From Tabrizicola sp. (GTDB taxonomy: Bacteria > Pseudomonadota > Alphaproteobacteria > Rhodobacterales > Rhodobacteraceae), in contig NZ_JAEULO010000045.1 in the NCBI RefSeq assembly GCF_016793705.1, forward strand, positions 1-64,000: a stretch of DNA of 64,000 nucleotides, in the 5' to 3' direction. This document shows, one piece after another, positions 1 to 64,000 of this stretch. The position numbers and the translations under genes were made by a program. The notes beneath the pieces are model-generated. The model was not told the DNA's origin and searched no databases. It saw only the letters and a list, made by a program, of their open reading frames with translations. Positions within the stretch are counted from its first letter, which is position 1, and each line of letters begins with the position of its first letter.

Positions 1-2
1 GC

Positions 3-134
3 CAACGCGACTTGGACCACATCGCCAGGCTCATGAACAACCGGCCCCGCAAGACCCTGGGCTGGAAAACACCCGCCCAGGCCCTCGCCGAAGAAATCAA
101 AAAGGCGACCGCAAGTGTTGCAGTTGGAACTTGA
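3..134 (+). CDS. IS30-family transposase, C-terminal fragment (cut by window edge)
   Basis: The first 43 codons of the window read in one frame to a TGA stop and end with NNRPRKTLGWKTP followed by an A-rich charged tail. This is the characteristic C-terminal end of IS30-family DDE transposases: the asparagine-asparagine-arginine-proline block comes after the last catalytic acidic residue. The 5' part lies outside the window, so it cannot be told whether the element is intact. I did not identify the right inverted repeat with confidence in the 80 bases between this stop and the 3' end of xthA. Confidence 0.75.
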   Translation, partial: QRDLDHIARLMNNRPRKTLGWKTPAQALAEEIKKATASVAVGT

Positions 135-214
135 GTTAACCCGCGGTAAACGACCGCAGGCAAACCATTGATTTTGTACAGGTCTGGGCGCCCGCCACGC
201 GTGGCACCCCATGC

Positions 215-994
215 TCACGCCGCGATCTCGACCCAGACCGGCACGTGGTCGCTCGCCTTCTCCCCGCCGCGGACCGCCTTGTCGATCCCCGCTTCCTCCA
301 GCCGGTCCGCTGCCTGCGGTGACAGCATCACATGGTCGATCCGGATGCCGTTGTTCCGCTGCCAGGCCCCCGCCTGATAGTCCCAGAAGGTGTAGACCCC
401 CGGCGCCGGGTCCCGCACCCGGACCGCGTCGGTCAGCCCCAGGTTCGCCAGCCGCCGGAACGCCCCCCGGCTCTCCGGCAGGAAGAGGGCATCGCCGACC
501 CAGGCCTCCGGCTTCGCCGCATCCAGCGCCTGCGGGATCACGTTGTAATCCCCCAGGCAGATGAAATGCTCCTCCCCGGCCAGCAACTCCCGCACCCGCA
601 CTTCCATCCGCGCCATCCACGCAAGCTTGTAATCATACTTCGGCCCCGGCGCCGGGTTGCCGTTCGGCAGATAGAGGTCGCAGACCCGGACCGGCCGCCC
701 CGCATCCACCAGCGCCTCGATCCAGCGCGCCTGCTCGTCGCCCGCGTCCCCCGGCAATCCCCGTCGCACGTCCGACAACGGCAGCTTCGACAGGATCGCC
801 ACCCCGTTGAACCCCTTCTGCCCGTGGGTCTCCACCCGGTAGCCCATCGCCTCGAACTCCCCCCGCGGGAAGCCCTCGTCCACCGACTTGATCTCCTGAA
901 GGCAGACCACATCCGGCGCGGCTTGCTCCAGCCAGCCTTTCAAGGCCTCGATCCGCGCCTTGATCCCGTTGATGTTGAACGTCGCAAGCTTCAT
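215..994 (-). CDS. xthA: Exodeoxyribonuclease III
   Basis: 259 residues, the usual length for bacterial ExoIII/APE1-type enzymes. It removes nucleotides 3'->5' from duplex DNA and cuts at abasic sites in base excision repair. The endonuclease/exonuclease/phosphatase fold motifs are all present: N7 in the opening TFNING, E34 in LQEIK, D149 and N151 in GDYNVIP, the RIDHVMLS segment near 220, and the terminal SDH (D249, H250) carrying the catalytic histidine. ATG start at 994. It is transcribed leftward, 46 bases after an unrelated leftward gene, and could be read from the same transcript. Family assignment is firm. Confidence 0.95.
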   Translation of the reverse strand: MKLATFNINGIKARIEALKGWLEQAAPDVVCLQEIKSVDEGFPRGEFEAMGYRVETHGQKGFNGVAILSKLPLSDVRRGLPGDAGDEQARWIEALVDAGRPVRVCDLYLPNGNPAPGPKYDYKLAWMARMEVRVRELLAGEEHFICLGDYNVIPQALDAAKPEAWVGDALFLPESRGAFRRLANLGLTDAVRVRDPAPGVYTFWDYQAGAWQRNNGIRIDHVMLSPQAADRLEEAGIDKAVRGGEKASDHVPVWVEIAA

Positions 995-1040
995 GATCCG
1001 GCCCTCCAGCCCTGCACCTTAGGCTGCGACGCTCCCCGTC

Positions 1041-1757
1041 TCAAGCCGTCTGCCGCAGGGGCAGCGTCGCCGCCTGTAGCCAGAGCGCGTCCAGCCGGTC
1101 CAGCGCCGCCGGATCGAACCGCGCGGCCTCCTCCCAGTAGCGACCCGAAGGCACGAAATAGCCAAGCTCCGCCTCCAGCGCCTGCGCCTCGGCCGCCAGG
1201 TCCGGGCACCAGACCCCCGGCGCGGCATGGGCGAGCGAGGGCCGCGTCGTCCGGGGGAAGATCAGCCGCGACGGTCCGCTAGAGAGGTTCGCCACCGCGC
1301 AACCCTGCATCGCCGCCAGCACCATGAGCCGCGCCGACTTCGCCTCAAGGCTGCGCAGGGTGATGTCCGCCCGCAAGGGGTCGGGCGTCCCGGTGCCATA
1401 GAAATGCGTCGGCCCCTGCGACGGATACTGCATGTCGCAGCCATAGACCGCGAGGACGCTCGGTCGCAGTGCATAGAGCGCCCAGTAGGCGGCGGTGAAA
1501 GCCATCGTCGCCCCGGCATAGACGAAACCGCCATAGGAATTCTGCGCCGGCACGAACTCGGCCTCAGTCACGATCCGCTGGCCCGGACCCGGCCTCGCCT
1601 GCCGCTCAACCGGGAAATCATGGGGGTGGATCGCGATGTCCCAGTCGGACCTTATCCGCCAGGCGTTGTTGATTGCCAGCACCAGATCGAACGGCTCCCT
1701 CCGCCATGTCGCGGCCTCCGCCGCCATCGGCGCCGAGCCCAGCATCAACACGCGCAT
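1041..1757 (-). CDS. Conserved hypothetical protein (about 238 aa)
   Basis: I do not recognise a named family with confidence. The start at 1757 is chosen because a GAGGG ribosome-binding sequence lies just upstream; in-frame ATGs at 1769 and 1781 are alternatives. The protein opens with a beta-strand/glycine turn (MRVLMLGSAP), followed by aspartate- and tryptophan-rich text (INNAWRIRSDWDIAIHP) and a central segment, GCDMQYPSQGPTHFYGTG. This organisation is loosely reminiscent of the DUF115/MptE-like 6-hydroxymethylpterin pyrophosphokinase or motility-accessory-factor fold, but that is a guess. There is no signal peptide or membrane segment. It is codirectional with xthA downstream. Confidence 0.6.
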   Translation of the reverse strand: MRVLMLGSAPMAAEAATWRREPFDLVLAINNAWRIRSDWDIAIHPHDFPVERQARPGPGQRIVTEAEFVPAQNSYGGFVYAGATMAFTAAYWALYALRPSVLAVYGCDMQYPSQGPTHFYGTGTPDPLRADITLRSLEAKSARLMVLAAMQGCAVANLSSGPSRLIFPRTTRPSLAHAAPGVWCPDLAAEAQALEAELGYFVPSGRYWEEAARFDPAALDRLDALWLQAATLPLRQTA

Positions 1758-1818
1758 GATTGCCCTCATCGTCCGTTGCACGCAAAGCTAGCGCGCTACG
1801 GTAGCACGGCCAGAGGGA

Positions 1819-2151
1819 TCAGAGCGAGAAACTCGTTCCGCAGCCGCAACTGGTCTTGGCGTTCGGATTTTCCACCACGAAGCGCGCGCCGATCAGCTCG
1901 TCGGTGAAGTCGATCACCGCATTCGACAGGAAGGGCAGGCTGACCTGGTCGACCAGCACCCGCTGGCCGTCCTTTTCCAGCACCAGGTCGTCCACCGCCG
2001 GATCGTCCAGCGTGATCGAATACTGGAAGCCGGAACAGCCACCGCCATCCACCGCCACGCGCAGCGGTTTCACCTCGCCGGTCGCTTCGGCGATCTCGGC
2101 CAGCCGGGCGAAGGCCCGGTCGGTGACTTTCGGCGGCAGCGTCAGTTCCAT
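1819..2151 (-). CDS. erpA: Iron-sulfur cluster insertion protein, ErpA/HesB-IscA family
   Basis: 110 residues from the ATG at 2151; the open frame runs further upstream but without homology. A-type carriers receive a [2Fe-2S] or [4Fe-4S] cluster from the scaffold and insert it into apo-proteins. The three conserved cysteines are visible: C39 in GGGCSGFQY and C102/C104 in the C-terminal SCGCGTSF. The SCGCG-SF tail and the short length match ErpA/IscA proteins. It is divergent from dgt, with 71 bases between the two starts. Which A-type subgroup (ErpA, IscA or SufA) it belongs to cannot be settled by eye. Confidence 0.9.
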   Translation of the reverse strand: MELTLPPKVTDRAFARLAEIAEATGEVKPLRVAVDGGGCSGFQYSITLDDPAVDDLVLEKDGQRVLVDQVSLPFLSNAVIDFTDELIGARFVVENPNAKTSCGCGTSFSL

Positions 2152-2222
2152 GACTGTTCCCGTATCCTTCGGCGTCCCCGGCAAATATATGGGACCCGAC
2201 CCTTCCGGACAAGGACAGCCCG

Positions 2223-3407
2223 ATGCTTGCGCCCTTCGCCTGCCAACCAGACGCCAGCCGCGGCAGGCTCTGGCCCGAGCGGCTGTCCTCCTTCCGCTCA
2301 CCCTACCAGCGCGACCGCGACCGGATCATCCATTCCTCGGCCTTCCGCCGGCTGAAACACAAGACGCAGGTCTTCGTGGAACACGAGGGCGACTATTACC
2401 GCACCCGCCTGACCCATACGATCGAGGTCGCGCAGGTCGCCCGCACCATCGCCGGAGTGCTCGGCCTCAACACCGACCTCGCCGAGGCGGTGGCACTGGC
2501 GCACGATCTTGGCCACACCCCCTTCGGCCATACCGGCGAGGATGCGATGGAGCGGCTGATGGCGCCCTATGGCGGCTTCGACCACAATGCCCAGGCGCTG
2601 CGGATCGTGACGAAGCTGGAACGGCATTACGCCGATTTCGACGGGTTGAACCTGTCCTGGGAAACCCTTGAAGGCATTGCGAAACACAACGGACCCGTCA
2701 CCGGCCCCAACGCCGACAGGAAGCATGACGGCCCGCTTCCCTATGCCCTGGCCGAGGTCAACGCCCAATGGGACCTGGAGCTTGACACCCATGCCAGCGC
2801 CGAGGCGCAGGTGGCCGCCATCGCCGATGACGTGGCCTATTCGCACCACGACCTGCACGACGGTTTGCGTTCGGGCCTCTTCACCGAAGACGACCTGATG
2901 GAGTTGCCCGTCACCGGTCCCGCCTTCGAGGAGGTGGACCGCACTTACCCGGGCCTCGACAGGATGCGCCGCCGCCATGAGGCGCTGCGCCGGGTCTTCG
3001 GCCGCATGGTCGAGGACGTGATCGCCGTCGCCCAGAACCGGCTGGCCAGTGCGCAGCCGAAGTCGGTGGACGACATCCGCCACATGGGCACCACGATCAT
3101 CCGCTTCTCCAAGCCGCTCTATCAGGACCTGAAGGCGGTGCGCAGCTTCCTCTTCCACCGCATGTATCGTGCACCCAGCGTGATGGCGGTCCGGGCCGAG
3201 GTGACGCGGATGATCGACGATCTCTTTCCGCTGTTCCTGCGCCAGCCCGATCTTCTGCCCCCAGAATGGCAGGCCGATGTGGCTGCCGCGACGGATGAAA
3301 CACTTCTTGCCCGGGTTGTCGCCGATTATGTCGCAGGGATGACCGACCGCTTCGCGATCCAGGAGCACCAGCGCCTTTTCGGACAAACTGTTCAGGCAAC
3401 CCCTTAG
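2223..3407 (+). CDS. dgt: Deoxyguanosinetriphosphate triphosphohydrolase-like protein (dGTPase, HD domain)
   Basis: 394 residues. dGTPases of the HD superfamily split dNTPs into nucleoside and triphosphate. The metal-binding residues are visible: H65 in TRLTHTIEVAQ and the HD pair H94-D95 in ALAHDLGHTPFGH, with a further conserved acidic/histidine region (IADDVAYSHHDLHD). The N-terminal DRDRIIHSSAFRRLKHKTQV is typical of the short alphaproteobacterial dGTPase-like subfamily. An AAGGACAG sequence precedes the ATG. Although some dGTPases act against phages, this one sits in a normal-GC housekeeping context, divergent from the Fe-S carrier gene. A near-perfect AT-rich palindrome follows it. Confidence 0.93.
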   Translation: MLAPFACQPDASRGRLWPERLSSFRSPYQRDRDRIIHSSAFRRLKHKTQVFVEHEGDYYRTRLTHTIEVAQVARTIAGVLGLNTDLAEAVALAHDLGHTPFGHTGEDAMERLMAPYGGFDHNAQALRIVTKLERHYADFDGLNLSWETLEGIAKHNGPVTGPNADRKHDGPLPYALAEVNAQWDLELDTHASAEAQVAAIADDVAYSHHDLHDGLRSGLFTEDDLMELPVTGPAFEEVDRTYPGLDRMRRRHEALRRVFGRMVEDVIAVAQNRLASAQPKSVDDIRHMGTTIIRFSKPLYQDLKAVRSFLFHRMYRAPSVMAVRAEVTRMIDDLFPLFLRQPDLLPPEWQADVAAATDETLLARVVADYVAGMTDRFAIQEHQRLFGQTVQATP

Positions 3408-3430
3408 CGCAGAAGGCGCCTGTCGCGCGT

Positions 3431-3464
3431 AAGTCTAAAAATTTTCCAGAAAATCTTTAGACTT
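3431..3464. terminator. Probable bidirectional terminator between dgt and dsbB
   Basis: Two 16-base arms (3431-3446 and 3449-3464) are complementary with a single mismatch around a two-base centre. The stem is AT-rich, with A/T runs on both sides, and lies between the converging ends of dgt (3407) and dsbB (3489). This arrangement fits a terminator working on both strands. Confidence 0.65.
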
Positions 3465-3488
3465 GCTTCATTTGAACGAAGCTCGATC

Positions 3489-3956
3489 CTAAGCCGTCCG
3501 TGCGGCCTTGACCCAGATCCCGGCCAGGACCAGCGAGATGATCGCGTTCCACCCGGCCATCGAAATCCCCAGCATTTGCCAGGCGATGGCGTCGCAGCGC
3601 ACCACCGCCGCCACGTCTTTCGTCGGGTCCAGCAGGTCGGCGGTCGAGATGCCCTCGATCGAGCCCGCCGTGCAGGACGCGAGCCCTTCCCACCATTTCT
3701 GCTCGACCCCGACATGGAAGATTCCGATCGCCGCCGTCGCCAGCGCCGCGATAACGCCCAGCCAGGCCAAGCCGCGCCAGCCCGTTGTCAGCGCCACCAC
3801 CCCGATCAGGATCGCCGCCGCATGCGGCCAGCGCTGCCAGAGGCAGAGCTGGCAGGGCGCGAGCCCGCCGATGTACTGGAAGGCAAAGGCCCCGCCGAGA
3901 AGGGCGGCCGAGCCCAGCGTGGCCAGAAGGATCAGGGTGCGGCGGGGCAGGGTCAT
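3489..3956 (-). CDS. dsbB: Disulfide bond formation protein B
   Basis: 155-residue four-helix inner-membrane protein. DsbB re-oxidises periplasmic DsbA and passes electrons to quinone. Both redox pairs are present: C35/C38 in the first periplasmic loop (APCQLC) and C95/C121 in the second (LASCTAG and VVRCDAI). The hydrophobic helices lie roughly at residues 8-26, 46-62, 65-82 and 128-148. The family arginine (Q-R-W after CQLCLW) contacting quinone is also present. No dsbA is visible in the window. Confidence 0.93.
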   Translation of the reverse strand: MTLPRRTLILLATLGSAALLGGAFAFQYIGGLAPCQLCLWQRWPHAAAILIGVVALTTGWRGLAWLGVIAALATAAIGIFHVGVEQKWWEGLASCTAGSIEGISTADLLDPTKDVAAVVRCDAIAWQMLGISMAGWNAIISLVLAGIWVKAARTA

Positions 3957-4166
3957 GATGGTCTCGTCCTGGGCAAATGCGCCGCGACCATAGGCCGTGC
4001 GACGGGGAAGGGGAAGGGGAACGGATGGTCCGCTCCCGCAGTTGTGCTTTCACGCTTCCGATGTGGGCAGGCAGCAGATAGGATTTCGTTCGAAACCGGC
4101 GCGCGCGGGTTAAGGATTCGTGAATGCCGTCGGACAAGGTGTTGATGTGGAAAGGTTCTGCCGTTC

Positions 4167-4181
4167 TGTCCACTGTGGACA
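4167..4181. repeat. Dispersed palindrome TGTCCACNGTGGACA, copy 1 (divergent copy)
   Basis: The 15-base sequence has perfect 7-base arms around T4174. It lies 27 bases upstream of the zinc peptidase start. Three further copies occur at 27833, 31996 and 60062. Unlike those, this copy does not carry the conserved flanking tail at the same spacing. Confidence 0.8.
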
Positions 4182-4208
4182 CGCGGTCAGCCGGGAAGAG
4201 GTGAAGTC

Positions 4209-5069
4209 ATGCAGTGGCGCGGCCGCAGGGAAAGTTCAAACATCGAAGACCGCCGCCGCACGGGCGGTGGCGGGGGCGTCCGCATGGGCGGCATCGGCGG
4301 GGCGGGCGCCGTCGTGGTCTTCCTGCTGGCCATTTTCCTCGGCGTCGATCCAAGCCAGCTCCTTGGCCCGGGCGGCATCGACAGCGGTTCGACAGGCAGC
4401 CCGGTCGAGCTGACCGAGCAGGACAAGGCCGAGGGCCAGTTCGTTTCGGTTGTCCTCGCCGATACCGAGGAAATCTGGACCCGCGTCTTCAAGGAACAGC
4501 TGAACGCGACCTACACCCCCGCGACGCTGGTCCTGTTCAAGGACGCCACCCGCTCCGCCTGCGGCGGCGCATCCGAGGCGACCGGCCCCTTCTACTGCCC
4601 GATGGACAAGAAGGTCTATCTCGACACCGGCTTCTTCACGACGTTGCACCAGCGGCTGGGCGCCAGCGGCGATTTCGCGGCGGCCTATGTGGTGGCCCAC
4701 GAGATCGGCCATCATGTGCAGGACGAGCTCGGCATCCTGTCGAAGGCCAACGAGGTCCGCCAGCAGGTCAGCCAGGAGGAATCGAACGCGATCTCGGTCA
4801 GGATCGAGTTGCAGGCCGACTGTCTCTCCGGCATCTGGGCGCGCGAAGCGGCGCAGACCCTGGGCACCATCGAGCGCGGCGATCTGGAAGAGGCGGTGAA
4901 CGCCGCGAAGCAGATCGGCGACGACACCCTGCAACGGAACGCGGGCCAGCGCCCGATGCCGCACACCTTCACCCACGGCACGTCCGAGCAGCGCTCGCGT
5001 TGGTTCATGATCGGGCTGCAATCCGGCCAGATTGCCGACTGCAACACCTTCGACACCGACAACCTCTGA
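4209..5069 (+). CDS. Neutral zinc metallopeptidase, YpfJ family
   Basis: 286 residues of the Zn_peptidase family (YpfJ-like, pfam04228). A charged, glycine-rich N-terminus of about 27 residues precedes one membrane helix (about 28-45), placing the catalytic domain outside the cytoplasm. The zinc site is HEIGH at 164-168, with the downstream IELQADCLSGIWA segment near residue 200 supplying the remaining ligand region. The C-terminal part ends in a THGTSEQR motif typical of the family. A GGGAAGAGG ribosome-binding sequence precedes the ATG. Physiological substrates of this family are not established. A dispersed palindrome lies just upstream of its start. Confidence 0.9.
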   Translation: MQWRGRRESSNIEDRRRTGGGGGVRMGGIGGAGAVVVFLLAIFLGVDPSQLLGPGGIDSGSTGSPVELTEQDKAEGQFVSVVLADTEEIWTRVFKEQLNATYTPATLVLFKDATRSACGGASEATGPFYCPMDKKVYLDTGFFTTLHQRLGASGDFAAAYVVAHEIGHHVQDELGILSKANEVRQQVSQEESNAISVRIELQADCLSGIWAREAAQTLGTIERGDLEEAVNAAKQIGDDTLQRNAGQRPMPHTFTHGTSEQRSRWFMIGLQSGQIADCNTFDTDNL

Positions 5070-5125
5070 GCCTTTCCACCCTGCATTGACGTGGCCCGCG
5101 ACAGGTTCTAAACGGGGCTCCGGTG

Positions 5126-5209
5126 GCCCGAGTGGTGGAATGGTAGACGCAGGGGATTCAAAATCCTCCGCCGCAAGGCTTGCGAGTTCGAGTCTCGCCT
5201 CGGGCACCA
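5126..5209 (+). tRNA. tRNA-Leu (anticodon CAA)
   Basis: Acceptor arms GCCCGAG (5126-5132) and CTCGGGC (5199-5205) pair perfectly, followed by A and an encoded CCA. The anticodon stem GGGGA/TCCTC encloses TTCAAAA, giving anticodon CAA. A long variable arm follows (CCGCAAGGCTTGCG region), as expected for a class II leucine tRNA, then a standard T arm (GAGTTCGAGTCTC). Length is 84 bases including CCA. Confidence 0.95.
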
Positions 5210-5623
5210 CCTCCGACGATTGCAGCCTTTCCAGACCGGCCTGATTCGCCGGGCGACAGGAGTTTTTCGGATCAGTTGCAGTGCGTGCCACCGATTGGAC
5301 TAGGGGCGGGAAACAACTGGGCCCTGTCCGCCAATGCCGACTGCGCAATTCCAGGCGCTGCGCCTTTCTCCATCCGGTTGCATCAAGCCGGTTTCCCGTC
5401 GGGGCGAGGGATGAGTTCCACTACACGCAGAGATTGAAACGCCTGATACGACGGCCTGTTGGAGCGGGATAACTTTCAATGTTCCCGATTGGCCAGGCGG
5501 ATGTGGCAGGAATCCGCCGCCAACTGACGGCCCGGGCATACACGCATGGGCTGAAATCTGCCGGTGAGTTGTTGTTTGAAAGCATCTTTTTTACTTTTCT
5601 CCCCATATCCGGCCCGGATATTC
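5210..5623. other. Intergenic region between tRNA-Leu and the first Hint gene; no gene seen
   Basis: These 414 bases hold no reading frame that looks coding and no second copy of the tRNA 3' end that would mark an integrated element. The last 100 bases are AT-richer (a T-run near 5587-5599) and probably contain the promoter of the Hint-domain gene. I see no clear -35/-10 pair. Confidence 0.5.
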
Positions 5624-6322
5624 ATGGGGAATAGCGAAAGTGCCGACCCGACCGGCACGACTGAAAGTGATAGAGAGATGCCGTTTGATCCTGCTTCCGG
5701 AACCTTCGAGACCGACGCCGCCCGCGTGCCACGCTGCACGCCCTGCTTCACACCCGGCACCCTGATCACCACCCAGCGCGGCGAACTGCCGGTCGAGCTG
5801 ATTTCGGCAGGAGACCGCGTCGTCACCCGCGACAACGGCATCCAGACCGTGCGCTGGGTGGGCAAGACCCAGATGTTCCTGCACGATTTCCAGTCGGAGC
5901 CGCACCTGCTGCCGGTGTTCATCCAGCAGGGCTCGCTGGGCAAGGGCCTGCCCGAGCGCGACATGATGGTCTCGCCGAACCACCGCGTGCTGGTCGCCAA
6001 TACCCGAGCGACCGTGCGCTACACCGATCGCGAGGTCCTGGTCGCGGCCAAGCATCTGGCGGCGCAGGGGGTGCATACCGTCCAGTCCAGCGGCACGACC
6101 TATGTGCATTTCATGTGCGACCGACACGAGGTGGTGCTGTCGAACGGCATCTGGACCGAGACCTTCCACCCCGAGGACACTTCGCTGAAGGGCATCGGCA
6201 ACGCGCAGCGGCTGGAGATATTCGAGATTTTCCCCGAGCTTAAAACCGAGGCAGGGCGCGCAGCCTATGGGCAAAGCCGGCGGATTGCAGAAGGGATGCA
6301 ACCCGCTGAAGCTGTTGCCTGA
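5624..6322 (+). CDS. Hint domain-containing protein (solitary)
   Basis: About 232 residues if started at the ATG at 5624; an in-frame ATG at 5678 is also possible and the true start is uncertain. After a short, acidic, low-complexity leader, residues 41 onward form one Hint (hedgehog/intein) domain. It starts with the nucleophilic cysteine in CFTPGT, followed by VELISAGDRVVTRDNG, the SPNHRVLV block and the C-terminal VHFMCDRHEVVLSNGIWTE. This Hint family (pfam13403 type) is common in Rhodobacterales secreted proteins. The gene is a paralogue of the C-terminal domain of the next gene, with the same block order. There is no signal peptide. Function is unknown; self-cleavage is inferred from the fold only. 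Confidence 0.85.
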   Translation: MGNSESADPTGTTESDREMPFDPASGTFETDAARVPRCTPCFTPGTLITTQRGELPVELISAGDRVVTRDNGIQTVRWVGKTQMFLHDFQSEPHLLPVFIQQGSLGKGLPERDMMVSPNHRVLVANTRATVRYTDREVLVAAKHLAAQGVHTVQSSGTTYVHFMCDRHEVVLSNGIWTETFHPEDTSLKGIGNAQRLEIFEIFPELKTEAGRAAYGQSRRIAEGMQPAEAVA

Positions 6323-6366
6323 GCCCAATTTTCAGGGCGACTTTATTTGCGCATTGTGCGATAGCG

Positions 6367-6393
6367 TTATCCTGACGACAATTCGCAGGATAA
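6367..6393. promoter_or_regulatory. 8-bp inverted repeat upstream of the RTX-Hint gene
   Basis: TTATCCTG (6367-6374) and CAGGATAA (6386-6393) are perfectly complementary around an 11-base spacer. The repeat lies 45 bases after the solitary Hint gene and 117 before the RTX-Hint start. It could be a terminator stem for the first gene (no T-run follows) or an operator for the second. Confidence 0.4.
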
Positions 6394-6509
6394 TCTGAAA
6401 GACGTAACCGGGCGTGACGTCAACATAATGGCGCAAAGCTTTCTGCATTCGGTCATGGATCGGACATGAAGGCTGACTATCCGGAAGCGGCGAACAGGGG
6501 CAGGACACG

Positions 6510-9500
6510 ATGGCGACACTTTCGGGCAGCGGCGGCAACAACTCGTTCATCGCGGGCACGCCGGGCTACGTCGATGGAGCGGATTCCATCCTCGGCAACG
6601 GTGGAAACGACACCATCTATTCCGGGGCGGACAACGACACCGTCTACGGCGGCACCGGCAACGACCTCATCGATGGCGGCTCGGAGGAAGACCGGCTCTT
6701 CGGCGACGCGGGAAACGACCGGATCTATGGCGGCACCGGCAACGACGTCATCGATGGTGGCGACGAGGTCGACACGCTCTACGGCGATTCTGGTGACGAC
6801 ACAATCTACGGCGGTTCGGGGCGGGACACGCTCTACGGCGGCACCGGGAACGACCAGATCTATGGCGGAGCAAACGCCGACGCCCTCTATGGGAATGACG
6901 GCTCGGACACCCTGTTCGGCGGCGGCGACGGCGGACCGGGCGATGACATCCTCTATGGCGGCGCCGATTTCGACTATGTGAGCTATTCCGGTGTGACCGG
7001 GGGCGTTACCGTTAACCTTGCCACCGGCATTGCCAGCGGCGGCGACGGCAACCAGGACCTCTACGAGATCGAGGGCGTCATCGGCGGCTCGGGCGCCGAC
7101 AGCATCACGGGTAACAGTGTCGCCAACTGGCTTGAAGGTGCGGATGGCGCCGACACGATCAATGGCGGGGTCGGCAACGACACCTTGATCGGTGGCGAAG
7201 GCGCCGATACGCTGAACGGCGGTGTCGACAACGACATCCTGTTCGGTGGTAACGGCGCCGATCGCCTGGATGGCGGGTCCGGGGCCGACACGCTGGTGGG
7301 CGGTGCCGGGGCGGACGTGCTGATCGGTGGCGTCGGCATCGATACGGCGGATTACAGCGCCTCCGGCGCCGCGGTGAACGTCAATATCAACGACGGCCTC
7401 ACCGAAAGCGGCGGGGATGCCCAAGGGGATTCGCTGTCGGGGATCGAAAACCTCGTCGGTTCGTCGGGCAACGACACCTTGACCGGCGACAATGCCGCCA
7501 ACGCGATCTATGGCGGCGATGGCGCCGACTCGATCACCGGCCTGCTTGGAAGCGATTCGATTTCCGGCGGGGCGGGGAACGACACGATCAACGCAGGACC
7601 CGATACGGTCAGCGGCGTGACACCGTCTGCGACGAACGAGTTCCTGGACTGGACGACCGGATTCTATTTCGATGGCCAGTCCCTGAACAGCAACTTCACG
7701 CAAGACACCGGGACGATGAACGTCACGGTCAACTATGTGCCGGGTGTCGGAAACGAATTCTCGGTGGAAACCGGCGCGATCTATTCGCCGGAAACGGTGA
7801 TCGGCGACAACTCCGGGGCGACACTTGGGCGTCCCGGGGCCGGCGAACTGACAGAGCTGTCGATGAACTTCGCAGCCGAGTCCGGCTCCGGCATGACAAA
7901 CGAGGTGTCGAACGTCCTGTTCCGCATCTCGGACATCGACACCGGCGGTTTCATCGATTCGGTCACGATCCTTGCGTATGACGAGTTGGGCAATCTTGTG
8001 CCGGTGTCGATCACCACGACCTCGACCGAGATATCCATCACCGGCAATACCGCGACCGCGACCGGCAATGGCACGACACAGAGCCAGGCGGACGGGTCGA
8101 TCCTGATCAGCATCACGGGTCCGGTGTCGCAGATCGTCATCCAGTATACCGATCTCGGCAACGCCGACCAGGTCATCGTCGTTTCGGACGTCCATTTCAC
8201 CACGATCCCGGCGACGCCGGACACCAGCGATGCCGATACCGTATCCGGCGGGCTGGGCGATGACGTGATCGAGGCCGGGTTGGGCGCGGACCTGCTCTAC
8301 GGCGACGAGGGCCGGGATGTCCTTTACGGCGAGGACGGGTCCGACACGCTTTACGGCGGCATCGACAACGACACGCTCTACGGCGGCGCGGGCAACGACA
8401 CACTTGATGCCGGCGACGGGAACGACGTCTCTTACGGCGACGATGGCGACGACACGATCCGCTTCGGCACGGGCAATGATACCGTCTATGGCGGGGCCGG
8501 CAACGACCACATCGACGACGTGTTCGGGACCACCCTGCCCGGGGCGAACCTGCTCTATGGCGGCGCCGGGCACGACACCATCTGGGCGGGAGGCGATGCC
8601 GATACGCTTTACGGCGACGCGGGCAACGATGTCCTGAACGGCGAGGACGGGAATGACCTGCTCTACGGCGGGACCGAGAACGATGTCCTGAACGGCGGGA
8701 CCGGCAACGACCTGCTTTACGGCGGGGCGGGCCAGGACTCCGTCTTCGGCGGCGATGATCGCGACCATATCTTCGTCAACTATACCAAGCCGACCAATGA
8801 AACCATCGCGGGCGATTCCACCCAGAACGATGTCCTGGGGAGCGAGTCGGTCGACGGGGGCAGCGGCGCCGGAACAAGTTCGGACAACGACACGCTGACG
8901 GTCGACATCACCGGCATGGGCTGGGCCCGGATCGACCTGGTCTACGACCCGCTGAACAGCGAAAACGGAACCATCACCTTCTTCAACGGGGCCGGTGTCC
9001 AGGTCGGCACGCTGACCTTCACCGACATCGAGAATCTGGTCATCGTCTGCTTTACGCCGGGCACGCAGATCCTGACCGGCAGTGGCGCCATCGCGGTCGA
9101 GGCGCTGGCGCCGGGCGATCTGGTGGTGACGCGCGACAACGGGTTGCAGCCGCTGCGCTGGGTCGGCACACGCAAGCTCTCCTACGACGAACTGTTGGCG
9201 CGGCCCGAGTTGCAGCCGGTGCGGATCGGCGCGGGTGCACTGGCAGGCGCCGGGCCCGAGCGCAGCATGCTGGTCTCGCCGCAGCACCGTGTGCTGGTCG
9301 AGGGGGCGCGGGCCGAGATGTATTTCGGCGAAAGCGAGGTTCTGGTTCCGGCCAAGCACCTGACCGGGCTGGCAGAAATCACCCGGGCTCTGCCGGTCGA
9401 GGGGGTGACCTATGTCCACATCCTCTTCGACCGGCACGAGATCGTGCAGTCGGACGGGATCTGGACCGAAAGCTTCCAGCCGGCCGAACGCACGCTGAAC

Positions 9501-9629
9501 GCGCTGGACGAAGCCGCGCGGGCCGAGGTGCTGGAACTGTTCCCCGAGCTTGCGGCCGATGCCACCGGCTTCCCGGCTGCGCGCCTCTCGCTCAAGGCGC
9601 ATGAAGCGAAGGTGCTGGTCTCAGGCTGA
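6510..9629 (+). CDS. Large RTX calcium-binding repeat protein with C-terminal Hint domain
   Basis: 1039 residues. Two blocks of glycine/aspartate nonapeptide repeats of the hemolysin type (GGxGNDxLY and variants) occupy about residues 20-365 and 570-770. Between them lies a non-repetitive domain (about 370-565, with many T/S/V/N residues) that may bind a ligand or carbohydrate. A linker leads to a Hint domain starting with C847 in CFTPGTQ and running to the C-terminus ([27 protein letters not shown]). RTX repeats fold on calcium after type I secretion; this is known for the family, but no type I exporter is encoded nearby. The start is supported by GGGGCAGGAC just upstream. The 3' end overlaps the converging nucleotidyltransferase gene by 9 bases. 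The role could be adhesion or a surface layer. Confidence 0.9.
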
Positions 9630-10241
9630 CGGGGCAGGGTGGTCCAGAAAGGCAGCCCAATCCTCCGGCGTGTCGAGGTCCAGGACGGCCATCCGATCGG
9701 GCAGGGGAACCAGCCGGACGCGATCCGCATGTCGCTTAAGAACCGAACGACCGCCTTCATCGCCGGCGATCCTCGCCAGATCGGGCCAGAGATCGCGCGG
9801 GATGATCGCGGGATGGCCCGGCGTGCCGTCGGCGCTCGCGCCGCGCCAGACCAGCTCCGGTTCGGCGCGGAAGCGCGAAATCAGGTCGGCGAGCGCCGCA
9901 GGAGTAAATCCCGGCATGTCGGCAGGCAGGATCATCAGGCCGTCCTGCGGTCCGGCATCGCATGCCGAAACCGCCGCCAGACCCCGGACGATCGAGCGCG
10001 ACATGCCCACCGCGGCATCCGGCACCTCGACAAGGGTCGCCGGGCATCCCTCCAACGCCGCGCGTCGTGCTTCGGACGCCGGGGGCAGGGTGACGACAAC
10101 CGGCGCGCCGGTCGCGAGCGCAGTCTCCGTCACCCGGCGCAGGATCGGCTGGCCCAGGACCTGCTGCACCAGCTTGTCGCGCCCCCGCATCCGCGAGGAG
10201 GCTCCAGCGGCCAGGACCAGGATATGCACGACCGGAGGCAT
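9621..10241 (-). CDS. MobA-like NTP transferase (molybdenum cofactor cytidylyltransferase type)
   Basis: 206 residues from the ATG at 10241. The N-terminus [20 protein letters not shown] is the nucleotide-binding LAAGxSxRMG/K signature of MobA/MocA/GlmU-type nucleotidyltransferases, and [10 protein letters not shown] near residue 105 is the metal-binding DMP motif. MocA adds CMP to molybdopterin for xanthine-dehydrogenase-family enzymes; no such enzyme is in the window, so the substrate is uncertain. It starts 44 bases after the stop of the dehydrogenase gene on the same strand and may be the last gene of that transcript. Confidence 0.85.
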
Positions 10242-10285
10242 GACGTTATGGTCCGCCTGACCGGAGCCGCCTGTCAAGCGGCCCG

Positions 10286-12706
10286 TCAGGCCCGCATCCG
10301 CCCACCGTCGTCCCACAAGGGGGCCAGATGCACCCGCGCCGGGCGGCGTTCGCCAAGGATTTCCACCTCCAGCACCAGCCCGTCCTGCACCCGGTCGGCG
10401 GGGATGAACCCCTGCGCCACCGACTTGCCGGTCCAGTGGCTGTAGCCGCCCGAGGTGCACCAGCCGACCACCGCGCCGTCCAGCCAGATCGGCTCCCAGG
10501 CCACCACGTCGGCGTCTGTGGCATCCACGATAATCGACACCAGCCTGCGCTTCGGCCCCTCGGCCTTTTCCTTCAGCGCAGCGGGTTTGCCGATCCAGTC
10601 CGCAGGCTTGTTCCAGGCGATGAAGCGGTCGAGGCCGGTTTCGGCCGGCGTGTAGTCGGGCGAGAACTCGCGGCCCCAGGAGCCGAACCACTTGTCGAGC
10701 CGAAGCGACATCATTGCCCGCATCCCGAAGGGGCGAAGTCCAAGGTCCTTGCCCGCGGCCGACAGCACGTCCCACAGATGCCGCACCGACATGTGATCGG
10801 TGTAGATCTCGTAGCCGAGGTCGGCGGTATAGCTCACGCGCTGGACGATGCAGTTCGCCATGCCCACGGTCATCCGCTTCACGTCCATGAACTTGAACGC
10901 GGCGGCGCTGACATCCGACCGGGTGACGCGGGCCAGAAGCTCGCGCGCCTTGGGTCCGGCGATCTGGAAGCCGGAGCGGGAGTCCGAGACATTCTCGATA
11001 GTTACGCCCGGTTCTGCATGTTGCTCGAACCAGCGCTGATGCCAGCCTTGGGCGCCGTAGCTGGCGGTCAGCTGGAATTCGGTCTCGCTCAGGCAGGAGA
11101 CCGTGAAATCGCCGATGATTTTGCCGGACTCTGCCAGCATCGGCGTCAGCGACAGCCGTCCCGGTTGCGGGATGCGGCCGGCCATGATCCGGTCCAGCCA
11201 GGTCCGCGCGCCTGCACCCTTCACCAGGTACTTGCCGAAATTCTGCACCTCGTTGATGCCGACGCCCTCGCGCACCGCCATGACTTCCTGGCGCGTCGCC
11301 TCCCAGGCGTTCGAGCGTTTGAAAGTGGGCGTTTCATAGCGCGGCTCGCCCGGAAGCGCGTGGTAGTTCACCACTTCCAGCCCGTATTGCTGGCCCCAGA
11401 CCGCGTTCATGCCGTCGAAGACCTCATACATCGGCGTGGTGCGGAAGGGGCGGGCGGCGGGGCGCTCCTCGTTCGGATAGCTGACCGAGAAGCGCATCTG
11501 GTAGTTCTCGATCACCTTCGGCACGGTATAACCGGGCGAGGTCCAGGTGCCGAAGCGTGCCACGTCGAAGCCGCGCGGGTCGCGTTCGACCTCGCCATGG
11601 ATCATCCATTGCGCAAGGCTCAGCCCCATGCCGCCGCCCTGAGAGAAGCCCGCCATGACCGCGCAGGCCGACCAGTAGTTCTTCAAGCCCGGCACCGGCC
11701 CGATCAGCGGATTGCCATCCGGCGCGAAGGTGAAGGGGCCGTGGATCACCCGCTTGACGCCCGAGCGTTCCAGCACCGGGAAGCGGCGGTAGGCGAAGTT
11801 GACCGAGTCCTCGATCTTGTCGAACTGTTCGTTCAGCAGCTCATGGCCGAAATCCCAGGGCGTGCCGTCGACCGACCAGGGCTCGCAGGGTTTCTCATAG
11901 AACCCGATGCAAAGGCCCCGGCCCTCCTGCCGCAGATAGCTTTCGCCGCCGGGGTCCATCACATGCGGGAACTCGCGGCCTGATTTCAGGATGTCCATGA
12001 TTTCGGGGATGTCGTCGGTCACCAGATACTGGTGCGCCATCGGCAGAAGCGGCAGGTAGACCCCCGCCATCGCGCCGATTTCCCGCGCCCAAAGGCCGCC
12101 CGCGTTGACCAGATGCTCGCAATAGACGGTGCCCTTTTCGGTGACGACTTCCCAGCCGTCCTTCGTCGGGTTCGTCTCCAGCACGCGGTTGTGGAGCACG
12201 ATCTCCGCGCCCCCCATCCGCGCGGCCTTGGCATAGGCATGGGTGGTGCCCGAAGGGTCGAGGTGGCCGTCGAGCGGATCATATAGTCCGCCGAGGATGC
12301 CGTCGACGTTGACGAGGCCGTCGGTCAGCTTGCTGATCTCGGTCGGTGAAAGGATTTCAGTATCCAGCCCCATGTAGCGATGCTTGGCGCGTTCGGCCTT
12401 CAGCATCTCGAAGCGCGCCTCGTTGTCGGCCAGCGTCACCCCGCCGACATGGTGCAGCCCGCAGGACATGCCGGTGATCGCTTCCAGTTCCTTGTAAAGC
12501 CGGATCGTATAGCCCTGCAGGGCGGCCATGTTGGTGTCGCCGTTGATGGTGTGGAACCCGCCTGCCGCGTGCCAGGTCGATCCGCTTGTCAGCTCCGACC
12601 GTTCGATCAGCATGACATCGGACCAGCCGAGCTTCGTCAGGTGGTAAAGCACCGAGCAGCCGACGACGCCGCCGCCGATCACAACCACGCGCGCATGGGT
12701 CTTCAT
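10286..12706 (-). CDS. FAD-dependent oxidoreductase with GcvT domain (dimethylglycine/sarcosine dehydrogenase family)
   Basis: 806 residues, the usual length for this two-domain family. The N-terminal half is a DAO-type FAD domain with VVVIGGGVVGCSVL at 7-20 and SGSTWHAAG, the histidine region at which dimethylglycine and sarcosine dehydrogenases attach FAD covalently. The C-terminal half (from about 430) is the GcvT-like tetrahydrofolate-binding aminomethyltransferase fold (TADLGYEIYTDH; C-terminal ALLKEKAEGPKRRLVSI-like barrel). Such enzymes remove N-methyl groups from dimethylglycine, sarcosine or related amines and transfer the one-carbon unit to folate. It lies downstream of a LivFGHM-type transporter that may import the substrate. 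The exact substrate cannot be read from sequence. Confidence 0.88.
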   Translation of the reverse strand: MKTHARVVVIGGGVVGCSVLYHLTKLGWSDVMLIERSELTSGSTWHAAGGFHTINGDTNMAALQGYTIRLYKELEAITGMSCGLHHVGGVTLADNEARFEMLKAERAKHRYMGLDTEILSPTEISKLTDGLVNVDGILGGLYDPLDGHLDPSGTTHAYAKAARMGGAEIVLHNRVLETNPTKDGWEVVTEKGTVYCEHLVNAGGLWAREIGAMAGVYLPLLPMAHQYLVTDDIPEIMDILKSGREFPHVMDPGGESYLRQEGRGLCIGFYEKPCEPWSVDGTPWDFGHELLNEQFDKIEDSVNFAYRRFPVLERSGVKRVIHGPFTFAPDGNPLIGPVPGLKNYWSACAVMAGFSQGGGMGLSLAQWMIHGEVERDPRGFDVARFGTWTSPGYTVPKVIENYQMRFSVSYPNEERPAARPFRTTPMYEVFDGMNAVWGQQYGLEVVNYHALPGEPRYETPTFKRSNAWEATRQEVMAVREGVGINEVQNFGKYLVKGAGARTWLDRIMAGRIPQPGRLSLTPMLAESGKIIGDFTVSCLSETEFQLTASYGAQGWHQRWFEQHAEPGVTIENVSDSRSGFQIAGPKARELLARVTRSDVSAAAFKFMDVKRMTVGMANCIVQRVSYTADLGYEIYTDHMSVRHLWDVLSAAGKDLGLRPFGMRAMMSLRLDKWFGSWGREFSPDYTPAETGLDRFIAWNKPADWIGKPAALKEKAEGPKRRLVSIIVDATDADVVAWEPIWLDGAVVGWCTSGGYSHWTGKSVAQGFIPADRVQDGLVLEVEILGERRPARVHLAPLWDDGGRMRA

Positions 12707-12788
12707 TGCCAGTCTCCCCGTCTTGTCCGGTTTTGACGCACCATGGCGGGGCAGTGCCGGGAAGGCATGAGGATTTGCGACAAAGAAT

Positions 12789-12820
12789 GTCGCAGCCAGA
12801 CAGCGACCGCTGGCTGCGAC
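12789..12820 (-). terminator. Hairpin between the LivM-type permease and the dehydrogenase gene
   Basis: Perfect 11-bp arms (12789-12799 and 12810-12820) flank a 10-base loop, five bases beyond the permease stop codon on the minus strand, followed by ATTCTTTG. It looks like an intrinsic or partial terminator separating transporter and dehydrogenase expression. The T-run is weak, so read-through or an mRNA-stabilising role is possible. Confidence 0.55.
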
Positions 12821-12824
12821 GGGT

Positions 12825-14129
12825 CTACTTCTCCGGGATCAACCCGCGCGGGGCGAAGCGCATGACCAGAAGCAGCACGACGCCCAGCGTCAGCAGGCGC
12901 ATATGCGCTGCGGTGTCCTGAAGGTGGTCCTTCAGGTCGCCCGCAGGCAGGACACTGGTGATATGCTGCATCATCTGCGGCCCCAGGAACTCTACCGCCA
13001 GATAGAGCCAGCCGATCAGCAGCCCGCCGAGGATCGAGCCCCAGTTGTTGCCCGAGCCGCCGACGATCACCATCACCCAGATCAGGAAGGTGAAACGCAG
13101 CGGCAGGTAGGACGGGGGTGTCAGCTGCCCCTCCATCGAGGTCATCATCGCGCCCGCCAGGCCCACGACCGCCGAGCCGATGATGAAGATCTGCAGATGG
13201 CGGAATTTCACATCCTTGCCCATCGCCGCCGAAGAAATCTCGTTGTCGCGGATGGCGCGGACCATGCGGCCCCAGGGGCTGTTCAGCGCGCGTTCGCACC
13301 CCCAGACCAGAAGCACCAGGACCAGGCCGAACATCGTCGCGTAGAGGAGCTTGACGAAGATCGTCGAAGCGGTGACGGGGTCGAGGCCCATGGCCCGGAC
13401 CGGCTCCAGGAAGGCCGGATTGAATTGCAGGTCCACTTCCTTCGGAACAGGCCAGGGCCGCGGCAGGTCAATCAGGTTCTTCACCCCGCGCGCCAGCCAG
13501 TCCTCGTTGCGCATCACGGTGATGATGATCTCGGCGATGCCAAGCGTGGCGATCGCGAGGTAATCCTCGCGCAGGCCCAGGGCGATCTTGCCGATCACCC
13601 AGGCGGCGGCGGCGGCCATCAGTGCGCCCACCGGCCAGGCGATCAGCGAATTCAGACCCAGACCGCCGATGTTCCCGGCCTGGGCGGGGTTGTTCGCCTC
13701 GACCGCGACGACACCGGGGTCGAGGATGGCGCGGTAGATGAAGAAGAGCACGATCAGATACAGCGCCAGGGCCAGCGCCCGGCTCGCGCCCGGTTTGAGA
13801 CGGCGGTAAAGCCAGACCGCCAGGGCAATCCCGACGGCGGCAAAGAGCAGCGCGCCCAGGATGCGCGGTCCACCCGCCGCCCAGCCCTCGGGCACGGGCT
13901 TGGCCGAGACCAGCACCACCGCCAGCCCGCCAAGCGCCACCGAGCCGACGATGCCGGTGGAGAAGAGACCCGCATAGCCCCACTGGATGTTCACCCCGAT
14001 CGCCATGATGCAGGACAAGAGCGCCAGGTTCAGGATGTTCAGCGACAGGTTCCAGCTTTGCAGCACCCCGGTCAGGATGAACAAGAGGGCCACGCCCGCG
14101 AAGAGAAGCACGTTGCGATAGGGAGCCAT
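12825..14129 (-). CDS. Branched-chain amino acid-type ABC transporter permease (LivM-like)
   Basis: 434 residues from the ATG at 14129, preceded by GGAGG nine bases upstream inside the end of the preceding permease gene. A multi-spanning membrane protein, with about ten hydrophobic helices. It contains the LivM signature region (LREDYLAIATLGIAEIII and the GRMVRAIRDNEISSAAMGKD cytoplasmic loop, the contact site for the ATPase). It is longer than E. coli-type LivM core proteins because of an extended N-terminal third with an inserted loop around residues 75-160. It forms the membrane channel with the LivH-like partner encoded immediately upstream (1-base gap). Confidence 0.9.
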   Translation of the reverse strand: MAPYRNVLLFAGVALLFILTGVLQSWNLSLNILNLALLSCIMAIGVNIQWGYAGLFSTGIVGSVALGGLAVVLVSAKPVPEGWAAGGPRILGALLFAAVGIALAVWLYRRLKPGASRALALALYLIVLFFIYRAILDPGVVAVEANNPAQAGNIGGLGLNSLIAWPVGALMAAAAAWVIGKIALGLREDYLAIATLGIAEIIITVMRNEDWLARGVKNLIDLPRPWPVPKEVDLQFNPAFLEPVRAMGLDPVTASTIFVKLLYATMFGLVLVLLVWGCERALNSPWGRMVRAIRDNEISSAAMGKDVKFRHLQIFIIGSAVVGLAGAMMTSMEGQLTPPSYLPLRFTFLIWVMVIVGGSGNNWGSILGGLLIGWLYLAVEFLGPQMMQHITSVLPAGDLKDHLQDTAAHMRLLTLGVVLLLVMRFAPRGLIPEK

Positions 14130-14130
14130 G

Positions 14131-15135
14131 TCACTTGCCTCCAAAGATGCCCTGCGGGCGGAACAACAGGACCATGATCAGGATGGTGAAGCTTACAGCG
14201 ACCTTGTAGTCGGTCGACAGCGCCTGGTAGAGCCCGTCGCCCAGCCAGTCCGCCGGGACCAGATAGCCCAGTATCTTCTTCCAGGCGCTGGTGATGATCA
14301 GCTCCGAGAAGGCCACGATGAAGCTGCCGATCACCGCACCCAGGGGTGAGCCGAGCCCGCCCACGACGGCTGCGGCGAACATCGGCATGAGCAGGCTGAA
14401 ATAGACGATCCCGCGATAGGACTTGTCGAGCCCGTAAAGCGATCCGGCGATGCAGGCCAGCGCGCCGGCGATGATCCAGGTGATCGTCACCACGCGTTCC
14501 GGGTTGATGCCGGACAGCAGCGCCAGATCCTCGTTGTCGGCATAGGCCCGCATCGACTTGCCGGTGCGGGTCCTTTGCAGGAACCAGAACAGAAGCGCGC
14601 AGCAGACCACGGCTGCGACGACCGAGATCGCCTGCGTGGTCTTGATCGCCAGCGGTTCCGCCAGCCCGGTCCAGGCCTTGAAGTCCTGCGGGTTGAGCAT
14701 CATCCGCGCGCCATCGGTAAAGTTCTGTTCCGAGGTGCCGATGATCATCCGGACGAGGCCGTTCATGACGAACATCACCCCGGTCGATACGATGACCACG
14801 ATGATCGGCTTGGCCCTTTGCCTGCGGTAGAAACGGTAGACCACCCGGTCGGTCGCCAGCACCATGGCGATGGTGACGAGGATGCCGAGCGGCAGCGCCA
14901 GAAGCGCTGTGGGCAGCGGGCCTGCGGTGATCCCCATCGACTGGAACCACCAGGTGAAGAGGATCACGAAGGCGGTCCCGAAGGCCATCGTGTCGCCATG
15001 CGCGAAGTTGGAAAAGCGCAGGACGCTGAAGATCAGCGTGATGCCAAGCGCCCCCAGCGCCAGCTGGCTGCCATAGGCGAGACCCGGCACGACGATGAAG
15101 TTCAGAAAGGCAGTAAGCGCGTTGAGGATGTCCAT
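14131..15135 (-). CDS. Branched-chain amino acid-type ABC transporter permease (LivH-like)
   Basis: 334 residues. LivH-type permease with about eight to nine helices. The family features GALGITLIFSVLRFSNFAHGD near residues 28-48 and the cytoplasmic coupling loop GKSMRAYADNEDLALLSGIN are visible. Its stop is one base before the next permease start, so the two are translationally linked. Such permeases pair with a periplasmic binding protein and two ATPases to import branched-chain amino acids, amides, urea or betaine-type compounds; the substrate here is not determined. Confidence 0.92.
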   Translation of the reverse strand: MDILNALTAFLNFIVVPGLAYGSQLALGALGITLIFSVLRFSNFAHGDTMAFGTAFVILFTWWFQSMGITAGPLPTALLALPLGILVTIAMVLATDRVVYRFYRRQRAKPIIVVIVSTGVMFVMNGLVRMIIGTSEQNFTDGARMMLNPQDFKAWTGLAEPLAIKTTQAISVVAAVVCCALLFWFLQRTRTGKSMRAYADNEDLALLSGINPERVVTITWIIAGALACIAGSLYGLDKSYRGIVYFSLLMPMFAAAVVGGLGSPLGAVIGSFIVAFSELIITSAWKKILGYLVPADWLGDGLYQALSTDYKVAVSFTILIMVLLFRPQGIFGGK

Positions 15136-15171
15136 CGGGTCACGAAAGTCCAGTGAGGATAGGGGAAGGGA

Positions 15172-15534
15172 TCAGCCGCCGTCGCCAGCGCAATTGCCCG
15201 AGCCGGTGATCGCCACCGCGCCCTGGCCATAGGCGTGGGCGGTGAACAGGAACTCGCCCGACGGGAATATGCTGACCAGGCCTGACATGCCGTTCTGCGG
15301 CGGCAGGACGATGGAGACCTCGCCGCCTGCGTCCATCGTGGTCGTCAGATAGCCTTCCCAGGCCTGACCATCGGTGCTGACCCGCCAGACATCGCCCGCT
15401 TCCTCGATCAGGAAGGGGCCGCCGGCATAGGCCTCGCAGGTGCCGCCGCCGCATTGCTGGGTGGCGGTGCATTCGTATCCGGCGAAGGCCGGGGCAGGGA
15501 GAAGGGCCAGAAGGGCCAGAGTGGCGGGTTTCAT
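15172..15534 (-). CDS. Small exported protein of unknown function inside the ABC transporter cluster
   Basis: 120 residues with a clear signal peptide (MKPATLALLALLPAPAFA, cleaved before GYEC). The mature part has four cysteines (including ECTATQQCGGGTC and a terminal NCAG) suggesting disulfides in the periplasm, and is otherwise beta-rich. I do not recognise a family. It sits between the LivF-type ATPase gene (2 bases upstream) and the LivH-type permease gene, in the same direction, so it is almost certainly cotranscribed with the transporter. Confidence 0.75.
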   Translation of the reverse strand: MKPATLALLALLPAPAFAGYECTATQQCGGGTCEAYAGGPFLIEEAGDVWRVSTDGQAWEGYLTTTMDAGGEVSIVLPPQNGMSGLVSIFPSGEFLFTAHAYGQGAVAITGSGNCAGDGG

Positions 15535-15536
15535 CG

Positions 15537-16250
15537 TCAGCCTCCAAGGAATGATCTGCGGACGTCCGGGTCGGCCAGGAGCGCGGCACCGGTGTCGGTG
15601 TAACGGTTGCCGCCCTGGACCAGGACAAAGCCCTTGTCAGCGATCTCCAGCGCCTGGCGGGCGTTCTGTTCCACCATCAGGATGGAAATCCCGCTGCGGG
15701 CAATCTCGATGATGCGGTCGAACAACTCGTCCATCACGATGGGGCTGACCCCCGCAGTCGGCTCGTCCAGCATCAGCACCTTCGGCTGGGTCATCAGCGC
15801 GCGCCCCACGGCGACCTGCTGGCGCTGGCCGCCCGAAAGCTCCCCCGCCTTCTGGTAGCGCTTCTCGCGCAGGATCGGGAACAGCCCGTAGATCTGCTCC
15901 ATCGTGTCGCGGATCTTGTCATCCTCGCGGATGAAGGCGCCCATCTCCAGGTTTTCCTCCACCGTCATGCCGGTGAAGATGTTGTGCGTCTGCGGCACGA
16001 AGCCCATGCCCTTGCGCACGCGCGCCTGCGGGGTCAGGCCGGTGATGTCCTCGCCGTTCAGCCGCACCGACCCCTGCCGCAGCTTCAGCATCCCGAAGAC
16101 CGCCTTCATCGCGGTGGATTTGCCCGCGCCGTTCGGCCCGACGATCACCGCGATCTCCCCGGGCTCGACCGCGAGCGTGCAGTCATGCAGGATGTCGACC
16201 GCGCCGTAGCCGCCGGTCATGTTTTCGCCAATCAGGAAGGGTGCGCTCAT
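15537..16250 (-). CDS. Branched-chain amino acid-type ABC transporter ATP-binding protein (LivF-like)
   Basis: 237 residues from the ATG at 16250; the frame extends upstream without homology. It has a Walker A GPNGAGKST, the ABC signature LSGGQRQQVAVGRALM, and a Walker B VLMLDEPTAGVSP followed by the switch region MVEQNARQAL. The short length without a C-terminal extension and the NIFTGMTVEENLEMGAF region are typical of LivF. It energises import by the two permeases together with the LivG-like partner. Confidence 0.93.
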   Translation of the reverse strand: MSAPFLIGENMTGGYGAVDILHDCTLAVEPGEIAVIVGPNGAGKSTAMKAVFGMLKLRQGSVRLNGEDITGLTPQARVRKGMGFVPQTHNIFTGMTVEENLEMGAFIREDDKIRDTMEQIYGLFPILREKRYQKAGELSGGQRQQVAVGRALMTQPKVLMLDEPTAGVSPIVMDELFDRIIEIARSGISILMVEQNARQALEIADKGFVLVQGGNRYTDTGAALLADPDVRRSFLGG

Positions 16251-16290
16251 TCGGAAAAGTCCAGTTGCAGGTCGGGCGAGTCTGCCGGGG

Positions 16291-16893
16291 TCATTCGACA
16301 AGCTTCGTGTTGGCAAGGAACTCGGCATGATACCCGACATGCTGCGAGGAGTATTCCTTGCCGATGGCGTAGGTCATGATCTGCATGACACGTTTCGGCT
16401 CGACAAAGACCGAGTTGGCGAAGACAACGTCGAGGCCGTTGATCTTCACCGTGTAGACGACCGTGTCGCCCGCCAGCCGACCCAGCGTAACGGGCGTCAC
16501 ATCCAGCACTTCCGGCGTGTTGCCGGTCGCCATCTGTGCGTTGTCCAGAACGACCTGACGCATGAAGTCCGGCGTCAATCCGTCATCGCTTCCGAGATCT
16601 TCGATGAGGTACTGCGCATAGTGCCGGGCGTCGATCCGGTAGGCGGCGTTGATCTCGGCGCTGGCGGGCGCCGTTTTGCTCCAGCCGAGCGAGCCGCCAC
16701 AGAACTGCACCGTCGGCGTCACATCTCCGCAGGCCGTCTGCACCGAGGTTCCGGCGTCGGCGTATTTCCACGTACCATCATCGAAGAGGGTGACGGTCTT
16801 GCCGCCAACCACTGCCTTGCCGACGGCAGACTGGGCCAGCGCGAAACCCGGCACGGCCAGACTGACGATCAGCACGAGAAGGGTCGGTTTCAC
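16291..16893 (-). CDS. Exported protein of unknown function inside the ABC transporter cluster
   Basis: 200 residues, started at the GTG at 16893. GGAGG lies upstream and the GTGA overlaps the stop of the LivG-like gene by four bases, which indicates translational coupling. A signal peptide (ending ALA/QSAVG near residue 20) precedes a short region, KTVTLFDDGTWKYAD, resembling the beta-hairpin found in many small periplasmic SH3-like proteins. A larger C-terminal domain without recognised motifs follows. Its fixed place between the two ATPase genes suggests a role tied to transport or substrate sensing in the periplasm, but that is inference. Confidence 0.75.
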   Translation of the reverse strand: MKPTLLVLIVSLAVPGFALAQSAVGKAVVGGKTVTLFDDGTWKYADAGTSVQTACGDVTPTVQFCGGSLGWSKTAPASAEINAAYRIDARHYAQYLIEDLGSDDGLTPDFMRQVVLDNAQMATGNTPEVLDVTPVTLGRLAGDTVVYTVKINGLDVVFANSVFVEPKRVMQIMTYAIGKEYSSQHVGYHAEFLANTKLVE

Positions 16894-17675
16894 GCCGCGC
16901 CCTCCTTCAGCTTGTTCTTCAACCCCCGGCCCAGATAGGCCTCGATCACCCGCTCGTCGTTCTTGACCTCGTCCACAGTGCCCTCGGCCAGAACCTTGCC
17001 CTCGGCCATGCAGATCACCGGGTTGCACATGCGGCCGATGAAATCCATGTCATGCTCGATGACGCAGAAGGTATAGCCGCGCTCCTTGTTCAGCCGCACG
17101 ATGGCGTCGCCGATGGTGTTGAGAAGCGTCCGGTTCACCCCGGCGCCGACCTCGTCCAGGAAGACGATCTTGGCGTCGACCATCATCGTGCGGCCAAGCT
17201 CCACCAGTTTCTTCTGCCCGCCCGAGATCATCCCGGCCTTCTGGTCCGCGATATGGCTGATTGTCAGGAACTCCAGCACCTCGTCGGCCTTCTGGCGGAT
17301 GCGCTCCTCTTCCTCGGCCACCTGACCCCGCGAGAAGAGCGCGTTCCAGAGCTTCTCGCCGGTCTGGCGTGGCGGGACCATCATCAGGTTCTCGCGCACG
17401 GTCATCGAGCCGAACTCATGGGCGATCTGGAAGGTGCGCAAGAGACCCTTGTCGAAAAGCTTGTGCGGCGGCAGGCCGGTGATTTCTTCGCCGTCCATGA
17501 ACACATGGCCGCTCGTCGCCTCGTAGCGACCGGCGATCACGTTGAAAAGCGTGGTCTTTCCGGCACCGTTCGGGCCGATCAGCCCGGTGATCGAGCCGGT
17601 CCTGATCTCCAGCGACGCGCCATCGACGGCGTGAAACCCGCCGAAATGCTTGTGCAGATTCTCGACCCTGATCAT
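16890..17675 (-). CDS. Branched-chain amino acid-type ABC transporter ATP-binding protein (LivG-like)
   Basis: 261 residues from the ATG at 17675 (GGGGAAGAC upstream). It has a Walker A GPNGAGKTT at 34-42, the signature ISGGQKKLVELGRTMM and a Walker B IVFLDEVGAGVN. In this last motif the usual DEP is DEV, a variation commonly seen in LivG-type proteins. The switch histidine is in CVIEHDMDFIG. The C-terminal segment VIEAYLGRGLKNK is typical of LivG. It heterodimerises with the LivF-like ATPase to drive the permease pair. Confidence 0.93.
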   Translation of the reverse strand: MIRVENLHKHFGGFHAVDGASLEIRTGSITGLIGPNGAGKTTLFNVIAGRYEATSGHVFMDGEEITGLPPHKLFDKGLLRTFQIAHEFGSMTVRENLMMVPPRQTGEKLWNALFSRGQVAEEEERIRQKADEVLEFLTISHIADQKAGMISGGQKKLVELGRTMMVDAKIVFLDEVGAGVNRTLLNTIGDAIVRLNKERGYTFCVIEHDMDFIGRMCNPVICMAEGKVLAEGTVDEVKNDERVIEAYLGRGLKNKLKEGAA

Positions 17676-17740
17676 GTCTTCCCCTGTCGCAGCCCTTCCT
17701 CTGTCCCGGTTCACCAAGGCGGGGGGCCTTTTGTTTGTGC

Positions 17741-17769
17741 CACGGCCCGGGGTCATCGCCCGGGCCGTG
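17741..17769 (-). terminator. Intercistronic hairpin between the binding protein gene and the LivG-type ATPase gene
   Basis: Perfect 11-bp GC-rich arms (17741-17751 and 17759-17769) with a 7-base loop lie 26 bases after the binding-protein stop on the minus strand. No T-run follows. A stable stem here commonly lets a highly expressed first cistron accumulate over the downstream membrane genes by protecting its mRNA or by partial termination. Confidence 0.55.
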
Positions 17770-17794
17770 CTGTTTCATCGGTTCCGTTGAAGGA

Positions 17795-18991
17795 TCAACG
17801 GAACTGGACGGTCTCGTACTTCCCGCCCTTGACCTCGAACTGCTTGTAACGCCCGGCGGATTCACCCGGTCCGATCAGCGTCACGCCCGAAGCGCCGTCA
17901 TAGTCGATAGCGGTGCCTGCCGCGATCAGCTCCAGCGCCTTGCCCAGCTCGCCCGGAAGGATCTTGACGCCCGAACCGTCGGCCGGCCCATTGGCGATCT
18001 CCATGATCTTTTCCTTGTAGACGTTCGAGTCGGTCGAGCCCGAGGCCTCCATCGCCAGCATGATCAGCGCGGCGGCATCGTAGCTTTCCATCGTGTAGGG
18101 CGAGGTGGCGTCATAGGCCGGATCGTTGGCCTTGCCCATCTCCGCCAGGACCGCCGCGCCGGGGCTGTCCGACTGGGCCACTTGGCCGTAAGAGCCATCG
18201 AGTGCCGGACCGATGGCTGCGGGCAGGCTGTCGCCCACCATGCCGCCGGGCAGACCGAAGGTGGTGAAGGCGCCGGAGTCGAGCGAGGCCTGGATGATGC
18301 CCTTGCCGCCCTGGTCCAGGTAGCCTGCCACCACCAGAATGTCGCCGCCCGCCGCCGCCAGCGCCGCGACTTCCGCCGAATAGTCGGCCTTGCCGTCGTC
18401 ATGCGCGGCGTTGATCGTCACGGTGCCGCCCTGGGCGGTGAAGCCCGCCGCGATCGCTTCGGCCAGGCCCTTGCCGTAGTCCGAGTTCGAATAGGTCAGC
18501 GCGATCGACTTCACGCCCTTTTCGGCCAGGATCTGCCCCATCACTTCGCCTTCGCGCGCATCCGACGGTGCGGTGCGGAAGAAGAGCCCGTTGTCCGGGT
18601 CATTGGTCAGCGCGGGCGAGGTGGCCGAGGGCGAGACCATCACGATGCCGTTCGGCATGGCGACGTTGGTCAGCATCGCGCGGGTCACACCCGAGCAGTC
18701 GCCGCCGATGATGCCCTTGACGCCTTCCGCAGTGATCGCCCGCTCGGCAGCCGCGGTTGCGGCGGCGGCGTCGGTACAGGTGTCGTCACCCCGCACCGAG
18801 GTGTAGGTGTTCTTGGCCTTGCCCGAGGCGTTCACTTCGGCCATCGCGGCCTCCGCTGCGTTCGCCATGTGTCCGGTCAGCGATTCGATGGGCCCGGTAA
18901 AGCCGATCAGGATGCCGATCTTCACATCCTCGGCGGACGCCGCACCGGCCATCAGCGCGCAGGCCGAAGCGGCCAGCATGAGTTTCTTCAT
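17795..18991 (-). CDS. ABC transporter substrate-binding protein (LivK/periplasmic binding protein type I)
   Basis: 398 residues with a signal peptide (MKKLMLAASACALMAGAASA, mature from EDVKIG). The mature protein starts with KIGILIGFTGPIESLTGHMA, the first strand and loop of type I periplasmic binding proteins, and continues through VKGIIGGDCSGVT and SIALTYSNSDYGKG. It is the first gene of the leftward transporter cluster, with AGGGAGATACAATAA before the ATG. The ligand is unknown; the dehydrogenase gene further down hints at a methylated amine or amino acid, but this is inference. Confidence 0.92.
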   Translation of the reverse strand: MKKLMLAASACALMAGAASAEDVKIGILIGFTGPIESLTGHMANAAEAAMAEVNASGKAKNTYTSVRGDDTCTDAAAATAAAERAITAEGVKGIIGGDCSGVTRAMLTNVAMPNGIVMVSPSATSPALTNDPDNGLFFRTAPSDAREGEVMGQILAEKGVKSIALTYSNSDYGKGLAEAIAAGFTAQGGTVTINAAHDDGKADYSAEVAALAAAGGDILVVAGYLDQGGKGIIQASLDSGAFTTFGLPGGMVGDSLPAAIGPALDGSYGQVAQSDSPGAAVLAEMGKANDPAYDATSPYTMESYDAAALIMLAMEASGSTDSNVYKEKIMEIANGPADGSGVKILPGELGKALELIAAGTAIDYDGASGVTLIGPGESAGRYKQFEVKGGKYETVQFR

Positions 18992-19068
18992 TTATTGTAT
19001 CTCCCTGTTTGGATCGAAATCCTAAGCTGACCGTAGTGTGGCGCAGAAAAAAAGGGAAGCCCCATTTT

Positions 19069-19085
19069 GTCGACATAATGTCGAC
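19069..19085. promoter_or_regulatory. Operator-like palindrome between divergent genes
   Basis: GTCGACATAATGTCGAC is a perfect 8-bp inverted repeat around one base, with weaker outer symmetry (CATTTT at 19063-19068 and AAAATG at 19089-19094). A third half-site GTCGACAT occurs at 19103-19110. It lies between the start of the binding-protein gene (18991, leftward) and that of the sugar dehydrogenase (19188, rightward). This is the expected place for a dimeric repressor or activator site. Confidence 0.6.
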
Positions 19086-19187
19086 GATAAAATGAGCCGG
19101 GAGTCGACATGGCGCCCCGCCGCTCTACATTTCAAGGTTGTGCGCCCAAGCCAAGCCAATGCAGTCTGCGATGATCGGAGGAAGGAA

Positions 19188-20294
19188 ATGAAATCAGCGC
19201 TCTGTCTTCTGGTGCCTCTGCTTGCCCTGCCGATGGCGGCCTCGTCGGCGACGGTCGAGACCGGGGCCGGACCGATGGAAATCACTTTGGTGGCCCGGGG
19301 TCTCGACGAACCCTGGGGCCTCGCCTTCCTGCCGGATGGCGACTACCTCGTGACGGAACGTGCCGGAGGGCTCTGGCTGGCGCGAGGGGAGGAGTTGCAC
19401 CGGGTCGAAGGGGTGCCGGAGGTCTTCGTCGAGGGGCAGGGGGGGCTGCTCGATGTGATGATACCGGCCGATTTCGCCACCAGCCGAGAGGTCTGGCTCA
19501 GCTTTGCCGCTCCGGTCGGGGCGGGCGGTGCTACAGCGGCGGGAGTGGGACGGTTGTCGGAGGACGGCGCACGGCTGGAAGGCTTCCGCACCGTCTTCAC
19601 CGGCGACAGCGCTCCCGGCGGGCGGCATTTCGGGGCACGACTGGTCGAGATGCCGGACGGAACCGTCGCGCTGACGACAGGCGACAGGGGCACCGGACCG
19701 GCGGGGATGCAGGCGCAGGACACGGGCTCCTCGCTGGGCAAGGTGGTCCTCGTGAATCGCGATGGCTCGCCTGCGATCGCACAGGAGGGGTGGTTGCCGG
19801 GTGCCCTGTCGCGCGGGCATCGGAATGTGCAGGGGGCGGCGCTGGATCTGTCTGGCCGCCTCCTCACCGTCGAGCACGGGGCGCAGGGCGGGGACGAGTT
19901 GAACGCACCCGAGGCGGGGCGGAACTATGGCTGGCCGGTCATCACCTACGGGATCGACTACTCGGGCGACCCGATCGGCGAGGGGCAGGCGAAGGAGGGA
20001 ATGGAACAACCCTTGCACTACTGGGACCCATCGATCGCGCCGTCGGGACTGCTGGTCTATTCGGGCAAGCTCGTGCCGGAATGGAAAGGAGATTTCTTCT
20101 TCGGGTCCCTGAACAGCGACTTCCTGGGGCGGCTCGACCCGGACACTTCGGCAGGGACCGGCTTCGCCGAGGAGCGGATCACCGCGCCGGAAACCGGCCG
20201 CGTCCGGGATGTCGTCGAGGCGCCGGACGGGTCGATCTGGTTCCTTTCGGTCACGGAGGGGGCGGTCTACCGGATGGCGCCGACAGGAGGATAA
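19188..20294 (+). CDS. PQQ-dependent sugar dehydrogenase (aldose sugar dehydrogenase, YliI/Asd type)
   Basis: 368 residues from the ATG at 19188 (GGAGGAAGGAA upstream), close to the length of E. coli YliI. A signal peptide (about 20 residues ending ASSA) places it in the periplasm. The beta-propeller core shows the family landmarks: LDEPWGLAFLPDGDYLVTERAGG, the calcium/PQQ region HGAQGGDELNAPEAGRNYGWP and DPSIAPSGLLVYSG. These enzymes oxidise aldose sugars with PQQ as cofactor and feed the respiratory chain. No PQQ biosynthesis gene is in the window. It is transcribed divergently from the transporter cluster. Confidence 0.9.
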   Translation: MKSALCLLVPLLALPMAASSATVETGAGPMEITLVARGLDEPWGLAFLPDGDYLVTERAGGLWLARGEELHRVEGVPEVFVEGQGGLLDVMIPADFATSREVWLSFAAPVGAGGATAAGVGRLSEDGARLEGFRTVFTGDSAPGGRHFGARLVEMPDGTVALTTGDRGTGPAGMQAQDTGSSLGKVVLVNRDGSPAIAQEGWLPGALSRGHRNVQGAALDLSGRLLTVEHGAQGGDELNAPEAGRNYGWPVITYGIDYSGDPIGEGQAKEGMEQPLHYWDPSIAPSGLLVYSGKLVPEWKGDFFFGSLNSDFLGRLDPDTSAGTGFAEERITAPETGRVRDVVEAPDGSIWFLSVTEGAVYRMAPTGG

Positions 20295-20382
20295 ATTCTG
20301 GGAAGACCGAGGCCACTGGGATACTCGTTGACATCAACACTTCAGTAAATAGCCTGCCAGCGTTGATCTGGCTCTTGGTATC

Positions 20383-20805
20383 GTGATGTTCTTGGAAGCC
20401 CTCGGCTACCTTCTTGCGTCGATCGACCTATTCGACAAAACCGATGCGGTCGAGGCGCGACTTCGGCGCGCGGCGGATTGGATGGGCCGTGTGGCACGTC
20501 GCTTTCCTTGGAAACGCATGCTGGGACTTTATCTTCTTGGTGGCGGAGCTTTCCGGCTCTATCTCAATTCGGACCCTGCTGCCAAGGCCGCGCTGAGCAG
20601 CGACGGGCCGACAGATCCGTTGCGCCTGATGGTCTTGCTTGTCCTCGCAGCACCCGTTTACTTCGTCGCGGTCTTGCTCCTATTTCGCCTACTCCATTAT
20701 GTACTCGGGTTTTTCTCGCGCCATCCAAAAGGAATTCTCGGTGCCTTGGGGCTGGTATTGACCGCTGTTCCGGGGATTTGGGAACACTTTATCGACCCCG
20801 CCTAA
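20383..20805 (+). CDS. Small membrane protein of unknown function, low GC
   Basis: 140 residues starting at GTG 20383 or ATG 20386. Two to three hydrophobic stretches are visible (residues about 45-62, 82-105 and 117-132) in a basic, arginine-rich context. I do not recognise a family. Sampled GC of 48-53% is well below the neighbours, and it has no homologous-looking partner nearby, so a recent arrival is plausible. No strong ribosome-binding sequence is seen. Confidence 0.6.
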   Translation: MMFLEALGYLLASIDLFDKTDAVEARLRRAADWMGRVARRFPWKRMLGLYLLGGGAFRLYLNSDPAAKAALSSDGPTDPLRLMVLLVLAAPVYFVAVLLLFRLLHYVLGFFSRHPKGILGALGLVLTAVPGIWEHFIDPA

Positions 20806-20869
20806 TCGCGTCGACAAACCCTTGGCTTCTGAGTGGATCAGCGGAACATTCGTCGCCTGGGCAGCGAAC

Positions 20870-21889
20870 CTAGATCGACAGCCGCACCGGCACGGCGCCC
20901 GGCATCCCTTGTGTGCCGCGCTCGCGGTAAGGCGTGGTGCTGTAATGGCTGCGGTAGCATTTCGAGAAATGCGAGGGGGAGGCAAAGCCGCAGGCCAGCG
21001 CCACGTTGATCACGCTCATGTCGGTCTGCATCAAGAGGTTCCGCGCCTTCTGCAAGCGCAACTCCATGTAGTACCGCTTCGGCGAGCGGTTCAGGTAGCG
21101 GCGGAACAGCCGCTCCAGCTGGCGGGTCGACATGCCCACCTCCTCGGCCAGGTCGGCGGGGGACATCGGGTCCTCGATGTTGCCCTCCATCATCTGGATG
21201 ACCTGGGACAGCTTCGGGTGCCGCACGCCGATCCGCGTCGGGATCGACAGGCGCTGGGTGTCCTGGTCGGTGCGGATGGTGGAATAGATCAGCTGGTCGG
21301 CGACCGTGTTCGCCAGATCCTCGCCATGATCGGCGGCGATGATCTTCAGCATCAGGTCCAGCGAGGAGATCCCCCCGGCGGTGGTCCAGCGGTTGCCGTC
21401 CATCACATAGACCGATTTCGTCAGCTTCACATCCTCGAATTCCTCCGAGAAGCCGTCCTGGTTTTCCCAGTGGATCGTGGCCTTTTTGCCGTCCAGCAGC
21501 CCCGCCTTGGCCAGCGCATGCCCGCCGGTGCAGATGCCGGCGATGGTCACGCCGCGCCGCGCCTCGCGCCGAAGCCAACTGAGGACGCCCTTCGTGGTGG
21601 TTCGCTGCACGTCGAGGCCGCCGCAGACCAGGATCGTGTCCTCGCGGTCCATTTCCTCAAGCCCCATGTCCAGCCGGAAAGTCGCACCGTTCGAACAGGA
21701 TTTTTCCGTGCCCTCGCCGCACAGACGCCACGTGTAAAGCGTTTCACCCGAGACGCGGTTGGCAATACGCAAGGGTTCGATGGCCCCGGCGAAAGAAATC
21801 ATGGTGAACTTGTCCAGCAGCACGAAAACGAACCGCCGCGAGGCCGTGGCCTTCTGTGTCTGGGTGGCCTTGCGGGGGGCGAGAGTCAT
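20870..21889 (-). CDS. GlxA-family transcriptional regulator (DJ-1/PfpI domain plus AraC-type HTH)
   Basis: 339 residues from the ATG at 21889. The N-terminal two-thirds is a glutamine-amidotransferase-like domain (RFVFVLLDKFTMISFAGAIE; ICTGGHALAKAGLL with a cysteine in the nucleophile-elbow position; ATIHWENQDGF). The C-terminus (from about 230) is a double AraC helix-turn-helix: MSPADLAEEVGMSTRQLERLF and VINVALACGFASPSHFSKCYR. This is the architecture of GbdR, which activates glycine-betaine and dimethylglycine catabolism in Pseudomonas. Since a dimethylglycine-dehydrogenase-type gene lies 9 kb away, such a role is possible but unproven. It is divergent from, and 154 bases away from, the DAHP synthase start. 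Confidence 0.92.
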   Translation of the reverse strand: MTLAPRKATQTQKATASRRFVFVLLDKFTMISFAGAIEPLRIANRVSGETLYTWRLCGEGTEKSCSNGATFRLDMGLEEMDREDTILVCGGLDVQRTTTKGVLSWLRREARRGVTIAGICTGGHALAKAGLLDGKKATIHWENQDGFSEEFEDVKLTKSVYVMDGNRWTTAGGISSLDLMLKIIAADHGEDLANTVADQLIYSTIRTDQDTQRLSIPTRIGVRHPKLSQVIQMMEGNIEDPMSPADLAEEVGMSTRQLERLFRRYLNRSPKRYYMELRLQKARNLLMQTDMSVINVALACGFASPSHFSKCYRSHYSTTPYRERGTQGMPGAVPVRLSI

Positions 21890-22043
21890 GTCTGCGACCT
21901 GATGATGTCGTTCGCGGGCTAGAGAAAAGCAAATTCCAACCGTCCGCAAGGGCCGAAAGCGCCGGTTTTCGCCCAATCGCCCTTTGCAAAGGCGGAAACG
22001 GGGGCGTATATCCCAGCCCGATTGATCGACGGACCGGAGAGGC

Positions 22044-23417
22044 ATGATGACCAAGGGATGGACGAAGGCGGCATGGCGCGCGAAACCGCGGATCCAGATG
22101 CCGGATTATCCCGACCAGGCGGCGCTGAACGGGGTCGAGGCGCAGCTTTCCAAATACCCTCCGCTGGTCTTCGCCGGTGAGGCGCGGCGGCTGAAGAAGC
22201 AGCTGGCGCTGGCGGCGGAAGGCAAGGCGTTCCTGCTGCAAGGCGGCGACTGCGCCGAAAGCTTCGCGGAATTCTCCGCCGACAACATCCGCGACACTTT
22301 CCGGGTCATGCTGCAGATGGCGGTGGTGCTGACCTATGCCGCCAAGGTGCCGGTGATCAAGGTCGGCCGCATGGCCGGCCAGTTCGCCAAGCCGCGCTCG
22401 GCCCCGACCGAGATGGTGGGGGGCGTGGAACTGCCGTCCTACAAGGGCGACATCATCAACGGCTTCGACCCGACGCCCGCGGCGCGGATGCCCGACCCGA
22501 ACCGGATGTTGCAGGCCTATACCCAGGCGGCCGCTTCGCTGAACCTCTTGCGCGCCTTCTCGACCGGCGGCTTCGCCGACATCCACCGGGTGCATTCCTG
22601 GACGCTGGGCTTCGCCGAGCATGACAAGGCCGAACGCTACCGCGAGATGGCGAACCGCATCTCGGACGCGCTCGACTTCATGAACGCCGCCGGGGTGAAC
22701 AGCGACACCGCGAACGAACTTTCGCGCGTGGACTTCTACACCAGCCACGAGGCGCTGCTCTTGGAATACGAAGAGGCGCTCTGCCGGGTCGACTCGATCA
22801 CCGGCCAGAACGTTGCCGGGTCCGGCCACATGATCTGGATCGGCGACCGCACGCGGCAGCCCGACGGCGCGCATGTCGAATTCGCGCGCGGGGTGCTGAA
22901 CCCGATCGGGCTGAAATGCGGGCCGTCGACCACGGCGGAGGACCTGAAGGTCCTGATGGCGAAGCTGAACCCGGAGAACGAGCCGGGCCGCCTGACCCTG
23001 ATCGCCCGCTTTGGCGCGGGCAAGGTGGGTGAACACCTGCCGCGCCTGATCAAGACGGTGCAGTCCGAGGGCGCCAACGTGGTCTGGTCCTGCGACCCGA
23101 TGCACGGCAACACGATCAAGGCCGCCTCGGGCTACAAGACCCGGCCCTTCGATTCCGTGCTGCGCGAAGTCCGCGAATTCTTCGCGATCCACAAGGCCGA
23201 GGGCACCGTCCCCGGCGGCGTGCATTTCGAGATGACGGGCCAGGACGTGACCGAATGCACCGGCGGCCTGCGCGCCGTGTCGGATGAAAATCTTGCCGAC
23301 CGCTACCACACCGCCTGCGACCCGCGCCTCAACGCCTCGCAGTCGCTGGAGCTGGCCTTCCTGGTGGCCGAGGAACTGTCTTCGCAGCGCGAAGCCGCCC
23401 GGCGCGTCGCGCTGTAA
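22044..23417 (+). CDS. aroG: 3-deoxy-7-phosphoheptulonate synthase, class II (plant type)
   Basis: 457 residues. Class II DAHP synthase condenses phosphoenolpyruvate and erythrose 4-phosphate, the entry step to the shikimate pathway. Visible family blocks include [23 protein letters not shown] near residue 75, [18 protein letters not shown] with the PEP-binding arginines and [12 protein letters not shown] with the metal-binding histidine. [18 protein letters not shown] supplies the metal-binding glutamate. Two adjacent in-frame ATGs are at 22044 and 22047. A strong intrinsic terminator follows 25 bases after the stop. Gene symbol varies between genomes (aroF/aroG/aroH). Confidence 0.95.
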
Positions 23418-23441
23418 GGGTCTGAACTGTCGAAACGGGAG

Positions 23442-23466
23442 AGCGGCGGGGCGCCCGCCGCTTTTT
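23442..23466 (+). terminator. Rho-independent terminator after DAHP synthase
   Basis: AGCGGCGGG and CCCGCCGCT form a perfect 9-bp stem around GCG, running into a five-T tract (23462-23466). The T tract touches the stop codon of the convergent PAS-protein gene. Confidence 0.9.
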
Positions 23467-24071
23467 CATTCGGTGCTGTGAACCAGCGCCAGATGGCCGA
23501 AGCGGCGGATCGGCTGGGGTTCGGGCGGCTCGACCGGCGCCTCCGTGCCGGGCGGCAGGGCCTCCTCCCGCCGCGCCCGGACCCGGAACTTGCCGCGCGC
23601 TGCCCCCGGCGCGACGCTGACCGCGCCCAGCAGCAGCTTCTTGCCCGACAGCTCCGCCAGCGGCAAGAGAAGCAGGCGGGCCGCCAGCGCCTCGCCCCGT
23701 TCGGACCCGAGGTCGATCTCGGCCACGGCGGGCCTGTCGAAGACCGCCTCGACGCTTTGCGCCAGCAGCGGGCGCGACTCCGGGGTGAAGAGGCAAGAGA
23801 GAGGCAGGCCGCGCACGTCCATTCCCGCGAAATCGGCAAGCCCCGACCCGGCGACGCACAGCTGGACCAGCCCGCGCCCAACCCGTTCGGCCAGGAAGAC
23901 CCGGTCCAGCACCCCACTCAGGCCGCGCGGATCGAGAGCGGCGCGCTGCGGCAGCGCTCCGGCCTCGCGGAGCCCCTCCCAATAGCCGCGCACCTGGGCG
24001 AGGCCTTCGAAAACCGGAAGCGGCGGTGGCTCGCGGCGCGGGCGAAGTCTGTCGAAAAAGCTCAGGGTCAT
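23466..24071 (-). CDS. PAS domain-containing protein (alphaproteobacterial PAS_5-like)
   Basis: 201 residues from the ATG at 24071 (GGAGGAGACAAAG upstream). The pattern VRGYWEGLREAGALPQRAALDP followed by LSGVLDRVFLAERVGRG and RVAGSGL-type text matches the short soluble PAS proteins (PAS_5, pfam07310) widespread in Alphaproteobacteria. No kinase, cyclase or HTH domain is attached. The C-terminal quarter is proline/arginine-rich and low in complexity. Role unknown; such proteins are usually thought to be sensory or regulatory partners. It is convergent with DAHP synthase. Confidence 0.8.
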   Translation of the reverse strand: MTLSFFDRLRPRREPPPLPVFEGLAQVRGYWEGLREAGALPQRAALDPRGLSGVLDRVFLAERVGRGLVQLCVAGSGLADFAGMDVRGLPLSCLFTPESRPLLAQSVEAVFDRPAVAEIDLGSERGEALAARLLLLPLAELSGKKLLLGAVSVAPGAARGKFRVRARREEALPPGTEAPVEPPEPQPIRRFGHLALVHSTE

Positions 24072-24213
24072 CTTTGTCTCCTCCACCCGCATCCGGCCCT
24101 TGCGGGCGGGCCGCCCCTCGCGCCATGAAGGGAAAATACCCCGGATGGTCTGGATTCGGTTGGAAATCTAATCAAATGGTAAATATCGCACGCGGCGGTT
24201 GGATGAGGGGCCC

Positions 24214-25107
24214 ATGATCTCGATGACAGGTTTCGCGGCCCGGCGCGGGGCGGGGTCGGGCCATGCCTGGGTCTGGGACCTGCGAGGGGTCAACGGCAAG
24301 GGGCTGGACCTGCGGCTTCGGGTGCCCGACTGGATCGACGGGCTGGAAGCGGCGCTGCGGGCAGAGGTGCAGAAAGCCGTCACCCGCGGCAATGTCAGCC
24401 TGACGCTGAAACTCGTGCAGGACGAGGGGCGGGACGACACCGCCTTCCGGCTGAACGAGACGGCGCTCGCGGCGGCGCTGGCGGCGCTTGGCCGGGTCGA
24501 GGCGGCGGCGATGGACGCCGGCGTGACCCTGCGCCAGCCGACGGCGGCGGATGTGCTGACCCTGCGCGGGGTGATCGACGCCGCGGTGCAGGAGACGGAT
24601 ACCGCCCCGTTGCGCGCGGCCCTCCTGGCGGACCTGCCGGGGCTGCTGGCCGATTTCCACGCCATGCGCGGCGCGGAAGGGCAGGCGCTGGCCGCGGTGC
24701 TGACCGGCCAGCTGGACCGGATCGCCGCGCTGACCGCCGAAGCGCAGCGTGAGACCGCCACCCGCGCCGCGACCCAGGCCGACACCCTGCGCGAGGGGCT
24801 GGCGCGCGTCCTCGCCGCGACGGATGCCGTCGACCCGTCCCGCCTGGCGCAGGAGCTTGCGCTGCTTGCAGTGAAGACCGACGTGACCGAGGAGCTGGAC
24901 CGCCTGATCGCCCATGTGGCTGCGGCCCGCGCCCATGTCGCCGACCCCGCTCCGGTGGGCCGCAAGCTCGACTTCCTAATGCAGGAATTCATGCGCGAGG
25001 CGAACACGCTGTGTTCCAAGGCGCAGTCACTGGCGCTGACCCGGATCGGCCTTGACCTGAAAACCGTGATAGACCAGATGCGCGAGCAGGTTCAGAATGT
25101 GGAATGA
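24214..25107 (+). CDS. YicC/YloC family endoribonuclease
   Basis: 297 residues from the ATG at 24214 (GGATGAGGGG upstream). It begins with MISMTGFAARRG, the conserved N-terminal YicC motif, and ends with GRKLDFLMQEFMREANTLCSKAQ, the conserved DUF1732 C-terminal motif. YicC proteins are RNA endonucleases involved in small-RNA and mRNA turnover. The gene sits three bases before gmk, the common yicC-gmk arrangement. Confidence 0.93.
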   Translation: MISMTGFAARRGAGSGHAWVWDLRGVNGKGLDLRLRVPDWIDGLEAALRAEVQKAVTRGNVSLTLKLVQDEGRDDTAFRLNETALAAALAALGRVEAAAMDAGVTLRQPTAADVLTLRGVIDAAVQETDTAPLRAALLADLPGLLADFHAMRGAEGQALAAVLTGQLDRIAALTAEAQRETATRAATQADTLREGLARVLAATDAVDPSRLAQELALLAVKTDVTEELDRLIAHVAAARAHVADPAPVGRKLDFLMQEFMREANTLCSKAQSLALTRIGLDLKTVIDQMREQVQNVE

Positions 25108-25110
25108 CGC

Positions 25111-25743
25111 ATGACCCGGCGCGGGCTTCTTCTCATCCTTTCCTCTCCTTCGGGCGCGGGCAAGTCGACGCTCTCGCGGATGTTGATGGACTGGGACCCG
25201 ACGATGCGTTTCTCGATCTCGGCCACCACGCGGAAACCCCGGCCTGGGGAAGAGGACGGTCGCGAGTATTATTTCCGCAGCCGCGAGGCGTTCAGGGCGA
25301 TGGTTGAGCAAGGCGAGATGCTGGAACATGCCGAGGTTTTCGGCAATTTCTACGGCTCCCCCCGCGCGCCCGTCGAAGCCGCGATGCTGGCCGGGACCGA
25401 CACTGTCTTCGACATCGACTGGCAGGGCGGCCAGCAGGTGAAACAGGCGATGCGCGGCGATGTGGTGTCGATCTTCATCCTGCCGCCCTCCATCGCCGAG
25501 CTTGACCGTCGTCTGCGTTCCCGCGCGCAGGACAGCGATGAGATCATTGCCGGTCGGATGGCGAAAAGCCGTGACGAGATCAGCCACTGGGCCGAGTACG
25601 ACTATGTGCTGGTGAACGATAATCTTGAGAAGACCTTCCAAGGCCTCAAGACCATCCTGACCGCCGAGCGCCTGAAACGGGAACGCCAGCCGCAGCTTTC
25701 CGCCTTCGTCCGTGAGCTAAACGAGGAGTTCGAAGCCCGATGA
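25111..25743 (+). CDS. gmk: Guanylate kinase
   Basis: 210 residues. Converts GMP to GDP with ATP. The P-loop [10 protein letters not shown] is at 11-20, and the GMP-binding region [19 protein letters not shown] with [32 protein letters not shown] is conserved throughout. It is the middle gene of yicC-gmk-carbonic anhydrase, overlapping the next gene by four bases (ATGA). Confidence 0.96.
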
Positions 25744-26258
25744 TCTATGCCCTCGACGGTATCGCTCCGACCATCGCCCCCTCCGCCTGGGTCGCAGTGG
25801 AAGCCACCCTGATCGGCAAGGTCGTGATCGAGGCCGAGGCCTCGATCTGGTTCGGCGCGGTGATCCGCGGCGACAACGAGGAGATCCGGGTCGGCGCCGG
25901 AACCAATGTGCAGGAGAACAGCGTCCTGCACACCGACATGGGCTATCCGCTCACCATTGGCGCCAACTGCACCATCGGCCACAAGGCCATGCTGCACGGC
26001 TGCACCATCGGCGATGGCACGCTGATCGGCATGGGGGCCACGGTGCTGAACGGCGCGAAGATCGGCAGGGGCTGCCTGATCGGGGCCTGCGCGCTGATCA
26101 CGGAAGGCAAGGAGATCCCGGACGGCTCGCTGGTCATGGGCGCGCCCGGCAAGGTCGTGCGGCAACTGGACGAGACCACGCGGGCGAAACTCATCGCCTC
26201 CGCCGCCGGCTACCAGGCCAATGCCCGGCGCTTCAAAACCGGCCTTGGCCCGGCCTGA
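25740..26258 (+). CDS. Gamma carbonic anhydrase family protein
   Basis: 172 residues forming a left-handed beta-helix of hexapeptide repeats. The three metal-binding histidines are in the expected places: H64 (VLHTD), H81 (IGHKAM) and H86 (LHGCTI). Proteins of this group (CaiE/PaaY/YrdA-like) hydrate CO2 or remain of uncertain activity. The ATG overlaps the gmk stop, so translation is coupled. Its stop directly abuts the stop of the convergent gene. Confidence 0.9.
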
Positions 26259-26609
26259 CTATGCCCCGCCAGACTCGGCCGGGCCTTCCTCGATCAGTTC
26301 GATGGTGATGCCCTGACGCGCCGCATGACTGCGCAACTCCCGCAGCACGATCTGCCGGTTCGGCAGTTTCGGCGCCACCACCCGCAACGTCTTTCGAAAG
26401 TCCTGCGCCCCCAGCCGCTCGATGATCTCCAACGCGTCAAAGGTCATGCAGAACAATGGCGCAACCACCAACTCCAGCGTAGCGGGCAGGGGCAGGTAGC
26501 CGTCAAGGTCGGTCAGGTCGATCGAGGCGAATTCCTCGGGCCGAAGGCTGCCCTCGGCCGCTTTCGCCTCGGGAATTCCGATGACCAGGCACCTCAGTTT
26601 TTGCGACAT
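26259..26609 (-). CDS. Conserved hypothetical protein (116 aa)
   Basis: 116 residues from the ATG at 26609, preceded by GAGGTGGAGAG. A soluble, alpha/beta-looking small protein (LELVVAPLFCMTFDALEIIERLGAQ; RKTLRVVAPKLPNRQIVLRELR) with no signal peptide. The N-terminal half, LRCLVIGIPEAK, resembles a degenerate response-regulator or PilZ-adjacent fold, but I cannot assign it. Convergent with the carbonic anhydrase gene and divergent from the histidine kinase. Confidence 0.7.
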   Translation of the reverse strand: MSQKLRCLVIGIPEAKAAEGSLRPEEFASIDLTDLDGYLPLPATLELVVAPLFCMTFDALEIIERLGAQDFRKTLRVVAPKLPNRQIVLRELRSHAARQGITIELIEEGPAESGGA

Positions 26610-26791
26610 CTCTCCACCTCTCATCAAGTGAGGCGCCGCCAAATCGTCTGTCTTAAGGACTCACGCCGGGGCCGACCATTGTTCCGGACAACAACCGGAT
26701 CCGCACCGCGTTACATGTACAACCGGGAATTTACTGGTATTCCCGCGCAAGACAAGGGTCGCTTCCACAATCATGAGGAGAAGTCTGCCGA

Positions 26792-27805
26792 ATGACCGAA
26801 GTCGAGCTTCAAGGCCTGCTCTCCGGCCTGCCGCTGCCCGCGATGCTGGTCCGGCAGGACGACCGGGTTCTTGCGGTGAACGCCCCGGGCCGCGCGCTCC
26901 TGGGCGAGGGGATCGCGGGCCGCCATCCCGCGATGGCCGTCCGCGCGCCCGCGGTGCTGGAGGCGATCGGGGCGGTCGCCCGCGAGGGCGGTGTGCAGGA
27001 GGCGCGGATGGTGCTCCGCCGCGAGGGGCAGGAGGCGGTGTTCCAGGTCACGGTTTCGGACCAAGGTGACGTCGTGCTCTGCATCTTCCGCGACGTGACG
27101 GAGGCGGAGCGGGCGGGCGAGATGAGGCGCGATTTCGTCGCCAATGTCAGCCATGAACTGCGCACGCCGCTCACCGCGCTGATGGGCTTCATCGAGACCC
27201 TGAAGCATGCCGCGAAGGACGACCCCAAGGCGCGCGAGGCGTTCCTGGAGATCATGGCGACCGAGGCGGGCCGGATGAACCGTCTGGTCCGCGATCTGTT
27301 GCAGCTCAGCCGGGTCGAGGCGGAGGAGAGGGTCCGCCCGCGCGACCCGGTGGACCTGCGGGCGCTGCTGGAGGGGGTGATCTCCTCGCTGGCGGGCGTG
27401 GCGGCGAAGACGGGGGACCGGATGGAGCTGTCGGGCGATCCAGTGGTGGTGCCGGGGGATGCGGACCAGCTGACCCAGGTCTTCACCAACCTGATCGAAA
27501 ACGCGCTGAAATACGGCGGCGCGGGGCAGGTGGTGCGGGTCACGCTTTCCCCGGAGGAGACGGCTCGCGGTCCGGCGGTGCGGGTGGAGGTGGCGGACGA
27601 GGGGGAGGGGATCGATCCGGTCCACCTGCCGCGGCTGACGGAGCGGTTCTACCGGGTCGACTCGCATCGGTCCCGCGAGATGGGGGGGACGGGGCTGGGG
27701 CTGGCCATCGTGAAGCACATCGTGAGCCGGCACCGGGGGTGGCTCCGGGTGGAGAGCGTGGTGGGCGAGGGGAGCCGGTTCTCGGTCATCCTGCCGCTGG
27801 GGTGA
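26792..27805 (+). CDS. Sensor histidine kinase, PhoR-like
   Basis: 337 residues without a membrane segment. An N-terminal PAS domain (about 5-105) is followed by the dimerisation/phosphoacceptor helix FVANVSHELRTPLTALMGF with H121. The ATPase domain then shows the N box TNLIENALKYGG, G1 DEGEGIDP and G2 GGTGLGLAIVKHIVS. The arrangement and the HELRTPLTALMGFIETL text match the PhoR kinases of Rhodobacterales, which control phosphate uptake with PhoB. No pst, phoU or phoB gene follows here; the next gene is the unrelated AT-rich deaminase. GAGGAGAAG lies upstream of the ATG. Confidence 0.88.
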   Translation: MTEVELQGLLSGLPLPAMLVRQDDRVLAVNAPGRALLGEGIAGRHPAMAVRAPAVLEAIGAVAREGGVQEARMVLRREGQEAVFQVTVSDQGDVVLCIFRDVTEAERAGEMRRDFVANVSHELRTPLTALMGFIETLKHAAKDDPKAREAFLEIMATEAGRMNRLVRDLLQLSRVEAEERVRPRDPVDLRALLEGVISSLAGVAAKTGDRMELSGDPVVVPGDADQLTQVFTNLIENALKYGGAGQVVRVTLSPEETARGPAVRVEVADEGEGIDPVHLPRLTERFYRVDSHRSREMGGTGLGLAIVKHIVSRHRGWLRVESVVGEGSRFSVILPLG

Positions 27806-28099
27806 GGTGGGGGCTAGCCAAGGGACTCCGTCTGTCCACGGTGGACATTTTCGGATTATGCTTTGGAGGCAATGGGTTGCGCGTGGGCGTTAGGGGTTTG
27901 TTAAGGGGGTGGTTAAGGGAGGGTTAAGGTCGAGTGTGTAGATTTCGACCTTGTCAACAGACGTTGGTCATGCGGTAGACTTAAGGCTGACTAACTGGAA
28001 AAAGCGGGAACCTTTAAGCGTGACGAATGATGTTGGTTCGAACAAGAATGTTTGGCAATATCGCAACTGAAAGCAGAGTAAGAGAGATTCGACACAGTC
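27806..28099. other. Non-coding leader between the histidine kinase and the anti-phage deaminase gene
   Basis: 294 bases. The first part carries a dispersed palindrome with tail (27833-27895) and three GTTAAGG units (27900-27928). A hairpin follows with 8-bp perfect arms AAGGTCGA (27926-27933) and TCGACCTT (27945-27952). From about 27960 the composition becomes AT-rich, like the following gene. In Vibrio the homologous avcD gene is preceded by an inhibitory small RNA (AvcI), so this leader is the place to look for one; nothing in the sequence proves it. Confidence 0.5.
27833..27895 (+). repeat. Dispersed palindrome TGTCCACNGTGGACA plus conserved tail, copy 2
   Basis: Palindrome 27833-27847 with central G, then GGGTTG at 27874-27879 (27 bases after the palindrome) and CGTTAGGG at 27888-27895 (41 bases after). 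The same three elements at nearly the same spacing are found in the copies at 31996 (same strand) and 60062 (opposite strand). Confidence 0.8.
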
Positions 28100-29659
28100 A
28101 TGGGTAACCCTGTTGTTAACTTGCATTCATCGACCGAGATCGCTGATGCCGAAAGCAAGAAACTAGCAAAGACAATTGATGATCGTCTATCTCAGGAGTT
28201 GGTTTTTGCTCTTGTCGGTCCAGTAGGTTCAGGCTGCTCTACCACTGCTTCAGAGCTTAAGAAAGAGCTTGAGAACACCTACAAGTACATGGTTCCTGAA
28301 ATCATCTCCGTTTCCGCCATTATCAGGCGATCAATGCACTTGGTGGGTGTTGAGAGCTGCGAAAAGTCCAACTTGGAGAAGTACGTTGCTTCAATGCAGG
28401 ACGCAGGGAATGCGCTTCGCAAGAGATTTGGTGAGGATTACCTCTCAAAGCGGATTGTTGAGTCGATTCATCGGTCCAGAAAGTCATTCGGTGCATTCGA
28501 TGAAGGCGCTATAATTCCAAAACGAATTGCATATGTTATCGACTCGATTAAGAATCTGGATGAGCTGAGGCTCCTACGAAAGATTTACAAGGAAACCTTG
28601 GTCCTTGTTGGCGTGTTTGCTCCTGATGCTCAGAGGAGTGCTCGCTTAAATTTTCAAGAAGTTTATCAGAAAGTCGTTGATCAATTGTTTCAGAGAGACA
28701 AAGGGGAAAAGTGGTCATTTGGACAAGCAACCCGGAAAGTCTTCACGCAGTCGGATTGGTTTGTCTGTAATGATAGTACTCTGGACGAGTTGAAGAGAAA
28801 GATTCGTAGGTTTTTGGGGCTGGTATTTGATATTGGCGTGCAGACTCCTACGAAAGCTGAGGCGGCGATGTACAAGGCAAACGCTGTTGCTGGTAACTCA
28901 GCCTGTCTGTCTCGCCAAGTTGGAGCAACGATAGTTTCGTCCCGCGGTGAGTTCATCGGGATGGGCTGGAACGATGTACCAAAGTTCGGCGGAGGGCTTT
29001 ATGACGAAGATACAAAAACTGAATCCGCGATTGACAATCGGTGTTACAATTGGGGTGGCAACTGCTGTCACAATGAAGTAACCCGCAATGGCATTACAAG
29101 AGCTATCTCTTCTTTGCTGCTCAACGCAGACTTCGTAAAGAAGGGGACAAAGCTGGCTGATGTTGTGGCGCATCTGTCTGATACGCCTGTTGATGCGCTT
29201 ACGGAGTTTTCTCGTTCGATTCATGCAGAGATGGAGGCAATTCTCTCAGTTGCCAGGGAAGGTAAGCACTCTCTTGTTGGATCGACACTGTATACCAACA
29301 CATATCCGTGCCATAACTGCGCACGACATATTGTTGCGTCAGGGATCGTAAAGGTTGTTTACATTGAGCCGTATTTAAAGAGTCATGCGACAAAGCTTCA
29401 CTATGATGCAATTACGGAAGATCCCGCAGATTCTGAAAGTAAAGTGTTCTTTCAACAGTTCGATGGTATCGCGCCAAGAAATTATCTTAAGTTCTTTAGA
29501 TCTGAGCGTGACCGAAAGGCCGAAGGCGGCACGTATCTCAAGGGAGACGTAAAAAATGCTTTGCCAAGGCTTAGAATCGCATTAGATGGTCCTGCACGGT
29601 ACGAGGATCTCATCATGGTTTCGCTTTTGGACCTTGACAACTCTGTTGGTGGAGTATGA
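28100..29659 (+). CDS. avcD: Anti-phage dCTP deaminase (AvcD/DcdV type): P-loop domain fused to deoxycytidylate deaminase
   Basis: 519 residues. The N-terminal half (about 30-240) is a nucleoside-kinase-like P-loop domain whose glycine loop reads GPVGSGCST (40-48), with cysteine in place of the usual lysine. The C-terminal half (about 255-500) is a cytidine/deoxycytidylate deaminase domain with zinc ligands H375 in HAEMEA and C404/C407 in PCHNC, and E377 as proton shuttle. An extra Cys/His cluster (C315, C322, C323, H324) precedes it. This two-domain architecture is that of AvcD/DcdV, which deaminate dCTP (and dCMP) after phage infection and starve phage DNA synthesis. GC is about 45% against about 65% around, so the gene is probably acquired. 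It overlaps the following 66-codon frame by four bases. Confidence 0.9.
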   Translation: MGNPVVNLHSSTEIADAESKKLAKTIDDRLSQELVFALVGPVGSGCSTTASELKKELENTYKYMVPEIISVSAIIRRSMHLVGVESCEKSNLEKYVASMQDAGNALRKRFGEDYLSKRIVESIHRSRKSFGAFDEGAIIPKRIAYVIDSIKNLDELRLLRKIYKETLVLVGVFAPDAQRSARLNFQEVYQKVVDQLFQRDKGEKWSFGQATRKVFTQSDWFVCNDSTLDELKRKIRRFLGLVFDIGVQTPTKAEAAMYKANAVAGNSACLSRQVGATIVSSRGEFIGMGWNDVPKFGGGLYDEDTKTESAIDNRCYNWGGNCCHNEVTRNGITRAISSLLLNADFVKKGTKLADVVAHLSDTPVDALTEFSRSIHAEMEAILSVAREGKHSLVGSTLYTNTYPCHNCARHIVASGIVKVVYIEPYLKSHATKLHYDAITEDPADSESKVFFQQFDGIAPRNYLKFFRSERDRKAEGGTYLKGDVKNALPRLRIALDGPARYEDLIMVSLLDLDNSVGGV

Positions 29660-29856
29660 GCCGCCGCGATTCGGATCGACAGTATGCGCTCCCGTTCGGC
29701 GAGGGGAGCTCGCCGAGGGCAGACGCAGGTGTGTTTGGCCGTAAGGTGGTTGCCTTTTCCGATGCCCTTGACGAGAGAGAGCGTCTTGAAGCTCTTCGTC
29801 GGCTGAAGTCGGAGAAGATCTTTGACACATCGCGATATGACAAACTGCTGAAGTGA
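29656..29856 (+). CDS. Small protein of unknown function coupled to the anti-phage deaminase gene
   Basis: 66 residues. Its ATG overlaps the deaminase stop (ATGA), the usual mark of translational coupling. The protein has a polar, arginine/glycine-rich N-terminus (QYALPFGEGSSPRADAGVFG) and a C-terminal charged helix (DERERLEALRRLKSEKIFD). It resembles no family I know. It has no signal peptide or membrane segment. It might be a partner or modulator of the deaminase. GC is intermediate between the deaminase gene and the chromosome. Confidence 0.65.
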   Translation: MSRRDSDRQYALPFGEGSSPRADAGVFGRKVVAFSDALDERERLEALRRLKSEKIFDTSRYDKLLK

Positions 29857-29905
29857 CGGACTTCAAGACATCACTACGGTGGTGTATGCCCTCTGTATCC
29901 TCACC

Positions 29906-30838
29906 TCACAACCTCCCCAACCGCTCCGTCAACAGCCGGTAGAACCCCTCCCGGTCCACGGAGCCCATGAACATTGCGTTGGGCTCTCGCCCCGTCACGC
30001 GCCACCAGTCGGCGACGGTCATGCCGAGGGTGAGCTCCGATCCCGTCTCGATCTCCACGTTGATGTGGCGGCCGTGGAAGAGGGCGGGCTCGATCAGGTA
30101 GGCGATCACGCAGGGGTCGTGCAGGGGGGCGCCTTCGGAGCCGTATTTGGCGGTGTCGAAGCGTTCGAAGAAATCGGTCCAGGAGGCGACGGCCTGGCCC
30201 ACGGGGGTGCCGAGGGCGCGCATCTCCTCCACCCAGGCGCGGGAGGTCAGGGCCTTGTGGGTGACGTCCAAGGGCATGACCACAAGGGGAACGCCGGATT
30301 TGAACACGATGTCAGCGGCTTCGGGGTCGACGTAGATGTTGAACTCGGCCGCGGGGGTGACGTTGCCGACCTCGAAATAGGCGCCGCCCATCAGGACGAT
30401 CTCGGCCACGCGGGGGATGATGTCGGGGGCGCGGAGGAAGGCGGTGGCGATGTTTGTCAGGGGGCCGAGGGGGCAGAGGGTGATGGTGCCTGCCGGGTGG
30501 GCGCGGAGGGTGTCGATGATGTGGTCGACGGCGTGTTGGGGTTGGAGGGGGAGTGAGGGCTCGGGCAGCGGGATGCCGTCGAGGCCGGTCTTGCCGTGGA
30601 CGTATTCGGCGGTGACGAGCTTGCGCCTCAAGGGCGCGTCGCAGCCGGCGTAGACGGGGATCTGGTGGCCGGAGAGTTCAACGATCTGGCGGGCGTTGCG
30701 GGTGGTGAGGGGGAGGGGCACGTTCCCGGCGACGGTGGTGAGGGCGAGGACCTCCAGTTCCGGCGAGGCGAGGGCGAGGAGGATGGCGACGGCGTCGTCC
30801 TGGCCGGGGTCGGTGTCGATGATGATCTTGCGGGGCAT
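29906..30838 (-). CDS. Nucleoside hydrolase (IunH family)
   Basis: 310 residues. Splits the N-glycosidic bond of purine or pyrimidine ribonucleosides. The calcium-binding N-terminal DTDPGQDDA (D10, D14, D15) is intact, as is the C-terminal GAPLHDPCVIAYL aspartate. The catalytic-pocket LMGGAYFEVGNVTPAAEFNIYVDPEAA is also conserved. Normal high GC, unlike the AT-rich deaminase gene to its left, toward which it is transcribed convergently; 49 bases separate the 66-codon frame from this stop. The functional theme (nucleotides) is shared, but shared ancestry of the two loci is not indicated. Confidence 0.93.
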   Translation of the reverse strand: MPRKIIIDTDPGQDDAVAILLALASPELEVLALTTVAGNVPLPLTTRNARQIVELSGHQIPVYAGCDAPLRRKLVTAEYVHGKTGLDGIPLPEPSLPLQPQHAVDHIIDTLRAHPAGTITLCPLGPLTNIATAFLRAPDIIPRVAEIVLMGGAYFEVGNVTPAAEFNIYVDPEAADIVFKSGVPLVVMPLDVTHKALTSRAWVEEMRALGTPVGQAVASWTDFFERFDTAKYGSEGAPLHDPCVIAYLIEPALFHGRHINVEIETGSELTLGMTVADWWRVTGREPNAMFMGSVDREGFYRLLTERLGRL

Positions 30839-30962
30839 GTCGGGCTCCTTCTGCCGCGGCGAGTAAGCGGTATGGCAGGAAATTTGTCCAGACGGTCAGG
30901 AAAATCCTGCGTGCAAGGCCGGGTTGGCGGTGTAGGCTTTCCCGGTCAGGTGCGGGAGGCTC

Positions 30963-31994
30963 ATGATGGACATTCTGGTCGGGACGACGAAGGGACTCTT
31001 CGTGCTGGAGGGCGGGCGGAAGGTGACGGGGCCGTTCTGCGAGGGCTGGCCGATCAACCATGCGATTGGGCGCGACGGGGAGATTTTCGCGGCGGGGGGC
31101 AGCGGCTGGCATGGGGCCGGGGTCTGGCGGCGGCGCGGGGGGGAGTGGTCGGTGTCGAAGGGGCCGTTCGAGGGGGCGGAGCAGCTCTGGTCGCTGTGCC
31201 ATGACCGGGACCGGGTTCTGGCGGGGTCGAAGCCGGCCTATCTGTACGAGAGCCTGGATGGGGGCGAAAGCTGGCGGCGGCTGGAGGCGCTGACCGACCA
31301 GCCGGGGGCGGACCAGTGGATGCCGGGGGCGGCGGGGCTGGTGCTGCACACGATCCTGGCGGATCAGAAGGGGGGGCTCTGGGTCGGCATCTCGGCGGCG
31401 GGGGTGTTCGAGAGCCGGGATGGCGGGATGAGCTGGGTGCAGCGGAACCGGCGGGGGAACCGGGCAGGCCCGGCGGGGGCGCTGGAGCGGCACTGGGATG
31501 GCGAGGAGTTCCGGAAGGAGGACGAGATCTTCAGTTGCGTCCACAACCTCGCGTTCGGGGCGGCGGAGGGGCTGATCTACATGCAGAACCACCAGGGGGT
31601 CTACCGGTCGCGCGACGGTGGGGCGGTCTGGGAGGAGGTGACGGAGGGGCTGCCCTCGACCTTCGGCTTCCCGGTGGCGGCGCATCCGACGAAGCCGGGG
31701 GTGTTCTGGGTGTTCCCGCTGAACGGGGATTCCTCGGGGCGGTATCCGGTGGATGCGAGGGCAATGGTCTGGAAGACCGAGGACGGGGGCGAGAGCTGGG
31801 CGGGGAAGGGCGAGGGATTGCCGGAGCGGGACTGCTTCTTCACGGTGCTGCGGCAGGGGATGGCCTCGACGGAGGGCGGGGTGGCCTTCGGGACGAACTC
31901 GGGGTCGGTTTACCTCAGCCGGGATGAGGGGGAGACGTGGCAGGAGGTCGCCAAGCATCTGCCGACAGTCTTGTCAGTGGAGTTCATGGGGTAG
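30963..31994 (+). CDS. BNR/Asp-box repeat (sialidase-like beta-propeller) protein
   Basis: 343 residues, starting at 30963 or the adjacent ATG at 30966 (GGGAGG upstream). At least four Asp-box motifs are visible (SLDGGESWRR, SRDGGMSWVQ, SRDGGAVWEE, TEDGGESWAG, with SRDEGETWQE near the end), defining a sialidase-type propeller. No signal peptide is present, and the catalytic tyrosine/glutamate arrangement of true sialidases is not evident. It is best called a WD40/YVTN/BNR-like repeat protein of unknown role. It is divergent from the nucleoside hydrolase. Confidence 0.85.
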   Translation: MMDILVGTTKGLFVLEGGRKVTGPFCEGWPINHAIGRDGEIFAAGGSGWHGAGVWRRRGGEWSVSKGPFEGAEQLWSLCHDRDRVLAGSKPAYLYESLDGGESWRRLEALTDQPGADQWMPGAAGLVLHTILADQKGGLWVGISAAGVFESRDGGMSWVQRNRRGNRAGPAGALERHWDGEEFRKEDEIFSCVHNLAFGAAEGLIYMQNHQGVYRSRDGGAVWEEVTEGLPSTFGFPVAAHPTKPGVFWVFPLNGDSSGRYPVDARAMVWKTEDGGESWAGKGEGLPERDCFFTVLRQGMASTEGGVAFGTNSGSVYLSRDEGETWQEVAKHLPTVLSVEFMG

Positions 31995-31995
31995 C

Positions 31996-32057
31996 TGTCC
32001 ACGGTGGACAGAAAATCGCAGCGTTTGGAATCAAAGGGTTGTTTGCGGACGTTAAGG
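31996..32057 (+). repeat. Dispersed palindrome TGTCCACNGTGGACA plus conserved tail, copy 3
   Basis: Palindrome 31996-32010 starts two bases after the preceding stop codon. GGGTTG is at 32036-32041 (26 bases after the palindrome) and CGTTAAGG at 32050-32057 (40 bases after), matching copy 2 and copy 4. Confidence 0.8.
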
Positions 32058-32149
32058 AACTGGAAAGGTTTGGGGCAGGGATTTCAGACCTGTTTCCGTG
32101 TCGTCGATGGGCTAGGGTCCCGCGCAAACAGGTTTGCAAGGGGACCTTC

Positions 32150-32551
32150 ATGCACGCGCTTTTGTCGATTGCCCTTCTCGTCGGCGCCGTGTTCGGCAGC
32201 GAATGGCTGGTCGGGGCCTGGCTGGGCGAGGCGCGGCGGCTCTGGGTGGGGTTCGGCGGGGTCGGGCTGATGGTCGGCGGCGGGGCGCTGGTGCAGGCGA
32301 GCGGGATTGCAGAGTTGACCCGTGTCTTGCTCAACCTCGTGATCGGGGCCGGGATTGGCGCGACGCAGGCCCGGGCCGGGGTGCGGTTGGGCTGGTTGCG
32401 GCACGGGCTGCGCTGGGTGGGCGTGGAGACCCAGGCGACAGCGGAAGACGTGCCAGTGGTGTCGCGGTTTGGCGGCTGGCTTCTGACCCTGGGCTGGGCC
32501 GGGTCGCTGGTCGGGCTGGGGATGGTCTGGACGGGGGTGTTCGGGGGGTGA
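32150..32551 (+). CDS. Small integral membrane protein of unknown function
   Basis: 133 residues from the ATG at 32150; the frame is open further upstream but crosses the repeat. Four hydrophobic stretches are visible (about 3-20, 31-47, 51-75 and 105-128), rich in G, L, V and W. No conserved motif is recognised. It stands alone between the repeat and a secreted protease gene 105 bases downstream on the same strand. Confidence 0.6.
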   Translation: MHALLSIALLVGAVFGSEWLVGAWLGEARRLWVGFGGVGLMVGGGALVQASGIAELTRVLLNLVIGAGIGATQARAGVRLGWLRHGLRWVGVETQATAEDVPVVSRFGGWLLTLGWAGSLVGLGMVWTGVFGG

Positions 32552-32656
32552 GCCGACCCGGCAGGCCGGGAAAAACCCGAAGCCTTCCACAATCGTGCCC
32601 ATTTGGCCTGATCTGGTCGGGGACATGCCACTGGCTCTGCCACCGGGAGAAACGAC

Positions 32657-34090
32657 ATGCGTGCGCTGATCCTTGTCCTGCTTCTGGTCCTGCCCATCGG
32701 GCCGCTGTCGGCCTATACTGCCGAGGAACTGGGCCAGGAATTCGACGCCCGCCAGTTGACCGAGCAGGAGAAGCGCTTCCTTCAGGTCGGGCTGGCCTTT
32801 GCCAGCTTTTACAACGGCATGATCGACGGGGCCTGGGGCCAGGCCAGCCAGCGGGCGCTGGAGCGCTACACGCTGGCCAATGGCGGCACATCAATCGTGA
32901 CCAACGCGGATGCGCTGTTCGCTGCGCTCGACGCCTATGAGGCGCTTGATGCGGAAGGCTGGGAGCGGCAGTACAACTCGGCGCTGGACATGTCGTTCCT
33001 GGTTCCGACCGCCGCCCTGATCGACGGCGCGCCGTCAGATGTCTTCGTCAACTTGAACGTGCGGGGCCGGTCGATTGGCTATTCGATGACCATCGACAAT
33101 GGCCGCGCCGCACAAGGGTATCACGAATACACGGCAGGCAGGGCCATCGGAGAGGTCTACACAGTGCGCCGCCCGCTGTTGTGGATCACCTCGGCGCGGA
33201 CCTCGGGCGGGATCAGCCTGTACACCAGATCGGATTACCGGGGCGGCAGCTGGTCGACACTGATGATCGCCGCAGCCGACAGCGATGCCGGGGCCTTTGC
33301 CGCCATCACCGGAAGCATCGCGCCGGGCTATGCTCCGGCCATCGGAGTTTCTTCCGGGCGACTGGCCACCGGGATCGAGACGTTGGCCCGGATCATGGAC
33401 GAGCGCGAGACGCCGGACCCGGCACCTTCCGCACGGGTTCCAGACACGGGAGGGGAAACGGTGGCGGCCTCCGGCCCCCATGCGGTGGGGTTCGGGACCG
33501 GGTTCATCGTGTCCGAGGACGGGTATCTGCTGACGAACCAGCATGTCGTCTCGGGCTGCGCCAGCCTGTCGGTGGATGGCGAACCGGCCAGCGTGGTGGC
33601 GGAAGATGCGGTCTTCGACTTGGCCCTGTTGCGGGTGCCTGCCCTGTCGCACGCCAAGCCGGCCAGCTTTGCCGCCGATCCCGCGCGGCTGAATTCGGAC
33701 GTCACGGTGGCGGGCTATCCGCTGCCCGACCTGCTCGGCGGTCTAAACGTGACCCGCGGGTCGGTCACCAGCCTGAAGGGGATGGGCGGCGACGGCATCA
33801 ACATGCAGATCTCGGCCCCGGTCCAGCCGGGCAATTCGGGCGGGCCGGTGATCAATGCGGCGGGTCAGGTTGTCGGGGTGGTGGTGGCCAAGCTGGATAT
33901 CGCCTATGCGCTCAAGGCCTACGATGACATTCCGCAGAACGTGAACTTCGCGATACGCGGCGAGATCGCCAAGCTGTTCCTGGCGCAGAACGGGGTCGAT
34001 CCGGTGATCGGTGGGGCAGGGCCGGGGATGGCGCCGGAGGTGCTGGCCGAACAGGCACAGGCCTTCACGCGGCTGATCACCTGCAACTGA
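32657..34090 (+). CDS. Secreted trypsin-like serine protease with N-terminal peptidoglycan-binding-like region
   Basis: 477 residues with a signal peptide (MRALILVLLLVLPIGPLSA). Residues 20-95 (QEKRFLQVGLAFASFYNGMIDGAWGQASQRALERY) look like a peptidoglycan-binding_1-type helical repeat. A middle beta-rich domain follows (about 110-250). The C-terminal protease domain (about 275-450) has a complete triad: H296 (TNQHV), D321 (VFDLALL) and S394 (PGNSGGPV). No PDZ domain is attached, so it differs from DegP/DegQ. GGGAGAAACGAC precedes the ATG. Substrate unknown; a periplasmic or cell-wall-associated role is inferred. Confidence 0.88.
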   Translation: MRALILVLLLVLPIGPLSAYTAEELGQEFDARQLTEQEKRFLQVGLAFASFYNGMIDGAWGQASQRALERYTLANGGTSIVTNADALFAALDAYEALDAEGWERQYNSALDMSFLVPTAALIDGAPSDVFVNLNVRGRSIGYSMTIDNGRAAQGYHEYTAGRAIGEVYTVRRPLLWITSARTSGGISLYTRSDYRGGSWSTLMIAAADSDAGAFAAITGSIAPGYAPAIGVSSGRLATGIETLARIMDERETPDPAPSARVPDTGGETVAASGPHAVGFGTGFIVSEDGYLLTNQHVVSGCASLSVDGEPASVVAEDAVFDLALLRVPALSHAKPASFAADPARLNSDVTVAGYPLPDLLGGLNVTRGSVTSLKGMGGDGINMQISAPVQPGNSGGPVINAAGQVVGVVVAKLDIAYALKAYDDIPQNVNFAIRGEIAKLFLAQNGVDPVIGGAGPGMAPEVLAEQAQAFTRLITCN

Positions 34091-34091
34091 A

Positions 34092-34141
34092 AAGAGCGCG
34101 CCGGGGCGCGCTCTTGCAAGGGAGTCGGGGCACGCCCCGAC
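34092..34141. terminator. Two adjacent GC-rich hairpins between convergent genes
   Basis: The first stem has 11-base complementary arms (34092-34102 and 34105-34115). The second has 7-base arms GTCGGGG (34124-34130) and CCCCGAC (34135-34141) around CACG. They lie just after the protease stop and before the stop of the opposing iron-binding-protein gene. They probably act as a bidirectional terminator, although no T-run is present. Confidence 0.6.
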
Positions 34142-34153
34142 CTACGGGTGGGA

Positions 34154-35152
34154 TCAGCCGTCGAAGTCGACCGTTTCCATGATCTTCAGCGCCGCGGCAC
34201 GGGCCGCCGCGATCTCGGCCAGCGGCGTCGCGTCGGGGGTGAACTCGCCCCAGCTTTTCACCAGATCGGACCGCTCGACGCCCGGTTTGACCGGGAATTC
34301 GTAGTTGGTCTCGGCATAGATCTTCTGGGCATGGTCGCCCGAGAGCCATTCCATGAACTTCAGCGCGTTTTCCTTGTTCGGGGCGGATTTGGTCATGGCG
34401 ACGCCCGAGATGTTCAGGTGCGTGCCGCCGCCCTCGAAGGTCGGGAAGACGATGTTCACGGTTTCGGCCCAGGCTTTCTGCTCGGGGTCGGCGAGCATCT
34501 GGCCCATGTAGTAGGTGTTGCCGAGCGCGATGTCGCATTCGCCCGCCGCAATCGCCTTGACCTGGTCGCGGTCGCCGCCGTCGGGCTTCTTGGCGAGGTT
34601 GGCCTTCAGCCCCTCGGCCCATCTGGTCGCGGCTTCCTCGTCATGGTGCACGATCATCGCGCCGAGGAGGGCGACGTTGTAGTCATGCAGGCCCGAACGG
34701 GTGCAGAGCCGTCCCTTCCACTTGTCCGAGGCGAGGTCTTCATAGGTGGTGACCTCGCCGGGGCCGACGCGGTCCTTCGAGGCGTAGACGACGCGGGCGC
34801 GCGAGGTCAGGCCGAACCAGTGGTCGTTCGGGTCGCGCAGTTCGGCGGGGATGTTGGCCTCCAGCACGTCGGACTGCACGGCTTGCGTGACGTCCGCATC
34901 GACGATCTGCATCAGGCGGGCGATGTCGACGGTGAGAACGAGATCGGCGGGCGAGCGGTCGCCCTCGGCCTGAAGCCGCTCGGCCATGCCCTTGTCGACG
35001 AAGGCCACGTTGACCTTGATCCCGGTCTCGGCGGTGAAGGCGTCGACGAGGGGCTGGATCAGCTCGGGCTGGCGGTGGGAATAGACGTTGATTTCCTGGG
35101 CGAGAACCGGAGTGGAGCAGGCAAGAAGGGCGAGGGTGGAAAGACGCAACAT
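34154..35152 (-). CDS. Fe(3+) ABC transporter substrate-binding protein (FbpA/FutA type)
   Basis: 332 residues with a signal peptide (MLRLSTLALLACSTPVLA) and a mature N-terminus EINVYSHRQPELIQPLVDAF typical of ferric-ion binding proteins. Iron ligands of this class are tyrosines and a histidine; the NTYYMGQMLADP pair around residue 210 and the N-terminal Y/H segment (VYSHRQ) fit. Binds Fe3+ in the periplasm for import. No permease or ATPase gene is adjacent, so it must work with components encoded elsewhere. Confidence 0.9.
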   Translation of the reverse strand: MLRLSTLALLACSTPVLAQEINVYSHRQPELIQPLVDAFTAETGIKVNVAFVDKGMAERLQAEGDRSPADLVLTVDIARLMQIVDADVTQAVQSDVLEANIPAELRDPNDHWFGLTSRARVVYASKDRVGPGEVTTYEDLASDKWKGRLCTRSGLHDYNVALLGAMIVHHDEEAATRWAEGLKANLAKKPDGGDRDQVKAIAAGECDIALGNTYYMGQMLADPEQKAWAETVNIVFPTFEGGGTHLNISGVAMTKSAPNKENALKFMEWLSGDHAQKIYAETNYEFPVKPGVERSDLVKSWGEFTPDATPLAEIAAARAAALKIMETVDFDG

Positions 35153-35259
35153 GACTGACTCCTTTTGTCGGGTTTCGCTCCCCGCTTAAACGGAGCGGGG
35201 CCGATGGGTCAAGTGCCTGAGTGAAGTTGTCGGAATTGTGAGCGACGCCCCGCGGGCGG

Positions 35260-36093
35260 TCAGCGCGACGCCTTGTCTTCGGCCTTGGCGCGGTTCCAGA
35301 GAGCGTCCATCTCGGCGAGGTCGCTGTCGGCGGGTTTGCGGCCTGCTTCGGCGAGCCAGTCCTCGATCCGGGCGAAGCGGCGGGTGAACTTGGCGTTGGC
35401 GGTGCGCAGCGCGGCCTCGGGGTCGACCTTCAGGTGGCGGGCGAGATTGGCCATGACGAAGAGGAGATCGCCGATTTCCTCGGTGAGATGGTCGTGGGAA
35501 AGCGTGTCGCGGGCCTCGACCACCTCGCGCGCTTCTTCGGTGAGCTTGTCGAGGACTTCGCCGGTCGAGGGCCAGTCGAAGCCGACGCGGGCGGCGCGGT
35601 TCTGGAGTTTCAGCGCGCGGGTGAGGGCGGGCAGGCTTTGCGCGATGCCGTCGAGGGTGCGGGAGGCGCCGCGTTCGGCGGCCTTCTGCGCCTCCCAGTC
35701 CTGCGTCTGCTGTTCGGCGGTCTTGTCGCGGCTTTGATCGCCGAAGACATGGGGGTGGCGGGCGACCATCTTGTCGGAGATGGTTTCGACCACCTCGGCG
35801 AAGGTGAAATGCCCGGCCTCCGACGCCATCCGGGCGTGATAGACGGTCTGGAACAGGAGGTCGCCCAGCTCTCCCTTCAGGTCCGGCCAGGCCTGGCGGT
35901 CGATGGCGTCGGCGACCTCGAAGGCTTCTTCCAGGGTATAGGGGGCGATGGTGGCGAAGCTTTGTTCGATATCCCAGGGGCAGCCGGTTTCCGGGTCGCG
36001 CAGGCGGGCCATGATTTCCAGGAGCCGTTCGATGCCTGCGCCGTTGTGGATGAGTCGGTCGCTGGCATCGCGGTCAAGGCGGGATTGGGTCAT
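35260..36093 (-). CDS. mazG: Nucleoside triphosphate pyrophosphohydrolase MazG
   Basis: 277 residues from the ATG at 36093. Two MazG domains are visible. The first contains CPWDIEQSFATIAPYTLEEA with downstream LKGELGDLLFQTVYHARMA, and the second contains KLTEEAREVVEA and EEIGDLLFVMANLARHL. The EExxE/ExxD metal-binding helices are intact in both. The enzyme hydrolyses canonical and damaged NTPs to NMP and PPi. The tandem architecture is the housekeeping type rather than a phage or toxin-linked single domain. It is divergent from the amidohydrolase, with 55 bases between the starts. Confidence 0.93.
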   Translation of the reverse strand: MTQSRLDRDASDRLIHNGAGIERLLEIMARLRDPETGCPWDIEQSFATIAPYTLEEAFEVADAIDRQAWPDLKGELGDLLFQTVYHARMASEAGHFTFAEVVETISDKMVARHPHVFGDQSRDKTAEQQTQDWEAQKAAERGASRTLDGIAQSLPALTRALKLQNRAARVGFDWPSTGEVLDKLTEEAREVVEARDTLSHDHLTEEIGDLLFVMANLARHLKVDPEAALRTANAKFTRRFARIEDWLAEAGRKPADSDLAEMDALWNRAKAEDKASR

Positions 36094-36115
36094 TGCGGCC
36101 ACCGGGGTTTTGCGA

Positions 36116-36125
36116 TTTGATCAAA
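36116..36125. promoter_or_regulatory. TTTGATCAAA palindrome, site 1 (upstream of the amidohydrolase)
   Basis: Perfect 10-base palindrome in the short divergent region between mazG (36093) and the amidohydrolase start (36149). The same decamer occurs in front of the aminotransferase and the agmatinase genes. Confidence 0.6.
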
Positions 36126-36148
36126 GGCAACGTCCGGAGGAGTCTGAC

Positions 36149-37312
36149 ATGCCCGTTCTGAACCGTATCGCCTCTTACGCCGAGGAAATGAAGGGGTGGC
36201 GGCGGTATCTGCACCAGCACCCGGAACTGGCGTTCGACTGCCACGACACGGCGGCCTGGATCGCGGATCGGCTGCGCGAGATCGGGGTGGACGAGATCCA
36301 CGGGGGAATCGCGAAGACCGGGATCGTGGCGCTGATCCGGGGGCGGGGTGAGGGGCCGGTGATCGGGCTGCGCGCCGACATGGATGCGCTGCCGATCGAG
36401 GAGCTGACCGGGGCGGCCCATGCCAGCACCGTACCCGGCAAGATGCATGCCTGCGGCCATGACGGGCATGTGACGATGCTTCTGGGTGCGGCGAAGTATC
36501 TGGCGGAGACGCGGAATTTCGCGGGCACCGTGGCGCTGATCTTCCAGCCGGCGGAGGAGGATGGCGGCGGGGGCCAGGTCATGGTGCAGGAGGGGATGAT
36601 GGACCGCTTCGGGATCGGCCAGGTCTACGGCATCCACAACGCGCCGAACGTGCCCTTCGGGCATTTCCAGACGACGCCGGGGCCGCTGATGGCTTCGGTC
36701 GACACGGCGGTGGTCAGGGTCACGGGGCGCGGGGGGCACGGGGCGACGCCGCATGAATGCGTCGATCCGGTGGTGGCGATCGTCGGCATGGTGCAGGCGC
36801 TGCAGACGATCATCCCGAGGAACGTCTATGCGCTGGACGAGGCGGTCATCTCGGTCACGATGATCCATACCGGGTCGGCGTCCAACATAATCCCCGAGGA
36901 CGGGACATTTTCCGCGACGATCCGCTGCTTCAAGCCGGATGTGCGGGCGTTGTTGAAGAAGCGGTTCTTCGAGATCGTCGAGGGTCATGCGGCGGCCTAT
37001 GGGGTGACGGCGAAGATCGACTATGACTGGGGCTATCCGGCGACGATCAACCACGAGGAAGAGGCGGATTTCGCCGCTGAAGTGGCGCGCGAGGTCTCGG
37101 GCGCCGAGGCGGTGGATGCGCGGGCGGGCCGCGAGATGGGGTCGGAGGATTTCAGCTACATGCTGGAGGCGCGGCCGGGGGCTTACCTCTTCCTTGGCAC
37201 GGGCCCGGGGGCGGGGCTGCACCATCCGGCCTTCGACTTCAACGACGAGGCGGCGCCAGTCGGCGCGAGTTTCTTCGCCCGGCTGGTGGAACGGGCTCAG
37301 CCGCTGGCCTGA
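36149..37312 (+). CDS. M20 family amidohydrolase (hippurate hydrolase/N-acyl amino acid amidohydrolase type)
   Basis: 387 residues from the ATG at 36149 (CGGAGGAG upstream). The M20D peptidase motifs are present: GLRADMDALPI, MHACGHDGHVTMLLGAAKYL with metal-binding Cys/His, FQPAEEDGGGGQVM with the catalytic glutamate, and the closing MGSEDFSYML. The dimerisation domain lies between about 180 and 290. Such enzymes cleave N-acyl or amide bonds of amino acids or polyamines. A shared TTTGATCAAA upstream links it with the aminotransferase and agmatinase genes nearby. Its 3' end overlaps the convergent membrane-protein gene by 16 bases. Confidence 0.92.
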   Translation: MPVLNRIASYAEEMKGWRRYLHQHPELAFDCHDTAAWIADRLREIGVDEIHGGIAKTGIVALIRGRGEGPVIGLRADMDALPIEELTGAAHASTVPGKMHACGHDGHVTMLLGAAKYLAETRNFAGTVALIFQPAEEDGGGGQVMVQEGMMDRFGIGQVYGIHNAPNVPFGHFQTTPGPLMASVDTAVVRVTGRGGHGATPHECVDPVVAIVGMVQALQTIIPRNVYALDEAVISVTMIHTGSASNIIPEDGTFSATIRCFKPDVRALLKKRFFEIVEGHAAAYGVTAKIDYDWGYPATINHEEEADFAAEVAREVSGAEAVDARAGREMGSEDFSYMLEARPGAYLFLGTGPGAGLHHPAFDFNDEAAPVGASFFARLVERAQPLA

Positions 37313-37686
37313 CGGACCAGCGGGATCAGCCCGAAGCCGATCTGACCCGCCAGGCCGAGCGCGCCGGGCGGGGTGGTCATGGCGGCCAGGAATTGCGTCA
37401 CGCCCTGGCCGAAGGCCAGCGCGGTGGCGAGTTCCAGAAGCATCAGGATACCGAAGGCCAGGGCGCCAAGTCCGACGCAGAGCAGCGGCGACGGCTGCGG
37501 CCAGCGGTGGAGCACGCGGGCCGCAACAACCCAGGACAGCGCGAGGACCAGTGGCACCTCGATCGCCACCGCGGCAAGCGGGCCCACCTTCGGCGCGAGG
37601 ACCGTCACGCGCAGCGCCCCGAGGACGAAGGCCGCGGCAAAGACCGGAAGCACATAGGCGAGGGCGGCGGGCAGGAGGCGCGACAT
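37297..37686 (-). CDS. Small membrane protein of unknown function
   Basis: 129 residues with four hydrophobic segments (about 6-26, 38-57, 68-93 and 106-122) and few charged residues. I do not recognise a family with certainty. It is transcribed toward the amidohydrolase gene and overlaps its end by 16 bases. Confidence 0.65.
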   Translation of the reverse strand: MSRLLPAALAYVLPVFAAAFVLGALRVTVLAPKVGPLAAVAIEVPLVLALSWVVAARVLHRWPQPSPLLCVGLGALAFGILMLLELATALAFGQGVTQFLAAMTTPPGALGLAGQIGFGLIPLVRQASG

Positions 37687-37772
37687 GGGGGTGAGGCAAT
37701 CCGGAGCTAGGCGGAAACAGTGCTCGCAGCTAAGGTGCTGTCATTGATCCTTGCGAGAAAGAGGAGTCCGGT

Positions 37773-38183
37773 GTGAAAGCCCTTCTAGTTGCGATGCTGC
37801 CGCTGCTGGCGTCAACCCCGGCCCTTGCCGACGATTATTTCGGGTTCCAGTCGCCGACGGGGAACATCCACTGCGCGATGTATACCTTCGACGGCCGTAC
37901 CGAGGCGCGTTGCGACCTGCGGTCCTACACGCCAACATACACAAAGCGCCCGGCCGGCTGCGAGCAGGACTGGGGCATGGCGTTCGGTGTCGGCGCGGCG
38001 GGGAAGGGCGAGCTCCTCTGCGTCGGCGACACGGTGCGTGACCCAGGGAATCCGGTGCTGCCCTATGGCGAGGCGGTGTCGCTGGGTGGCATCTCCTGCG
38101 TCTCGTCCAAGACGGGGATGACCTGCACCAATGCGGAAGGGCGCGGGTTCAGCGTGGCGAAGGCGAAGCAGAAGCTGTTCTGA
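37773..38183 (+). CDS. Small exported cysteine-containing protein (DUF6636-like)
   Basis: 136 residues from a GTG at 37773 (AGAGGAG upstream). A signal peptide (MKALLVAMLPLLASTPALA) leads into DDYFGFQSPTGNIHCAMY, and six cysteines occur in the mature part (HCAMY, RCDLR, GCEQD, LCVGD, ISCVSS, TCTN). The FQSPTGNIHC opening matches small exported proteins I associate with DUF6636; the family name is given with limited confidence. It is likely periplasmic with disulfides. A dispersed 20-mer repeat follows the gene. Confidence 0.75.
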   Translation: MKALLVAMLPLLASTPALADDYFGFQSPTGNIHCAMYTFDGRTEARCDLRSYTPTYTKRPAGCEQDWGMAFGVGAAGKGELLCVGDTVRDPGNPVLPYGEAVSLGGISCVSSKTGMTCTNAEGRGFSVAKAKQKLF

Positions 38184-38211
38184 CCTGCGGCACCCGGTGG
38201 CCGGTGTCGGA

Positions 38212-38231
38212 TGCCTCCGGCGGGGATATTT
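38212..38231 (+). repeat. Dispersed 20-mer TGCCTCCGGCGGGGATATTT, copy 1
   Basis: Exact 20-base match to the copies at 40907 and 63782. It is followed by GGGCCAGCATGAAAC, which resembles the sequence after copy 2. It lies between the small exported protein gene and the aminotransferase. Confidence 0.8.
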
Positions 38232-38368
38232 GGGCCAGCATGAAACTGCCGAATCGGGTTTGGCGGATGTCGGTGGTTGAGCCGGGGTCCTGATGGGGCT
38301 TCATCAACCTTTGGACACTACATCTTGCCCCACCGCTAACTTTGGAACAAACAGGGGGCTGGCCGAGT

Positions 38369-38378
38369 TTTGATCAAA
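38369..38378. promoter_or_regulatory. TTTGATCAAA palindrome, site 2 (upstream of the aminotransferase)
   Basis: Perfect decamer palindrome 39 bases before the aminotransferase ATG. Ten bases downstream lies a second perfect palindrome, TGACTGCGCAGTCA, overlapping a possible -35 element TTGACT. Confidence 0.6.
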
Positions 38379-38387
38379 CTGCTACAT

Positions 38388-38401
38388 TGACTGCGCAGTC
38401 A
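38388..38401. promoter_or_regulatory. TGACTGCGCAGTCA palindrome before the aminotransferase gene
   Basis: Perfect 14-base palindrome, 16 bases upstream of the ATG at 38418. It is either a second operator or a 5'-leader hairpin close to the ribosome-binding site (GGAGAAAACC). Confidence 0.5.
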
Positions 38402-38417
38402 GTGACCGGAGAAAACC

Positions 38418-39821
38418 ATGACCCTCGACCTGCCGAACAGCCGTTCCCCCGCCGATCTGTGGGAGATGGACCGGGCGCATTCCTTGCATCCCTGGACGAA
38501 TTTCGGGCCGTTCGAGAAGGAGGGCAGCCTGGTCATCGCGCGGGGCGAGGGGTGCTATCTGTGGGACGCGGAGGGGCGGCGCTATCTGGACGCGGTCGGC
38601 GGCATGTGGTGCACCAACGTCGGCTTGGGCCGCAAGGACATGGCGCGCGCAATTGCCGATCAGGCGGAACGGCTAGCCTTTGCCAACAGCTTCGTCGACG
38701 TGACGAACGAGCCTGCGGCGCGGCTTTCGGCGAAGCTCGCGGCGCTGGCGCCGGGCGATCTGAACCGGGTGCATCTGACCACGGGCGGGTCGACGGCGGT
38801 GGATACTGCGGTGCGGATGGTCTGGTACTACCAGACTTGCATGGGCAGGCCCGAGAAGACCGACATCGTGGCGCGGGACCATTCCTATCACGGCTCCACC
38901 TACCTCTCGCAATCGGTGGGCAAGCGGCCCGGCGACCGGGTGGCCGAGTTCCGCTACAAGGAGGACGGTATCCACCACCTCACCCCGCCGAACCCCTATC
39001 GCCGCCCGGAAGGGATGAGCGAGGCAGAGTTCTGCGACTGGTTGGTGGCCGAGTTCGAGGCGCTGATCGGGCGGGTGGGGGCCGACCGGATCGGCGGGTT
39101 CATCGCCGAGCCGATCCAGGCCTCGGGCGGGGTGATCGTGCCGCCTGAGGGCTATCTGCGCCGGATGGGAGAGGTCTGTCGGCGCCACGACATCCTGTTC
39201 ATCGCCGACGAGGTGGTGACGGCCTTCGGTCGCCTCGGCCACTGGTTCGCCAGCGAGGCGGAGTTCGGCGTGGTGCCGGACATGATCACCTGCGCCAAGG
39301 GGCTGACCTCGGGCTACCTGCCGCTGGGGGCGCTGATCTTCAGCGACCGGATCTGGGAGGCGATGGCGGCGAAGGGGGAGCGGTGGTTCACCAGCGGGTT
39401 TACCTATTCCGGCCATCCGGTGTCTTGTGCAGCGGCGCTGAAATCGATCGAGATCACCGAGAACGAGGGCTTGCTGGAAAACGCGGCGGTCGTGGGGGAC
39501 TATTTCCTTGATCGGCTGAAGCGGCTGGAGGCGCTGCCGCTGGTGGGGCAGGTGCGCGGGCGGCGGCTGATGGTCTGCGTGGAGAATGTGGCCTCGAAAG
39601 CGACCAAGGACCCGCTGCCGGACGGGGTGAATGAATCGAAGCGGATCAGCGATGCCGCCGAGGCGATGGGGCTGATGGTGCGGCCCATCGGGCATCTGAA
39701 CGTGATGTCGCCGCCGTTGACGATCACGAAGGGCGAAGTGGATTTCGTGGTCGAGACGCTGGAGCGTGCGATCCGCGGCGTGACGGACGAACTGGTGCGG
39801 GAAGGCCACCGGATCGGGTGA
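38418..39821 (+). CDS. Class III aminotransferase (diamine/omega-amino acid:pyruvate type)
   Basis: 467 residues. PLP fold type I class III: cofactor region TTGGSTAVDTAVRMVWYY, DEVVTAFGRLG (D264-E265) and the Schiff-base lysine K294 in CAKGLTSGYLPLGA. The FTYSGHPVSCAAAL region is typical of the subgroup that uses putrescine, spermidine, taurine, GABA or beta-alanine with pyruvate. An agmatinase gene follows 101 bases later, and both promoters share TTTGATCAAA, which favours a polyamine substrate; this is inference. GGAGAAAACC lies before the ATG. Confidence 0.92.
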   Translation: MTLDLPNSRSPADLWEMDRAHSLHPWTNFGPFEKEGSLVIARGEGCYLWDAEGRRYLDAVGGMWCTNVGLGRKDMARAIADQAERLAFANSFVDVTNEPAARLSAKLAALAPGDLNRVHLTTGGSTAVDTAVRMVWYYQTCMGRPEKTDIVARDHSYHGSTYLSQSVGKRPGDRVAEFRYKEDGIHHLTPPNPYRRPEGMSEAEFCDWLVAEFEALIGRVGADRIGGFIAEPIQASGGVIVPPEGYLRRMGEVCRRHDILFIADEVVTAFGRLGHWFASEAEFGVVPDMITCAKGLTSGYLPLGALIFSDRIWEAMAAKGERWFTSGFTYSGHPVSCAAALKSIEITENEGLLENAAVVGDYFLDRLKRLEALPLVGQVRGRRLMVCVENVASKATKDPLPDGVNESKRISDAAEAMGLMVRPIGHLNVMSPPLTITKGEVDFVVETLERAIRGVTDELVREGHRIG

Positions 39822-39831
39822 TTTGATCAAA
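39822..39831. promoter_or_regulatory. TTTGATCAAA palindrome, site 3 (upstream of agmatinase), with -35-like TTGACA
   Basis: The perfect decamer starts one base after the aminotransferase stop and is followed two bases later by TTGACA (39834-39839), a good -35 element. No convincing -10 is seen. This suggests that agmatinase has its own regulated promoter. Confidence 0.6.
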
Positions 39832-39922
39832 GCTTGACATGCGGGCGGGGCAGGGGTTTCCTGCCTGCACCGGATCCGCGCGTCTCCGCTGAACGACTGC
39901 GCCGAGAAGACCCGAGATCATC

Positions 39923-40888
39923 ATGGCCCTTGAAGACGCGAAGACGGAGGTCGATACGGCCTTCACCCGGAAAGGCAACCGGGGTTATGCCTTTGAAAAC
40001 GCCTTCGGCGGGGCGACGAGCTTTCTGCGGCGGACCTATACGAAGGACCTGACCGGGGTGGACCTCGCAATTACGGGCGTGCCCTTCGACCAGGCGGTGA
40101 CGCATCGGACGGGCACGCGCTTCGGCCCGCGCGCGATCCGCGAGGCGTCCTCGCTTCAGCCCTACGACCCGCCCCATGGCTGGCCGACGAACCCGCTGGA
40201 GGAGATGGCGATCATCGACTACGGCGACCTCGCCTTCGATTACGCGAAGGTCGCGGATTTCCCCGACACGCTGACGGCGCATATCCGCACCATCCTGGCG
40301 GCAGGGGCGGGGACGGTGACGCTGGGGGGCGACCATTACATCACCTATCCGATCCTGAAGGCCTATGCGGAAAAGTTCGGACCCCTGAGTGTGATCCATT
40401 TCGACGCGCATTCCGACCTCTGGCCCGATGATGACCTGGCGCGGATCGACCACGGGACGATGCTGTACAAGGCGGTGAAGACCGGGCTGGTGGACCCGAA
40501 GCGCTCGGTCCAGATCGGCATCCGGACGACGACCGAGGATTACCTGGGCGTCCATGTCATCGACGCGCGCGAGGTGCATGAGAAGGGGGTGGCGGCAGCG
40601 GTGGCGAAGGCGAAGGACATCGTGGGCGACGGGGCCACGTATGTGACCTTCGACATCGACTGCCTTGACCCTTCCGCCGCGCCGGGGACGGGGACGCCGG
40701 TCTGGGGCGGGTTGCATTCGTGGCAGGCGGCGGCCTGTTTGCGAGACCTCGCCGGGATCAACATGGTGGGGGGCGACATCGTGGAGGTCTCGCCGCCCTA
40801 TGACACCACCGGAGCGACGGCGATTGCCGGGGCGCATGTCGCCTATGAGCTGATCTGCCTTTACCACTGGGCGCGGACGCAGCGGTAG
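39923..40888 (+). CDS. speB: Agmatinase (ureohydrolase family)
   Basis: 321 residues. Ureohydrolase motifs for the two manganese ions: LGGDHYITYP, HFDAHSDLWPDDD and FDIDCLDPSAAPGTGTP, followed by EVSPPYDTTG. Agmatinase splits agmatine into putrescine and urea; proclavaminate amidinohydrolase and guanidinobutyrase share the motifs and are alternatives. Its position after a class III aminotransferase supports arginine/agmatine to putrescine to aminobutyraldehyde catabolism. Confidence 0.92.
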   Translation: MALEDAKTEVDTAFTRKGNRGYAFENAFGGATSFLRRTYTKDLTGVDLAITGVPFDQAVTHRTGTRFGPRAIREASSLQPYDPPHGWPTNPLEEMAIIDYGDLAFDYAKVADFPDTLTAHIRTILAAGAGTVTLGGDHYITYPILKAYAEKFGPLSVIHFDAHSDLWPDDDLARIDHGTMLYKAVKTGLVDPKRSVQIGIRTTTEDYLGVHVIDAREVHEKGVAAAVAKAKDIVGDGATYVTFDIDCLDPSAAPGTGTPVWGGLHSWQAAACLRDLAGINMVGGDIVEVSPPYDTTGATAIAGAHVAYELICLYHWARTQR

Positions 40889-40906
40889 CGCCCTGCGGAT
40901 CGGGGA

Positions 40907-40926
40907 TGCCTCCGGCGGGGATATTT
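40907..40926 (+). repeat. Dispersed 20-mer TGCCTCCGGCGGGGATATTT, copy 2
   Basis: Exact match, 18 bases after the agmatinase stop, followed by CGGCCAATGTGAAAT. The continuing similarity to copy 1 (GGCCA then TGAAA) suggests that the repeat unit is about 36 bases long. Confidence 0.8.
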
Positions 40927-40996
40927 CGGCCAATGTGAAATATGGGGGCGGGGGCGGCCCCTTGACCCTTGCGGGTATCCGGGCGAAACCCGCCAC

Positions 40997-42052
40997 ATGG
41001 TTCCGTTGGACAAGCTTGCCCAGATCACCGAACGCTTCGAGTTCCTCGAGGCGCAGCTGAACGCGGGGGCGGCGCCCTCGGAGATCGCACGGATCAGCCG
41101 GGAGTATACCGAGCTGAAGCCGGTGGTGGAGGAAATCCACGCCTACCGGCAGGCGCTGGACGACCTCGCCGAGGCCGAGGCGATGCTGGCCGATCCCGAG
41201 ATGAAGGCGCTGGCCGAGGAGGAGCTGCCGCGGCTCAAGGCCCGCATCCCGGAGATGGAGCAGGCGTTGCGGCTGGCGCTTCTGCCGAAGGATGCCGCCG
41301 ATACGCGCCCGGCGATCATCGAGATCCGGCCCGGCACCGGGGGCGACGAGGCGGCGCTTTTCGCGGGCGATCTGGCGCGGATGTACCAGCGTTATGCCGA
41401 GCGCATGGGCTGGACCTTCGAGGTGATCAGCGAGCAGGCGGGCGAGGTCGGGGGCTTGAAGGAATTCTCGGCCCATATCCAGGGCGAGGGGGTCTATGCC
41501 CGGATGAAATACGAATCCGGCGTGCATCGCGTCCAGCGGGTGCCCGAGACCGAGGCGCAGGGGCGTATCCATACCAGCGCCGCGACGGTGGCGGTGCTGC
41601 CCGAGGCGGAGGAGGTCGACATCGACATCCCGGCCTCGGACATCCGGATCGACACCATGCGGTCCTCGGGGGCAGGGGGGCAGCATGTGAACACCACGGA
41701 TTCCGCCGTGCGGATCACCCATCTGCCGAGCGGGATCGTGGTCACGTCGTCGGAGAAATCGCAACACCGCAACCGCGAGATCGCGATGCAGGTGCTGCGC
41801 TCGCGGCTTTACGAGGCGGAGCGGGAGCGGCTGCATTCCGAACGCGCGGCAGACCGGAAGTCGCAGGTTGGCAGCGGGGACCGCAGCGAGCGCATCCGCA
41901 CCTACAACTTCCCGCAAGGCCGGATGACCGATCACCGGATCAACCTGACGCTTTACGCGCTGCCGCAGGTCATGGCCGGCGACCTGGGCGAGGTCATCGA
42001 CGCGCTGGTGGCGCATGACCAGGCGGAACGGCTGGCGGAGATGGACGGGTGA
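40997..42052 (+). CDS. prfA: Peptide chain release factor 1
   Basis: 351 residues. Recognises UAA and UAG and triggers peptide release. The catalytic GGQ is at 227-229 in [17 protein letters not shown]. The N-terminal coiled domain and the conserved [17 protein letters not shown] are present. No clear ribosome-binding sequence precedes the ATG; instead GCGGGT (40971-40976) and ACCCGC (40988-40993) could pair four bases before it. The stop overlaps the prmC start, the classical prfA-prmC unit. Confidence 0.96.
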
Positions 42053-42903
42053 AGGCGTCCGACGCGCTGCGGCTGGCCATCCCCCGGCTGGACGCGGCGG
42101 GGGTGGAGGGCGCGGCGCGCGATGCAAGGGTGCTGCTCGCCCATGCGCTCGGGGTCCTGCCCGAAAGACTGACGCTGCACCTGCCCGAGGAAATGACCGA
42201 GGTGCAGGATCAAGCCTTCGAGGCGGCACTCGCGGCGCGCGCGGCCCGGCAGCCGGTGGCGCAGATCACCGGGCGGCGGCTGTTCTGGGGCCTCAGCTTC
42301 CGCGTCACCCGCGACACTTTGGACCCGCGGCCCGATACCGAGGCGCTGGTGGCCGAGGCGCTGGCGGAACCGTTCCTCAAGCTGCTGGATCTTGGCACGG
42401 GGACGGGGTGCATCCTGCTGTCCTGCCTGATGGGCATGCCGATGGCGCGGGGGGTGGGCGTCGATATTTCCGAGGCGGCGCTTGCGGTTGCCGGCGGAAA
42501 TGCATCCGACCTGGGGCTGGAGGGTCGGGCGAAGTTCCTGCGGTCGGACTGGTTCGCAAGCGTCTCGGGCGCCTTCGACCTGATCGTCTCGAACCCGCCC
42601 TATATCGCGGCGGACGAAATGGCAGGCCTCGCCCCCGAGGTCCGAGACTGGGAGCCGCATCTGGCGCTCACCCCCGGCGGCGACGGGCTGGAGGCCTACC
42701 GGGTCATCGCGCGGGGCACCCCGGCGCGGCTGATGCCGGGCGGGCGGCTTCTGGTCGAGATCGGGCCGAGCCAGGGCGACGCGGTCGGCGCTCTGTTCCG
42801 GGCGGCGGGGCTCGAGGACATCCGTATCCTGCCCGACATGGACGGGCGCGACCGGGTGGTGGTGGCGCGCAAGCCCGGCGGTGATCGTTGCGGTTGTGCC
42901 TGA
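42049..42903 (+). CDS. prmC: Peptide chain release factor N(5)-glutamine methyltransferase
   Basis: 284 residues from a GTG start overlapping the prfA stop (GTGA). Methylates the glutamine of the GGQ motif in release factors. The SAM-binding loop [13 protein letters not shown] is at about 112-124 and the substrate motif NPPY is at 182-185. The N-terminal helical domain (1-80) is typical. Its coupling with prfA gives both substrate and modifier from one transcript. Confidence 0.95.
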
Positions 42904-43084
42904 CCCCGCCGATTTCCCCGGAATTCCGCAGTTTTCCCTTGTCACATGGGTCCGCCTGTGATTAGTGGCCCCTGTCGGGCGCGGGTTCCCACCTGCCCCT
43001 GACGCATTGCCCCGGCCCTGCTGACCTTGATTTTGCTGCCCATGAGGGGCGGCGGTCGCAGGCCAAAGCCATCATAAGGACCAG

Positions 43085-43810
43085 ATGCGCTCCTCCAAGA
43101 AACGCTCGCGTTCCAACCAGAACCGCCCGCGCACCCTCGGCAACATCATCAACCGCGTCTTCGATTCCTCGGGCCCCGAGGGCAAGGTGCGCGGCACGCC
43201 GCAGCAGATCATCGAGAAGTACCAGATGCTCGCCCGCGATGCACAGCTCTCGAACGACCGCGTGGCGGCCGAGAACTTCCTCCAGCACGCCGAGCACTAT
43301 ACAAGAATGCTGGCCGAGGCGACGCGCGAGATGGCCGCCGAGCAGGAGGCGCGGCAGCAGCAATACCAGCAGAACGGCGGGCAGCAGGGCCAGGGTGGCC
43401 AGAACGGCGGCCAGAACGGTGGGCAACAGGGCCAGCCGCGCGGCGACCGTCCCGAGGGCCAGGAGCGGCGCGACCGCGACAATCGTGACAGTCGCGACAA
43501 CCGGAACGACCGGCAGGAGCGGGGCGAGCGGCGGCAGGACTTCAACCGCGACTATCGCGAGGAGCGCAGCTTCCCCGCCGAGGAGCAGCCGATGGCGAGC
43601 GACGTCATCGAACTGGATGCGGGCGACGACACCGGCCTGATCGAGACGCCGGAATCCGCGCCTCGCGCCCGGCCCGAGCCCGAACCGGCAGTGGCAACCG
43701 AAGAAGCCGCACCGAAGGAAGAGCGCGCGCCCCGGCGTCCGCGCGGGCCGAGAAAGCCCAAGGGCGAAGGCAAACCGGACGGCGAGCCGCCGAAGAAATC
43801 GGCGGAATAA
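43085..43810 (+). CDS. DUF4167 domain-containing protein
   Basis: 241 residues. The first 80 residues (SSKKRSRSNQNRPRTLGNII, then GTPQQIIEKYQMLARDAQ and AENFLQHAEHYTRML) form the DUF4167 domain, restricted to Alphaproteobacteria. It continues in a low-complexity, Q/G/N-rich tract with NGGQ units and then an R/D/N-rich tract, ending in an acidic/basic disordered tail. A basic N-terminus and disordered tail suggest RNA binding, but function is not established. AAGGACC precedes the ATG and a strong terminator follows. Confidence 0.9.
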   Translation: MRSSKKRSRSNQNRPRTLGNIINRVFDSSGPEGKVRGTPQQIIEKYQMLARDAQLSNDRVAAENFLQHAEHYTRMLAEATREMAAEQEARQQQYQQNGGQQGQGGQNGGQNGGQQGQPRGDRPEGQERRDRDNRDSRDNRNDRQERGERRQDFNRDYREERSFPAEEQPMASDVIELDAGDDTGLIETPESAPRARPEPEPAVATEEAAPKEERAPRRPRGPRKPKGEGKPDGEPPKKSAE

Positions 43811-43820
43811 TCAGGAAACG

Positions 43821-43845
43821 GGCCGCCCCATCGGGCGGCCTTTTT
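43821..43845 (+). terminator. Rho-independent terminator after the DUF4167 gene
   Basis: GGCCGCCC and GGGCGGCC form a perfect 8-bp stem around CATC, followed by five T residues (43841-43845). Confidence 0.92.
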
Positions 43846-43854
43846 CATGCGGGG

Positions 43855-45510
43855 TCAGGGCAGGGTAAGCGCCAGTTCGGTGCGTTCGCCTGCCTTCACG
43901 CTCAGCGGTGTCTCGGACTGCTTGTCATCCTTGCTGGCCCTGACCACATAGTCCCCCGCCGGGAGCGTGGTCTGCCACGAGGGGCCGTAGCTGTAGCCAA
44001 AGGACGCGCGGTCGCCGTTGATGTCGGGCTTTGCCGCCAGCACCTCGATGAACTCGTCGGTGGGCGTGGTGAAGGCCGCAACCCCGGCATTGAGAGGGGC
44101 TGTGATCTCGGTCCGCTCACCCACCTTGACGGTGAACGGCACCTCGACCTTGGCCGCGCCCAGAGTGACGACGGCAACATAATCGCCCGCCGGAAGGTCG
44201 AACTTCGCGCCCGCGCCATAGGTGTAGCCCACCGACTTGCGGTTGCCGTCGATGTCCTTCGCCGCCCCGAAGATTTCGACGAAATGGTCGCCGCCTTCGA
44301 CCTTCACCCCCTCGGCATAGGTGGCATCCACCACGGCGAGGCCGGTACCGATGATCACGTCCTTGTCGATCTGCTTGCCCGCCTCGAAGGTGAGCGTTTC
44401 TTCGACTTTGGCCGCACCAAGGCTGGCGAGAAAGCTGTACTCACCCGCCGGGAAGACATGCAGCGCCTGGCCGTAGCCGGATTCGGAGACATCGTTCGGA
44501 CCCCGCACTTCCCAGAAGGCTTCAGAGGCGATCTCGCCGCCCTGATAGGCGTAGAGCTTCAGGTTCAGCACCCCGGCGTTCAGGTTCGCGACCGGCTGGG
44601 CCAGTGCATCGGCGGTGATCGTCACCTCCTGCTCGGCCTTGGCGTCGTTCAACTCGGTGAACATGCGGTAGGTCCCGGGCGGGACAAGTTCGGTCTGGCG
44701 GCCGTAGACGGAGATCGTCTCGTCGGACAGCGCACCGTCGGGCAGGACAAGGCGCAGGGTGACATAGGCGTCGTCGACGATCTCGTCGGCGGGTTCGGGT
44801 TGCCCCTCGGCCAGGACGATGACCGGATCGAAGTTCTTTTCCAACACCATCGGGGTCGGTTCGGGTTCCGGCACAGGTTCCGGTTCCACCACGGCGACCG
44901 TGGTCTTGAGCGCCTCGACCAGGCTGCCCGCATCCTTGGCCTGAATGTATTTCCCGCCGGTGTTCTCGGCCAGGCAGGCGACCGTCGCGCCTTCCTCGGC
45001 GGTCAGGCCGAAGCCCACGACATGCGCGGTGAAGTCGACGCCCGAGGCCTCCAGCTCGGCCCCGAGCGCGCAGGGGTCGGCCTCGCAGGTCTCGATCCCG
45101 TCGGTGATCAGGATGACGGTGGCCTTCTCCTCGGTCGATTTCAGCTCGGCGGCGGCGCGGCGGACGGCTTCGGTCAGCGGCGTCTTGCCGAGGAATTTCA
45201 TCGCATTGGCGGCATCGGTGATCGCCTGAGCGGTGCCGGCGGCGGGCGGGACGACCAGTTCGATATCCTCGCAGCTGCCCTTCTCGCGGTGGCCATAGGC
45301 CATCAGGCCGATCTCGGTCGCGGGGTCGAGGCCCGATAGCACCGACCCCAGCGCCTCGCGCGCGATTTCCAGCTTGGGGCGGCCGTCGATCTGGCCCCAC
45401 ATCGAGCCCGATGCATCGAGGACGATGATCGACTTGCCCTCGGCCAGAAGCGGCGCAGCCAGAAGGCCCTGGGCCAGCAGGGCGGCAAAGAACGTCTTGA
45501 AAATACGCAT
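43855..45510 (-). CDS. Exported VWA-domain protein with repeated C-terminal beta modules
   Basis: 551 residues from the ATG at 45510. A signal peptide (about 23 residues) is followed by a von Willebrand A domain (about 26-200) with an intact MIDAS: D32-x-S34-x-S36 in DASGSMW and ITDGIETCEADPC. After a Pro/Glu linker (EPEPVPEPEP) the C-terminal two-thirds contains at least three related modules starting at about 353 (FPAGEYSFLASLGAAKVE), 439 (LPAGDYVAVVTLGAAKVE) and 516 (LPAGDYVVRASKDDKQ). Each has a PAGxY strand and a following K-x-G/E-R-T-E strand. Probably a periplasmic or surface binding protein; partner unknown. Confidence 0.85.
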   Translation of the reverse strand: MRIFKTFFAALLAQGLLAAPLLAEGKSIIVLDASGSMWGQIDGRPKLEIAREALGSVLSGLDPATEIGLMAYGHREKGSCEDIELVVPPAAGTAQAITDAANAMKFLGKTPLTEAVRRAAAELKSTEEKATVILITDGIETCEADPCALGAELEASGVDFTAHVVGFGLTAEEGATVACLAENTGGKYIQAKDAGSLVEALKTTVAVVEPEPVPEPEPTPMVLEKNFDPVIVLAEGQPEPADEIVDDAYVTLRLVLPDGALSDETISVYGRQTELVPPGTYRMFTELNDAKAEQEVTITADALAQPVANLNAGVLNLKLYAYQGGEIASEAFWEVRGPNDVSESGYGQALHVFPAGEYSFLASLGAAKVEETLTFEAGKQIDKDVIIGTGLAVVDATYAEGVKVEGGDHFVEIFGAAKDIDGNRKSVGYTYGAGAKFDLPAGDYVAVVTLGAAKVEVPFTVKVGERTEITAPLNAGVAAFTTPTDEFIEVLAAKPDINGDRASFGYSYGPSWQTTLPAGDYVVRASKDDKQSETPLSVKAGERTELALTLP

Positions 45511-45585
45511 GTCGGGGCTCTCCAAGGCAACAACTATCGGGCGAGCCTAGGGCAGTCCCTCCCGCACGGTCAACCTTCGCAACGG

Positions 45586-45614
45586 AAAAGGTCTTCGGGA
45601 CATGCCCGAAGACC
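45586..45614 (-). terminator. Rho-independent terminator downstream of the fasciclin gene
   Basis: On the minus strand GGTCTTCGGG and CCCGAAGACC (45614-45605 and 45599-45590) form a perfect 10-bp stem with a five-base loop, followed by TTTT (45589-45586). It lies 108 bases beyond the fasciclin stop and ends the sigma/anti-sigma/fasciclin transcript. Confidence 0.8.
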
Positions 45615-45721
45615 CTACCCGTGCCGAAGGCTGGAAGAAGGGGACCTTGCACCACCCACGGCAACAGGTCCGGGTCAGGGGATGAGGGACCACCCCGAGG
45701 CCCGATAGTGGCTGCGGCGGA

Positions 45722-46267
45722 TCACATCGCGGGCAGAAGCACCGTGTCGATCACATGGATCACGCCGTTCTTCTGCTTGACGTCGGCGATGGTGACGTTG
45801 GCCACGTTGCCCTGGCCGTCCTTGATCATGATCTTGCCGTCCTTTTCCATCGCGGTGAACTCGCAGCCGCCGACGGTCTTGACGGTGTGGGCACCGCCGT
45901 CATCCATCACCATCTTGCTCACATCCGCCGCCATCGCATTGGCCGCGACGACGTGGCAGGTCAGGATCTTCACCAGCTGGTCCTTGTTCTCGGGCTTCAG
46001 CAGCGTCTCGACCGTGCCGGCGGGCAGCTTGGCGAAGGCCTCGTTCGTCGGCGCGAAGACGGTGAAGGGGCCGTCGCCCTGCAGCGTCTCGACCAGGCCC
46101 GCGGCCTGCACGGCGGCGACAAGCGTGGTGTGATCGGCCGAGTTGACCGCGTTCTCGACGATGTTCTTGTCCTCATACATCGCGGCGCCGCCGACCATCG
46201 GGTTTTCGGCCAGCGCCATGCCGGTGGTGAGCGCCAGGATCGCGGTGGCAAGTTTCAAGGTTTTCAT
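45722..46267 (-). CDS. Fasciclin (FAS1) domain-containing exported protein
   Basis: 181 residues from the ATG at 46267. A signal peptide (MKTLKLATAILALTTGMALA) precedes one FAS1 domain with the H1 motif GPFTVFAPTNEAFAKLPAGT and the H2-like VIHVIDTVLLPAM at the end. FAS1 domains mediate adhesion or ligand binding at the cell surface. It follows a leftward sigma/anti-sigma pair and is probably a target or co-transcribed partner of that system, a combination seen in other proteobacteria. Confidence 0.92.
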   Translation of the reverse strand: MKTLKLATAILALTTGMALAENPMVGGAAMYEDKNIVENAVNSADHTTLVAAVQAAGLVETLQGDGPFTVFAPTNEAFAKLPAGTVETLLKPENKDQLVKILTCHVVAANAMAADVSKMVMDDGGAHTVKTVGGCEFTAMEKDGKIMIKDGQGNVANVTIADVKQKNGVIHVIDTVLLPAM

Positions 46268-46375
46268 CGGATTCTCCCTTCGGGTTAAGGGCGGGGTCAT
46301 TCCCGCCTCACATCCGAAGGAACGAGAGGGATTCCGGCGAAGTTTCAGCCGAAGGCCGGGATCACGCTTCTGTGA

Positions 46376-47032
46376 TCAGGTGGCGTCGCCGACCGTGGCG
46401 GTCAGGATGATCGGGCCGGTCGCGACACCGCCGGGGGCACCGCCTGCGGGCTCGACGGTGACGGCGAAGACGAAGCCGTCAGGCGGGGTCGGATAGGTGA
46501 CGACCAGTGGCTTGTCTTCCAGAAGCCCGAGCGAGACCGGATTGGTGTCGGGCGCGATGATCCAAAGCTCGTGCACCTGGCCCGCGACGGCCGGAACCCC
46601 GGCGACCCGCGTCACCTGCAGGGTTTCGCCGAAATGGGTGACGGCATAGGCAAGGCGGTGGTCGGCGGTGGTCAGCGTCGCGACCAGCTCGGGCCGCGGC
46701 GGGGCCAGGGTGGCGATCGAGGCCAGCGCCAGCACCGCCGCGACACCGGCCCCCGCAAGCCAGCCCAGGACCCCGCCACGCCGGCGCCGTTGCACCTTTG
46801 GAAAGAGCCGCGCCTCGATCTGCGGCAGAAGGTCGGGGGCAGGAGCCTCGGCAAAACCTTCGTTCAGCCCGCCAAGCCTGACCTCCCATTCCGCGACCTG
46901 CGCGGCAAAGGCAGGGTCGCGCTTCATCCGCGCTTCGGCCTCGGCCCGTTCGGCAAGGTCCAGCACGCCCAGCACATATTCGGCGGCGAGCGCGTCTTCG
47001 GCCTCATGCGGGGTGAGCGGAGCGTCGGTCAT
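46376..47032 (-). CDS. Anti-sigma factor (RskA-like)
   Basis: 218 residues from the ATG at 47032, overlapping the sigma-factor stop by four bases (ATGA). The N-terminal anti-sigma region (HEAEDALAAEYVLGVLDLAERAEAEARM) is followed by one membrane helix (about 88-110) after RRRRGG, then a periplasmic RskA_C-type domain (GQVHELWIIAPDTNPVSLG). It holds the partner sigma factor inactive at the membrane until a signal leads to release. Confidence 0.9.
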   Translation of the reverse strand: MTDAPLTPHEAEDALAAEYVLGVLDLAERAEAEARMKRDPAFAAQVAEWEVRLGGLNEGFAEAPAPDLLPQIEARLFPKVQRRRRGGVLGWLAGAGVAAVLALASIATLAPPRPELVATLTTADHRLAYAVTHFGETLQVTRVAGVPAVAGQVHELWIIAPDTNPVSLGLLEDKPLVVTYPTPPDGFVFAVTVEPAGGAPGGVATGPIILTATVGDAT

Positions 47033-47562
47033 GTCTCCAGACACTCCTTCAGCTTCAGGAGGCTCCTGCGCAGCCAGGTCCGCATCGTGTTCAAGGGCAC
47101 CGCGTGGCGCGCGGCGAGGTCGAGATAGGACAGCCCGTTCAGATAGGCGCCCCGCACCGCCTCGGCCCGGTCAGGTTCGAGCCGGTCGAAGCAGTCGGCC
47201 ATCCGCCGCGCCTCGCCCTGCGCGACGAGCCGGGTTTCGGCACGGGGGGCGTTGTCCTGCACCGTATCCAGCCCGTCGTCCGAAGCGGCTTCCGGCCGGG
47301 CGCGCAGCCGGTCGATGGCAAGGTTGCGGGCGATGGCGATCAGCCAGGTCATGCCCCGGCCCTTCGCCGGATCATAGCGACCGGCGCGCAGCCATACCCG
47401 TGTAAAGACCTCCTGCAAGGCATCCTCCGCCTCGGCGCGTTCCTTGAGCATACGCAACAGCACGCCCATGAGTTTCGCCGAGCTGTCGCGGTAGAGCGCA
47501 CGGAAGGCCGCCCGGTCTTGGGCCGCGCATTTCGCGATCAGATCGGCGACAGGATCATCCAT
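47029..47562 (-). CDS. ECF RNA polymerase sigma factor (SigK-like)
   Basis: 177 residues. Sigma-70 region 2 (FRALYRDSSAKLMGVLLRMLKERAEAEDALQEVFTRVW) and region 4 (LDLAARHAVPLNTMRTWLRRSLLKLKECL) are both clear. It directs transcription of a small regulon including probably its own operon. It is coupled with the downstream anti-sigma gene and the fasciclin gene. No promoter consensus could be assigned upstream. Confidence 0.93.
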   Translation of the reverse strand: MDDPVADLIAKCAAQDRAAFRALYRDSSAKLMGVLLRMLKERAEAEDALQEVFTRVWLRAGRYDPAKGRGMTWLIAIARNLAIDRLRARPEAASDDGLDTVQDNAPRAETRLVAQGEARRMADCFDRLEPDRAEAVRGAYLNGLSYLDLAARHAVPLNTMRTWLRRSLLKLKECLET

Positions 47563-47624
47563 GCGCCAGACGTTACGGATTTTCGACGCAAGTGCAAGCG
47601 CTTGCGCGTCAAGGTTGGCTTTGG

Positions 47625-49664
47625 TCAGCCCCGACGGCGCCTGCGTCCGCCCTCTTCGCCCGAGGCCTTCGGGTTGAAGCTGACCTCGGGAAGCTGAACG
47701 ATCTGTCGCAGGTTCGGAAACGGATCGACCGCATGCGGGATCGCGTTGGCGTTGACGAAATGCTCCTGGAAGCGCGGCTCGATCGCGGTCTCGACCTTGT
47801 GGATGTCGTGCACCGTGGCCTCGATCTGGTTCCGCGCCGCCACGTTGCAGAGCGCGATCCGCGCACCCGTCCCCGCGGCGTTCCCGGCGCTTGTGACCTT
47901 CTCCAGGGGCACATCGGGGATCATTCCCAGCACCATCGCGTGTTTGGGGCTGATATGCGCGCCGAAGGCCCCGGCCAGCGTCACGCGGTCCACGGTCTCG
48001 ACCCCCATCTCGTCCATCAAGAGCCGCGCCCCGGCGTAGAGCGCCGATTTCGCCAGCTGGATCGCCCGGATGTCGCCTTGCAGCACGGCGATGCGCGGCC
48101 CGCCCTCGGCGCTGCCATCGTGGAGGAGATAGCCGAAGGTCCGGCCATGCGGCTCACACCGCAGCGACCCGGTCTGCTCCGGCCCGCCGATCAGCCCGCC
48201 GGGATCGACCAGCCCGGCCAGCCGCATCTCGGCCACCGCCTCGATGATGCCGGAACCGCAGATACCGGTGATCCCGCTGGACTTGGTCGCCTTGGCAAAG
48301 CCCGGATCGTCCGACCAGAGATCCGATCCGATCACCCGGAAGCGCGGCTCCTTCGTCACCGGGTCGATCTCCACCCTCTCGATGGCGCCCGGCGCCGCGC
48401 GCTGGCCGGAGGAGATCTGCGCGCCCTCGAAGGCCGGGCCGGTGGGCGAGGAACAGGCCAGCACCCGCTTTTCGTTGCCAAGCAGGATCTCGGCATTGGT
48501 GCCCACATCAACGATCAGCACCATGTCCTTGGATTTGTTCGGCTCTTCCGACAGCGCCACCGCCGCGCAATCGGCCCCGACATGGCCCGCGATGCAGGGT
48601 AGCACATAGACGCGGGCGGAACGATTGAGGTTGGTCAGGTCCAGGTCGCGCGCGTCCAGCGACAGGGAACCCGAGGTCGCCAGCGCGAAGGGCGCCTGAC
48701 CCAGTTCCACCGGATCGACGCCAAGGAACAGGTGGTGCATCACCGGGTTGCAGACGATGACCATCTCGTAGATCAGCGCGGGGTCGACCTTGGCGTCCTT
48801 GGCGATCTGACTGGCCAGCGAATTGATCGCCTCGCGCACCGCGCCGGTCATCTCCACATCGCCGCCGGGGTTCATCATCGCATAGCTGACGCGGGACATC
48901 AGGTCTTCGCCGAAGCGGATCTGCGGGTTCATCAGGCCGGACGAGGCCAGCACCTTGCCATCGGTCAGGTCGCAGAGATGGGCCGCGATGGTGGTCGATC
49001 CGAGGTCGACCGCGAGGCCCAGAAGCGGGCCTTCGTGGAAGCCGGGAAAGATGTCCAGCACCCGCGTCACCGTGTCGTGGTTGCCCTTGTGCAGGACCAC
49101 GGTCACCTTCCATTCGCCCTTGCGCAGGACCGGCTGCAAGCGGCGCAGCACCGACAGGTCGGCTGCGATCTCCTCGACCTGCCATTGCGCCGCCAGCGCA
49201 CGGGCCAGCCGCTCGAAATCGCCAGTCGGCTCGTGCATGTCGGGTTCCTCGACCTCGACATAGACGGCGCGGGTGGCCGGGTCCATCACCATGACCCGCT
49301 CGGTCGCCGACTTGCGGATGACCTGCTTGTGGACCTGGCTCTCCGGCGGCACGTCGATGACCACGTCACCCATCACCCGGGCCTGGCAGCCAAGGCGGCG
49401 TCCGGGCGGCAGGCCGCGGATGCGCTTGTAGCGGTCCTCGACCGCGTTCCATTCGGTCAGCGCGTCTTCGTCGACCGTGACGCCATGCTTGGGGAATTCG
49501 CCATAGCCCGGCGTGATCTGGCATTTGGAACAGATGCCGCGCCCGCCGCAGACCGAATCGAGGTCTACACCCAGCTGCCGCGCGGCGGTCAGGACGGGCG
49601 TCCCGAGCGCGAAACGCCCCCGCTTGCCCGAGGGGGTGAAGATCACGAGTGCATCATCGGTCAT
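47625..49664 (-). CDS. ASKHA domain protein with N-terminal 2Fe-2S ferredoxin domain (RamA/RACE-type corrinoid activase)
   Basis: 679 residues from the ATG at 49664. A ferredoxin domain (1-100) has the pattern C39-x5-C45-x2-C48 and C93, fitting one [2Fe-2S] centre. The large C-terminal part (DUF4445-type ASKHA fold) contains LGLAVDLGSTTIAAHLCDL, LIVDVGTNAEILLGN and CGSGIIEAVAEM for ATP binding. Such proteins reductively reactivate Co(II) corrinoid methyltransferases using ATP. No corrinoid protein or methyltransferase gene is near, so its client is unknown. The C-terminal tail is arginine-rich. Confidence 0.88.
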   Translation of the reverse strand: MTDDALVIFTPSGKRGRFALGTPVLTAARQLGVDLDSVCGGRGICSKCQITPGYGEFPKHGVTVDEDALTEWNAVEDRYKRIRGLPPGRRLGCQARVMGDVVIDVPPESQVHKQVIRKSATERVMVMDPATRAVYVEVEEPDMHEPTGDFERLARALAAQWQVEEIAADLSVLRRLQPVLRKGEWKVTVVLHKGNHDTVTRVLDIFPGFHEGPLLGLAVDLGSTTIAAHLCDLTDGKVLASSGLMNPQIRFGEDLMSRVSYAMMNPGGDVEMTGAVREAINSLASQIAKDAKVDPALIYEMVIVCNPVMHHLFLGVDPVELGQAPFALATSGSLSLDARDLDLTNLNRSARVYVLPCIAGHVGADCAAVALSEEPNKSKDMVLIVDVGTNAEILLGNEKRVLACSSPTGPAFEGAQISSGQRAAPGAIERVEIDPVTKEPRFRVIGSDLWSDDPGFAKATKSSGITGICGSGIIEAVAEMRLAGLVDPGGLIGGPEQTGSLRCEPHGRTFGYLLHDGSAEGGPRIAVLQGDIRAIQLAKSALYAGARLLMDEMGVETVDRVTLAGAFGAHISPKHAMVLGMIPDVPLEKVTSAGNAAGTGARIALCNVAARNQIEATVHDIHKVETAIEPRFQEHFVNANAIPHAVDPFPNLRQIVQLPEVSFNPKASGEEGGRRRRRG

Positions 49665-49752
49665 GGTGGGATCCGGGCCTGGTCGTCCTGCGTTCGGCGG
49701 TTGTAAACCGCGCCGGGCCGGTTGCAAGGACCGGAAGCGGCAGATGCGGCAC

Positions 49753-50475
49753 CTATTCCGGCACCGGCTTCTTTCTTCGGGCGGGCTGCGGGTCGATCAG
49801 CGTGATCTTCTGCCAGATCTTGCGCGACAGGCTGGCGCCCAGCAGCTCGATGTCGTTGACCGCGCTGGCGACGCCTTCGTCCGGCACCGCCTGGGAATAA
49901 AGCGCCGCCAGCTTGCCGGTGATCGCGAGAAGCTCGGTGCAATAGTCGAGATAGCGCGACATCTCGGCTTCATCCATCTCGCGGCGGGGCGCGGGCTCGC
50001 CGGGCGGAAGATCGGGGGCCAGACCGGCGGGGTCCTTGGTCAGCTGGTACATGTCGATGACATGGATGACCGAGCGGAGCTGGTGCAGGCCCCGCGCCAC
50101 CCGCTGCCGCTTGACCCGCGCCTCAAGCCGGACCAGCGCCATCAGGCCCAGCGTGGCGAGGAGGGCCGTGTTGATCGCCGCCTCCACCCCCTCGACCGAG
50201 GCGAAGGCCTGGCGGCCGACCTGGTTCAAGGGCACGATGGAGCCGACCCAGAGGAAGATGGCGCCGCCGCCAAGGATGACCAGCACCAGAACCACCCGCA
50301 GCCACAGGATCGGCGGGGCGAGGGCCGCCACTTCGGCCCGCACGCTGCGGCAGAGCGCGGTGATCTCGGCGGCGACCCGCGACAGGCCGCGTCCGGGGAA
50401 GCGGTCGGCGATCCGGTGCTCCAGCCGCTCGGCGGTGGCGAGGATCATGTCGGGGTCGAGGGTGCGATAGGGCAT
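49753..50475 (-). CDS. Membrane protein of unknown function (240 aa)
   Basis: 240 residues from the ATG at 50475. An N-terminal soluble helix (about 1-55) is followed by two membrane helices (LWLRVVLVLVILGGGAIFLW and INTALLATLGLMALV), then a long cytoplasmic helical region and a basic proline-rich end. No family is recognised with certainty. It lies downstream of the CoA-transferase gene on the same strand with a 53-base gap. Confidence 0.7.
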   Translation of the reverse strand: MPYRTLDPDMILATAERLEHRIADRFPGRGLSRVAAEITALCRSVRAEVAALAPPILWLRVVLVLVILGGGAIFLWVGSIVPLNQVGRQAFASVEGVEAAINTALLATLGLMALVRLEARVKRQRVARGLHQLRSVIHVIDMYQLTKDPAGLAPDLPPGEPAPRREMDEAEMSRYLDYCTELLAITGKLAALYSQAVPDEGVASAVNDIELLGASLSRKIWQKITLIDPQPARRKKPVPE

Positions 50476-50528
50476 GGTCTCTGCATAGCAGGCCTGTCGC
50501 GGCGGTGTCTGCGGAAAATCGCCGGGCT

Positions 50529-51674
50529 TCAGCTCCGGTCCAGCCAGTCGAGGATCGCCGCCCGGTCGCCGTCGAGGCGCGGGGCCGGGGGCAGGGCGGC
50601 CTTTTCGGGCAGGGTGGACATCTTGATCGGGTTGCCCGGCGCGGTGAAGGCGGGGCCACCGGGCTGCGGCGCGACCGGCAGCACCATGTTGCGGGCGTGA
50701 AGCTGCGGGTCGGCCAGAACCTCGACCATGTCCTGCACCCGTGCGGTCGGAAGGCCCGCAGCATCCAGCACCGCCAGCCAATGCGCGACGGGATGGCCCA
50801 GCGTCACCGTCTCGATCATCCGCTTCAAGAGCGCATGGTTCTCGCAGCGCGCGGCGTTGGTCGCAAAACGCGGATCGGCAGCGATCTCCAGGCCCAGCAC
50901 GGCGCACAACCTGCCGAACATCGCGTCATTCCCGGCGGCGATCACCACGAACCCGTCCGCCGCGCGGAAGGTGGCGAAGGGGGTGATCGTCGGATGCCGC
51001 GCGCCGGTCGGGCCGGGGGCAATGCCGGTCGCCGAGGCGATGGCCAGCGCGTGCTCCTGAATCGCCAGCTGCGAATCCAGCATCGCCACGTCGATGAAGG
51101 CGCCCTCGCCGGTCCTTTCGCGCTGGTACAGCGCCGCCAGCACGCCCTGCGCCAGATACATCCCCGCCACGATGTCGCCGATCGACGCCCCCACCCGCAC
51201 CGGCGGCCCGGCGGACTCCCCGGTGATCGACATCACCCCGCCGCGCGCCTGCACCACCATGTCATAGGCGGGCTTCTGGGCATCCGGCCCGGTCTGCCCG
51301 AAGCCCGAGACCGCAGCATAGACCAGCCGCGGGTGTCGCGCGTGAAGCACCTCCCAGCCGTAGCCCAGCCGCGCCATCACGCCGGGGCGGTAGTTCTCCA
51401 CCAGCACATCCGCCCGCGCGACCAGCCGCTCGAAGATCGCCCGGTCGGCTGGCGCCTTCAGGTCCAGCGCGATGGACTGCTTGCCCGCGTTCAACGTGGC
51501 GAAATAGGCGCTTTCCCCAGCGACGAAGGGCGGAAACGCGCGTGTGTCGTCGCCCGTTCCCGGCCGTTCAACCTTGATCACCCGCGCGCCCAGCTCCTGC
51601 AGGCTCTGCGTGCAGAAGGGTCCCGCCAGCACGTGCGTGAGGTCCAGGATGAGGATGCCGTCCAAGGGTGCCAT
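50529..51674 (-). CDS. CaiB/BaiF family CoA-transferase
   Basis: 381 residues. Class III CoA-transferase fold: ILDLTHVLAGPFCTQSLQELGARVIKVERP at the N-terminus with the CoA-binding arginine/lysine region, the middle AVSGFGQTGPDAQKPAYDMVVQARGG, and VGASIGDIVAGMYLAQGVLAAL. The catalytic aspartate of the family lies in the GFGQTGP...AYD region. It moves CoA between carboxylic acids; the acids here cannot be told. Divergent from the ABC-F gene. Confidence 0.92.
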   Translation of the reverse strand: MAPLDGILILDLTHVLAGPFCTQSLQELGARVIKVERPGTGDDTRAFPPFVAGESAYFATLNAGKQSIALDLKAPADRAIFERLVARADVLVENYRPGVMARLGYGWEVLHARHPRLVYAAVSGFGQTGPDAQKPAYDMVVQARGGVMSITGESAGPPVRVGASIGDIVAGMYLAQGVLAALYQRERTGEGAFIDVAMLDSQLAIQEHALAIASATGIAPGPTGARHPTITPFATFRAADGFVVIAAGNDAMFGRLCAVLGLEIAADPRFATNAARCENHALLKRMIETVTLGHPVAHWLAVLDAAGLPTARVQDMVEVLADPQLHARNMVLPVAPQPGGPAFTAPGNPIKMSTLPEKAALPPAPRLDGDRAAILDWLDRS

Positions 51675-51756
51675 GATCTTCTCCGTTTGCCCGCTTCTGC
51701 CATGCGCTTCATGACGGAACGTTGACGCCGGTCAAATCCCCCTCTACCTCGCCGCC

Positions 51757-53565
51757 ATGGCACGCGCACCCCTTCTCCAGCTTTCCGGCATTTCCCTGAC
51801 CTTCGGCGGCAATCCGGTTTTCGACGACCTGTCGCTCACCGTCCAGCCCGGCGACCGCATAGCGCTGGTGGGGCGCAACGGGTCGGGCAAGTCGACGCTG
51901 ATGAAGGTGATGGCGGGGTTGGTGGAGCCCGACCACGGGACCCGCACCGTCCCCCCCGGCGTGACCGTGGGCTATATGGAGCAGGAGCCGGACCTGACGC
52001 GCTTCGCCACGCTCGGCGATTTCGCGGCCTCGAACCTGCCGGAGGGGCAGGACTACCGCCTCGCCGTGGTGGCCGAGGGGCTGAAGTTCGACCCCACAAC
52101 CCCCGTCGCCACCGCCAGCGGAGGGGAACGCCGCCGCGCCGCACTGGCCAAGCTTCTGGCCGAGGCGCCGGAGCTGATGCTCTTGGACGAGCCGACCAAC
52201 CATCTCGACATCCAGGCGATCGAATGGCTGGAGCGCGAGCTGCTGGAAACCCGCGCCGCCTTCGTCCTCATCTCACACGACCGCGCCTTCCTGCGGGCCT
52301 TATCGAAGGCGACGCTCTGGATCGACCGCGGCGAGGTGCGCCGCCGGGAAGCGGGCTTCGAGGGGTTCGAGGACTGGCGCGAGACGGTCTGGGCCGAGGA
52401 GGACGAGGCCCGCCACAAGCTTGACCGCAAGATCAAGGCCGAGGCGAAATGGGCGGTGGAAGGCATCAGCGCGCGCAGGAAGCGCAACATGGGCCGCGTC
52501 CGCGCGCTTCAGGCGCTGCGGGCCGAGCGCAGCGCGCAGATCCGGCGGCAGGGCACGGCGGCCTTTGCGCTGGACGCAGGGCCGACCTCGGGCAAGAAGG
52601 TCATCGAGGCGCAGGGCCTGACCAAGGCCTATGGCGACAAGCAGATCGTCAAGGGCTTCGACCTGCGCGTATTGCGCGGCGACCGGGTGGCCTTCGTCGG
52701 GCCGAACGGCGTGGGGAAAACCACGCTTCTCAAGATGTTGACCGGCGAAGTTCAACCGGATTCCGGGGCCGTCACACTGGGGACCAACCTGGAGATCGCG
52801 GTCTTCGACCAGACCCGCACGAGGCTCGACCTCGACGCGAGCCTCTGGGACAACCTGACCGTCGATCCGCTGATGCGCGTCTCGGGCAGTTCGGATCAGG
52901 TCATGGTACGCGGCACGCCGAAGCATGTGGTGGCCTATCTCAAGGATTTCCTCTTCGACGAAAGACAGGCCCGCGCCCCGGTGCGCAGCCTTTCCGGCGG
53001 CGAACGTGCGCGGCTCTTGCTGGCCAAGCTGATGGCGCAACCCTCGAACCTTCTGATTCTCGACGAACCGACCAACGACCTCGATGTCGAGACGCTGGAC
53101 CTGTTGCAGGACATTCTGGGCGACTATGACGGCACGGTGCTGGTCGTCAGCCACGACCGCGATTTCATCGACCGGATCGCCACCGCGACGGTGGCGATGG
53201 AGGGCGGGGGCAGGGCGCAGGTCTATCCTGGCGGCTGGTCGGACTATGCCGCGCAACGCCCCGCGCCGGTGGAACCCCCGGCGAAATCCGCGCCGAAGGC
53301 CCCGGTGGTGACAGCCGCAAAACCGGAACCGGCCGCGAAACCCGGCGGTCTTTCCTTCACCGAGAAGAAGCGCCTCGACGACCTGCCCGAGCTGATCGCC
53401 CGGCTGGAAGCCGAGATCGGCAAGCTGACCGCGCTTCTTGCCGACCCCGGCCTCTTCACTCGCGAGCCGGTGAAATTCCGCAAGGCGACCGAGGCGCTGG
53501 CCGAGCGGCAAACTGCGCTCGACGCCGCCGAATCCGAATGGCTGGATTTGGCCGACCGCGCCTGA
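51757..53565 (+). CDS. ABC-F family ATPase (Uup-like)
   Basis: 602 residues with two ABC ATPase domains and no membrane region. Domain 1 has Walker A VGRNGSGKST, signature ASGGERRRAALAKLL and LLDEPTNHLD. Domain 2 has GPNGVGKTT, signature LSGGERARLLLAKLM and ILDEPTNDLD. The connecting P-site linker is helical and basic (about 215-260). A C-terminal coiled-coil region (LPELIARLEAEIGKLTALL) identifies the Uup subgroup, involved in ribosome function or DNA-related repair. An APxxxPxAKPG-rich spacer precedes the coiled coil. Confidence 0.93.
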   Translation: MARAPLLQLSGISLTFGGNPVFDDLSLTVQPGDRIALVGRNGSGKSTLMKVMAGLVEPDHGTRTVPPGVTVGYMEQEPDLTRFATLGDFAASNLPEGQDYRLAVVAEGLKFDPTTPVATASGGERRRAALAKLLAEAPELMLLDEPTNHLDIQAIEWLERELLETRAAFVLISHDRAFLRALSKATLWIDRGEVRRREAGFEGFEDWRETVWAEEDEARHKLDRKIKAEAKWAVEGISARRKRNMGRVRALQALRAERSAQIRRQGTAAFALDAGPTSGKKVIEAQGLTKAYGDKQIVKGFDLRVLRGDRVAFVGPNGVGKTTLLKMLTGEVQPDSGAVTLGTNLEIAVFDQTRTRLDLDASLWDNLTVDPLMRVSGSSDQVMVRGTPKHVVAYLKDFLFDERQARAPVRSLSGGERARLLLAKLMAQPSNLLILDEPTNDLDVETLDLLQDILGDYDGTVLVVSHDRDFIDRIATATVAMEGGGRAQVYPGGWSDYAAQRPAPVEPPAKSAPKAPVVTAAKPEPAAKPGGLSFTEKKRLDDLPELIARLEAEIGKLTALLADPGLFTREPVKFRKATEALAERQTALDAAESEWLDLADRA

Positions 53566-53760
53566 GCGGCGGGAACAAGCGGGGCCTTGCCCAAAGCGCC
53601 CGGGTTCCTCGGCGCATCCTCGCGCGCACCGGACACGGGTCATCAAGCGCGCGTGAGGAGCCATTGTGCAGGGGCGCAACACTCCCCATTCCCTAGCCGA
53701 GCCGACTGGAACCGTTCCGGTTGATCGAAGGTTTTCGTCGGCCAGAACAAGGAGACAGAA

Positions 53761-54360
53761 ATGAAAACTATCGCAGCATTGATCGCTACCGCCACCCTGA
53801 CCGCCCCCGCCTTCGCGGGCGGCCCTGTTGCCGTCGCCGAGGAGCCGGTCATCGTTCCCGCCGCTGAACCCTATGTCGCTCCGGGCCTCGACTGGACCGG
53901 TGCCTATGTTGGTGCCCAGCTCGGCTATGGCGACGTCGATTCGAACGGTGCGGGCCTTGATGGCAACGGCTGGCTCGGTGGTGTCCATGCAGGCTACCGC
54001 TGGGATCTGGGCAACTGGGTTGCCGGCGGCGAATTGTCCTGGGACAAGGCCAAGATCGACCTCGGTGCCGCAGCTGGCGACGAGCTTGACAGCGTTGCCG
54101 CGCTGAAACTGATGGCCGGCCGCGAGATCGGCAACAGCCTGGTCTACGGTACGCTCGGCGCTGCCCAGGCAAAGGCCAGCGTCGGCGGGGCGGATCTTTC
54201 GGACAACGGTCTGGTCTACGGCCTGGGCTTCGACTACGCCGTGAATGATCGCTGGACCGTGGGCGGCGAGGTTCTGCAGCACAACTTCGACGACTTCGAT
54301 GCCTCGGGCGTTGATTTCGACGCGACCACGATCAAGGCCAAGGTCGGACTTCGGTTCTGA
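53761..54360 (+). CDS. Outer-membrane beta-barrel protein (Omp25/opacity-like)
   Basis: 199 residues. A signal peptide (MKTIAALIATATLTAPAFA), a short AVAEEPVIVPAAEPYV periplasmic stretch, and then DWTGAYVGAQLGYGDV starting an eight-stranded barrel with alternating aromatic/glycine strands. It ends in KAKVGLRF, the outer-membrane C-terminal phenylalanine signal. This is the Rhodobacterales/Rhizobiales porin-family (OmpA-like barrel) type. An AAGGAGAC sequence precedes the ATG. Confidence 0.9.
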   Translation: MKTIAALIATATLTAPAFAGGPVAVAEEPVIVPAAEPYVAPGLDWTGAYVGAQLGYGDVDSNGAGLDGNGWLGGVHAGYRWDLGNWVAGGELSWDKAKIDLGAAAGDELDSVAALKLMAGREIGNSLVYGTLGAAQAKASVGGADLSDNGLVYGLGFDYAVNDRWTVGGEVLQHNFDDFDASGVDFDATTIKAKVGLRF

Positions 54361-54399
54361 TCAGGGCTTTTGCGGCGCGGCTCCCCCCGCGCCGCATCC

Positions 54400-54879
54400 C
54401 TACCGGCAGGCGACCGGCTGCAACAGGAAGCTGCGGTCATCGCCGGAATTGCGCTCGAGCGTGGCGAATCCGGTTTCGTTCTCGAACGACATGCCAAGGC
54501 TCGAGACCTTGATCAGGATCGCGCCATTCTTCGCAGGGGTGATCGCGAATCCCCCGGCATCGCCTTCCATCCCGCAATAAAGCGTGTCTCCGCCCTCATT
54601 CTCGCAATAGCCAAAGGCTTCGAATGCGCCGCCAGGTACACCGCGCAGGCGAAGTGTCAGATGGACGCCCAGCAACGGGTCGGCGATGGAGAAATCCGGG
54701 CTGATCGCGATGCGCGTGACCCGTTGGGCCGGGTGTTTTGCGAGATGGTCCTCGCTATAGCTGCGTGCATAGCAGCTGCCGGGGCCGGGGAACATCTGGT
54801 CTTGCGGGCTTTCTGCCCCGGCGGAGGTGGCCGCGCAGGCCGTGAAGATTGCCGCCCGGAAAGCTGATTTTCCTACCAC
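54400..54879 (-). CDS. Exported protein of unknown function
   Basis: 159 residues from a GTG at 54879, overlapping the end of the TPM-protein gene by seven bases. A signal peptide (about 22 residues ending SAGA) precedes a beta-rich mature domain with cysteines (GSCYARSYSED, FGYCENEGGDTLYCGM, PVACR). No family is recognised. Translational coupling to the TPM gene suggests a shared envelope role. Confidence 0.65.
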   Translation of the reverse strand: MVGKSAFRAAIFTACAATSAGAESPQDQMFPGPGSCYARSYSEDHLAKHPAQRVTRIAISPDFSIADPLLGVHLTLRLRGVPGGAFEAFGYCENEGGDTLYCGMEGDAGGFAITPAKNGAILIKVSSLGMSFENETGFATLERNSGDDRSFLLQPVACR

Positions 54880-55772
54880 TTTCCTGTCGCGCCCCCGCCC
54901 GAGGACCGGCCCCCGCCGAAGCCGCCGCCCCGGCTGCCGCGGTCGCGATTCTGGCTGCCGAAATTCTTGTCCCGGCGGGCATCGCGGCTGTTGAAGCTGA
55001 TCGGATAGGACTTGTGGTCGGAAAACCCGCAGGCCGAGCAGGTCAGGTGCTGCATCCCGAGGCCGGTCTCCTGCCGAGTTGGCTGCTGGATCACCTCGCG
55101 CGAGCGCTCGAGCGTCTGGGCGCCGCAGTTCGGGCAGGTCCGGTTCGCGCGACGGCCGCGCCAGATGCCGAAACCTGCCAGTCCGGCGATGGCGCCGAAG
55201 CCCAGAAGCGCCGTGCCGGCCCCCGACCCGTTGTCCTCAGCTTCTGACTCGAAGCCGTCGGTCAACGTCACCGGCTGGCCGGCAAGGAACGGCGTGATCA
55301 GCCGGTCGCGGGCCGAGGCGACCCCGGCCTCGATCCCGGCGGCGAACCGCCCGTCGCGCAGGGGGAGCAGGACGGCAGTGGACAAGACCCGCGCCGCGCG
55401 CCCGTCATAGACGGGGTCATAGCCGGACCCCAGCGCGATCCGGGCCTCTCGCGCCTGCGTGTCGAGGAGGAGAAGGATACCATCGTTGCGCTCGGCCCCG
55501 CCAACGCCCCAGGCGTTGAACAGCGCCTTGCCATAGCTCTCGATGGTCATGCCCGCGCCGCCCTCTGCCGCAAGGCCGGGAACGGTGACGACCACCATCT
55601 GCACCCCGGTCGCCGCGCGCGTGTCGGTCAGAAGGCGGGTGATCCGACCCTCCTCGGTGGCGTCCAGCACATCGGCGAAATCGGACAGCGTGTCGCTGAG
55701 CGGGGCGGGAAGATCTTCGGAAAACGCGGGCGCGGCAAGCGTCAGCGCGACGGCAAATACTCTGAGGAACAT
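54873..55772 (-). CDS. TPM-domain protein (YgcG family) with zinc-ribbon-like and Gly/Ser-rich tail
   Basis: 299 residues with a signal peptide (MFLRVFAVALTLAAPAFS). The TPM domain (about 25-150) shows VTVPGLAAEGGAGMTIESYGKALFNAWGVGG and DGILLLLDTQAREARIALGSGYD. A membrane helix (about 186-203) follows, then two CxxC pairs (CPNCG and CSACG) of a zinc-ribbon type. The tail is Gly/Ser-rich (GGGFGGGRSSGGG), as usual in the family. Function unresolved, possibly membrane or photosystem-related repair. The start lies 31 bases inside the 3' end of the decarboxylase gene on the same strand. Confidence 0.88.
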   Translation of the reverse strand: MFLRVFAVALTLAAPAFSEDLPAPLSDTLSDFADVLDATEEGRITRLLTDTRAATGVQMVVVTVPGLAAEGGAGMTIESYGKALFNAWGVGGAERNDGILLLLDTQAREARIALGSGYDPVYDGRAARVLSTAVLLPLRDGRFAAGIEAGVASARDRLITPFLAGQPVTLTDGFESEAEDNGSGAGTALLGFGAIAGLAGFGIWRGRRANRTCPNCGAQTLERSREVIQQPTRQETGLGMQHLTCSACGFSDHKSYPISFNSRDARRDKNFGSQNRDRGSRGGGFGGGRSSGGGATGKW

Positions 55773-57154
55773 GATGCAAGCATTTCTTTAACTGTCTTTG
55801 CGATCAGCATGACATCTTCCTCGCAACAGTCAAATGATCCGACCTGCACCCTTATCGCAAAGCGCCCGTCCACCCGGGTCTGCGTCAGGTAGATCCGGCC
55901 ATCGTCGTTGATCCGCTGCAAAAGCCGTTCCGTGGCCGCATCTGTTTCCAAAGCGAAGCTGAAGAGCGAGAGGCGCGGCTCGGTCACGATTCGCACCCCC
56001 GGCAGTGCCGCCAGCTGGTCGCGCGCGGTCAGCGCCCAGGCGACGTGATTCCGAATCCGCTCCCGCAGGCCCTCCAGCCCGTAGGCCCGCAGGACGAACC
56101 ACAGCTTCAACGCCCGGAACCGGCGGCCGAGCGGCACCGTCCATTCGTTGAAATTGACGATCTCCTCGCGCCCCGCCGTCTCCAGGTAGGTCGGCCGCAG
56201 GCCCAGCGTGCGCACCTGGGCGCCCGGGTCCTTCAGGAACTGGATGGAACAGTCGAACTGCGCGCCCAGCCATTTGTGTGGGTTGAAGACGATGGACTCC
56301 GCCCCCTCGACGCCCGCCCACAGATCGCGGAACTCCGGGCAGATCATCGCGCTGCCCGCCCAGGCCGCGTCGACATGGACCGGCAGGCCCGCGGCCTTCG
56401 CCGCGGCGATGCACTCGCCGATCCGGTCGAAGGCGCCCACGCTGGTCCCACCAGCGCAGAGGATCACTCCCGCGGGCCGCAACCCCGCAGAGCGGTCCGC
56501 CTCGATCGCCGCCGCAAGCGCCGCGCCGGTCATCGCCCTGTCGGCATCCGTCGCCACCTTGACCAGGTTCTGCTGCCCTACGCCTGCCACCCTTATCGCC
56601 TTGTCGACCGAGGAATGCGTCTCGGCACTGGCGTAGAAGCGCAGAACCGGCATGCCAGACAGCCCCTCGTCCAGTCCCTTCCACGCCAGGGCCTGCTCGC
56701 GCATGGTCAGCACGGCGGACAGTGTCGCGTTGGTCGCCGAATCGTGGATCGTGCCGACAAACCCTTCCGGCAGGCCCAAGGCCTGGCGCAGCCAGTCGAC
56801 CATCACCTGCTCCACCTCGGTCGCGGCGGGCGAGGTCTGCCAGATCAAGGCATTGCAGGCCATCGCATTGACCAGCTGCTCCGCCAGCATCGAGGCCGGG
56901 GCGGCATTCGCGGGGAAATAGGCGAAGAAGCGGGGGTGCTGCCAATGGGTCATGCCATCCGGCACGATCCGCTCGAAATCGGCCCAGATCGCCTCCATGG
57001 CTTCGGCGGCCTCGGGCGGGGCAGGGGGCAGCTGCCGGGCCACCGCGCCTGGCACCAGCGGCGCCCTGACCGGACGGTTGCGCAAGGTTGCGTGGTACTC
57101 CGCCGCCCAGTCCGCCGCCCGTTTCGACCAGTGCCGCAAGCCTTCGTGGTCCAT
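55742..57154 (-). CDS. Pyridoxal-dependent decarboxylase (aromatic L-amino-acid decarboxylase family)
   Basis: 470 residues, PLP group II decarboxylase. It includes THWQHPRFFAYFPANAAPAS, WQTSPAATEVEQVMVDWL, the histidine AETHSSVDKAIRVAGVG stacking on PLP, VHVDAAWAGSAMICPEFR, and the Schiff-base lysine K294 in FNPHKWLG. It converts aromatic amino acids such as tryptophan, tyrosine or DOPA to amines; the substrate cannot be told. Upstream of the start is an AT-rich stretch (GTTAACGTGTTAAT, 57171-57184) likely to hold its promoter or operator. Confidence 0.92.
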   Translation of the reverse strand: MDHEGLRHWSKRAADWAAEYHATLRNRPVRAPLVPGAVARQLPPAPPEAAEAMEAIWADFERIVPDGMTHWQHPRFFAYFPANAAPASMLAEQLVNAMACNALIWQTSPAATEVEQVMVDWLRQALGLPEGFVGTIHDSATNATLSAVLTMREQALAWKGLDEGLSGMPVLRFYASAETHSSVDKAIRVAGVGQQNLVKVATDADRAMTGAALAAAIEADRSAGLRPAGVILCAGGTSVGAFDRIGECIAAAKAAGLPVHVDAAWAGSAMICPEFRDLWAGVEGAESIVFNPHKWLGAQFDCSIQFLKDPGAQVRTLGLRPTYLETAGREEIVNFNEWTVPLGRRFRALKLWFVLRAYGLEGLRERIRNHVAWALTARDQLAALPGVRIVTEPRLSLFSFALETDAATERLLQRINDDGRIYLTQTRVDGRFAIRVQVGSFDCCEEDVMLIAKTVKEMLASCSSEYLPSR

Positions 57155-57311
57155 CCTTCACCCCTGTTTTGTTAACGTGTTAATTACTTCAGTCCTGTGC
57201 ACTCTGGCAAGGTTCCACCCTCTTGCCGCCACGCAAGTTCCTTTTTCCCGCCATCGGATCTCGTTAAGGCTATGCTGGACAAAACCCAAGTCCGATCCTG
57301 TGAGAGGTCCC

Positions 57312-57932
57312 ATGACACTGCACCGCCGTTCCGCTCTTCTGGGCCTCTCGGTCCTGCTCTTGTCCGCCTGCGTCGGGGGGGGCGGCAAGTTCGAGACCGA
57401 CTACACGCCGGTCCCCGCCGACCTGGCGAAATCCTGGCGCCTGGCCGAGGTGCGGGTTTCGGTGCCGAAGACGCTGGTGGTGTCCGAGGCGAAGACGCTC
57501 TTGCCCCGCGCCGACATCGTCTGGCGCGAGGACCCGCTTGGCGACCGCCATGCCCAGGTCGGCAAGATCATCCAGGCCGCCGTCCTGCGCGGCGCCCAGG
57601 GCTTGCGCGGCTCGCGTCCGGTGATCATTTCGATCACCGTGACCCGTTTCCACGCCCTGACCTTCGAGGCGGAACTGTCGAACAGCGACTGGGGCGTCCA
57701 CAACGTCGACTTCACCGCGCAGGTGCTGGATGCCCGCACGGGCGAGGTGCTTCTACCCGCCACCGCGATCCGCGCAGAAACCCCGGCCTGGTCGGGCGCC
57801 CGGATGAAGGAAGCCCGCCGCAAGGGCATCACCCAGAAGTCGATGATCACCAACCATGTCGCGGCGACCGTGGCCGGCTGGCTGGGGCTCGGGCCGGACA
57901 ACCGGGGCAGCTTCACCCGCCAGGGCGACTGA
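57312..57932 (+). CDS. Lipoprotein of unknown function (DUF6778-like)
   Basis: 206 residues from the ATG at 57312 (GTGAGAGG upstream). The lipobox LLLSACVGG at about residues 16-23 gives lipid attachment at cysteine 20. The mature part (VPADLAKSWRLAEVRVSVPKTLVVSEA, DIVWREDPLGDRHAQV) resembles conserved Rhodobacterales lipoproteins that I associate tentatively with DUF6778. Its location would be the periplasmic face of a membrane. Function unknown. Confidence 0.8.
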   Translation: MTLHRRSALLGLSVLLLSACVGGGGKFETDYTPVPADLAKSWRLAEVRVSVPKTLVVSEAKTLLPRADIVWREDPLGDRHAQVGKIIQAAVLRGAQGLRGSRPVIISITVTRFHALTFEAELSNSDWGVHNVDFTAQVLDARTGEVLLPATAIRAETPAWSGARMKEARRKGITQKSMITNHVAATVAGWLGLGPDNRGSFTRQGD

Positions 57933-57962
57933 AGGCCTGGGCAGGGAAGGGCGGGGCGCGGC

Positions 57963-58304
57963 TCATCCCAGCGCGGCCTGCACCTTCTTCGGCAGGCCCG
58001 CCCGGATCAGCGCATAAGAGGTGGCGATGCGTTCGCGCAGCTCGTCATCCGTCACCCGCCCGAAGGGAATCCTTGCCCAGGAGGCATGAAGATAGGGCGC
58101 GCGGATCGCGCGGCCGGTCTCGATCAACAGCCGAGCGGTCTCGACATGGTCGGTCTTGACCGACACCCCGTCGCCCATCTGGCCGATGATCGCGAACATC
58201 TTGCTGCCGACCTTCCAGCAATCATGCTCCGGCCCGAAAGGCTGGCTGACTGCGGCGCCCGGAAAGCTGCCGCAGAAGGCGTTGACGAAGGCGCGGTCCT
58301 GCAT
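57963..58304 (-). CDS. MmcQ/YjbR family DNA-binding protein
   Basis: 113 residues from the ATG at 58304 (upstream frame is non-homologous). It contains the YjbR core: FPGAAVSQPFGPEHDCWKVGSKMFAIIG, SVKTDHVETARLLIETG, HASWARIPF and the terminal SYALIRAGLPKKV. The fold is a small CyaY-like alpha/beta domain reported to bind DNA. Convergent with the lipoprotein gene. Confidence 0.9.
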   Translation of the reverse strand: MQDRAFVNAFCGSFPGAAVSQPFGPEHDCWKVGSKMFAIIGQMGDGVSVKTDHVETARLLIETGRAIRAPYLHASWARIPFGRVTDDELRERIATSYALIRAGLPKKVQAALG

Positions 58305-58484
58305 GGCGGAATTCCCTTGGCGGAGGTCGGGGGCTGATGTATGTCCTACACCCATGACGACATTGCGCAACCTCCGCATCTGCTGCATTACCCGCTGACT
58401 TCGGTCGCGCGGGCGCTTCGTCATTCCCCTTGGATGAAAAGCCGGTCCCGCGCGGGGTGATAGCGCACGCTTGGGACGACTGAC

Positions 58485-59924
58485 ATGGTGACGATCCGCC
58501 TGACCAATTCGAAGACCCGGAAGAAGGAGGACTTCGTCCCCATCGACCCGGAAAACGTGCGGATGTATGTCTGCGGCCCCACCGTCTATGACCGCGCGCA
58601 CCTCGGCAACGCCCGGCCGGTGGTGGTGTTCGACATGCTCTTCCGGCTGCTGCGCCATGTCTACGGCGAGGGGCATGTGACCTATGTCAGGAACTTCACC
58701 GACGTCGACGACAAGATCAACGCCGAGGCGCTGCGGCGGCAGAAGGCCGGGGCTCCGGGGACGCTGGAAGAGCTGATCCATGAGCGCACCGAGGAGACGA
58801 TCGCCTGGTATCACGCCGACATGGACGCCCTTGGGGCGCTGCGGCCCACTGTCGAGCCGCGCGCGACGGAATTCATCGCCCAGATGATCGCGATGACCGA
58901 AGGGCTGATCGCCTCCGGCCACGCCTATGCCGTTGAAGGCCATGTGCTCTTCCGCGTCCGGTCCTACAAGGACTACGGCAAGTTGTCGGGTCGCTCGGTC
59001 GACGACATGATCGCGGGCGCGCGGGTCGAGGTCGCGCCCTTCAAGGAAGACCCGATGGATTTCGTGCTGTGGAAGCCGTCCTCGGGTGAGGAGCCGGGCT
59101 GGGACAGCCCCTGGGGCAGGGGTCGCCCCGGCTGGCACATCGAATGCTCGGCGATGGCGCAAGAGTTGCTGGGCGAGAGCTTCGACATCCATGGCGGGGG
59201 CTTGGACCTGCAATTCCCGCACCATGAGAACGAGATCGCCCAGAGCGCCTGCGCCCACCCCCACGGCGATTTCGCGCACTACTGGCTGCACAACGAGATG
59301 TTGCAGGTCGAGGGGAAGAAGATGTCCAAGAGCCTGGGCAACTTCTTCACCGTGCGCGATCTGCTGGACCAGGGCATCCCGGGTGAGGTGATCCGGTTTG
59401 TCCTGCTGATGACGCACTACCGCAGCCCGATGGACTGGACGGCCGAGAAGGCAGCTGAAGCACAAAAAACTTTGATGAAGTGGCGCAAGTTCGTCACCGG
59501 CGTGAAGCCTAGCGAAGCAGATCATCGTGTGATCGCGGCCCTGTCAGACGATCTCAACACGGCAGGCGCGATAGCCGTGTTGCATGAGTTGGCGAAGAGT
59601 GGGGATGCTCCCTCGTTGGCGGCTTCTGCGCATCTGCTTGGATTACTTACAAACAAACTGGGAGACTGGCCAACGCAAGACGACTTCAGCGAAGAAGTAC
59701 GGGCATTGATCAAGCGACTCGCACAAGCGTGGGCAAATTATCGTGATCAGAAAGACTGGCAGCGCGCAGACCAAATTCGCGATGCTCTGCTGGGTTTGGG
59801 CGTTCGCGTGACCCAAAAGACAGCGCAGCATTGGGAAGTCCGTTACGAAAACCCAGATATGATCTCGTTGGCCGAGAGGGAGGAGAGAGTAGCGGCTCTG
59901 GCCCGGCTGGAGGCGCTGCAATGA
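58485..59924 (+). CDS. cysS: Cysteinyl-tRNA synthetase
   Basis: 479 residues. Class Ia synthetase: HIGH-type HLGN within [16 protein letters not shown], zinc ligands in YVCGPT, IECSAM and [11 protein letters not shown], and KMSKS in [12 protein letters not shown]. It charges tRNA-Cys. Base composition changes within the gene: from about 59450 to 59880 hand-counted GC is about 55% against about 65% upstream, with a more even codon choice, while the frame remains intact. The ATG is at 58485. Two TTCGAA palindromes follow it. Confidence 0.95.
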
Positions 59925-59939
59925 CGCCTCTCACGCGCC

Positions 59940-59985
59940 GCAAATTTCTTCGAAGAAATTTGCCAAAATCCTTCGAAGGATTTTG
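59940..59985. repeat. Twin perfect palindromes centred on TTCGAA, downstream of cysS
   Basis: A 24-base perfect palindrome (59940-59963) is directly followed by a 22-base one (59964-59985); both are centred on TTCGAA, with A/T-rich arms (CAAATTTC and CAAAATCC). Either strand can fold into two consecutive hairpins, which suits a bidirectional terminator or a mobile REP-like unit. Confidence 0.8.
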
Positions 59986-60014
59986 CGACTTTGCTTCGAC
60001 CGTGGTTAAGCCCA

Positions 60015-60076
60015 CCCTAACGCGCGCGACCAACCCCTTGAAATCGCTCACCCGAAATTTCTGTCCACCGTGGACA
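60015..60076 (-). repeat. Dispersed palindrome TGTCCACNGTGGACA plus conserved tail, copy 4
   Basis: Palindrome 60062-60076. On the minus strand GGGTTG follows 26 bases later (60036-60031) and CGTTAGGG 40 bases later (60022-60015), as in copies 2 and 3. The palindrome ends six bases before the citramalate synthase ATG. Confidence 0.8.
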
Positions 60077-60081
60077 CGCCC

Positions 60082-61704
60082 ATGACCCGCGACCGCCTCT
60101 TCCTCTTCGACACCACGCTGCGCGACGGCCAGCAGACCCAGGGCGTCCAGTTCTCCACCGCCGAGAAGGCCCAGATCGCCCGCGCCCTCGACCGGCTGGG
60201 CGTGGACTACATCGAGGGCGGCTGGCCCGGCGCGAACCCGACCGACAGCGACTTCTTCGCCGCCCCCCCGGAGACGAAAGCCACCCTCACCGCCTTCGGC
60301 ATGACCCGCCGGGTGGGAAGATCCGCCGAGAATGACGACGTCCTCGCCGCCGTCCTGAACGCAGGCACCTCCGCCGTCTGTCTGGTCGGCAAGACCCACG
60401 AATTCCACGTCACCACCGCCCTGAACGTCGCCCTCGACGAGAACCGCGAGGCCATCGCCAGTTCCATCCGCCACCTCGTCGCGAGGGGACGCGAAGCCCT
60501 GTTCGATGCCGAGCATTTCTTCGACGGCTACCGCGCCAACCCCGGCTACGCCCTCTCCTGCCTGAAGGCCGCCCTCGACGCCGGTGCCCGCTGGGTCGTC
60601 CTCTGCGACACCAACGGCGGCACACTGCCCGCCGAGGTCGGCCGCGTCACCGCAGAGGTGATCGCTTCCGGCATCCCCGGCGACCGGCTTGGCATCCACT
60701 GCCACGACGACACCGGCAATGCGGTGGCGAACTCGCTGGCGGCGGTCGAGGCAGGCGCCCGGCAGATCCAGGGCACGCTCAACGGCCTCGGCGAGCGCTG
60801 CGGCAATGCCAACCTGACGACGCTGATCCCGACGCTCCTCCTCAAGGAGCCCTACGCCAGCCGCTTCGACACCGGCGTCACCCGCGAGGCTCTGGCGGGG
60901 CTTTTGAAGACCAGCCGGATGCTCGACGACATCCTGAACCGCGTCCCCCTGCGCAGCGCGCCTTATGTCGGGGCCTCAGCCTTCGCCCACAAGGCGGGGC
61001 TCCATGCCAGCGCGATCCTGAAGGACCCGACGACCTACGAGCATATCGCCCCGGCCCTCGTCGGCAACGAGCGGGTCATCCCGATGTCGAACCAGGCGGG
61101 ACAGTCGAACCTGCGCGCGCGGCTCGAGGCGGCGGGGATCGCGGTCGATCCGAAGGACGCCCGCCTCGGCCGGATCATCGAGGTGATCAAGGAACGCGAG
61201 GATCAGGGCTATGCCTATGACGGCGCGCAGGCGTCGTTCGAGCTGGTCGCGCGGCGCGAGCTGGGCCTCTGCCCGGAATTCTTCGAGGTCAAGCGCTACC
61301 GCGTCACGGTGGAGCGGCGGAAGAACAAGTACGATCGGATGATCTCGCTTTCCGAAGCGGTGGTGGTGGTGAAGATCGGCGAGCAGAAGATGATGTCTGT
61401 CTCGGACAGCATGGACGAGGCAGGCAGCGACCGCGGCCCGGTGAACGCATTGTCGAAGGCGCTGGCCAAGGACCTTGGGCCCTATCAGGCCTGCATCGAC
61501 GACATGAAGCTGGTGGACTTCAAGGTCCGCATCACCAATGGCGGGACCGAGGCGGTGACGCGGGTCATCATCGACAGCGAGGACGGCCAGGGCCGCCGCT
61601 GGTCGACGGTGGGGGTCAGCGCGAACATCGTCGACGCAAGCTTCGAGGCGCTGCTCGATGCGATCCAGTGGAAGCTGATCCGCGACATCGGAGCGCCGAA
61701 GTGA
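60082..61704 (+). CDS. cimA: (R)-citramalate synthase
   Basis: 540 residues from the ATG at 60082. HMGL-like TIM barrel with FDTTLRDGQQTQGVQFS, the metal-binding GIHCHDDTGNAVANSLAAV and GTLNGLGERCGNANL, and a C-terminal LeuA-type regulatory domain (SFEVLVRR-like region and the Gly/Thr-rich end). CimA condenses pyruvate and acetyl-CoA to citramalate for isoleucine synthesis; the TTLRDGQQTQGVQ opening separates it from isopropylmalate and homocitrate synthases. No clear ribosome-binding sequence except GGACA inside the adjacent palindrome. Its stop overlaps the next start. Confidence 0.93.
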   Translation: MTRDRLFLFDTTLRDGQQTQGVQFSTAEKAQIARALDRLGVDYIEGGWPGANPTDSDFFAAPPETKATLTAFGMTRRVGRSAENDDVLAAVLNAGTSAVCLVGKTHEFHVTTALNVALDENREAIASSIRHLVARGREALFDAEHFFDGYRANPGYALSCLKAALDAGARWVVLCDTNGGTLPAEVGRVTAEVIASGIPGDRLGIHCHDDTGNAVANSLAAVEAGARQIQGTLNGLGERCGNANLTTLIPTLLLKEPYASRFDTGVTREALAGLLKTSRMLDDILNRVPLRSAPYVGASAFAHKAGLHASAILKDPTTYEHIAPALVGNERVIPMSNQAGQSNLRARLEAAGIAVDPKDARLGRIIEVIKEREDQGYAYDGAQASFELVARRELGLCPEFFEVKRYRVTVERRKNKYDRMISLSEAVVVVKIGEQKMMSVSDSMDEAGSDRGPVNALSKALAKDLGPYQACIDDMKLVDFKVRITNGGTEAVTRVIIDSEDGQGRRWSTVGVSANIVDASFEALLDAIQWKLIRDIGAPK

Positions 61705-62453
61705 GCGTTGCCGCCTGCGCGGCGCTGGTGGAACGGGGCGACCCAGACCGGTTCCGCGCGGTGATGGCCGCCCCGGTCGAGGCGCGGGCGCAGCTTTTCC
61801 CGCTTTATGCCTTCAACCTGGAGGTCGCCCGCGCCCCCTGGGTGACGCAGGAGCCGCTGATCGCCGAGATGCGGCTGCAATGGTGGCGCGAGGTGGTGGA
61901 GAACGCCGCGTCGGGGGCGGCAAGGGCGCATGAAGTGGCCGGGCCGCTGCACGAGCTGATCCGGGATTTCGGCCTGCCGGTGGAGGTGCTGGACCGGTTG
62001 ATCGCCGCCCGGCGCTGGGATATTGCCCGCGACCCGCATGAGGGAGCGGAGGGTCTGGCGGACTATCTGGAAGACACCGGCGCCGGGCTGATGTGGTTGG
62101 CGGCCCGGGCTTTGGGCGCACCGGATGCTGCGGAAGCTGCGGTGCGCGCCTATGGCTGGGCCAGCTCGGCGGCTATGTATATACGCGCGGTGCCGGAGTT
62201 GGCGGCGCGAGGGCGGCAGCCTTTGCCAGCGAGCATCTCGGCACAGGACCTTGCGACACGCGGGCTGGATAAGCTGGCCGAAGCGCGGGCCGGACGGAAG
62301 TCCGTGCCGAAGGACGTCGCCCCGGCGCTTCTGGCTGGGTGGCAGACGGAAGCGCTTTTGCGTCAGGTGGTTGCCGGGCGATCCTCACCCGAATTGTCCG
62401 AGGCGCGGAAGCGCTGGGGCTTAATGTGGCAGGCCGTCACGGGGCGCTGGTAG
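61701..62453 (+). CDS. Squalene/phytoene synthase family protein
   Basis: 250 residues from a GTG at 61701 overlapping the cimA stop (GTGA). It contains a phytoene-synthase-type core: QLFPLYAFNLEVARAPWVTQEPLIAEMRLQWWREVVE and WDIARDPHEGAEGLADYLEDTGAGL. The second aspartate-rich motif of true synthases is not obvious, and the protein is short. It resembles the NDUFAF6-like group linked to respiratory complex assembly rather than carotenoid synthesis. No other carotenoid gene is present. Confidence 0.85.
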   Translation: MSVAACAALVERGDPDRFRAVMAAPVEARAQLFPLYAFNLEVARAPWVTQEPLIAEMRLQWWREVVENAASGAARAHEVAGPLHELIRDFGLPVEVLDRLIAARRWDIARDPHEGAEGLADYLEDTGAGLMWLAARALGAPDAAEAAVRAYGWASSAAMYIRAVPELAARGRQPLPASISAQDLATRGLDKLAEARAGRKSVPKDVAPALLAGWQTEALLRQVVAGRSSPELSEARKRWGLMWQAVTGRW

Positions 62454-62526
62454 CGGCGGCTCCTCGTTCGACTTCGTCTTCTCGTCGCCAGCGATGAGCG
62501 CCGGAAATGCGACGAAGAGCGGCCCG

Positions 62527-63732
62527 TCAGACGCGGCGCGCCTCGGGCCGCAGCCAGAGCCAGATCAGCGCGCCGCCGGCCAGCACCAGGAAGGGCAGCA
62601 TGGCGAGGTTCACCATCTGCCACCCGGCCTGAACCGAGCCGCCGGAGCAGTTCATCAGCCCGCCGGAGGAAAAGCTCGCCAGCGTGACGCCGCCGAAGAC
62701 CACGAGGTCGTTCAGGCCCTGCAACCGCCCGCGTTCCTCGGGGCGTTGGGCGGAGGTCAGCATCGTCGTCGCGCCGATGAAGCCGAAGTTCCAGCCGAGG
62801 CCGAGGAGCATCAGCGCGATGAAGAAATTCTCCAGCTGCACCCCGGCCATGGCGACCGCCCCGGCGGCGGCGAGAATGGTCAGGCCGAGGGCGATGATCC
62901 GCTCGGTGCCGAAGCGCGCGATCAGGTGGCCGGTGAAGAACGACGGCGCGTACATTGCCAGGACATGCGCCGTCACGATGTCGGCGGCATTGCCCTTGTC
63001 GAAACCGCAGCCGACGACGGCCAGCGGCGAGGAGGTCATCACGAGGTTCATCAACGCGTAGGAGACGGTGGCGCAGATCATCGCGACCAGGATCACCGGG
63101 GTGCGGATCAACTCGCCCCGGCTGCGACCGAGCGGGCTGCCCACGGCGGCGGGCTTGGGTTTCGGAATGTCGAGGGCGAGAAAGAGGAAGGAGCCGAGAA
63201 TGTTCAGGACGATGACGGTCAGGTAGGAACCGAGGAAGGTCACGGCCATGGCGTCGGCGGTGACTTTCACCAGTTGGGGCCCGACGACGGCGGAGAGCAA
63301 CCCCCCTGCCATGACCCAGCTGATCGCCTTGGGCCGGAAGGCTTCCGAGGCGGTGTCGACGGCAGCGAAGCGGTAGAACCCGTTGGCCGACATATAGACC
63401 CCGGAGAGAAGCGCACCCACGCAGAACAGAAGGAAGCTGCTGGTCGCAAGGCCCCAGGCGCCGATCACCGCGCCTATCGCCCCGCCAGCCGCGCCGAAGA
63501 AGAATCCGGCCCGCCGTCCATAGCGCTGCATGAGGGCCGAAATCGGCGTGGCGGTCAGCATCGAGCCGACCACCATCATCGTCACCGGCAGTGTGGCCCA
63601 GCAGATGTTCGGGGCGAGGCTGGAGCCCGCAAGTCCCGCGATGGTGAAGATCATCGGCAGCTGCGCACCGAGGATCGCCTGGGCGGCGACGAGGACGAGG
63701 ACGTTGCGGCGGGCGGTGGAGTCGCTGGTCAT
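62527..63732 (-). CDS. MFS transporter
   Basis: 401 residues, about twelve hydrophobic helices in two halves with a central loop near 190-210 (SPLGRSRGELIRTP). The intracellular loop signature between helices 2 and 3 reads LMQRYGRRAGFFFGA, and the second-half counterpart GHLIARFGTERI. The substrate is not recognisable. A multidrug or sugar efflux type is possible. Convergent with the phytoene-synthase-like gene. Confidence 0.9.
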   Translation of the reverse strand: MTSDSTARRNVLVLVAAQAILGAQLPMIFTIAGLAGSSLAPNICWATLPVTMMVVGSMLTATPISALMQRYGRRAGFFFGAAGGAIGAVIGAWGLATSSFLLFCVGALLSGVYMSANGFYRFAAVDTASEAFRPKAISWVMAGGLLSAVVGPQLVKVTADAMAVTFLGSYLTVIVLNILGSFLFLALDIPKPKPAAVGSPLGRSRGELIRTPVILVAMICATVSYALMNLVMTSSPLAVVGCGFDKGNAADIVTAHVLAMYAPSFFTGHLIARFGTERIIALGLTILAAAGAVAMAGVQLENFFIALMLLGLGWNFGFIGATTMLTSAQRPEERGRLQGLNDLVVFGGVTLASFSSGGLMNCSGGSVQAGWQMVNLAMLPFLVLAGGALIWLWLRPEARRV

Positions 63733-63781
63733 GCGGCATGGGTAGAACTACCCATCGGGATCGGCAAGCGGAAAGGGCGGT

Positions 63782-63801
63782 TGCCTCCGGCGGGGATATT
63801 T
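63782..63801 (+). repeat. Dispersed 20-mer TGCCTCCGGCGGGGATATTT, copy 3
   Basis: Exact match to the copies at 38212 and 40907. It lies between the divergent MFS and DNA glycosylase genes, ending 13 bases before the glycosylase ATG. The downstream similarity to the other copies is lost after the 20-mer. Confidence 0.8.
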
Positions 63802-63814
63802 GTAGACAGAAAAT

Positions 63815-64000
63815 ATGGTGGGGCGGATCATCACATCGCTGGATTGCGTGGCCGAGGGCGCGAACTGGCTCGCCGGGCGGGAGCCTGCCTTTGCACGGGC
63901 CTTGCCGCTGGTGGGCGACCTGCCTCTCAGGCGCGAGGAGGACGGGTTTGCGGCGCTTCTGCGCGCAATCGTGGGGCAGCAGGTTTCGGTCGCCTCGGCG
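63815..64000 (+). CDS. DNA-3-methyladenine glycosylase 2 family protein (partial, cut by window edge)
   Basis: The first 62 codons are visible: MVGRIITSLDCVAEGANWLA and then DGFAALLRAIVGQQVSVASA. The phrase ALLRAIVGQQVSVASA is the start of the helix-hairpin-helix/AlkA glycosylase core (LLRAIVGQQVS followed by A). It excises alkylated bases. The rest, including the HhH motif and catalytic aspartate, lies beyond the window. Confidence 0.85.
   Translation, partial: MVGRIITSLDCVAEGANWLAGREPAFARALPLVGDLPLRREEDGFAALLRAIVGQQVSVASA

What the first reader, a model, noticed from the sequence alone, without database searches (positions are those of the whole stretch)
28100..29659. AT-rich anti-phage dCTP deaminase (AvcD/DcdV type) in a GC-rich chromosome
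Seen: 519 codons with a P-loop-like domain (GPVGSGCST at 40-48) followed by a zinc deaminase domain (HAE at 375-377, PCHNC at 403-407), at about 45% GC in a 65% GC background. Known: this fusion is the architecture of AvcD/DcdV, which deplete dCTP during phage infection. Inference: an acquired defence gene. The cysteine replacing the Walker lysine and the extra Cys/His cluster (315-324) may bear on how the enzyme is switched on.
Basis: partly seen in the sequence, partly recalled or inferred. Interest (0 to 1): 0.8.

Follow-up and report, generated by a model that had tools for sequence, protein, structure and literature searches.

The report
Phage-defence deaminase with replication-linked partner
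A horizontally acquired bacterial anti-phage enzyme that destroys a DNA building block sits next to a tiny, unnamed partner protein whose tail looks like a hook for the DNA-copying machinery, which may explain how such enzymes are kept in check and switched on.

Summary
It passes NCBIfam's anti-phage dCTP deaminase cut-off (441.8 bits, cut-off 400) and matches PADLOC dCTPase (511.7 bits). It lies in a ~2-kb AT-rich insert between phoR and a nucleoside hydrolase. In 10 same-genus relatives fetched, that junction holds other sequence, including dGTPase, AbiTii, DUF262 and PDC-S20 defence genes: a defence hotspot.

The lost Walker lysine is not special: no Lys at that column in 82 of 82 rows. C269/C315/C323 are Cys in 57 of 57 rows of three clades and mostly acidic in the other 25.

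A 66-aa gene overlaps the deaminase stop (29656-29856). Relatives show it is conserved and under purifying selection. It has a sliding-clamp-binding-like hexapeptide (QYALPF; loose pattern in 18 of 24 partners, 0.5 expected by shuffling). Its C-terminal module resembles a small ORF upstream of gammaproteobacterial DcdV/AvcD genes, the side where the AvcI RNA antitoxin is reported.

Best reading: an AvcD-family system with a protein regulator that probably links the deaminase to DnaN. Regulation and clamp binding are inferred.

The parts
28100..29659 (+). AvcD/DcdV-family anti-phage dCTP deaminase, 519 aa: degenerate P-loop kinase-like domain followed by a dCMP/dCTP deaminase domain
28217..28243 (+). 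degenerate Walker-A-like loop GPVGSGCST; no Lys at the C46 column in 82 of 82 aligned rows
28904..28906 (+). Cys269, first residue of a conserved Cys triad (269/315/323), likely second metal site
29042..29068 (+). Cys315 to Cys323, the other two Cys of the triad (Cys in 57 of 57 rows of three clades; acidic in 24 of 25 other rows at each position)
29222..29320 (+). catalytic zinc deaminase motifs HAE (375-377) and PCHNC (403-407)
29656..29856 (+). partner gene, 66 aa, overlapping the deaminase stop (ATGA): N-terminal clamp-binding-like motif, low-confidence linker, C-terminal VVxF + helix module
   Evidence: relatives:
29680..29697 (+). clamp-binding-like hexapeptide QYALPF (residues 9-14 of the partner)
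   Evidence: host comparison
29728..29814 (+). C-terminal module of the partner (residues 25-53), the part aligned with the upstream ORF of gammaproteobacterial relatives plus the predicted helix 37-53
27930..29902 (.). AT-rich insert (47.6% GC) between phoR and the hydrolase: 170-nt leader, deaminase, partner, short tail; edges approximate (left ~27925-27932; right within a few bases of the hydrolase stop codon at 29906-29908)
26792..27805 (+). left flank of the hotspot: PhoR-like histidine kinase (named by eye, no family scan), found in same-genus relatives
29906..30838 (-). right flank of the hotspot: nucleoside hydrolase-like gene (named by eye, no family scan), found in same-genus relatives

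Best explanation
This is a two-gene anti-phage module. The large gene is an AvcD/DcdV-family enzyme expected to deaminate dCTP/dCMP and starve phage DNA synthesis (family membership shown; activity inferred). The small overlapping gene encodes a dedicated protein regulator. Its C-terminal VVxF-helix module, similar to the small ORF upstream of gammaproteobacterial AvcD genes, probably binds the deaminase. Its N-terminal hexapeptide probably docks on the sliding clamp DnaN, so that the deaminase is held at, and its activity tied to the state of, the replication machinery. Damage to host replication by a phage, or phage use of the clamp, would release or aim the enzyme. Shown: the ORF and its overlap, conservation and selection in relatives, the motif, the shared module, co-phylogeny, the hotspot. 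Inferred: binding partners, direction of regulation, trigger.
For: Family: NF041025 441.8 bits (cut-off 400), PADLOC 511.7 bits; catalytic H/E/C/C in 81 of 81 rows with residues there. Partner: a profile from 12 partners (window included) scores 66 and 52 bits in two loci outside it (L049, L043) and 21 bits in L078; five more outside loci score 10-14 bits; the best of 5100 control frames reaches 8.7 bits. In the two tree clades of this partner type, 22 of 22 rows whose contig reaches past the gene have a downstream small ORF, labelled by eye; of the 21 other than the window, 16 exceed the controls, 10 of them members of the profile. pN is below pS in every pair compared. Loose motif in 18 of 24 partners, shuffle mean 0.51, maximum 4 in 5000 shuffles; 0 of 12 in upstream-type ORFs. 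The host's HdaA-like protein begins VIRQLAFDL. Profile comparison of downstream and upstream partners: score 20.9; 0 of 200 column shuffles reach it, maximum 10.45. Hotspot.
Against: No experiment. The motif is short; the pattern was set after seeing the first sequences; 6 of 24 partners miss it, and the window's copy has Tyr where the published consensus QL[S/D]LF has Leu. hhalign probability is only 29.9% over 28 columns. The AlphaFold model of the partner is weak (pLDDT 64.5). Six labelled partners (L050, L051, L066, L067, L093, L149) do not rise above controls. In the second partner class the motif count (5 of 10) was reached by at least one of 5000 shuffles. The characterised antitoxin AvcI is an RNA, and in V. 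[quoted passage not shown] Overlap of the upstream ORFs with AvcI was not checked base by base.
Confidence: 0.5

Rival explanations
1. Ordinary AvcID-like type III system: the deaminase is inhibited by an RNA made from the 170-nt leader upstream, and the 66-aa ORF is incidental or has a minor role.
For: AvcI, an RNA upstream of avcD, is the described inhibitor in Vibrio (passages of PMC10511110, PMC9455884, PMC12409362). Its minimum functional length is given as ~171 bases, about the length of the leader here (170 nt).
Against: The leader folds no better than shuffles (z -0.81, 44 of 200 at least as good). Among 11 leaders compared (window and 10 relatives) only L033 and L034 align with each other; the window's aligns with none. 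No Rfam match in it. The small ORF is conserved and under purifying selection in relatives. RNA antitoxins diverge fast, so this is weak negative evidence.
Confidence: 0.15
2. The partner is a plain type II-like antitoxin: its C-terminal module inhibits the deaminase, and the N-terminal hexapeptide contacts the deaminase or a protease rather than the clamp.
For: Gene overlap, small size and a low-confidence N-terminal half with a C-terminal helix resemble small antitoxins. The C-terminal module resembles upstream ORFs that lack the hexapeptide.
Against: The hexapeptide is of the type the host's HdaA-like protein carries at its N-terminus, and QLSLF, QLQLF and QLDLF also occur in a second partner class (L094, L068/L076, L054).
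Confidence: 0.25
3. The partner is an activator or targeting factor: it takes the deaminase to forks that use the host clamp so that dCTP is destroyed where the phage replicates; no inhibition is involved.
For: Clamp-type motif with a shared deaminase-linked module.
Against: Deaminases of basal clades in which no partner was found exist without it; a diffusible substrate gains little from local depletion (reasoning).
Confidence: 0.15
4. Housekeeping dCMP deaminase (ComEB/Dcd-like) acquired by chance, with no role against phage.
For: The deaminase domain resembles T4 and human dCMP deaminases.
Against: ComEB scores 47.5 bits against a cut-off of 219.45, while the anti-phage model passes its own cut-off. 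It lies at a junction where relatives carry defence genes.
Confidence: 0.04

Closest known systems
AvcID of Vibrio (AvcD deaminase + AvcI RNA antitoxin); DcdV is the same family (recalled)
   Same: Same two-domain enzyme family by profile and expected chemistry (dCTP/dCMP to dUTP/dUMP); inhibitor encoded beside the enzyme gene.
   Different: Described inhibitor is an RNA encoded upstream (PMC10511110, PMC9455884, PMC12409362, passages seen). Here the conserved neighbour is a protein encoded downstream and overlapping, with a clamp-type motif. No Vibrio cholerae sequence was placed in the tree.
NCBIfam NF041025 anti-phage dCTP deaminase / PADLOC dCTPase
   Same: Passes the NCBIfam cut-off and matches the PADLOC model.
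   Different: Neither library gives a match for the partner.
Clover (CloA dGTPase + CloB), PMC12265719 (outline with abstract and opening text seen)
   Same: A nucleotide-pool-depleting anti-phage enzyme restrained by the product of a partner gene.
   Different: CloB is an enzyme that makes an inhibitory nucleotide; a 66-aa partner is unlikely to do that (inference).
SocAB and RipA toxin-antitoxin systems acting on the sliding clamp (PMC12795458, passages seen)
   Same: TA proteins that act on the clamp's hydrophobic pocket.
   Different: There the toxin attacks the clamp; here the clamp-type motif is on the partner and the effector is a deaminase.
HdaA-like protein of the host
   Same: N-terminal hexapeptide of the same type (QLAFDL in this genome).
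   Different: It is a DnaA-related protein (NF006571 206.7 bits, below its cut-off of 297). No similarity to the partner beyond the motif was looked for.

Membership tests
AvcD/DcdV anti-phage dCTP deaminase | Match above the curated cut-off of NF041025 | tested here: met
   441.8 bits, cut-off 400, residues 33-473, profile 1-437 of 437
AvcD/DcdV anti-phage dCTP deaminase | P-loop kinase-like domain fused to a zinc deaminase domain | tested here: met
   Foldseek: adenylate-kinase-related 3lw7 (TMt 0.81) and dCMP deaminases (TMt 0.57-0.72, with rmsd 6-14 over gapped alignments); Pfam PF00383 at 251-422
AvcD/DcdV anti-phage dCTP deaminase | Catalytic HAE and PCxxC residues | tested here: met
   H375, E377, C404 and C407 in 81 of 81 rows with residues there; one of 82 rows has a gap
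AvcD/DcdV anti-phage dCTP deaminase | Deaminates dCTP/dCMP and protects against phage | not testable with these tools
   needs a bench test
AvcID type III toxin-antitoxin system | Inhibitory RNA (AvcI) encoded upstream of the deaminase gene | tested here: inconclusive
   leader z-score -0.81, leader aligns with none of 10 relatives' leaders, no Rfam match in it; whether Rfam holds an AvcI family was not checked
Type II-like toxin-antitoxin system (protein antitoxin) | Small translated protein encoded next to the toxin | tested here: met
   overlap at 29656, conservation in relatives, pN below pS in pairs of relatives; translation in this host is inferred
Type II-like toxin-antitoxin system (protein antitoxin) | Partner neutralises the enzyme by binding | not testable with these tools
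   needs co-expression and pull-down
Sliding-clamp client | Clamp-binding motif (consensus QL[S/D]LF, PMC3716654 passages, or a hexapeptide form, recalled) | tested here: inconclusive
   loose pattern in 18 of 24 partners, shuffle mean 0.51; strict pattern in 12 of 24, window not among them
Sliding-clamp client | Binds DnaN | not testable with these tools
   needs pull-down or two-hybrid

The most novel reading that the evidence does not exclude
A large part of the DcdV/AvcD family is controlled by small proteins rather than, or as well as, RNA. The partner carries a deaminase-binding VVxF-helix module plus, in the window's clades, a sliding-clamp hook, so that the nucleotide-destroying enzyme is wired directly to the replisome and senses what a phage does to host replication. 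The upstream ORF on the AvcI side in gammaproteobacteria is a relative of the same protein.
Probability: 0.35. Interest if true: 0.8.

Novelty: new variant of a known kind. Interest (0 to 1): 0.6.

Why it matters
How nucleotide-depleting defence enzymes are restrained and then triggered is an open question; for AvcD the answer in print is an RNA antitoxin lost when the phage stops host transcription. A conserved protein partner with a clamp-type motif would give a second, replication-linked control route, and it is directly testable with a two-gene clone, one motif mutant and DnaN. The change of a Cys triad to acidic residues between clades, and a compact hotspot where a dCTP deaminase and a dGTPase occupy the same junction in sister species, are further handles.

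Tried and rejected
Rejected or not borne out: (a) Cys46 as a special switch: no Lys at that column in 82 of 82 rows. (b) H324 as part of a conserved cluster: it varies. (c) An AvcI-like RNA in the leader: nothing found. The one Rfam match in 27700-30000 (sR53, 24.7 bits, gathering 49, at 29890-29936 minus) is below threshold and lies outside the leader. (d) My working label 'DUF488-like' for the 150-200-aa partner class, given by eye: Pfam finds nothing in the three scanned, so I call it only 'large partner'. (e) tblastn with the partner alone gives no significant match besides itself (next best E 0.69); a profile was needed. (f) A clamp motif near the C-terminus of the deaminases themselves: none in the 72 rows; a few matches lie further inside. 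(g) Promoter/terminator scan: not above shuffles. (h) Repeats in 27800-29950: short pairs only, none flanking the insert. (i) Host controls for the motif were mixed: HdaA-like has it; DnaE has QNSLF, which needs a wider pattern; a DinB-like protein has none; a wider pattern also hits unrelated reading frames.

Limits: partner labels on the tree were given by eye after reading the ORF lists, not blind; one search is the objective check. An ORF of 45 or more codons near a stop is common by chance, so ORF presence alone proves nothing. Rows dropped: open frames under 440 aa and seven duplicates or second hits (L001, L003, L036, L048, L065, L074, L104) were left out of the tree, and L002 is another deaminase. 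The 24-partner motif count dropped L034 as a near-duplicate of L033; the large-partner count of 10 dropped L076 and L089 and added L101 (the earlier count was 5 of 11). L043 (QLSFNL) was found after the count and is not in it. In one search, 328 of 394 genomes have a match at E<=0.001, mostly weak ones over the zinc motif; 5 of 394, own genome included, pass the cut-off.

Full report
1. The ORF at 28100-29659 encodes 519 aa with the motifs named. Its GC is 46.5% against 65.9% for the window and its GC3 46.7% against 91.7% in phoR. It passes NCBIfam NF041025 (441.8 bits, cut-off 400) and matches PADLOC dCTPase (511.7 bits). The ComEB model scores 47.5 bits against a cut-off of 219.45. The AlphaFold model (pLDDT 73.0, pTM 0.73) matches adenylate-kinase-related 3lw7 (TMt 0.81, rmsd 3.4) and, less tightly, human, T4 and other dCMP deaminases (TMt 0.57-0.72, rmsd 6-14 over gapped alignments). 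It is an AvcD/DcdV-family protein.

2. In an alignment of 82 rows, window included, none has Lys at the C46 column; Lys stands one column later in 13 rows, so the alignment may be off by one there. The missing Walker lysine is thus not particular to this protein, and Cys is only one of many residues at its place. In the Cys/His cluster, C269, C315 and C323 are Cys in 57 of 57 rows of three clades. In the 25 other rows the first is Asp in 23, the second acidic in 24 and the third acidic in 24. H324 varies. In the phmmer alignment C269 pairs with Cys19 of the T4 deaminase 1vq2, but that stretch alone scores only 7.0 bits; I recall Cys19 as a ligand of that enzyme's second zinc. A second metal site is the likely reading, not shown.

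3. Setting. In a genus search (21 genomes, own included) eleven others have phoR and hydrolase matches on one contig (a twelfth, G1631, has only a 72-base phoR piece beside the hydrolase). I fetched 10 of the 11, all but G1637. All 10 match the window's flanks and differ from it between them. The right edge lies at the hydrolase stop codon in all 10; five of the 10 were aligned at the left edge, which lies near 27930. Eight ORFs from 7 of the 10 were scanned against PADLOC: dGTPase in L127 (305.6 bits), PDC-S20 in L130 (249.2), NsnA-type in L134 (110.8; DUF262 by eye), AbiTii in L133 (54.4), weak ApeA in L126 (34.3), nothing in L129 (two ORFs) and L132. L129 and L132 carry a pair that looks by eye like a GNAT toxin-antitoxin. 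L128, L131 and L135 were not scanned; L128 and L135 hold only about 0.8 kb with no clear gene. A dCTP deaminase and a dGTPase thus occupy the same junction in sister species. None of the five other same-genus genomes matches the deaminase profile at E<=1e-30.

4. The missed gene. A 66-aa ORF starts at 29656, overlapping the deaminase stop as ATGA. tblastn with it gives nothing significant besides itself, but listing ORFs after related deaminases shows the same kind of protein repeatedly. A profile from 12 of them (A6, window included) was scored on 546 frames downstream of the deaminases in loci L003-L009, L032-L105 and L141-L160. Outside the alignment it finds L049 (66.3 bits) and L043 (52.4), then L078 (21.2; L104 is the same locus), L045 (14.3), L147 (13.6), L141 (11.0), L143 (10.2) and L145 (10.0). 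The best of 5100 control frames reaches 8.7 bits. L050, L051, L066, L067, L093 and L149 do not exceed the controls. pN is below pS in every pair compared: L033/L034 5 synonymous and 1 non-synonymous change; L040/L042 0.73 against 0.21; L032/L047 0.83/0.32; L036/L044 and L037/L044 0.59/0.33. In relatives it behaves as a translated gene. No library match reaches significance for it: Pfam (best 13.4 bits, below cut-off), PHROGs, PADLOC, NCBIfam.

5. Anatomy of the partner. Near the N-terminus lies a motif of the form Q-[LMFYI]-x-[LMF]-x-[FL] (window QYALPF; relatives QLSFDF, QMPLDF, QLSLEF, QLDLDF, QLELDF). The loose pattern is in 18 of 24 partners (shuffle mean 0.51, maximum 4 in 5000), the strict one in 12 of 24 (mean 0.20; the window is not among them), and neither in any of 12 upstream-type ORFs. 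The patterns were set after seeing the first sequences; of five partners from viral contigs fetched later, L141, L143, L145 and L149 fit and L147 does not. The published clamp-binding consensus is QL[S/D]LF (PMC3716654, passages). The host's HdaA-like protein starts VIRQLAFDL; its DnaE has QNSLF, which my pattern would miss, and a DinB-like protein has no match. After the motif come a variable low-confidence linker, VVxF and a helix (residues 37-53; model pLDDT 64.5).

6. Similar module upstream in gammaproteobacteria. Relatives on plasmids of E. coli, Klebsiella, V. coralliilyticus and Photobacterium, and others, show no such downstream gene but a 50-78-aa ORF just upstream. It is annotated as a hypothetical protein in five of the seven annotated records of this type that I fetched (not in 36 and 106). 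Profile comparison of downstream and upstream proteins aligns the VVxF-helix part (score 20.9, single-comparison E 5.6e-4, probability 29.9%). 0 of 200 column shuffles reach it (maximum 10.45), and the reversed profile scores 8.3. L142 reads NVVAFSSLRERKKEDEHKKAL where the window reads KVVAFSDALDERERLEALRRL. The upstream ORFs also show pN below pS (L091/L096 0.31 against 0.63; L152/L153 0.27 against 0.53). The RNA antitoxin AvcI of Vibrio is reported upstream of avcD (PMC9455884, passages), with a transcript just under 300 nt and a minimum functional length of ~171 bases (PMC10511110, passages), about the length of these ORFs. Overlap was not checked. [quoted passage not shown] cholerae.

7. 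Phylogeny. In an 82-row tree partner type, labelled by eye, follows the deaminase: 12 changes for five labels, shuffled mean 45.5. The window's clade has 16 rows (15 with the downstream small partner; the other, L035, ends with its contig); a second clade has 7 of 7. The upstream-type clade has 21 rows, 16 labelled; of the other five, L160 has the ORF, and in L146, L148, L150 and L157 the match begins within 90 bases of the end of the stored sequence. A third clade has a 150-200-aa partner in 10 of 13 rows (L090 is cut; none seen in L056 and L156). There QLSLF, QLQLF and QLDLF occur; the loose pattern is in 5 of 10 (shuffle mean 0.39, maximum 5, so the count is not beyond every shuffle). Six rows, five in one clade, have another ~60-aa downstream ORF. 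In 14 rows of two basal clades no partner was found. The Cys triad is present in all rows of the first three kinds of clade and in no other row.

8. Mechanism. In print for the family: AvcD deaminates dCTP and dCMP, and in Vibrio an RNA, lost on phage infection, restrains it (PMC10511110 passages; PMC12409362 passages). Here the leader gives no sign of a conserved RNA, though that is weak negative evidence. The most economical reading is that the overlapping protein is the regulator: its C-terminal module binds the enzyme and its N-terminal motif binds DnaN, tying the enzyme to the replisome. Which way the coupling works is not shown. Precedents for parts of this idea are Clover, where a partner's product restrains a dGTPase (PMC12265719, outline with abstract), and SocB/RipA, TA toxins that act on the clamp (PMC12795458, passages).

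9. Novelty. The enzyme is a new member of a known family. I saw no description of a protein partner or clamp motif for it in the listings of nine literature searches of an open-access library or in the passages read. The two founding papers looked up by DOI (Hsueh 2022, Tal 2022) are not held, so the claim of novelty is limited to that. I rate the locus a new variant of a known kind.

Noticed in passing
window 27806-29905; relatives L126-L135: The phoR / nucleoside-hydrolase junction is a compact defence-cargo hotspot in this genus: dGTPase, AbiTii, PDC-S20, NsnA-type, weak ApeA-like and GNAT-type TA-like pairs (the last by eye) replace one another. I noticed no recombinase among the ORFs listed, but not all were scanned.
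   Followed up: partly
L052, L053, L054, L055, L058, L068, L082, L083, L094, L101 (downstream of the deaminase): A second partner class of 150-200 aa follows another deaminase clade, some members with QLSLF/QLQLF/QLDLF motifs; no Pfam match in three scanned.
   Followed up: partly
L057, L059, L060, L061, L099, L103: A third kind of small downstream ORF (~60 aa, in several 'ELxxWPxWMK'-like) follows other deaminases.
   Followed up: no
deaminase residues 269, 315, 323 (window 28904-29068) across 82 rows: A Cys triad changes together to mostly acidic residues between clades, suggesting a change of metal at a second site.
   Followed up: partly
L141, L143, L145, L147, L149, L151-L154: Viral-contig copies of the deaminase with up- or downstream small partner, so the module may also travel on prophages or satellites.
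   Followed up: no
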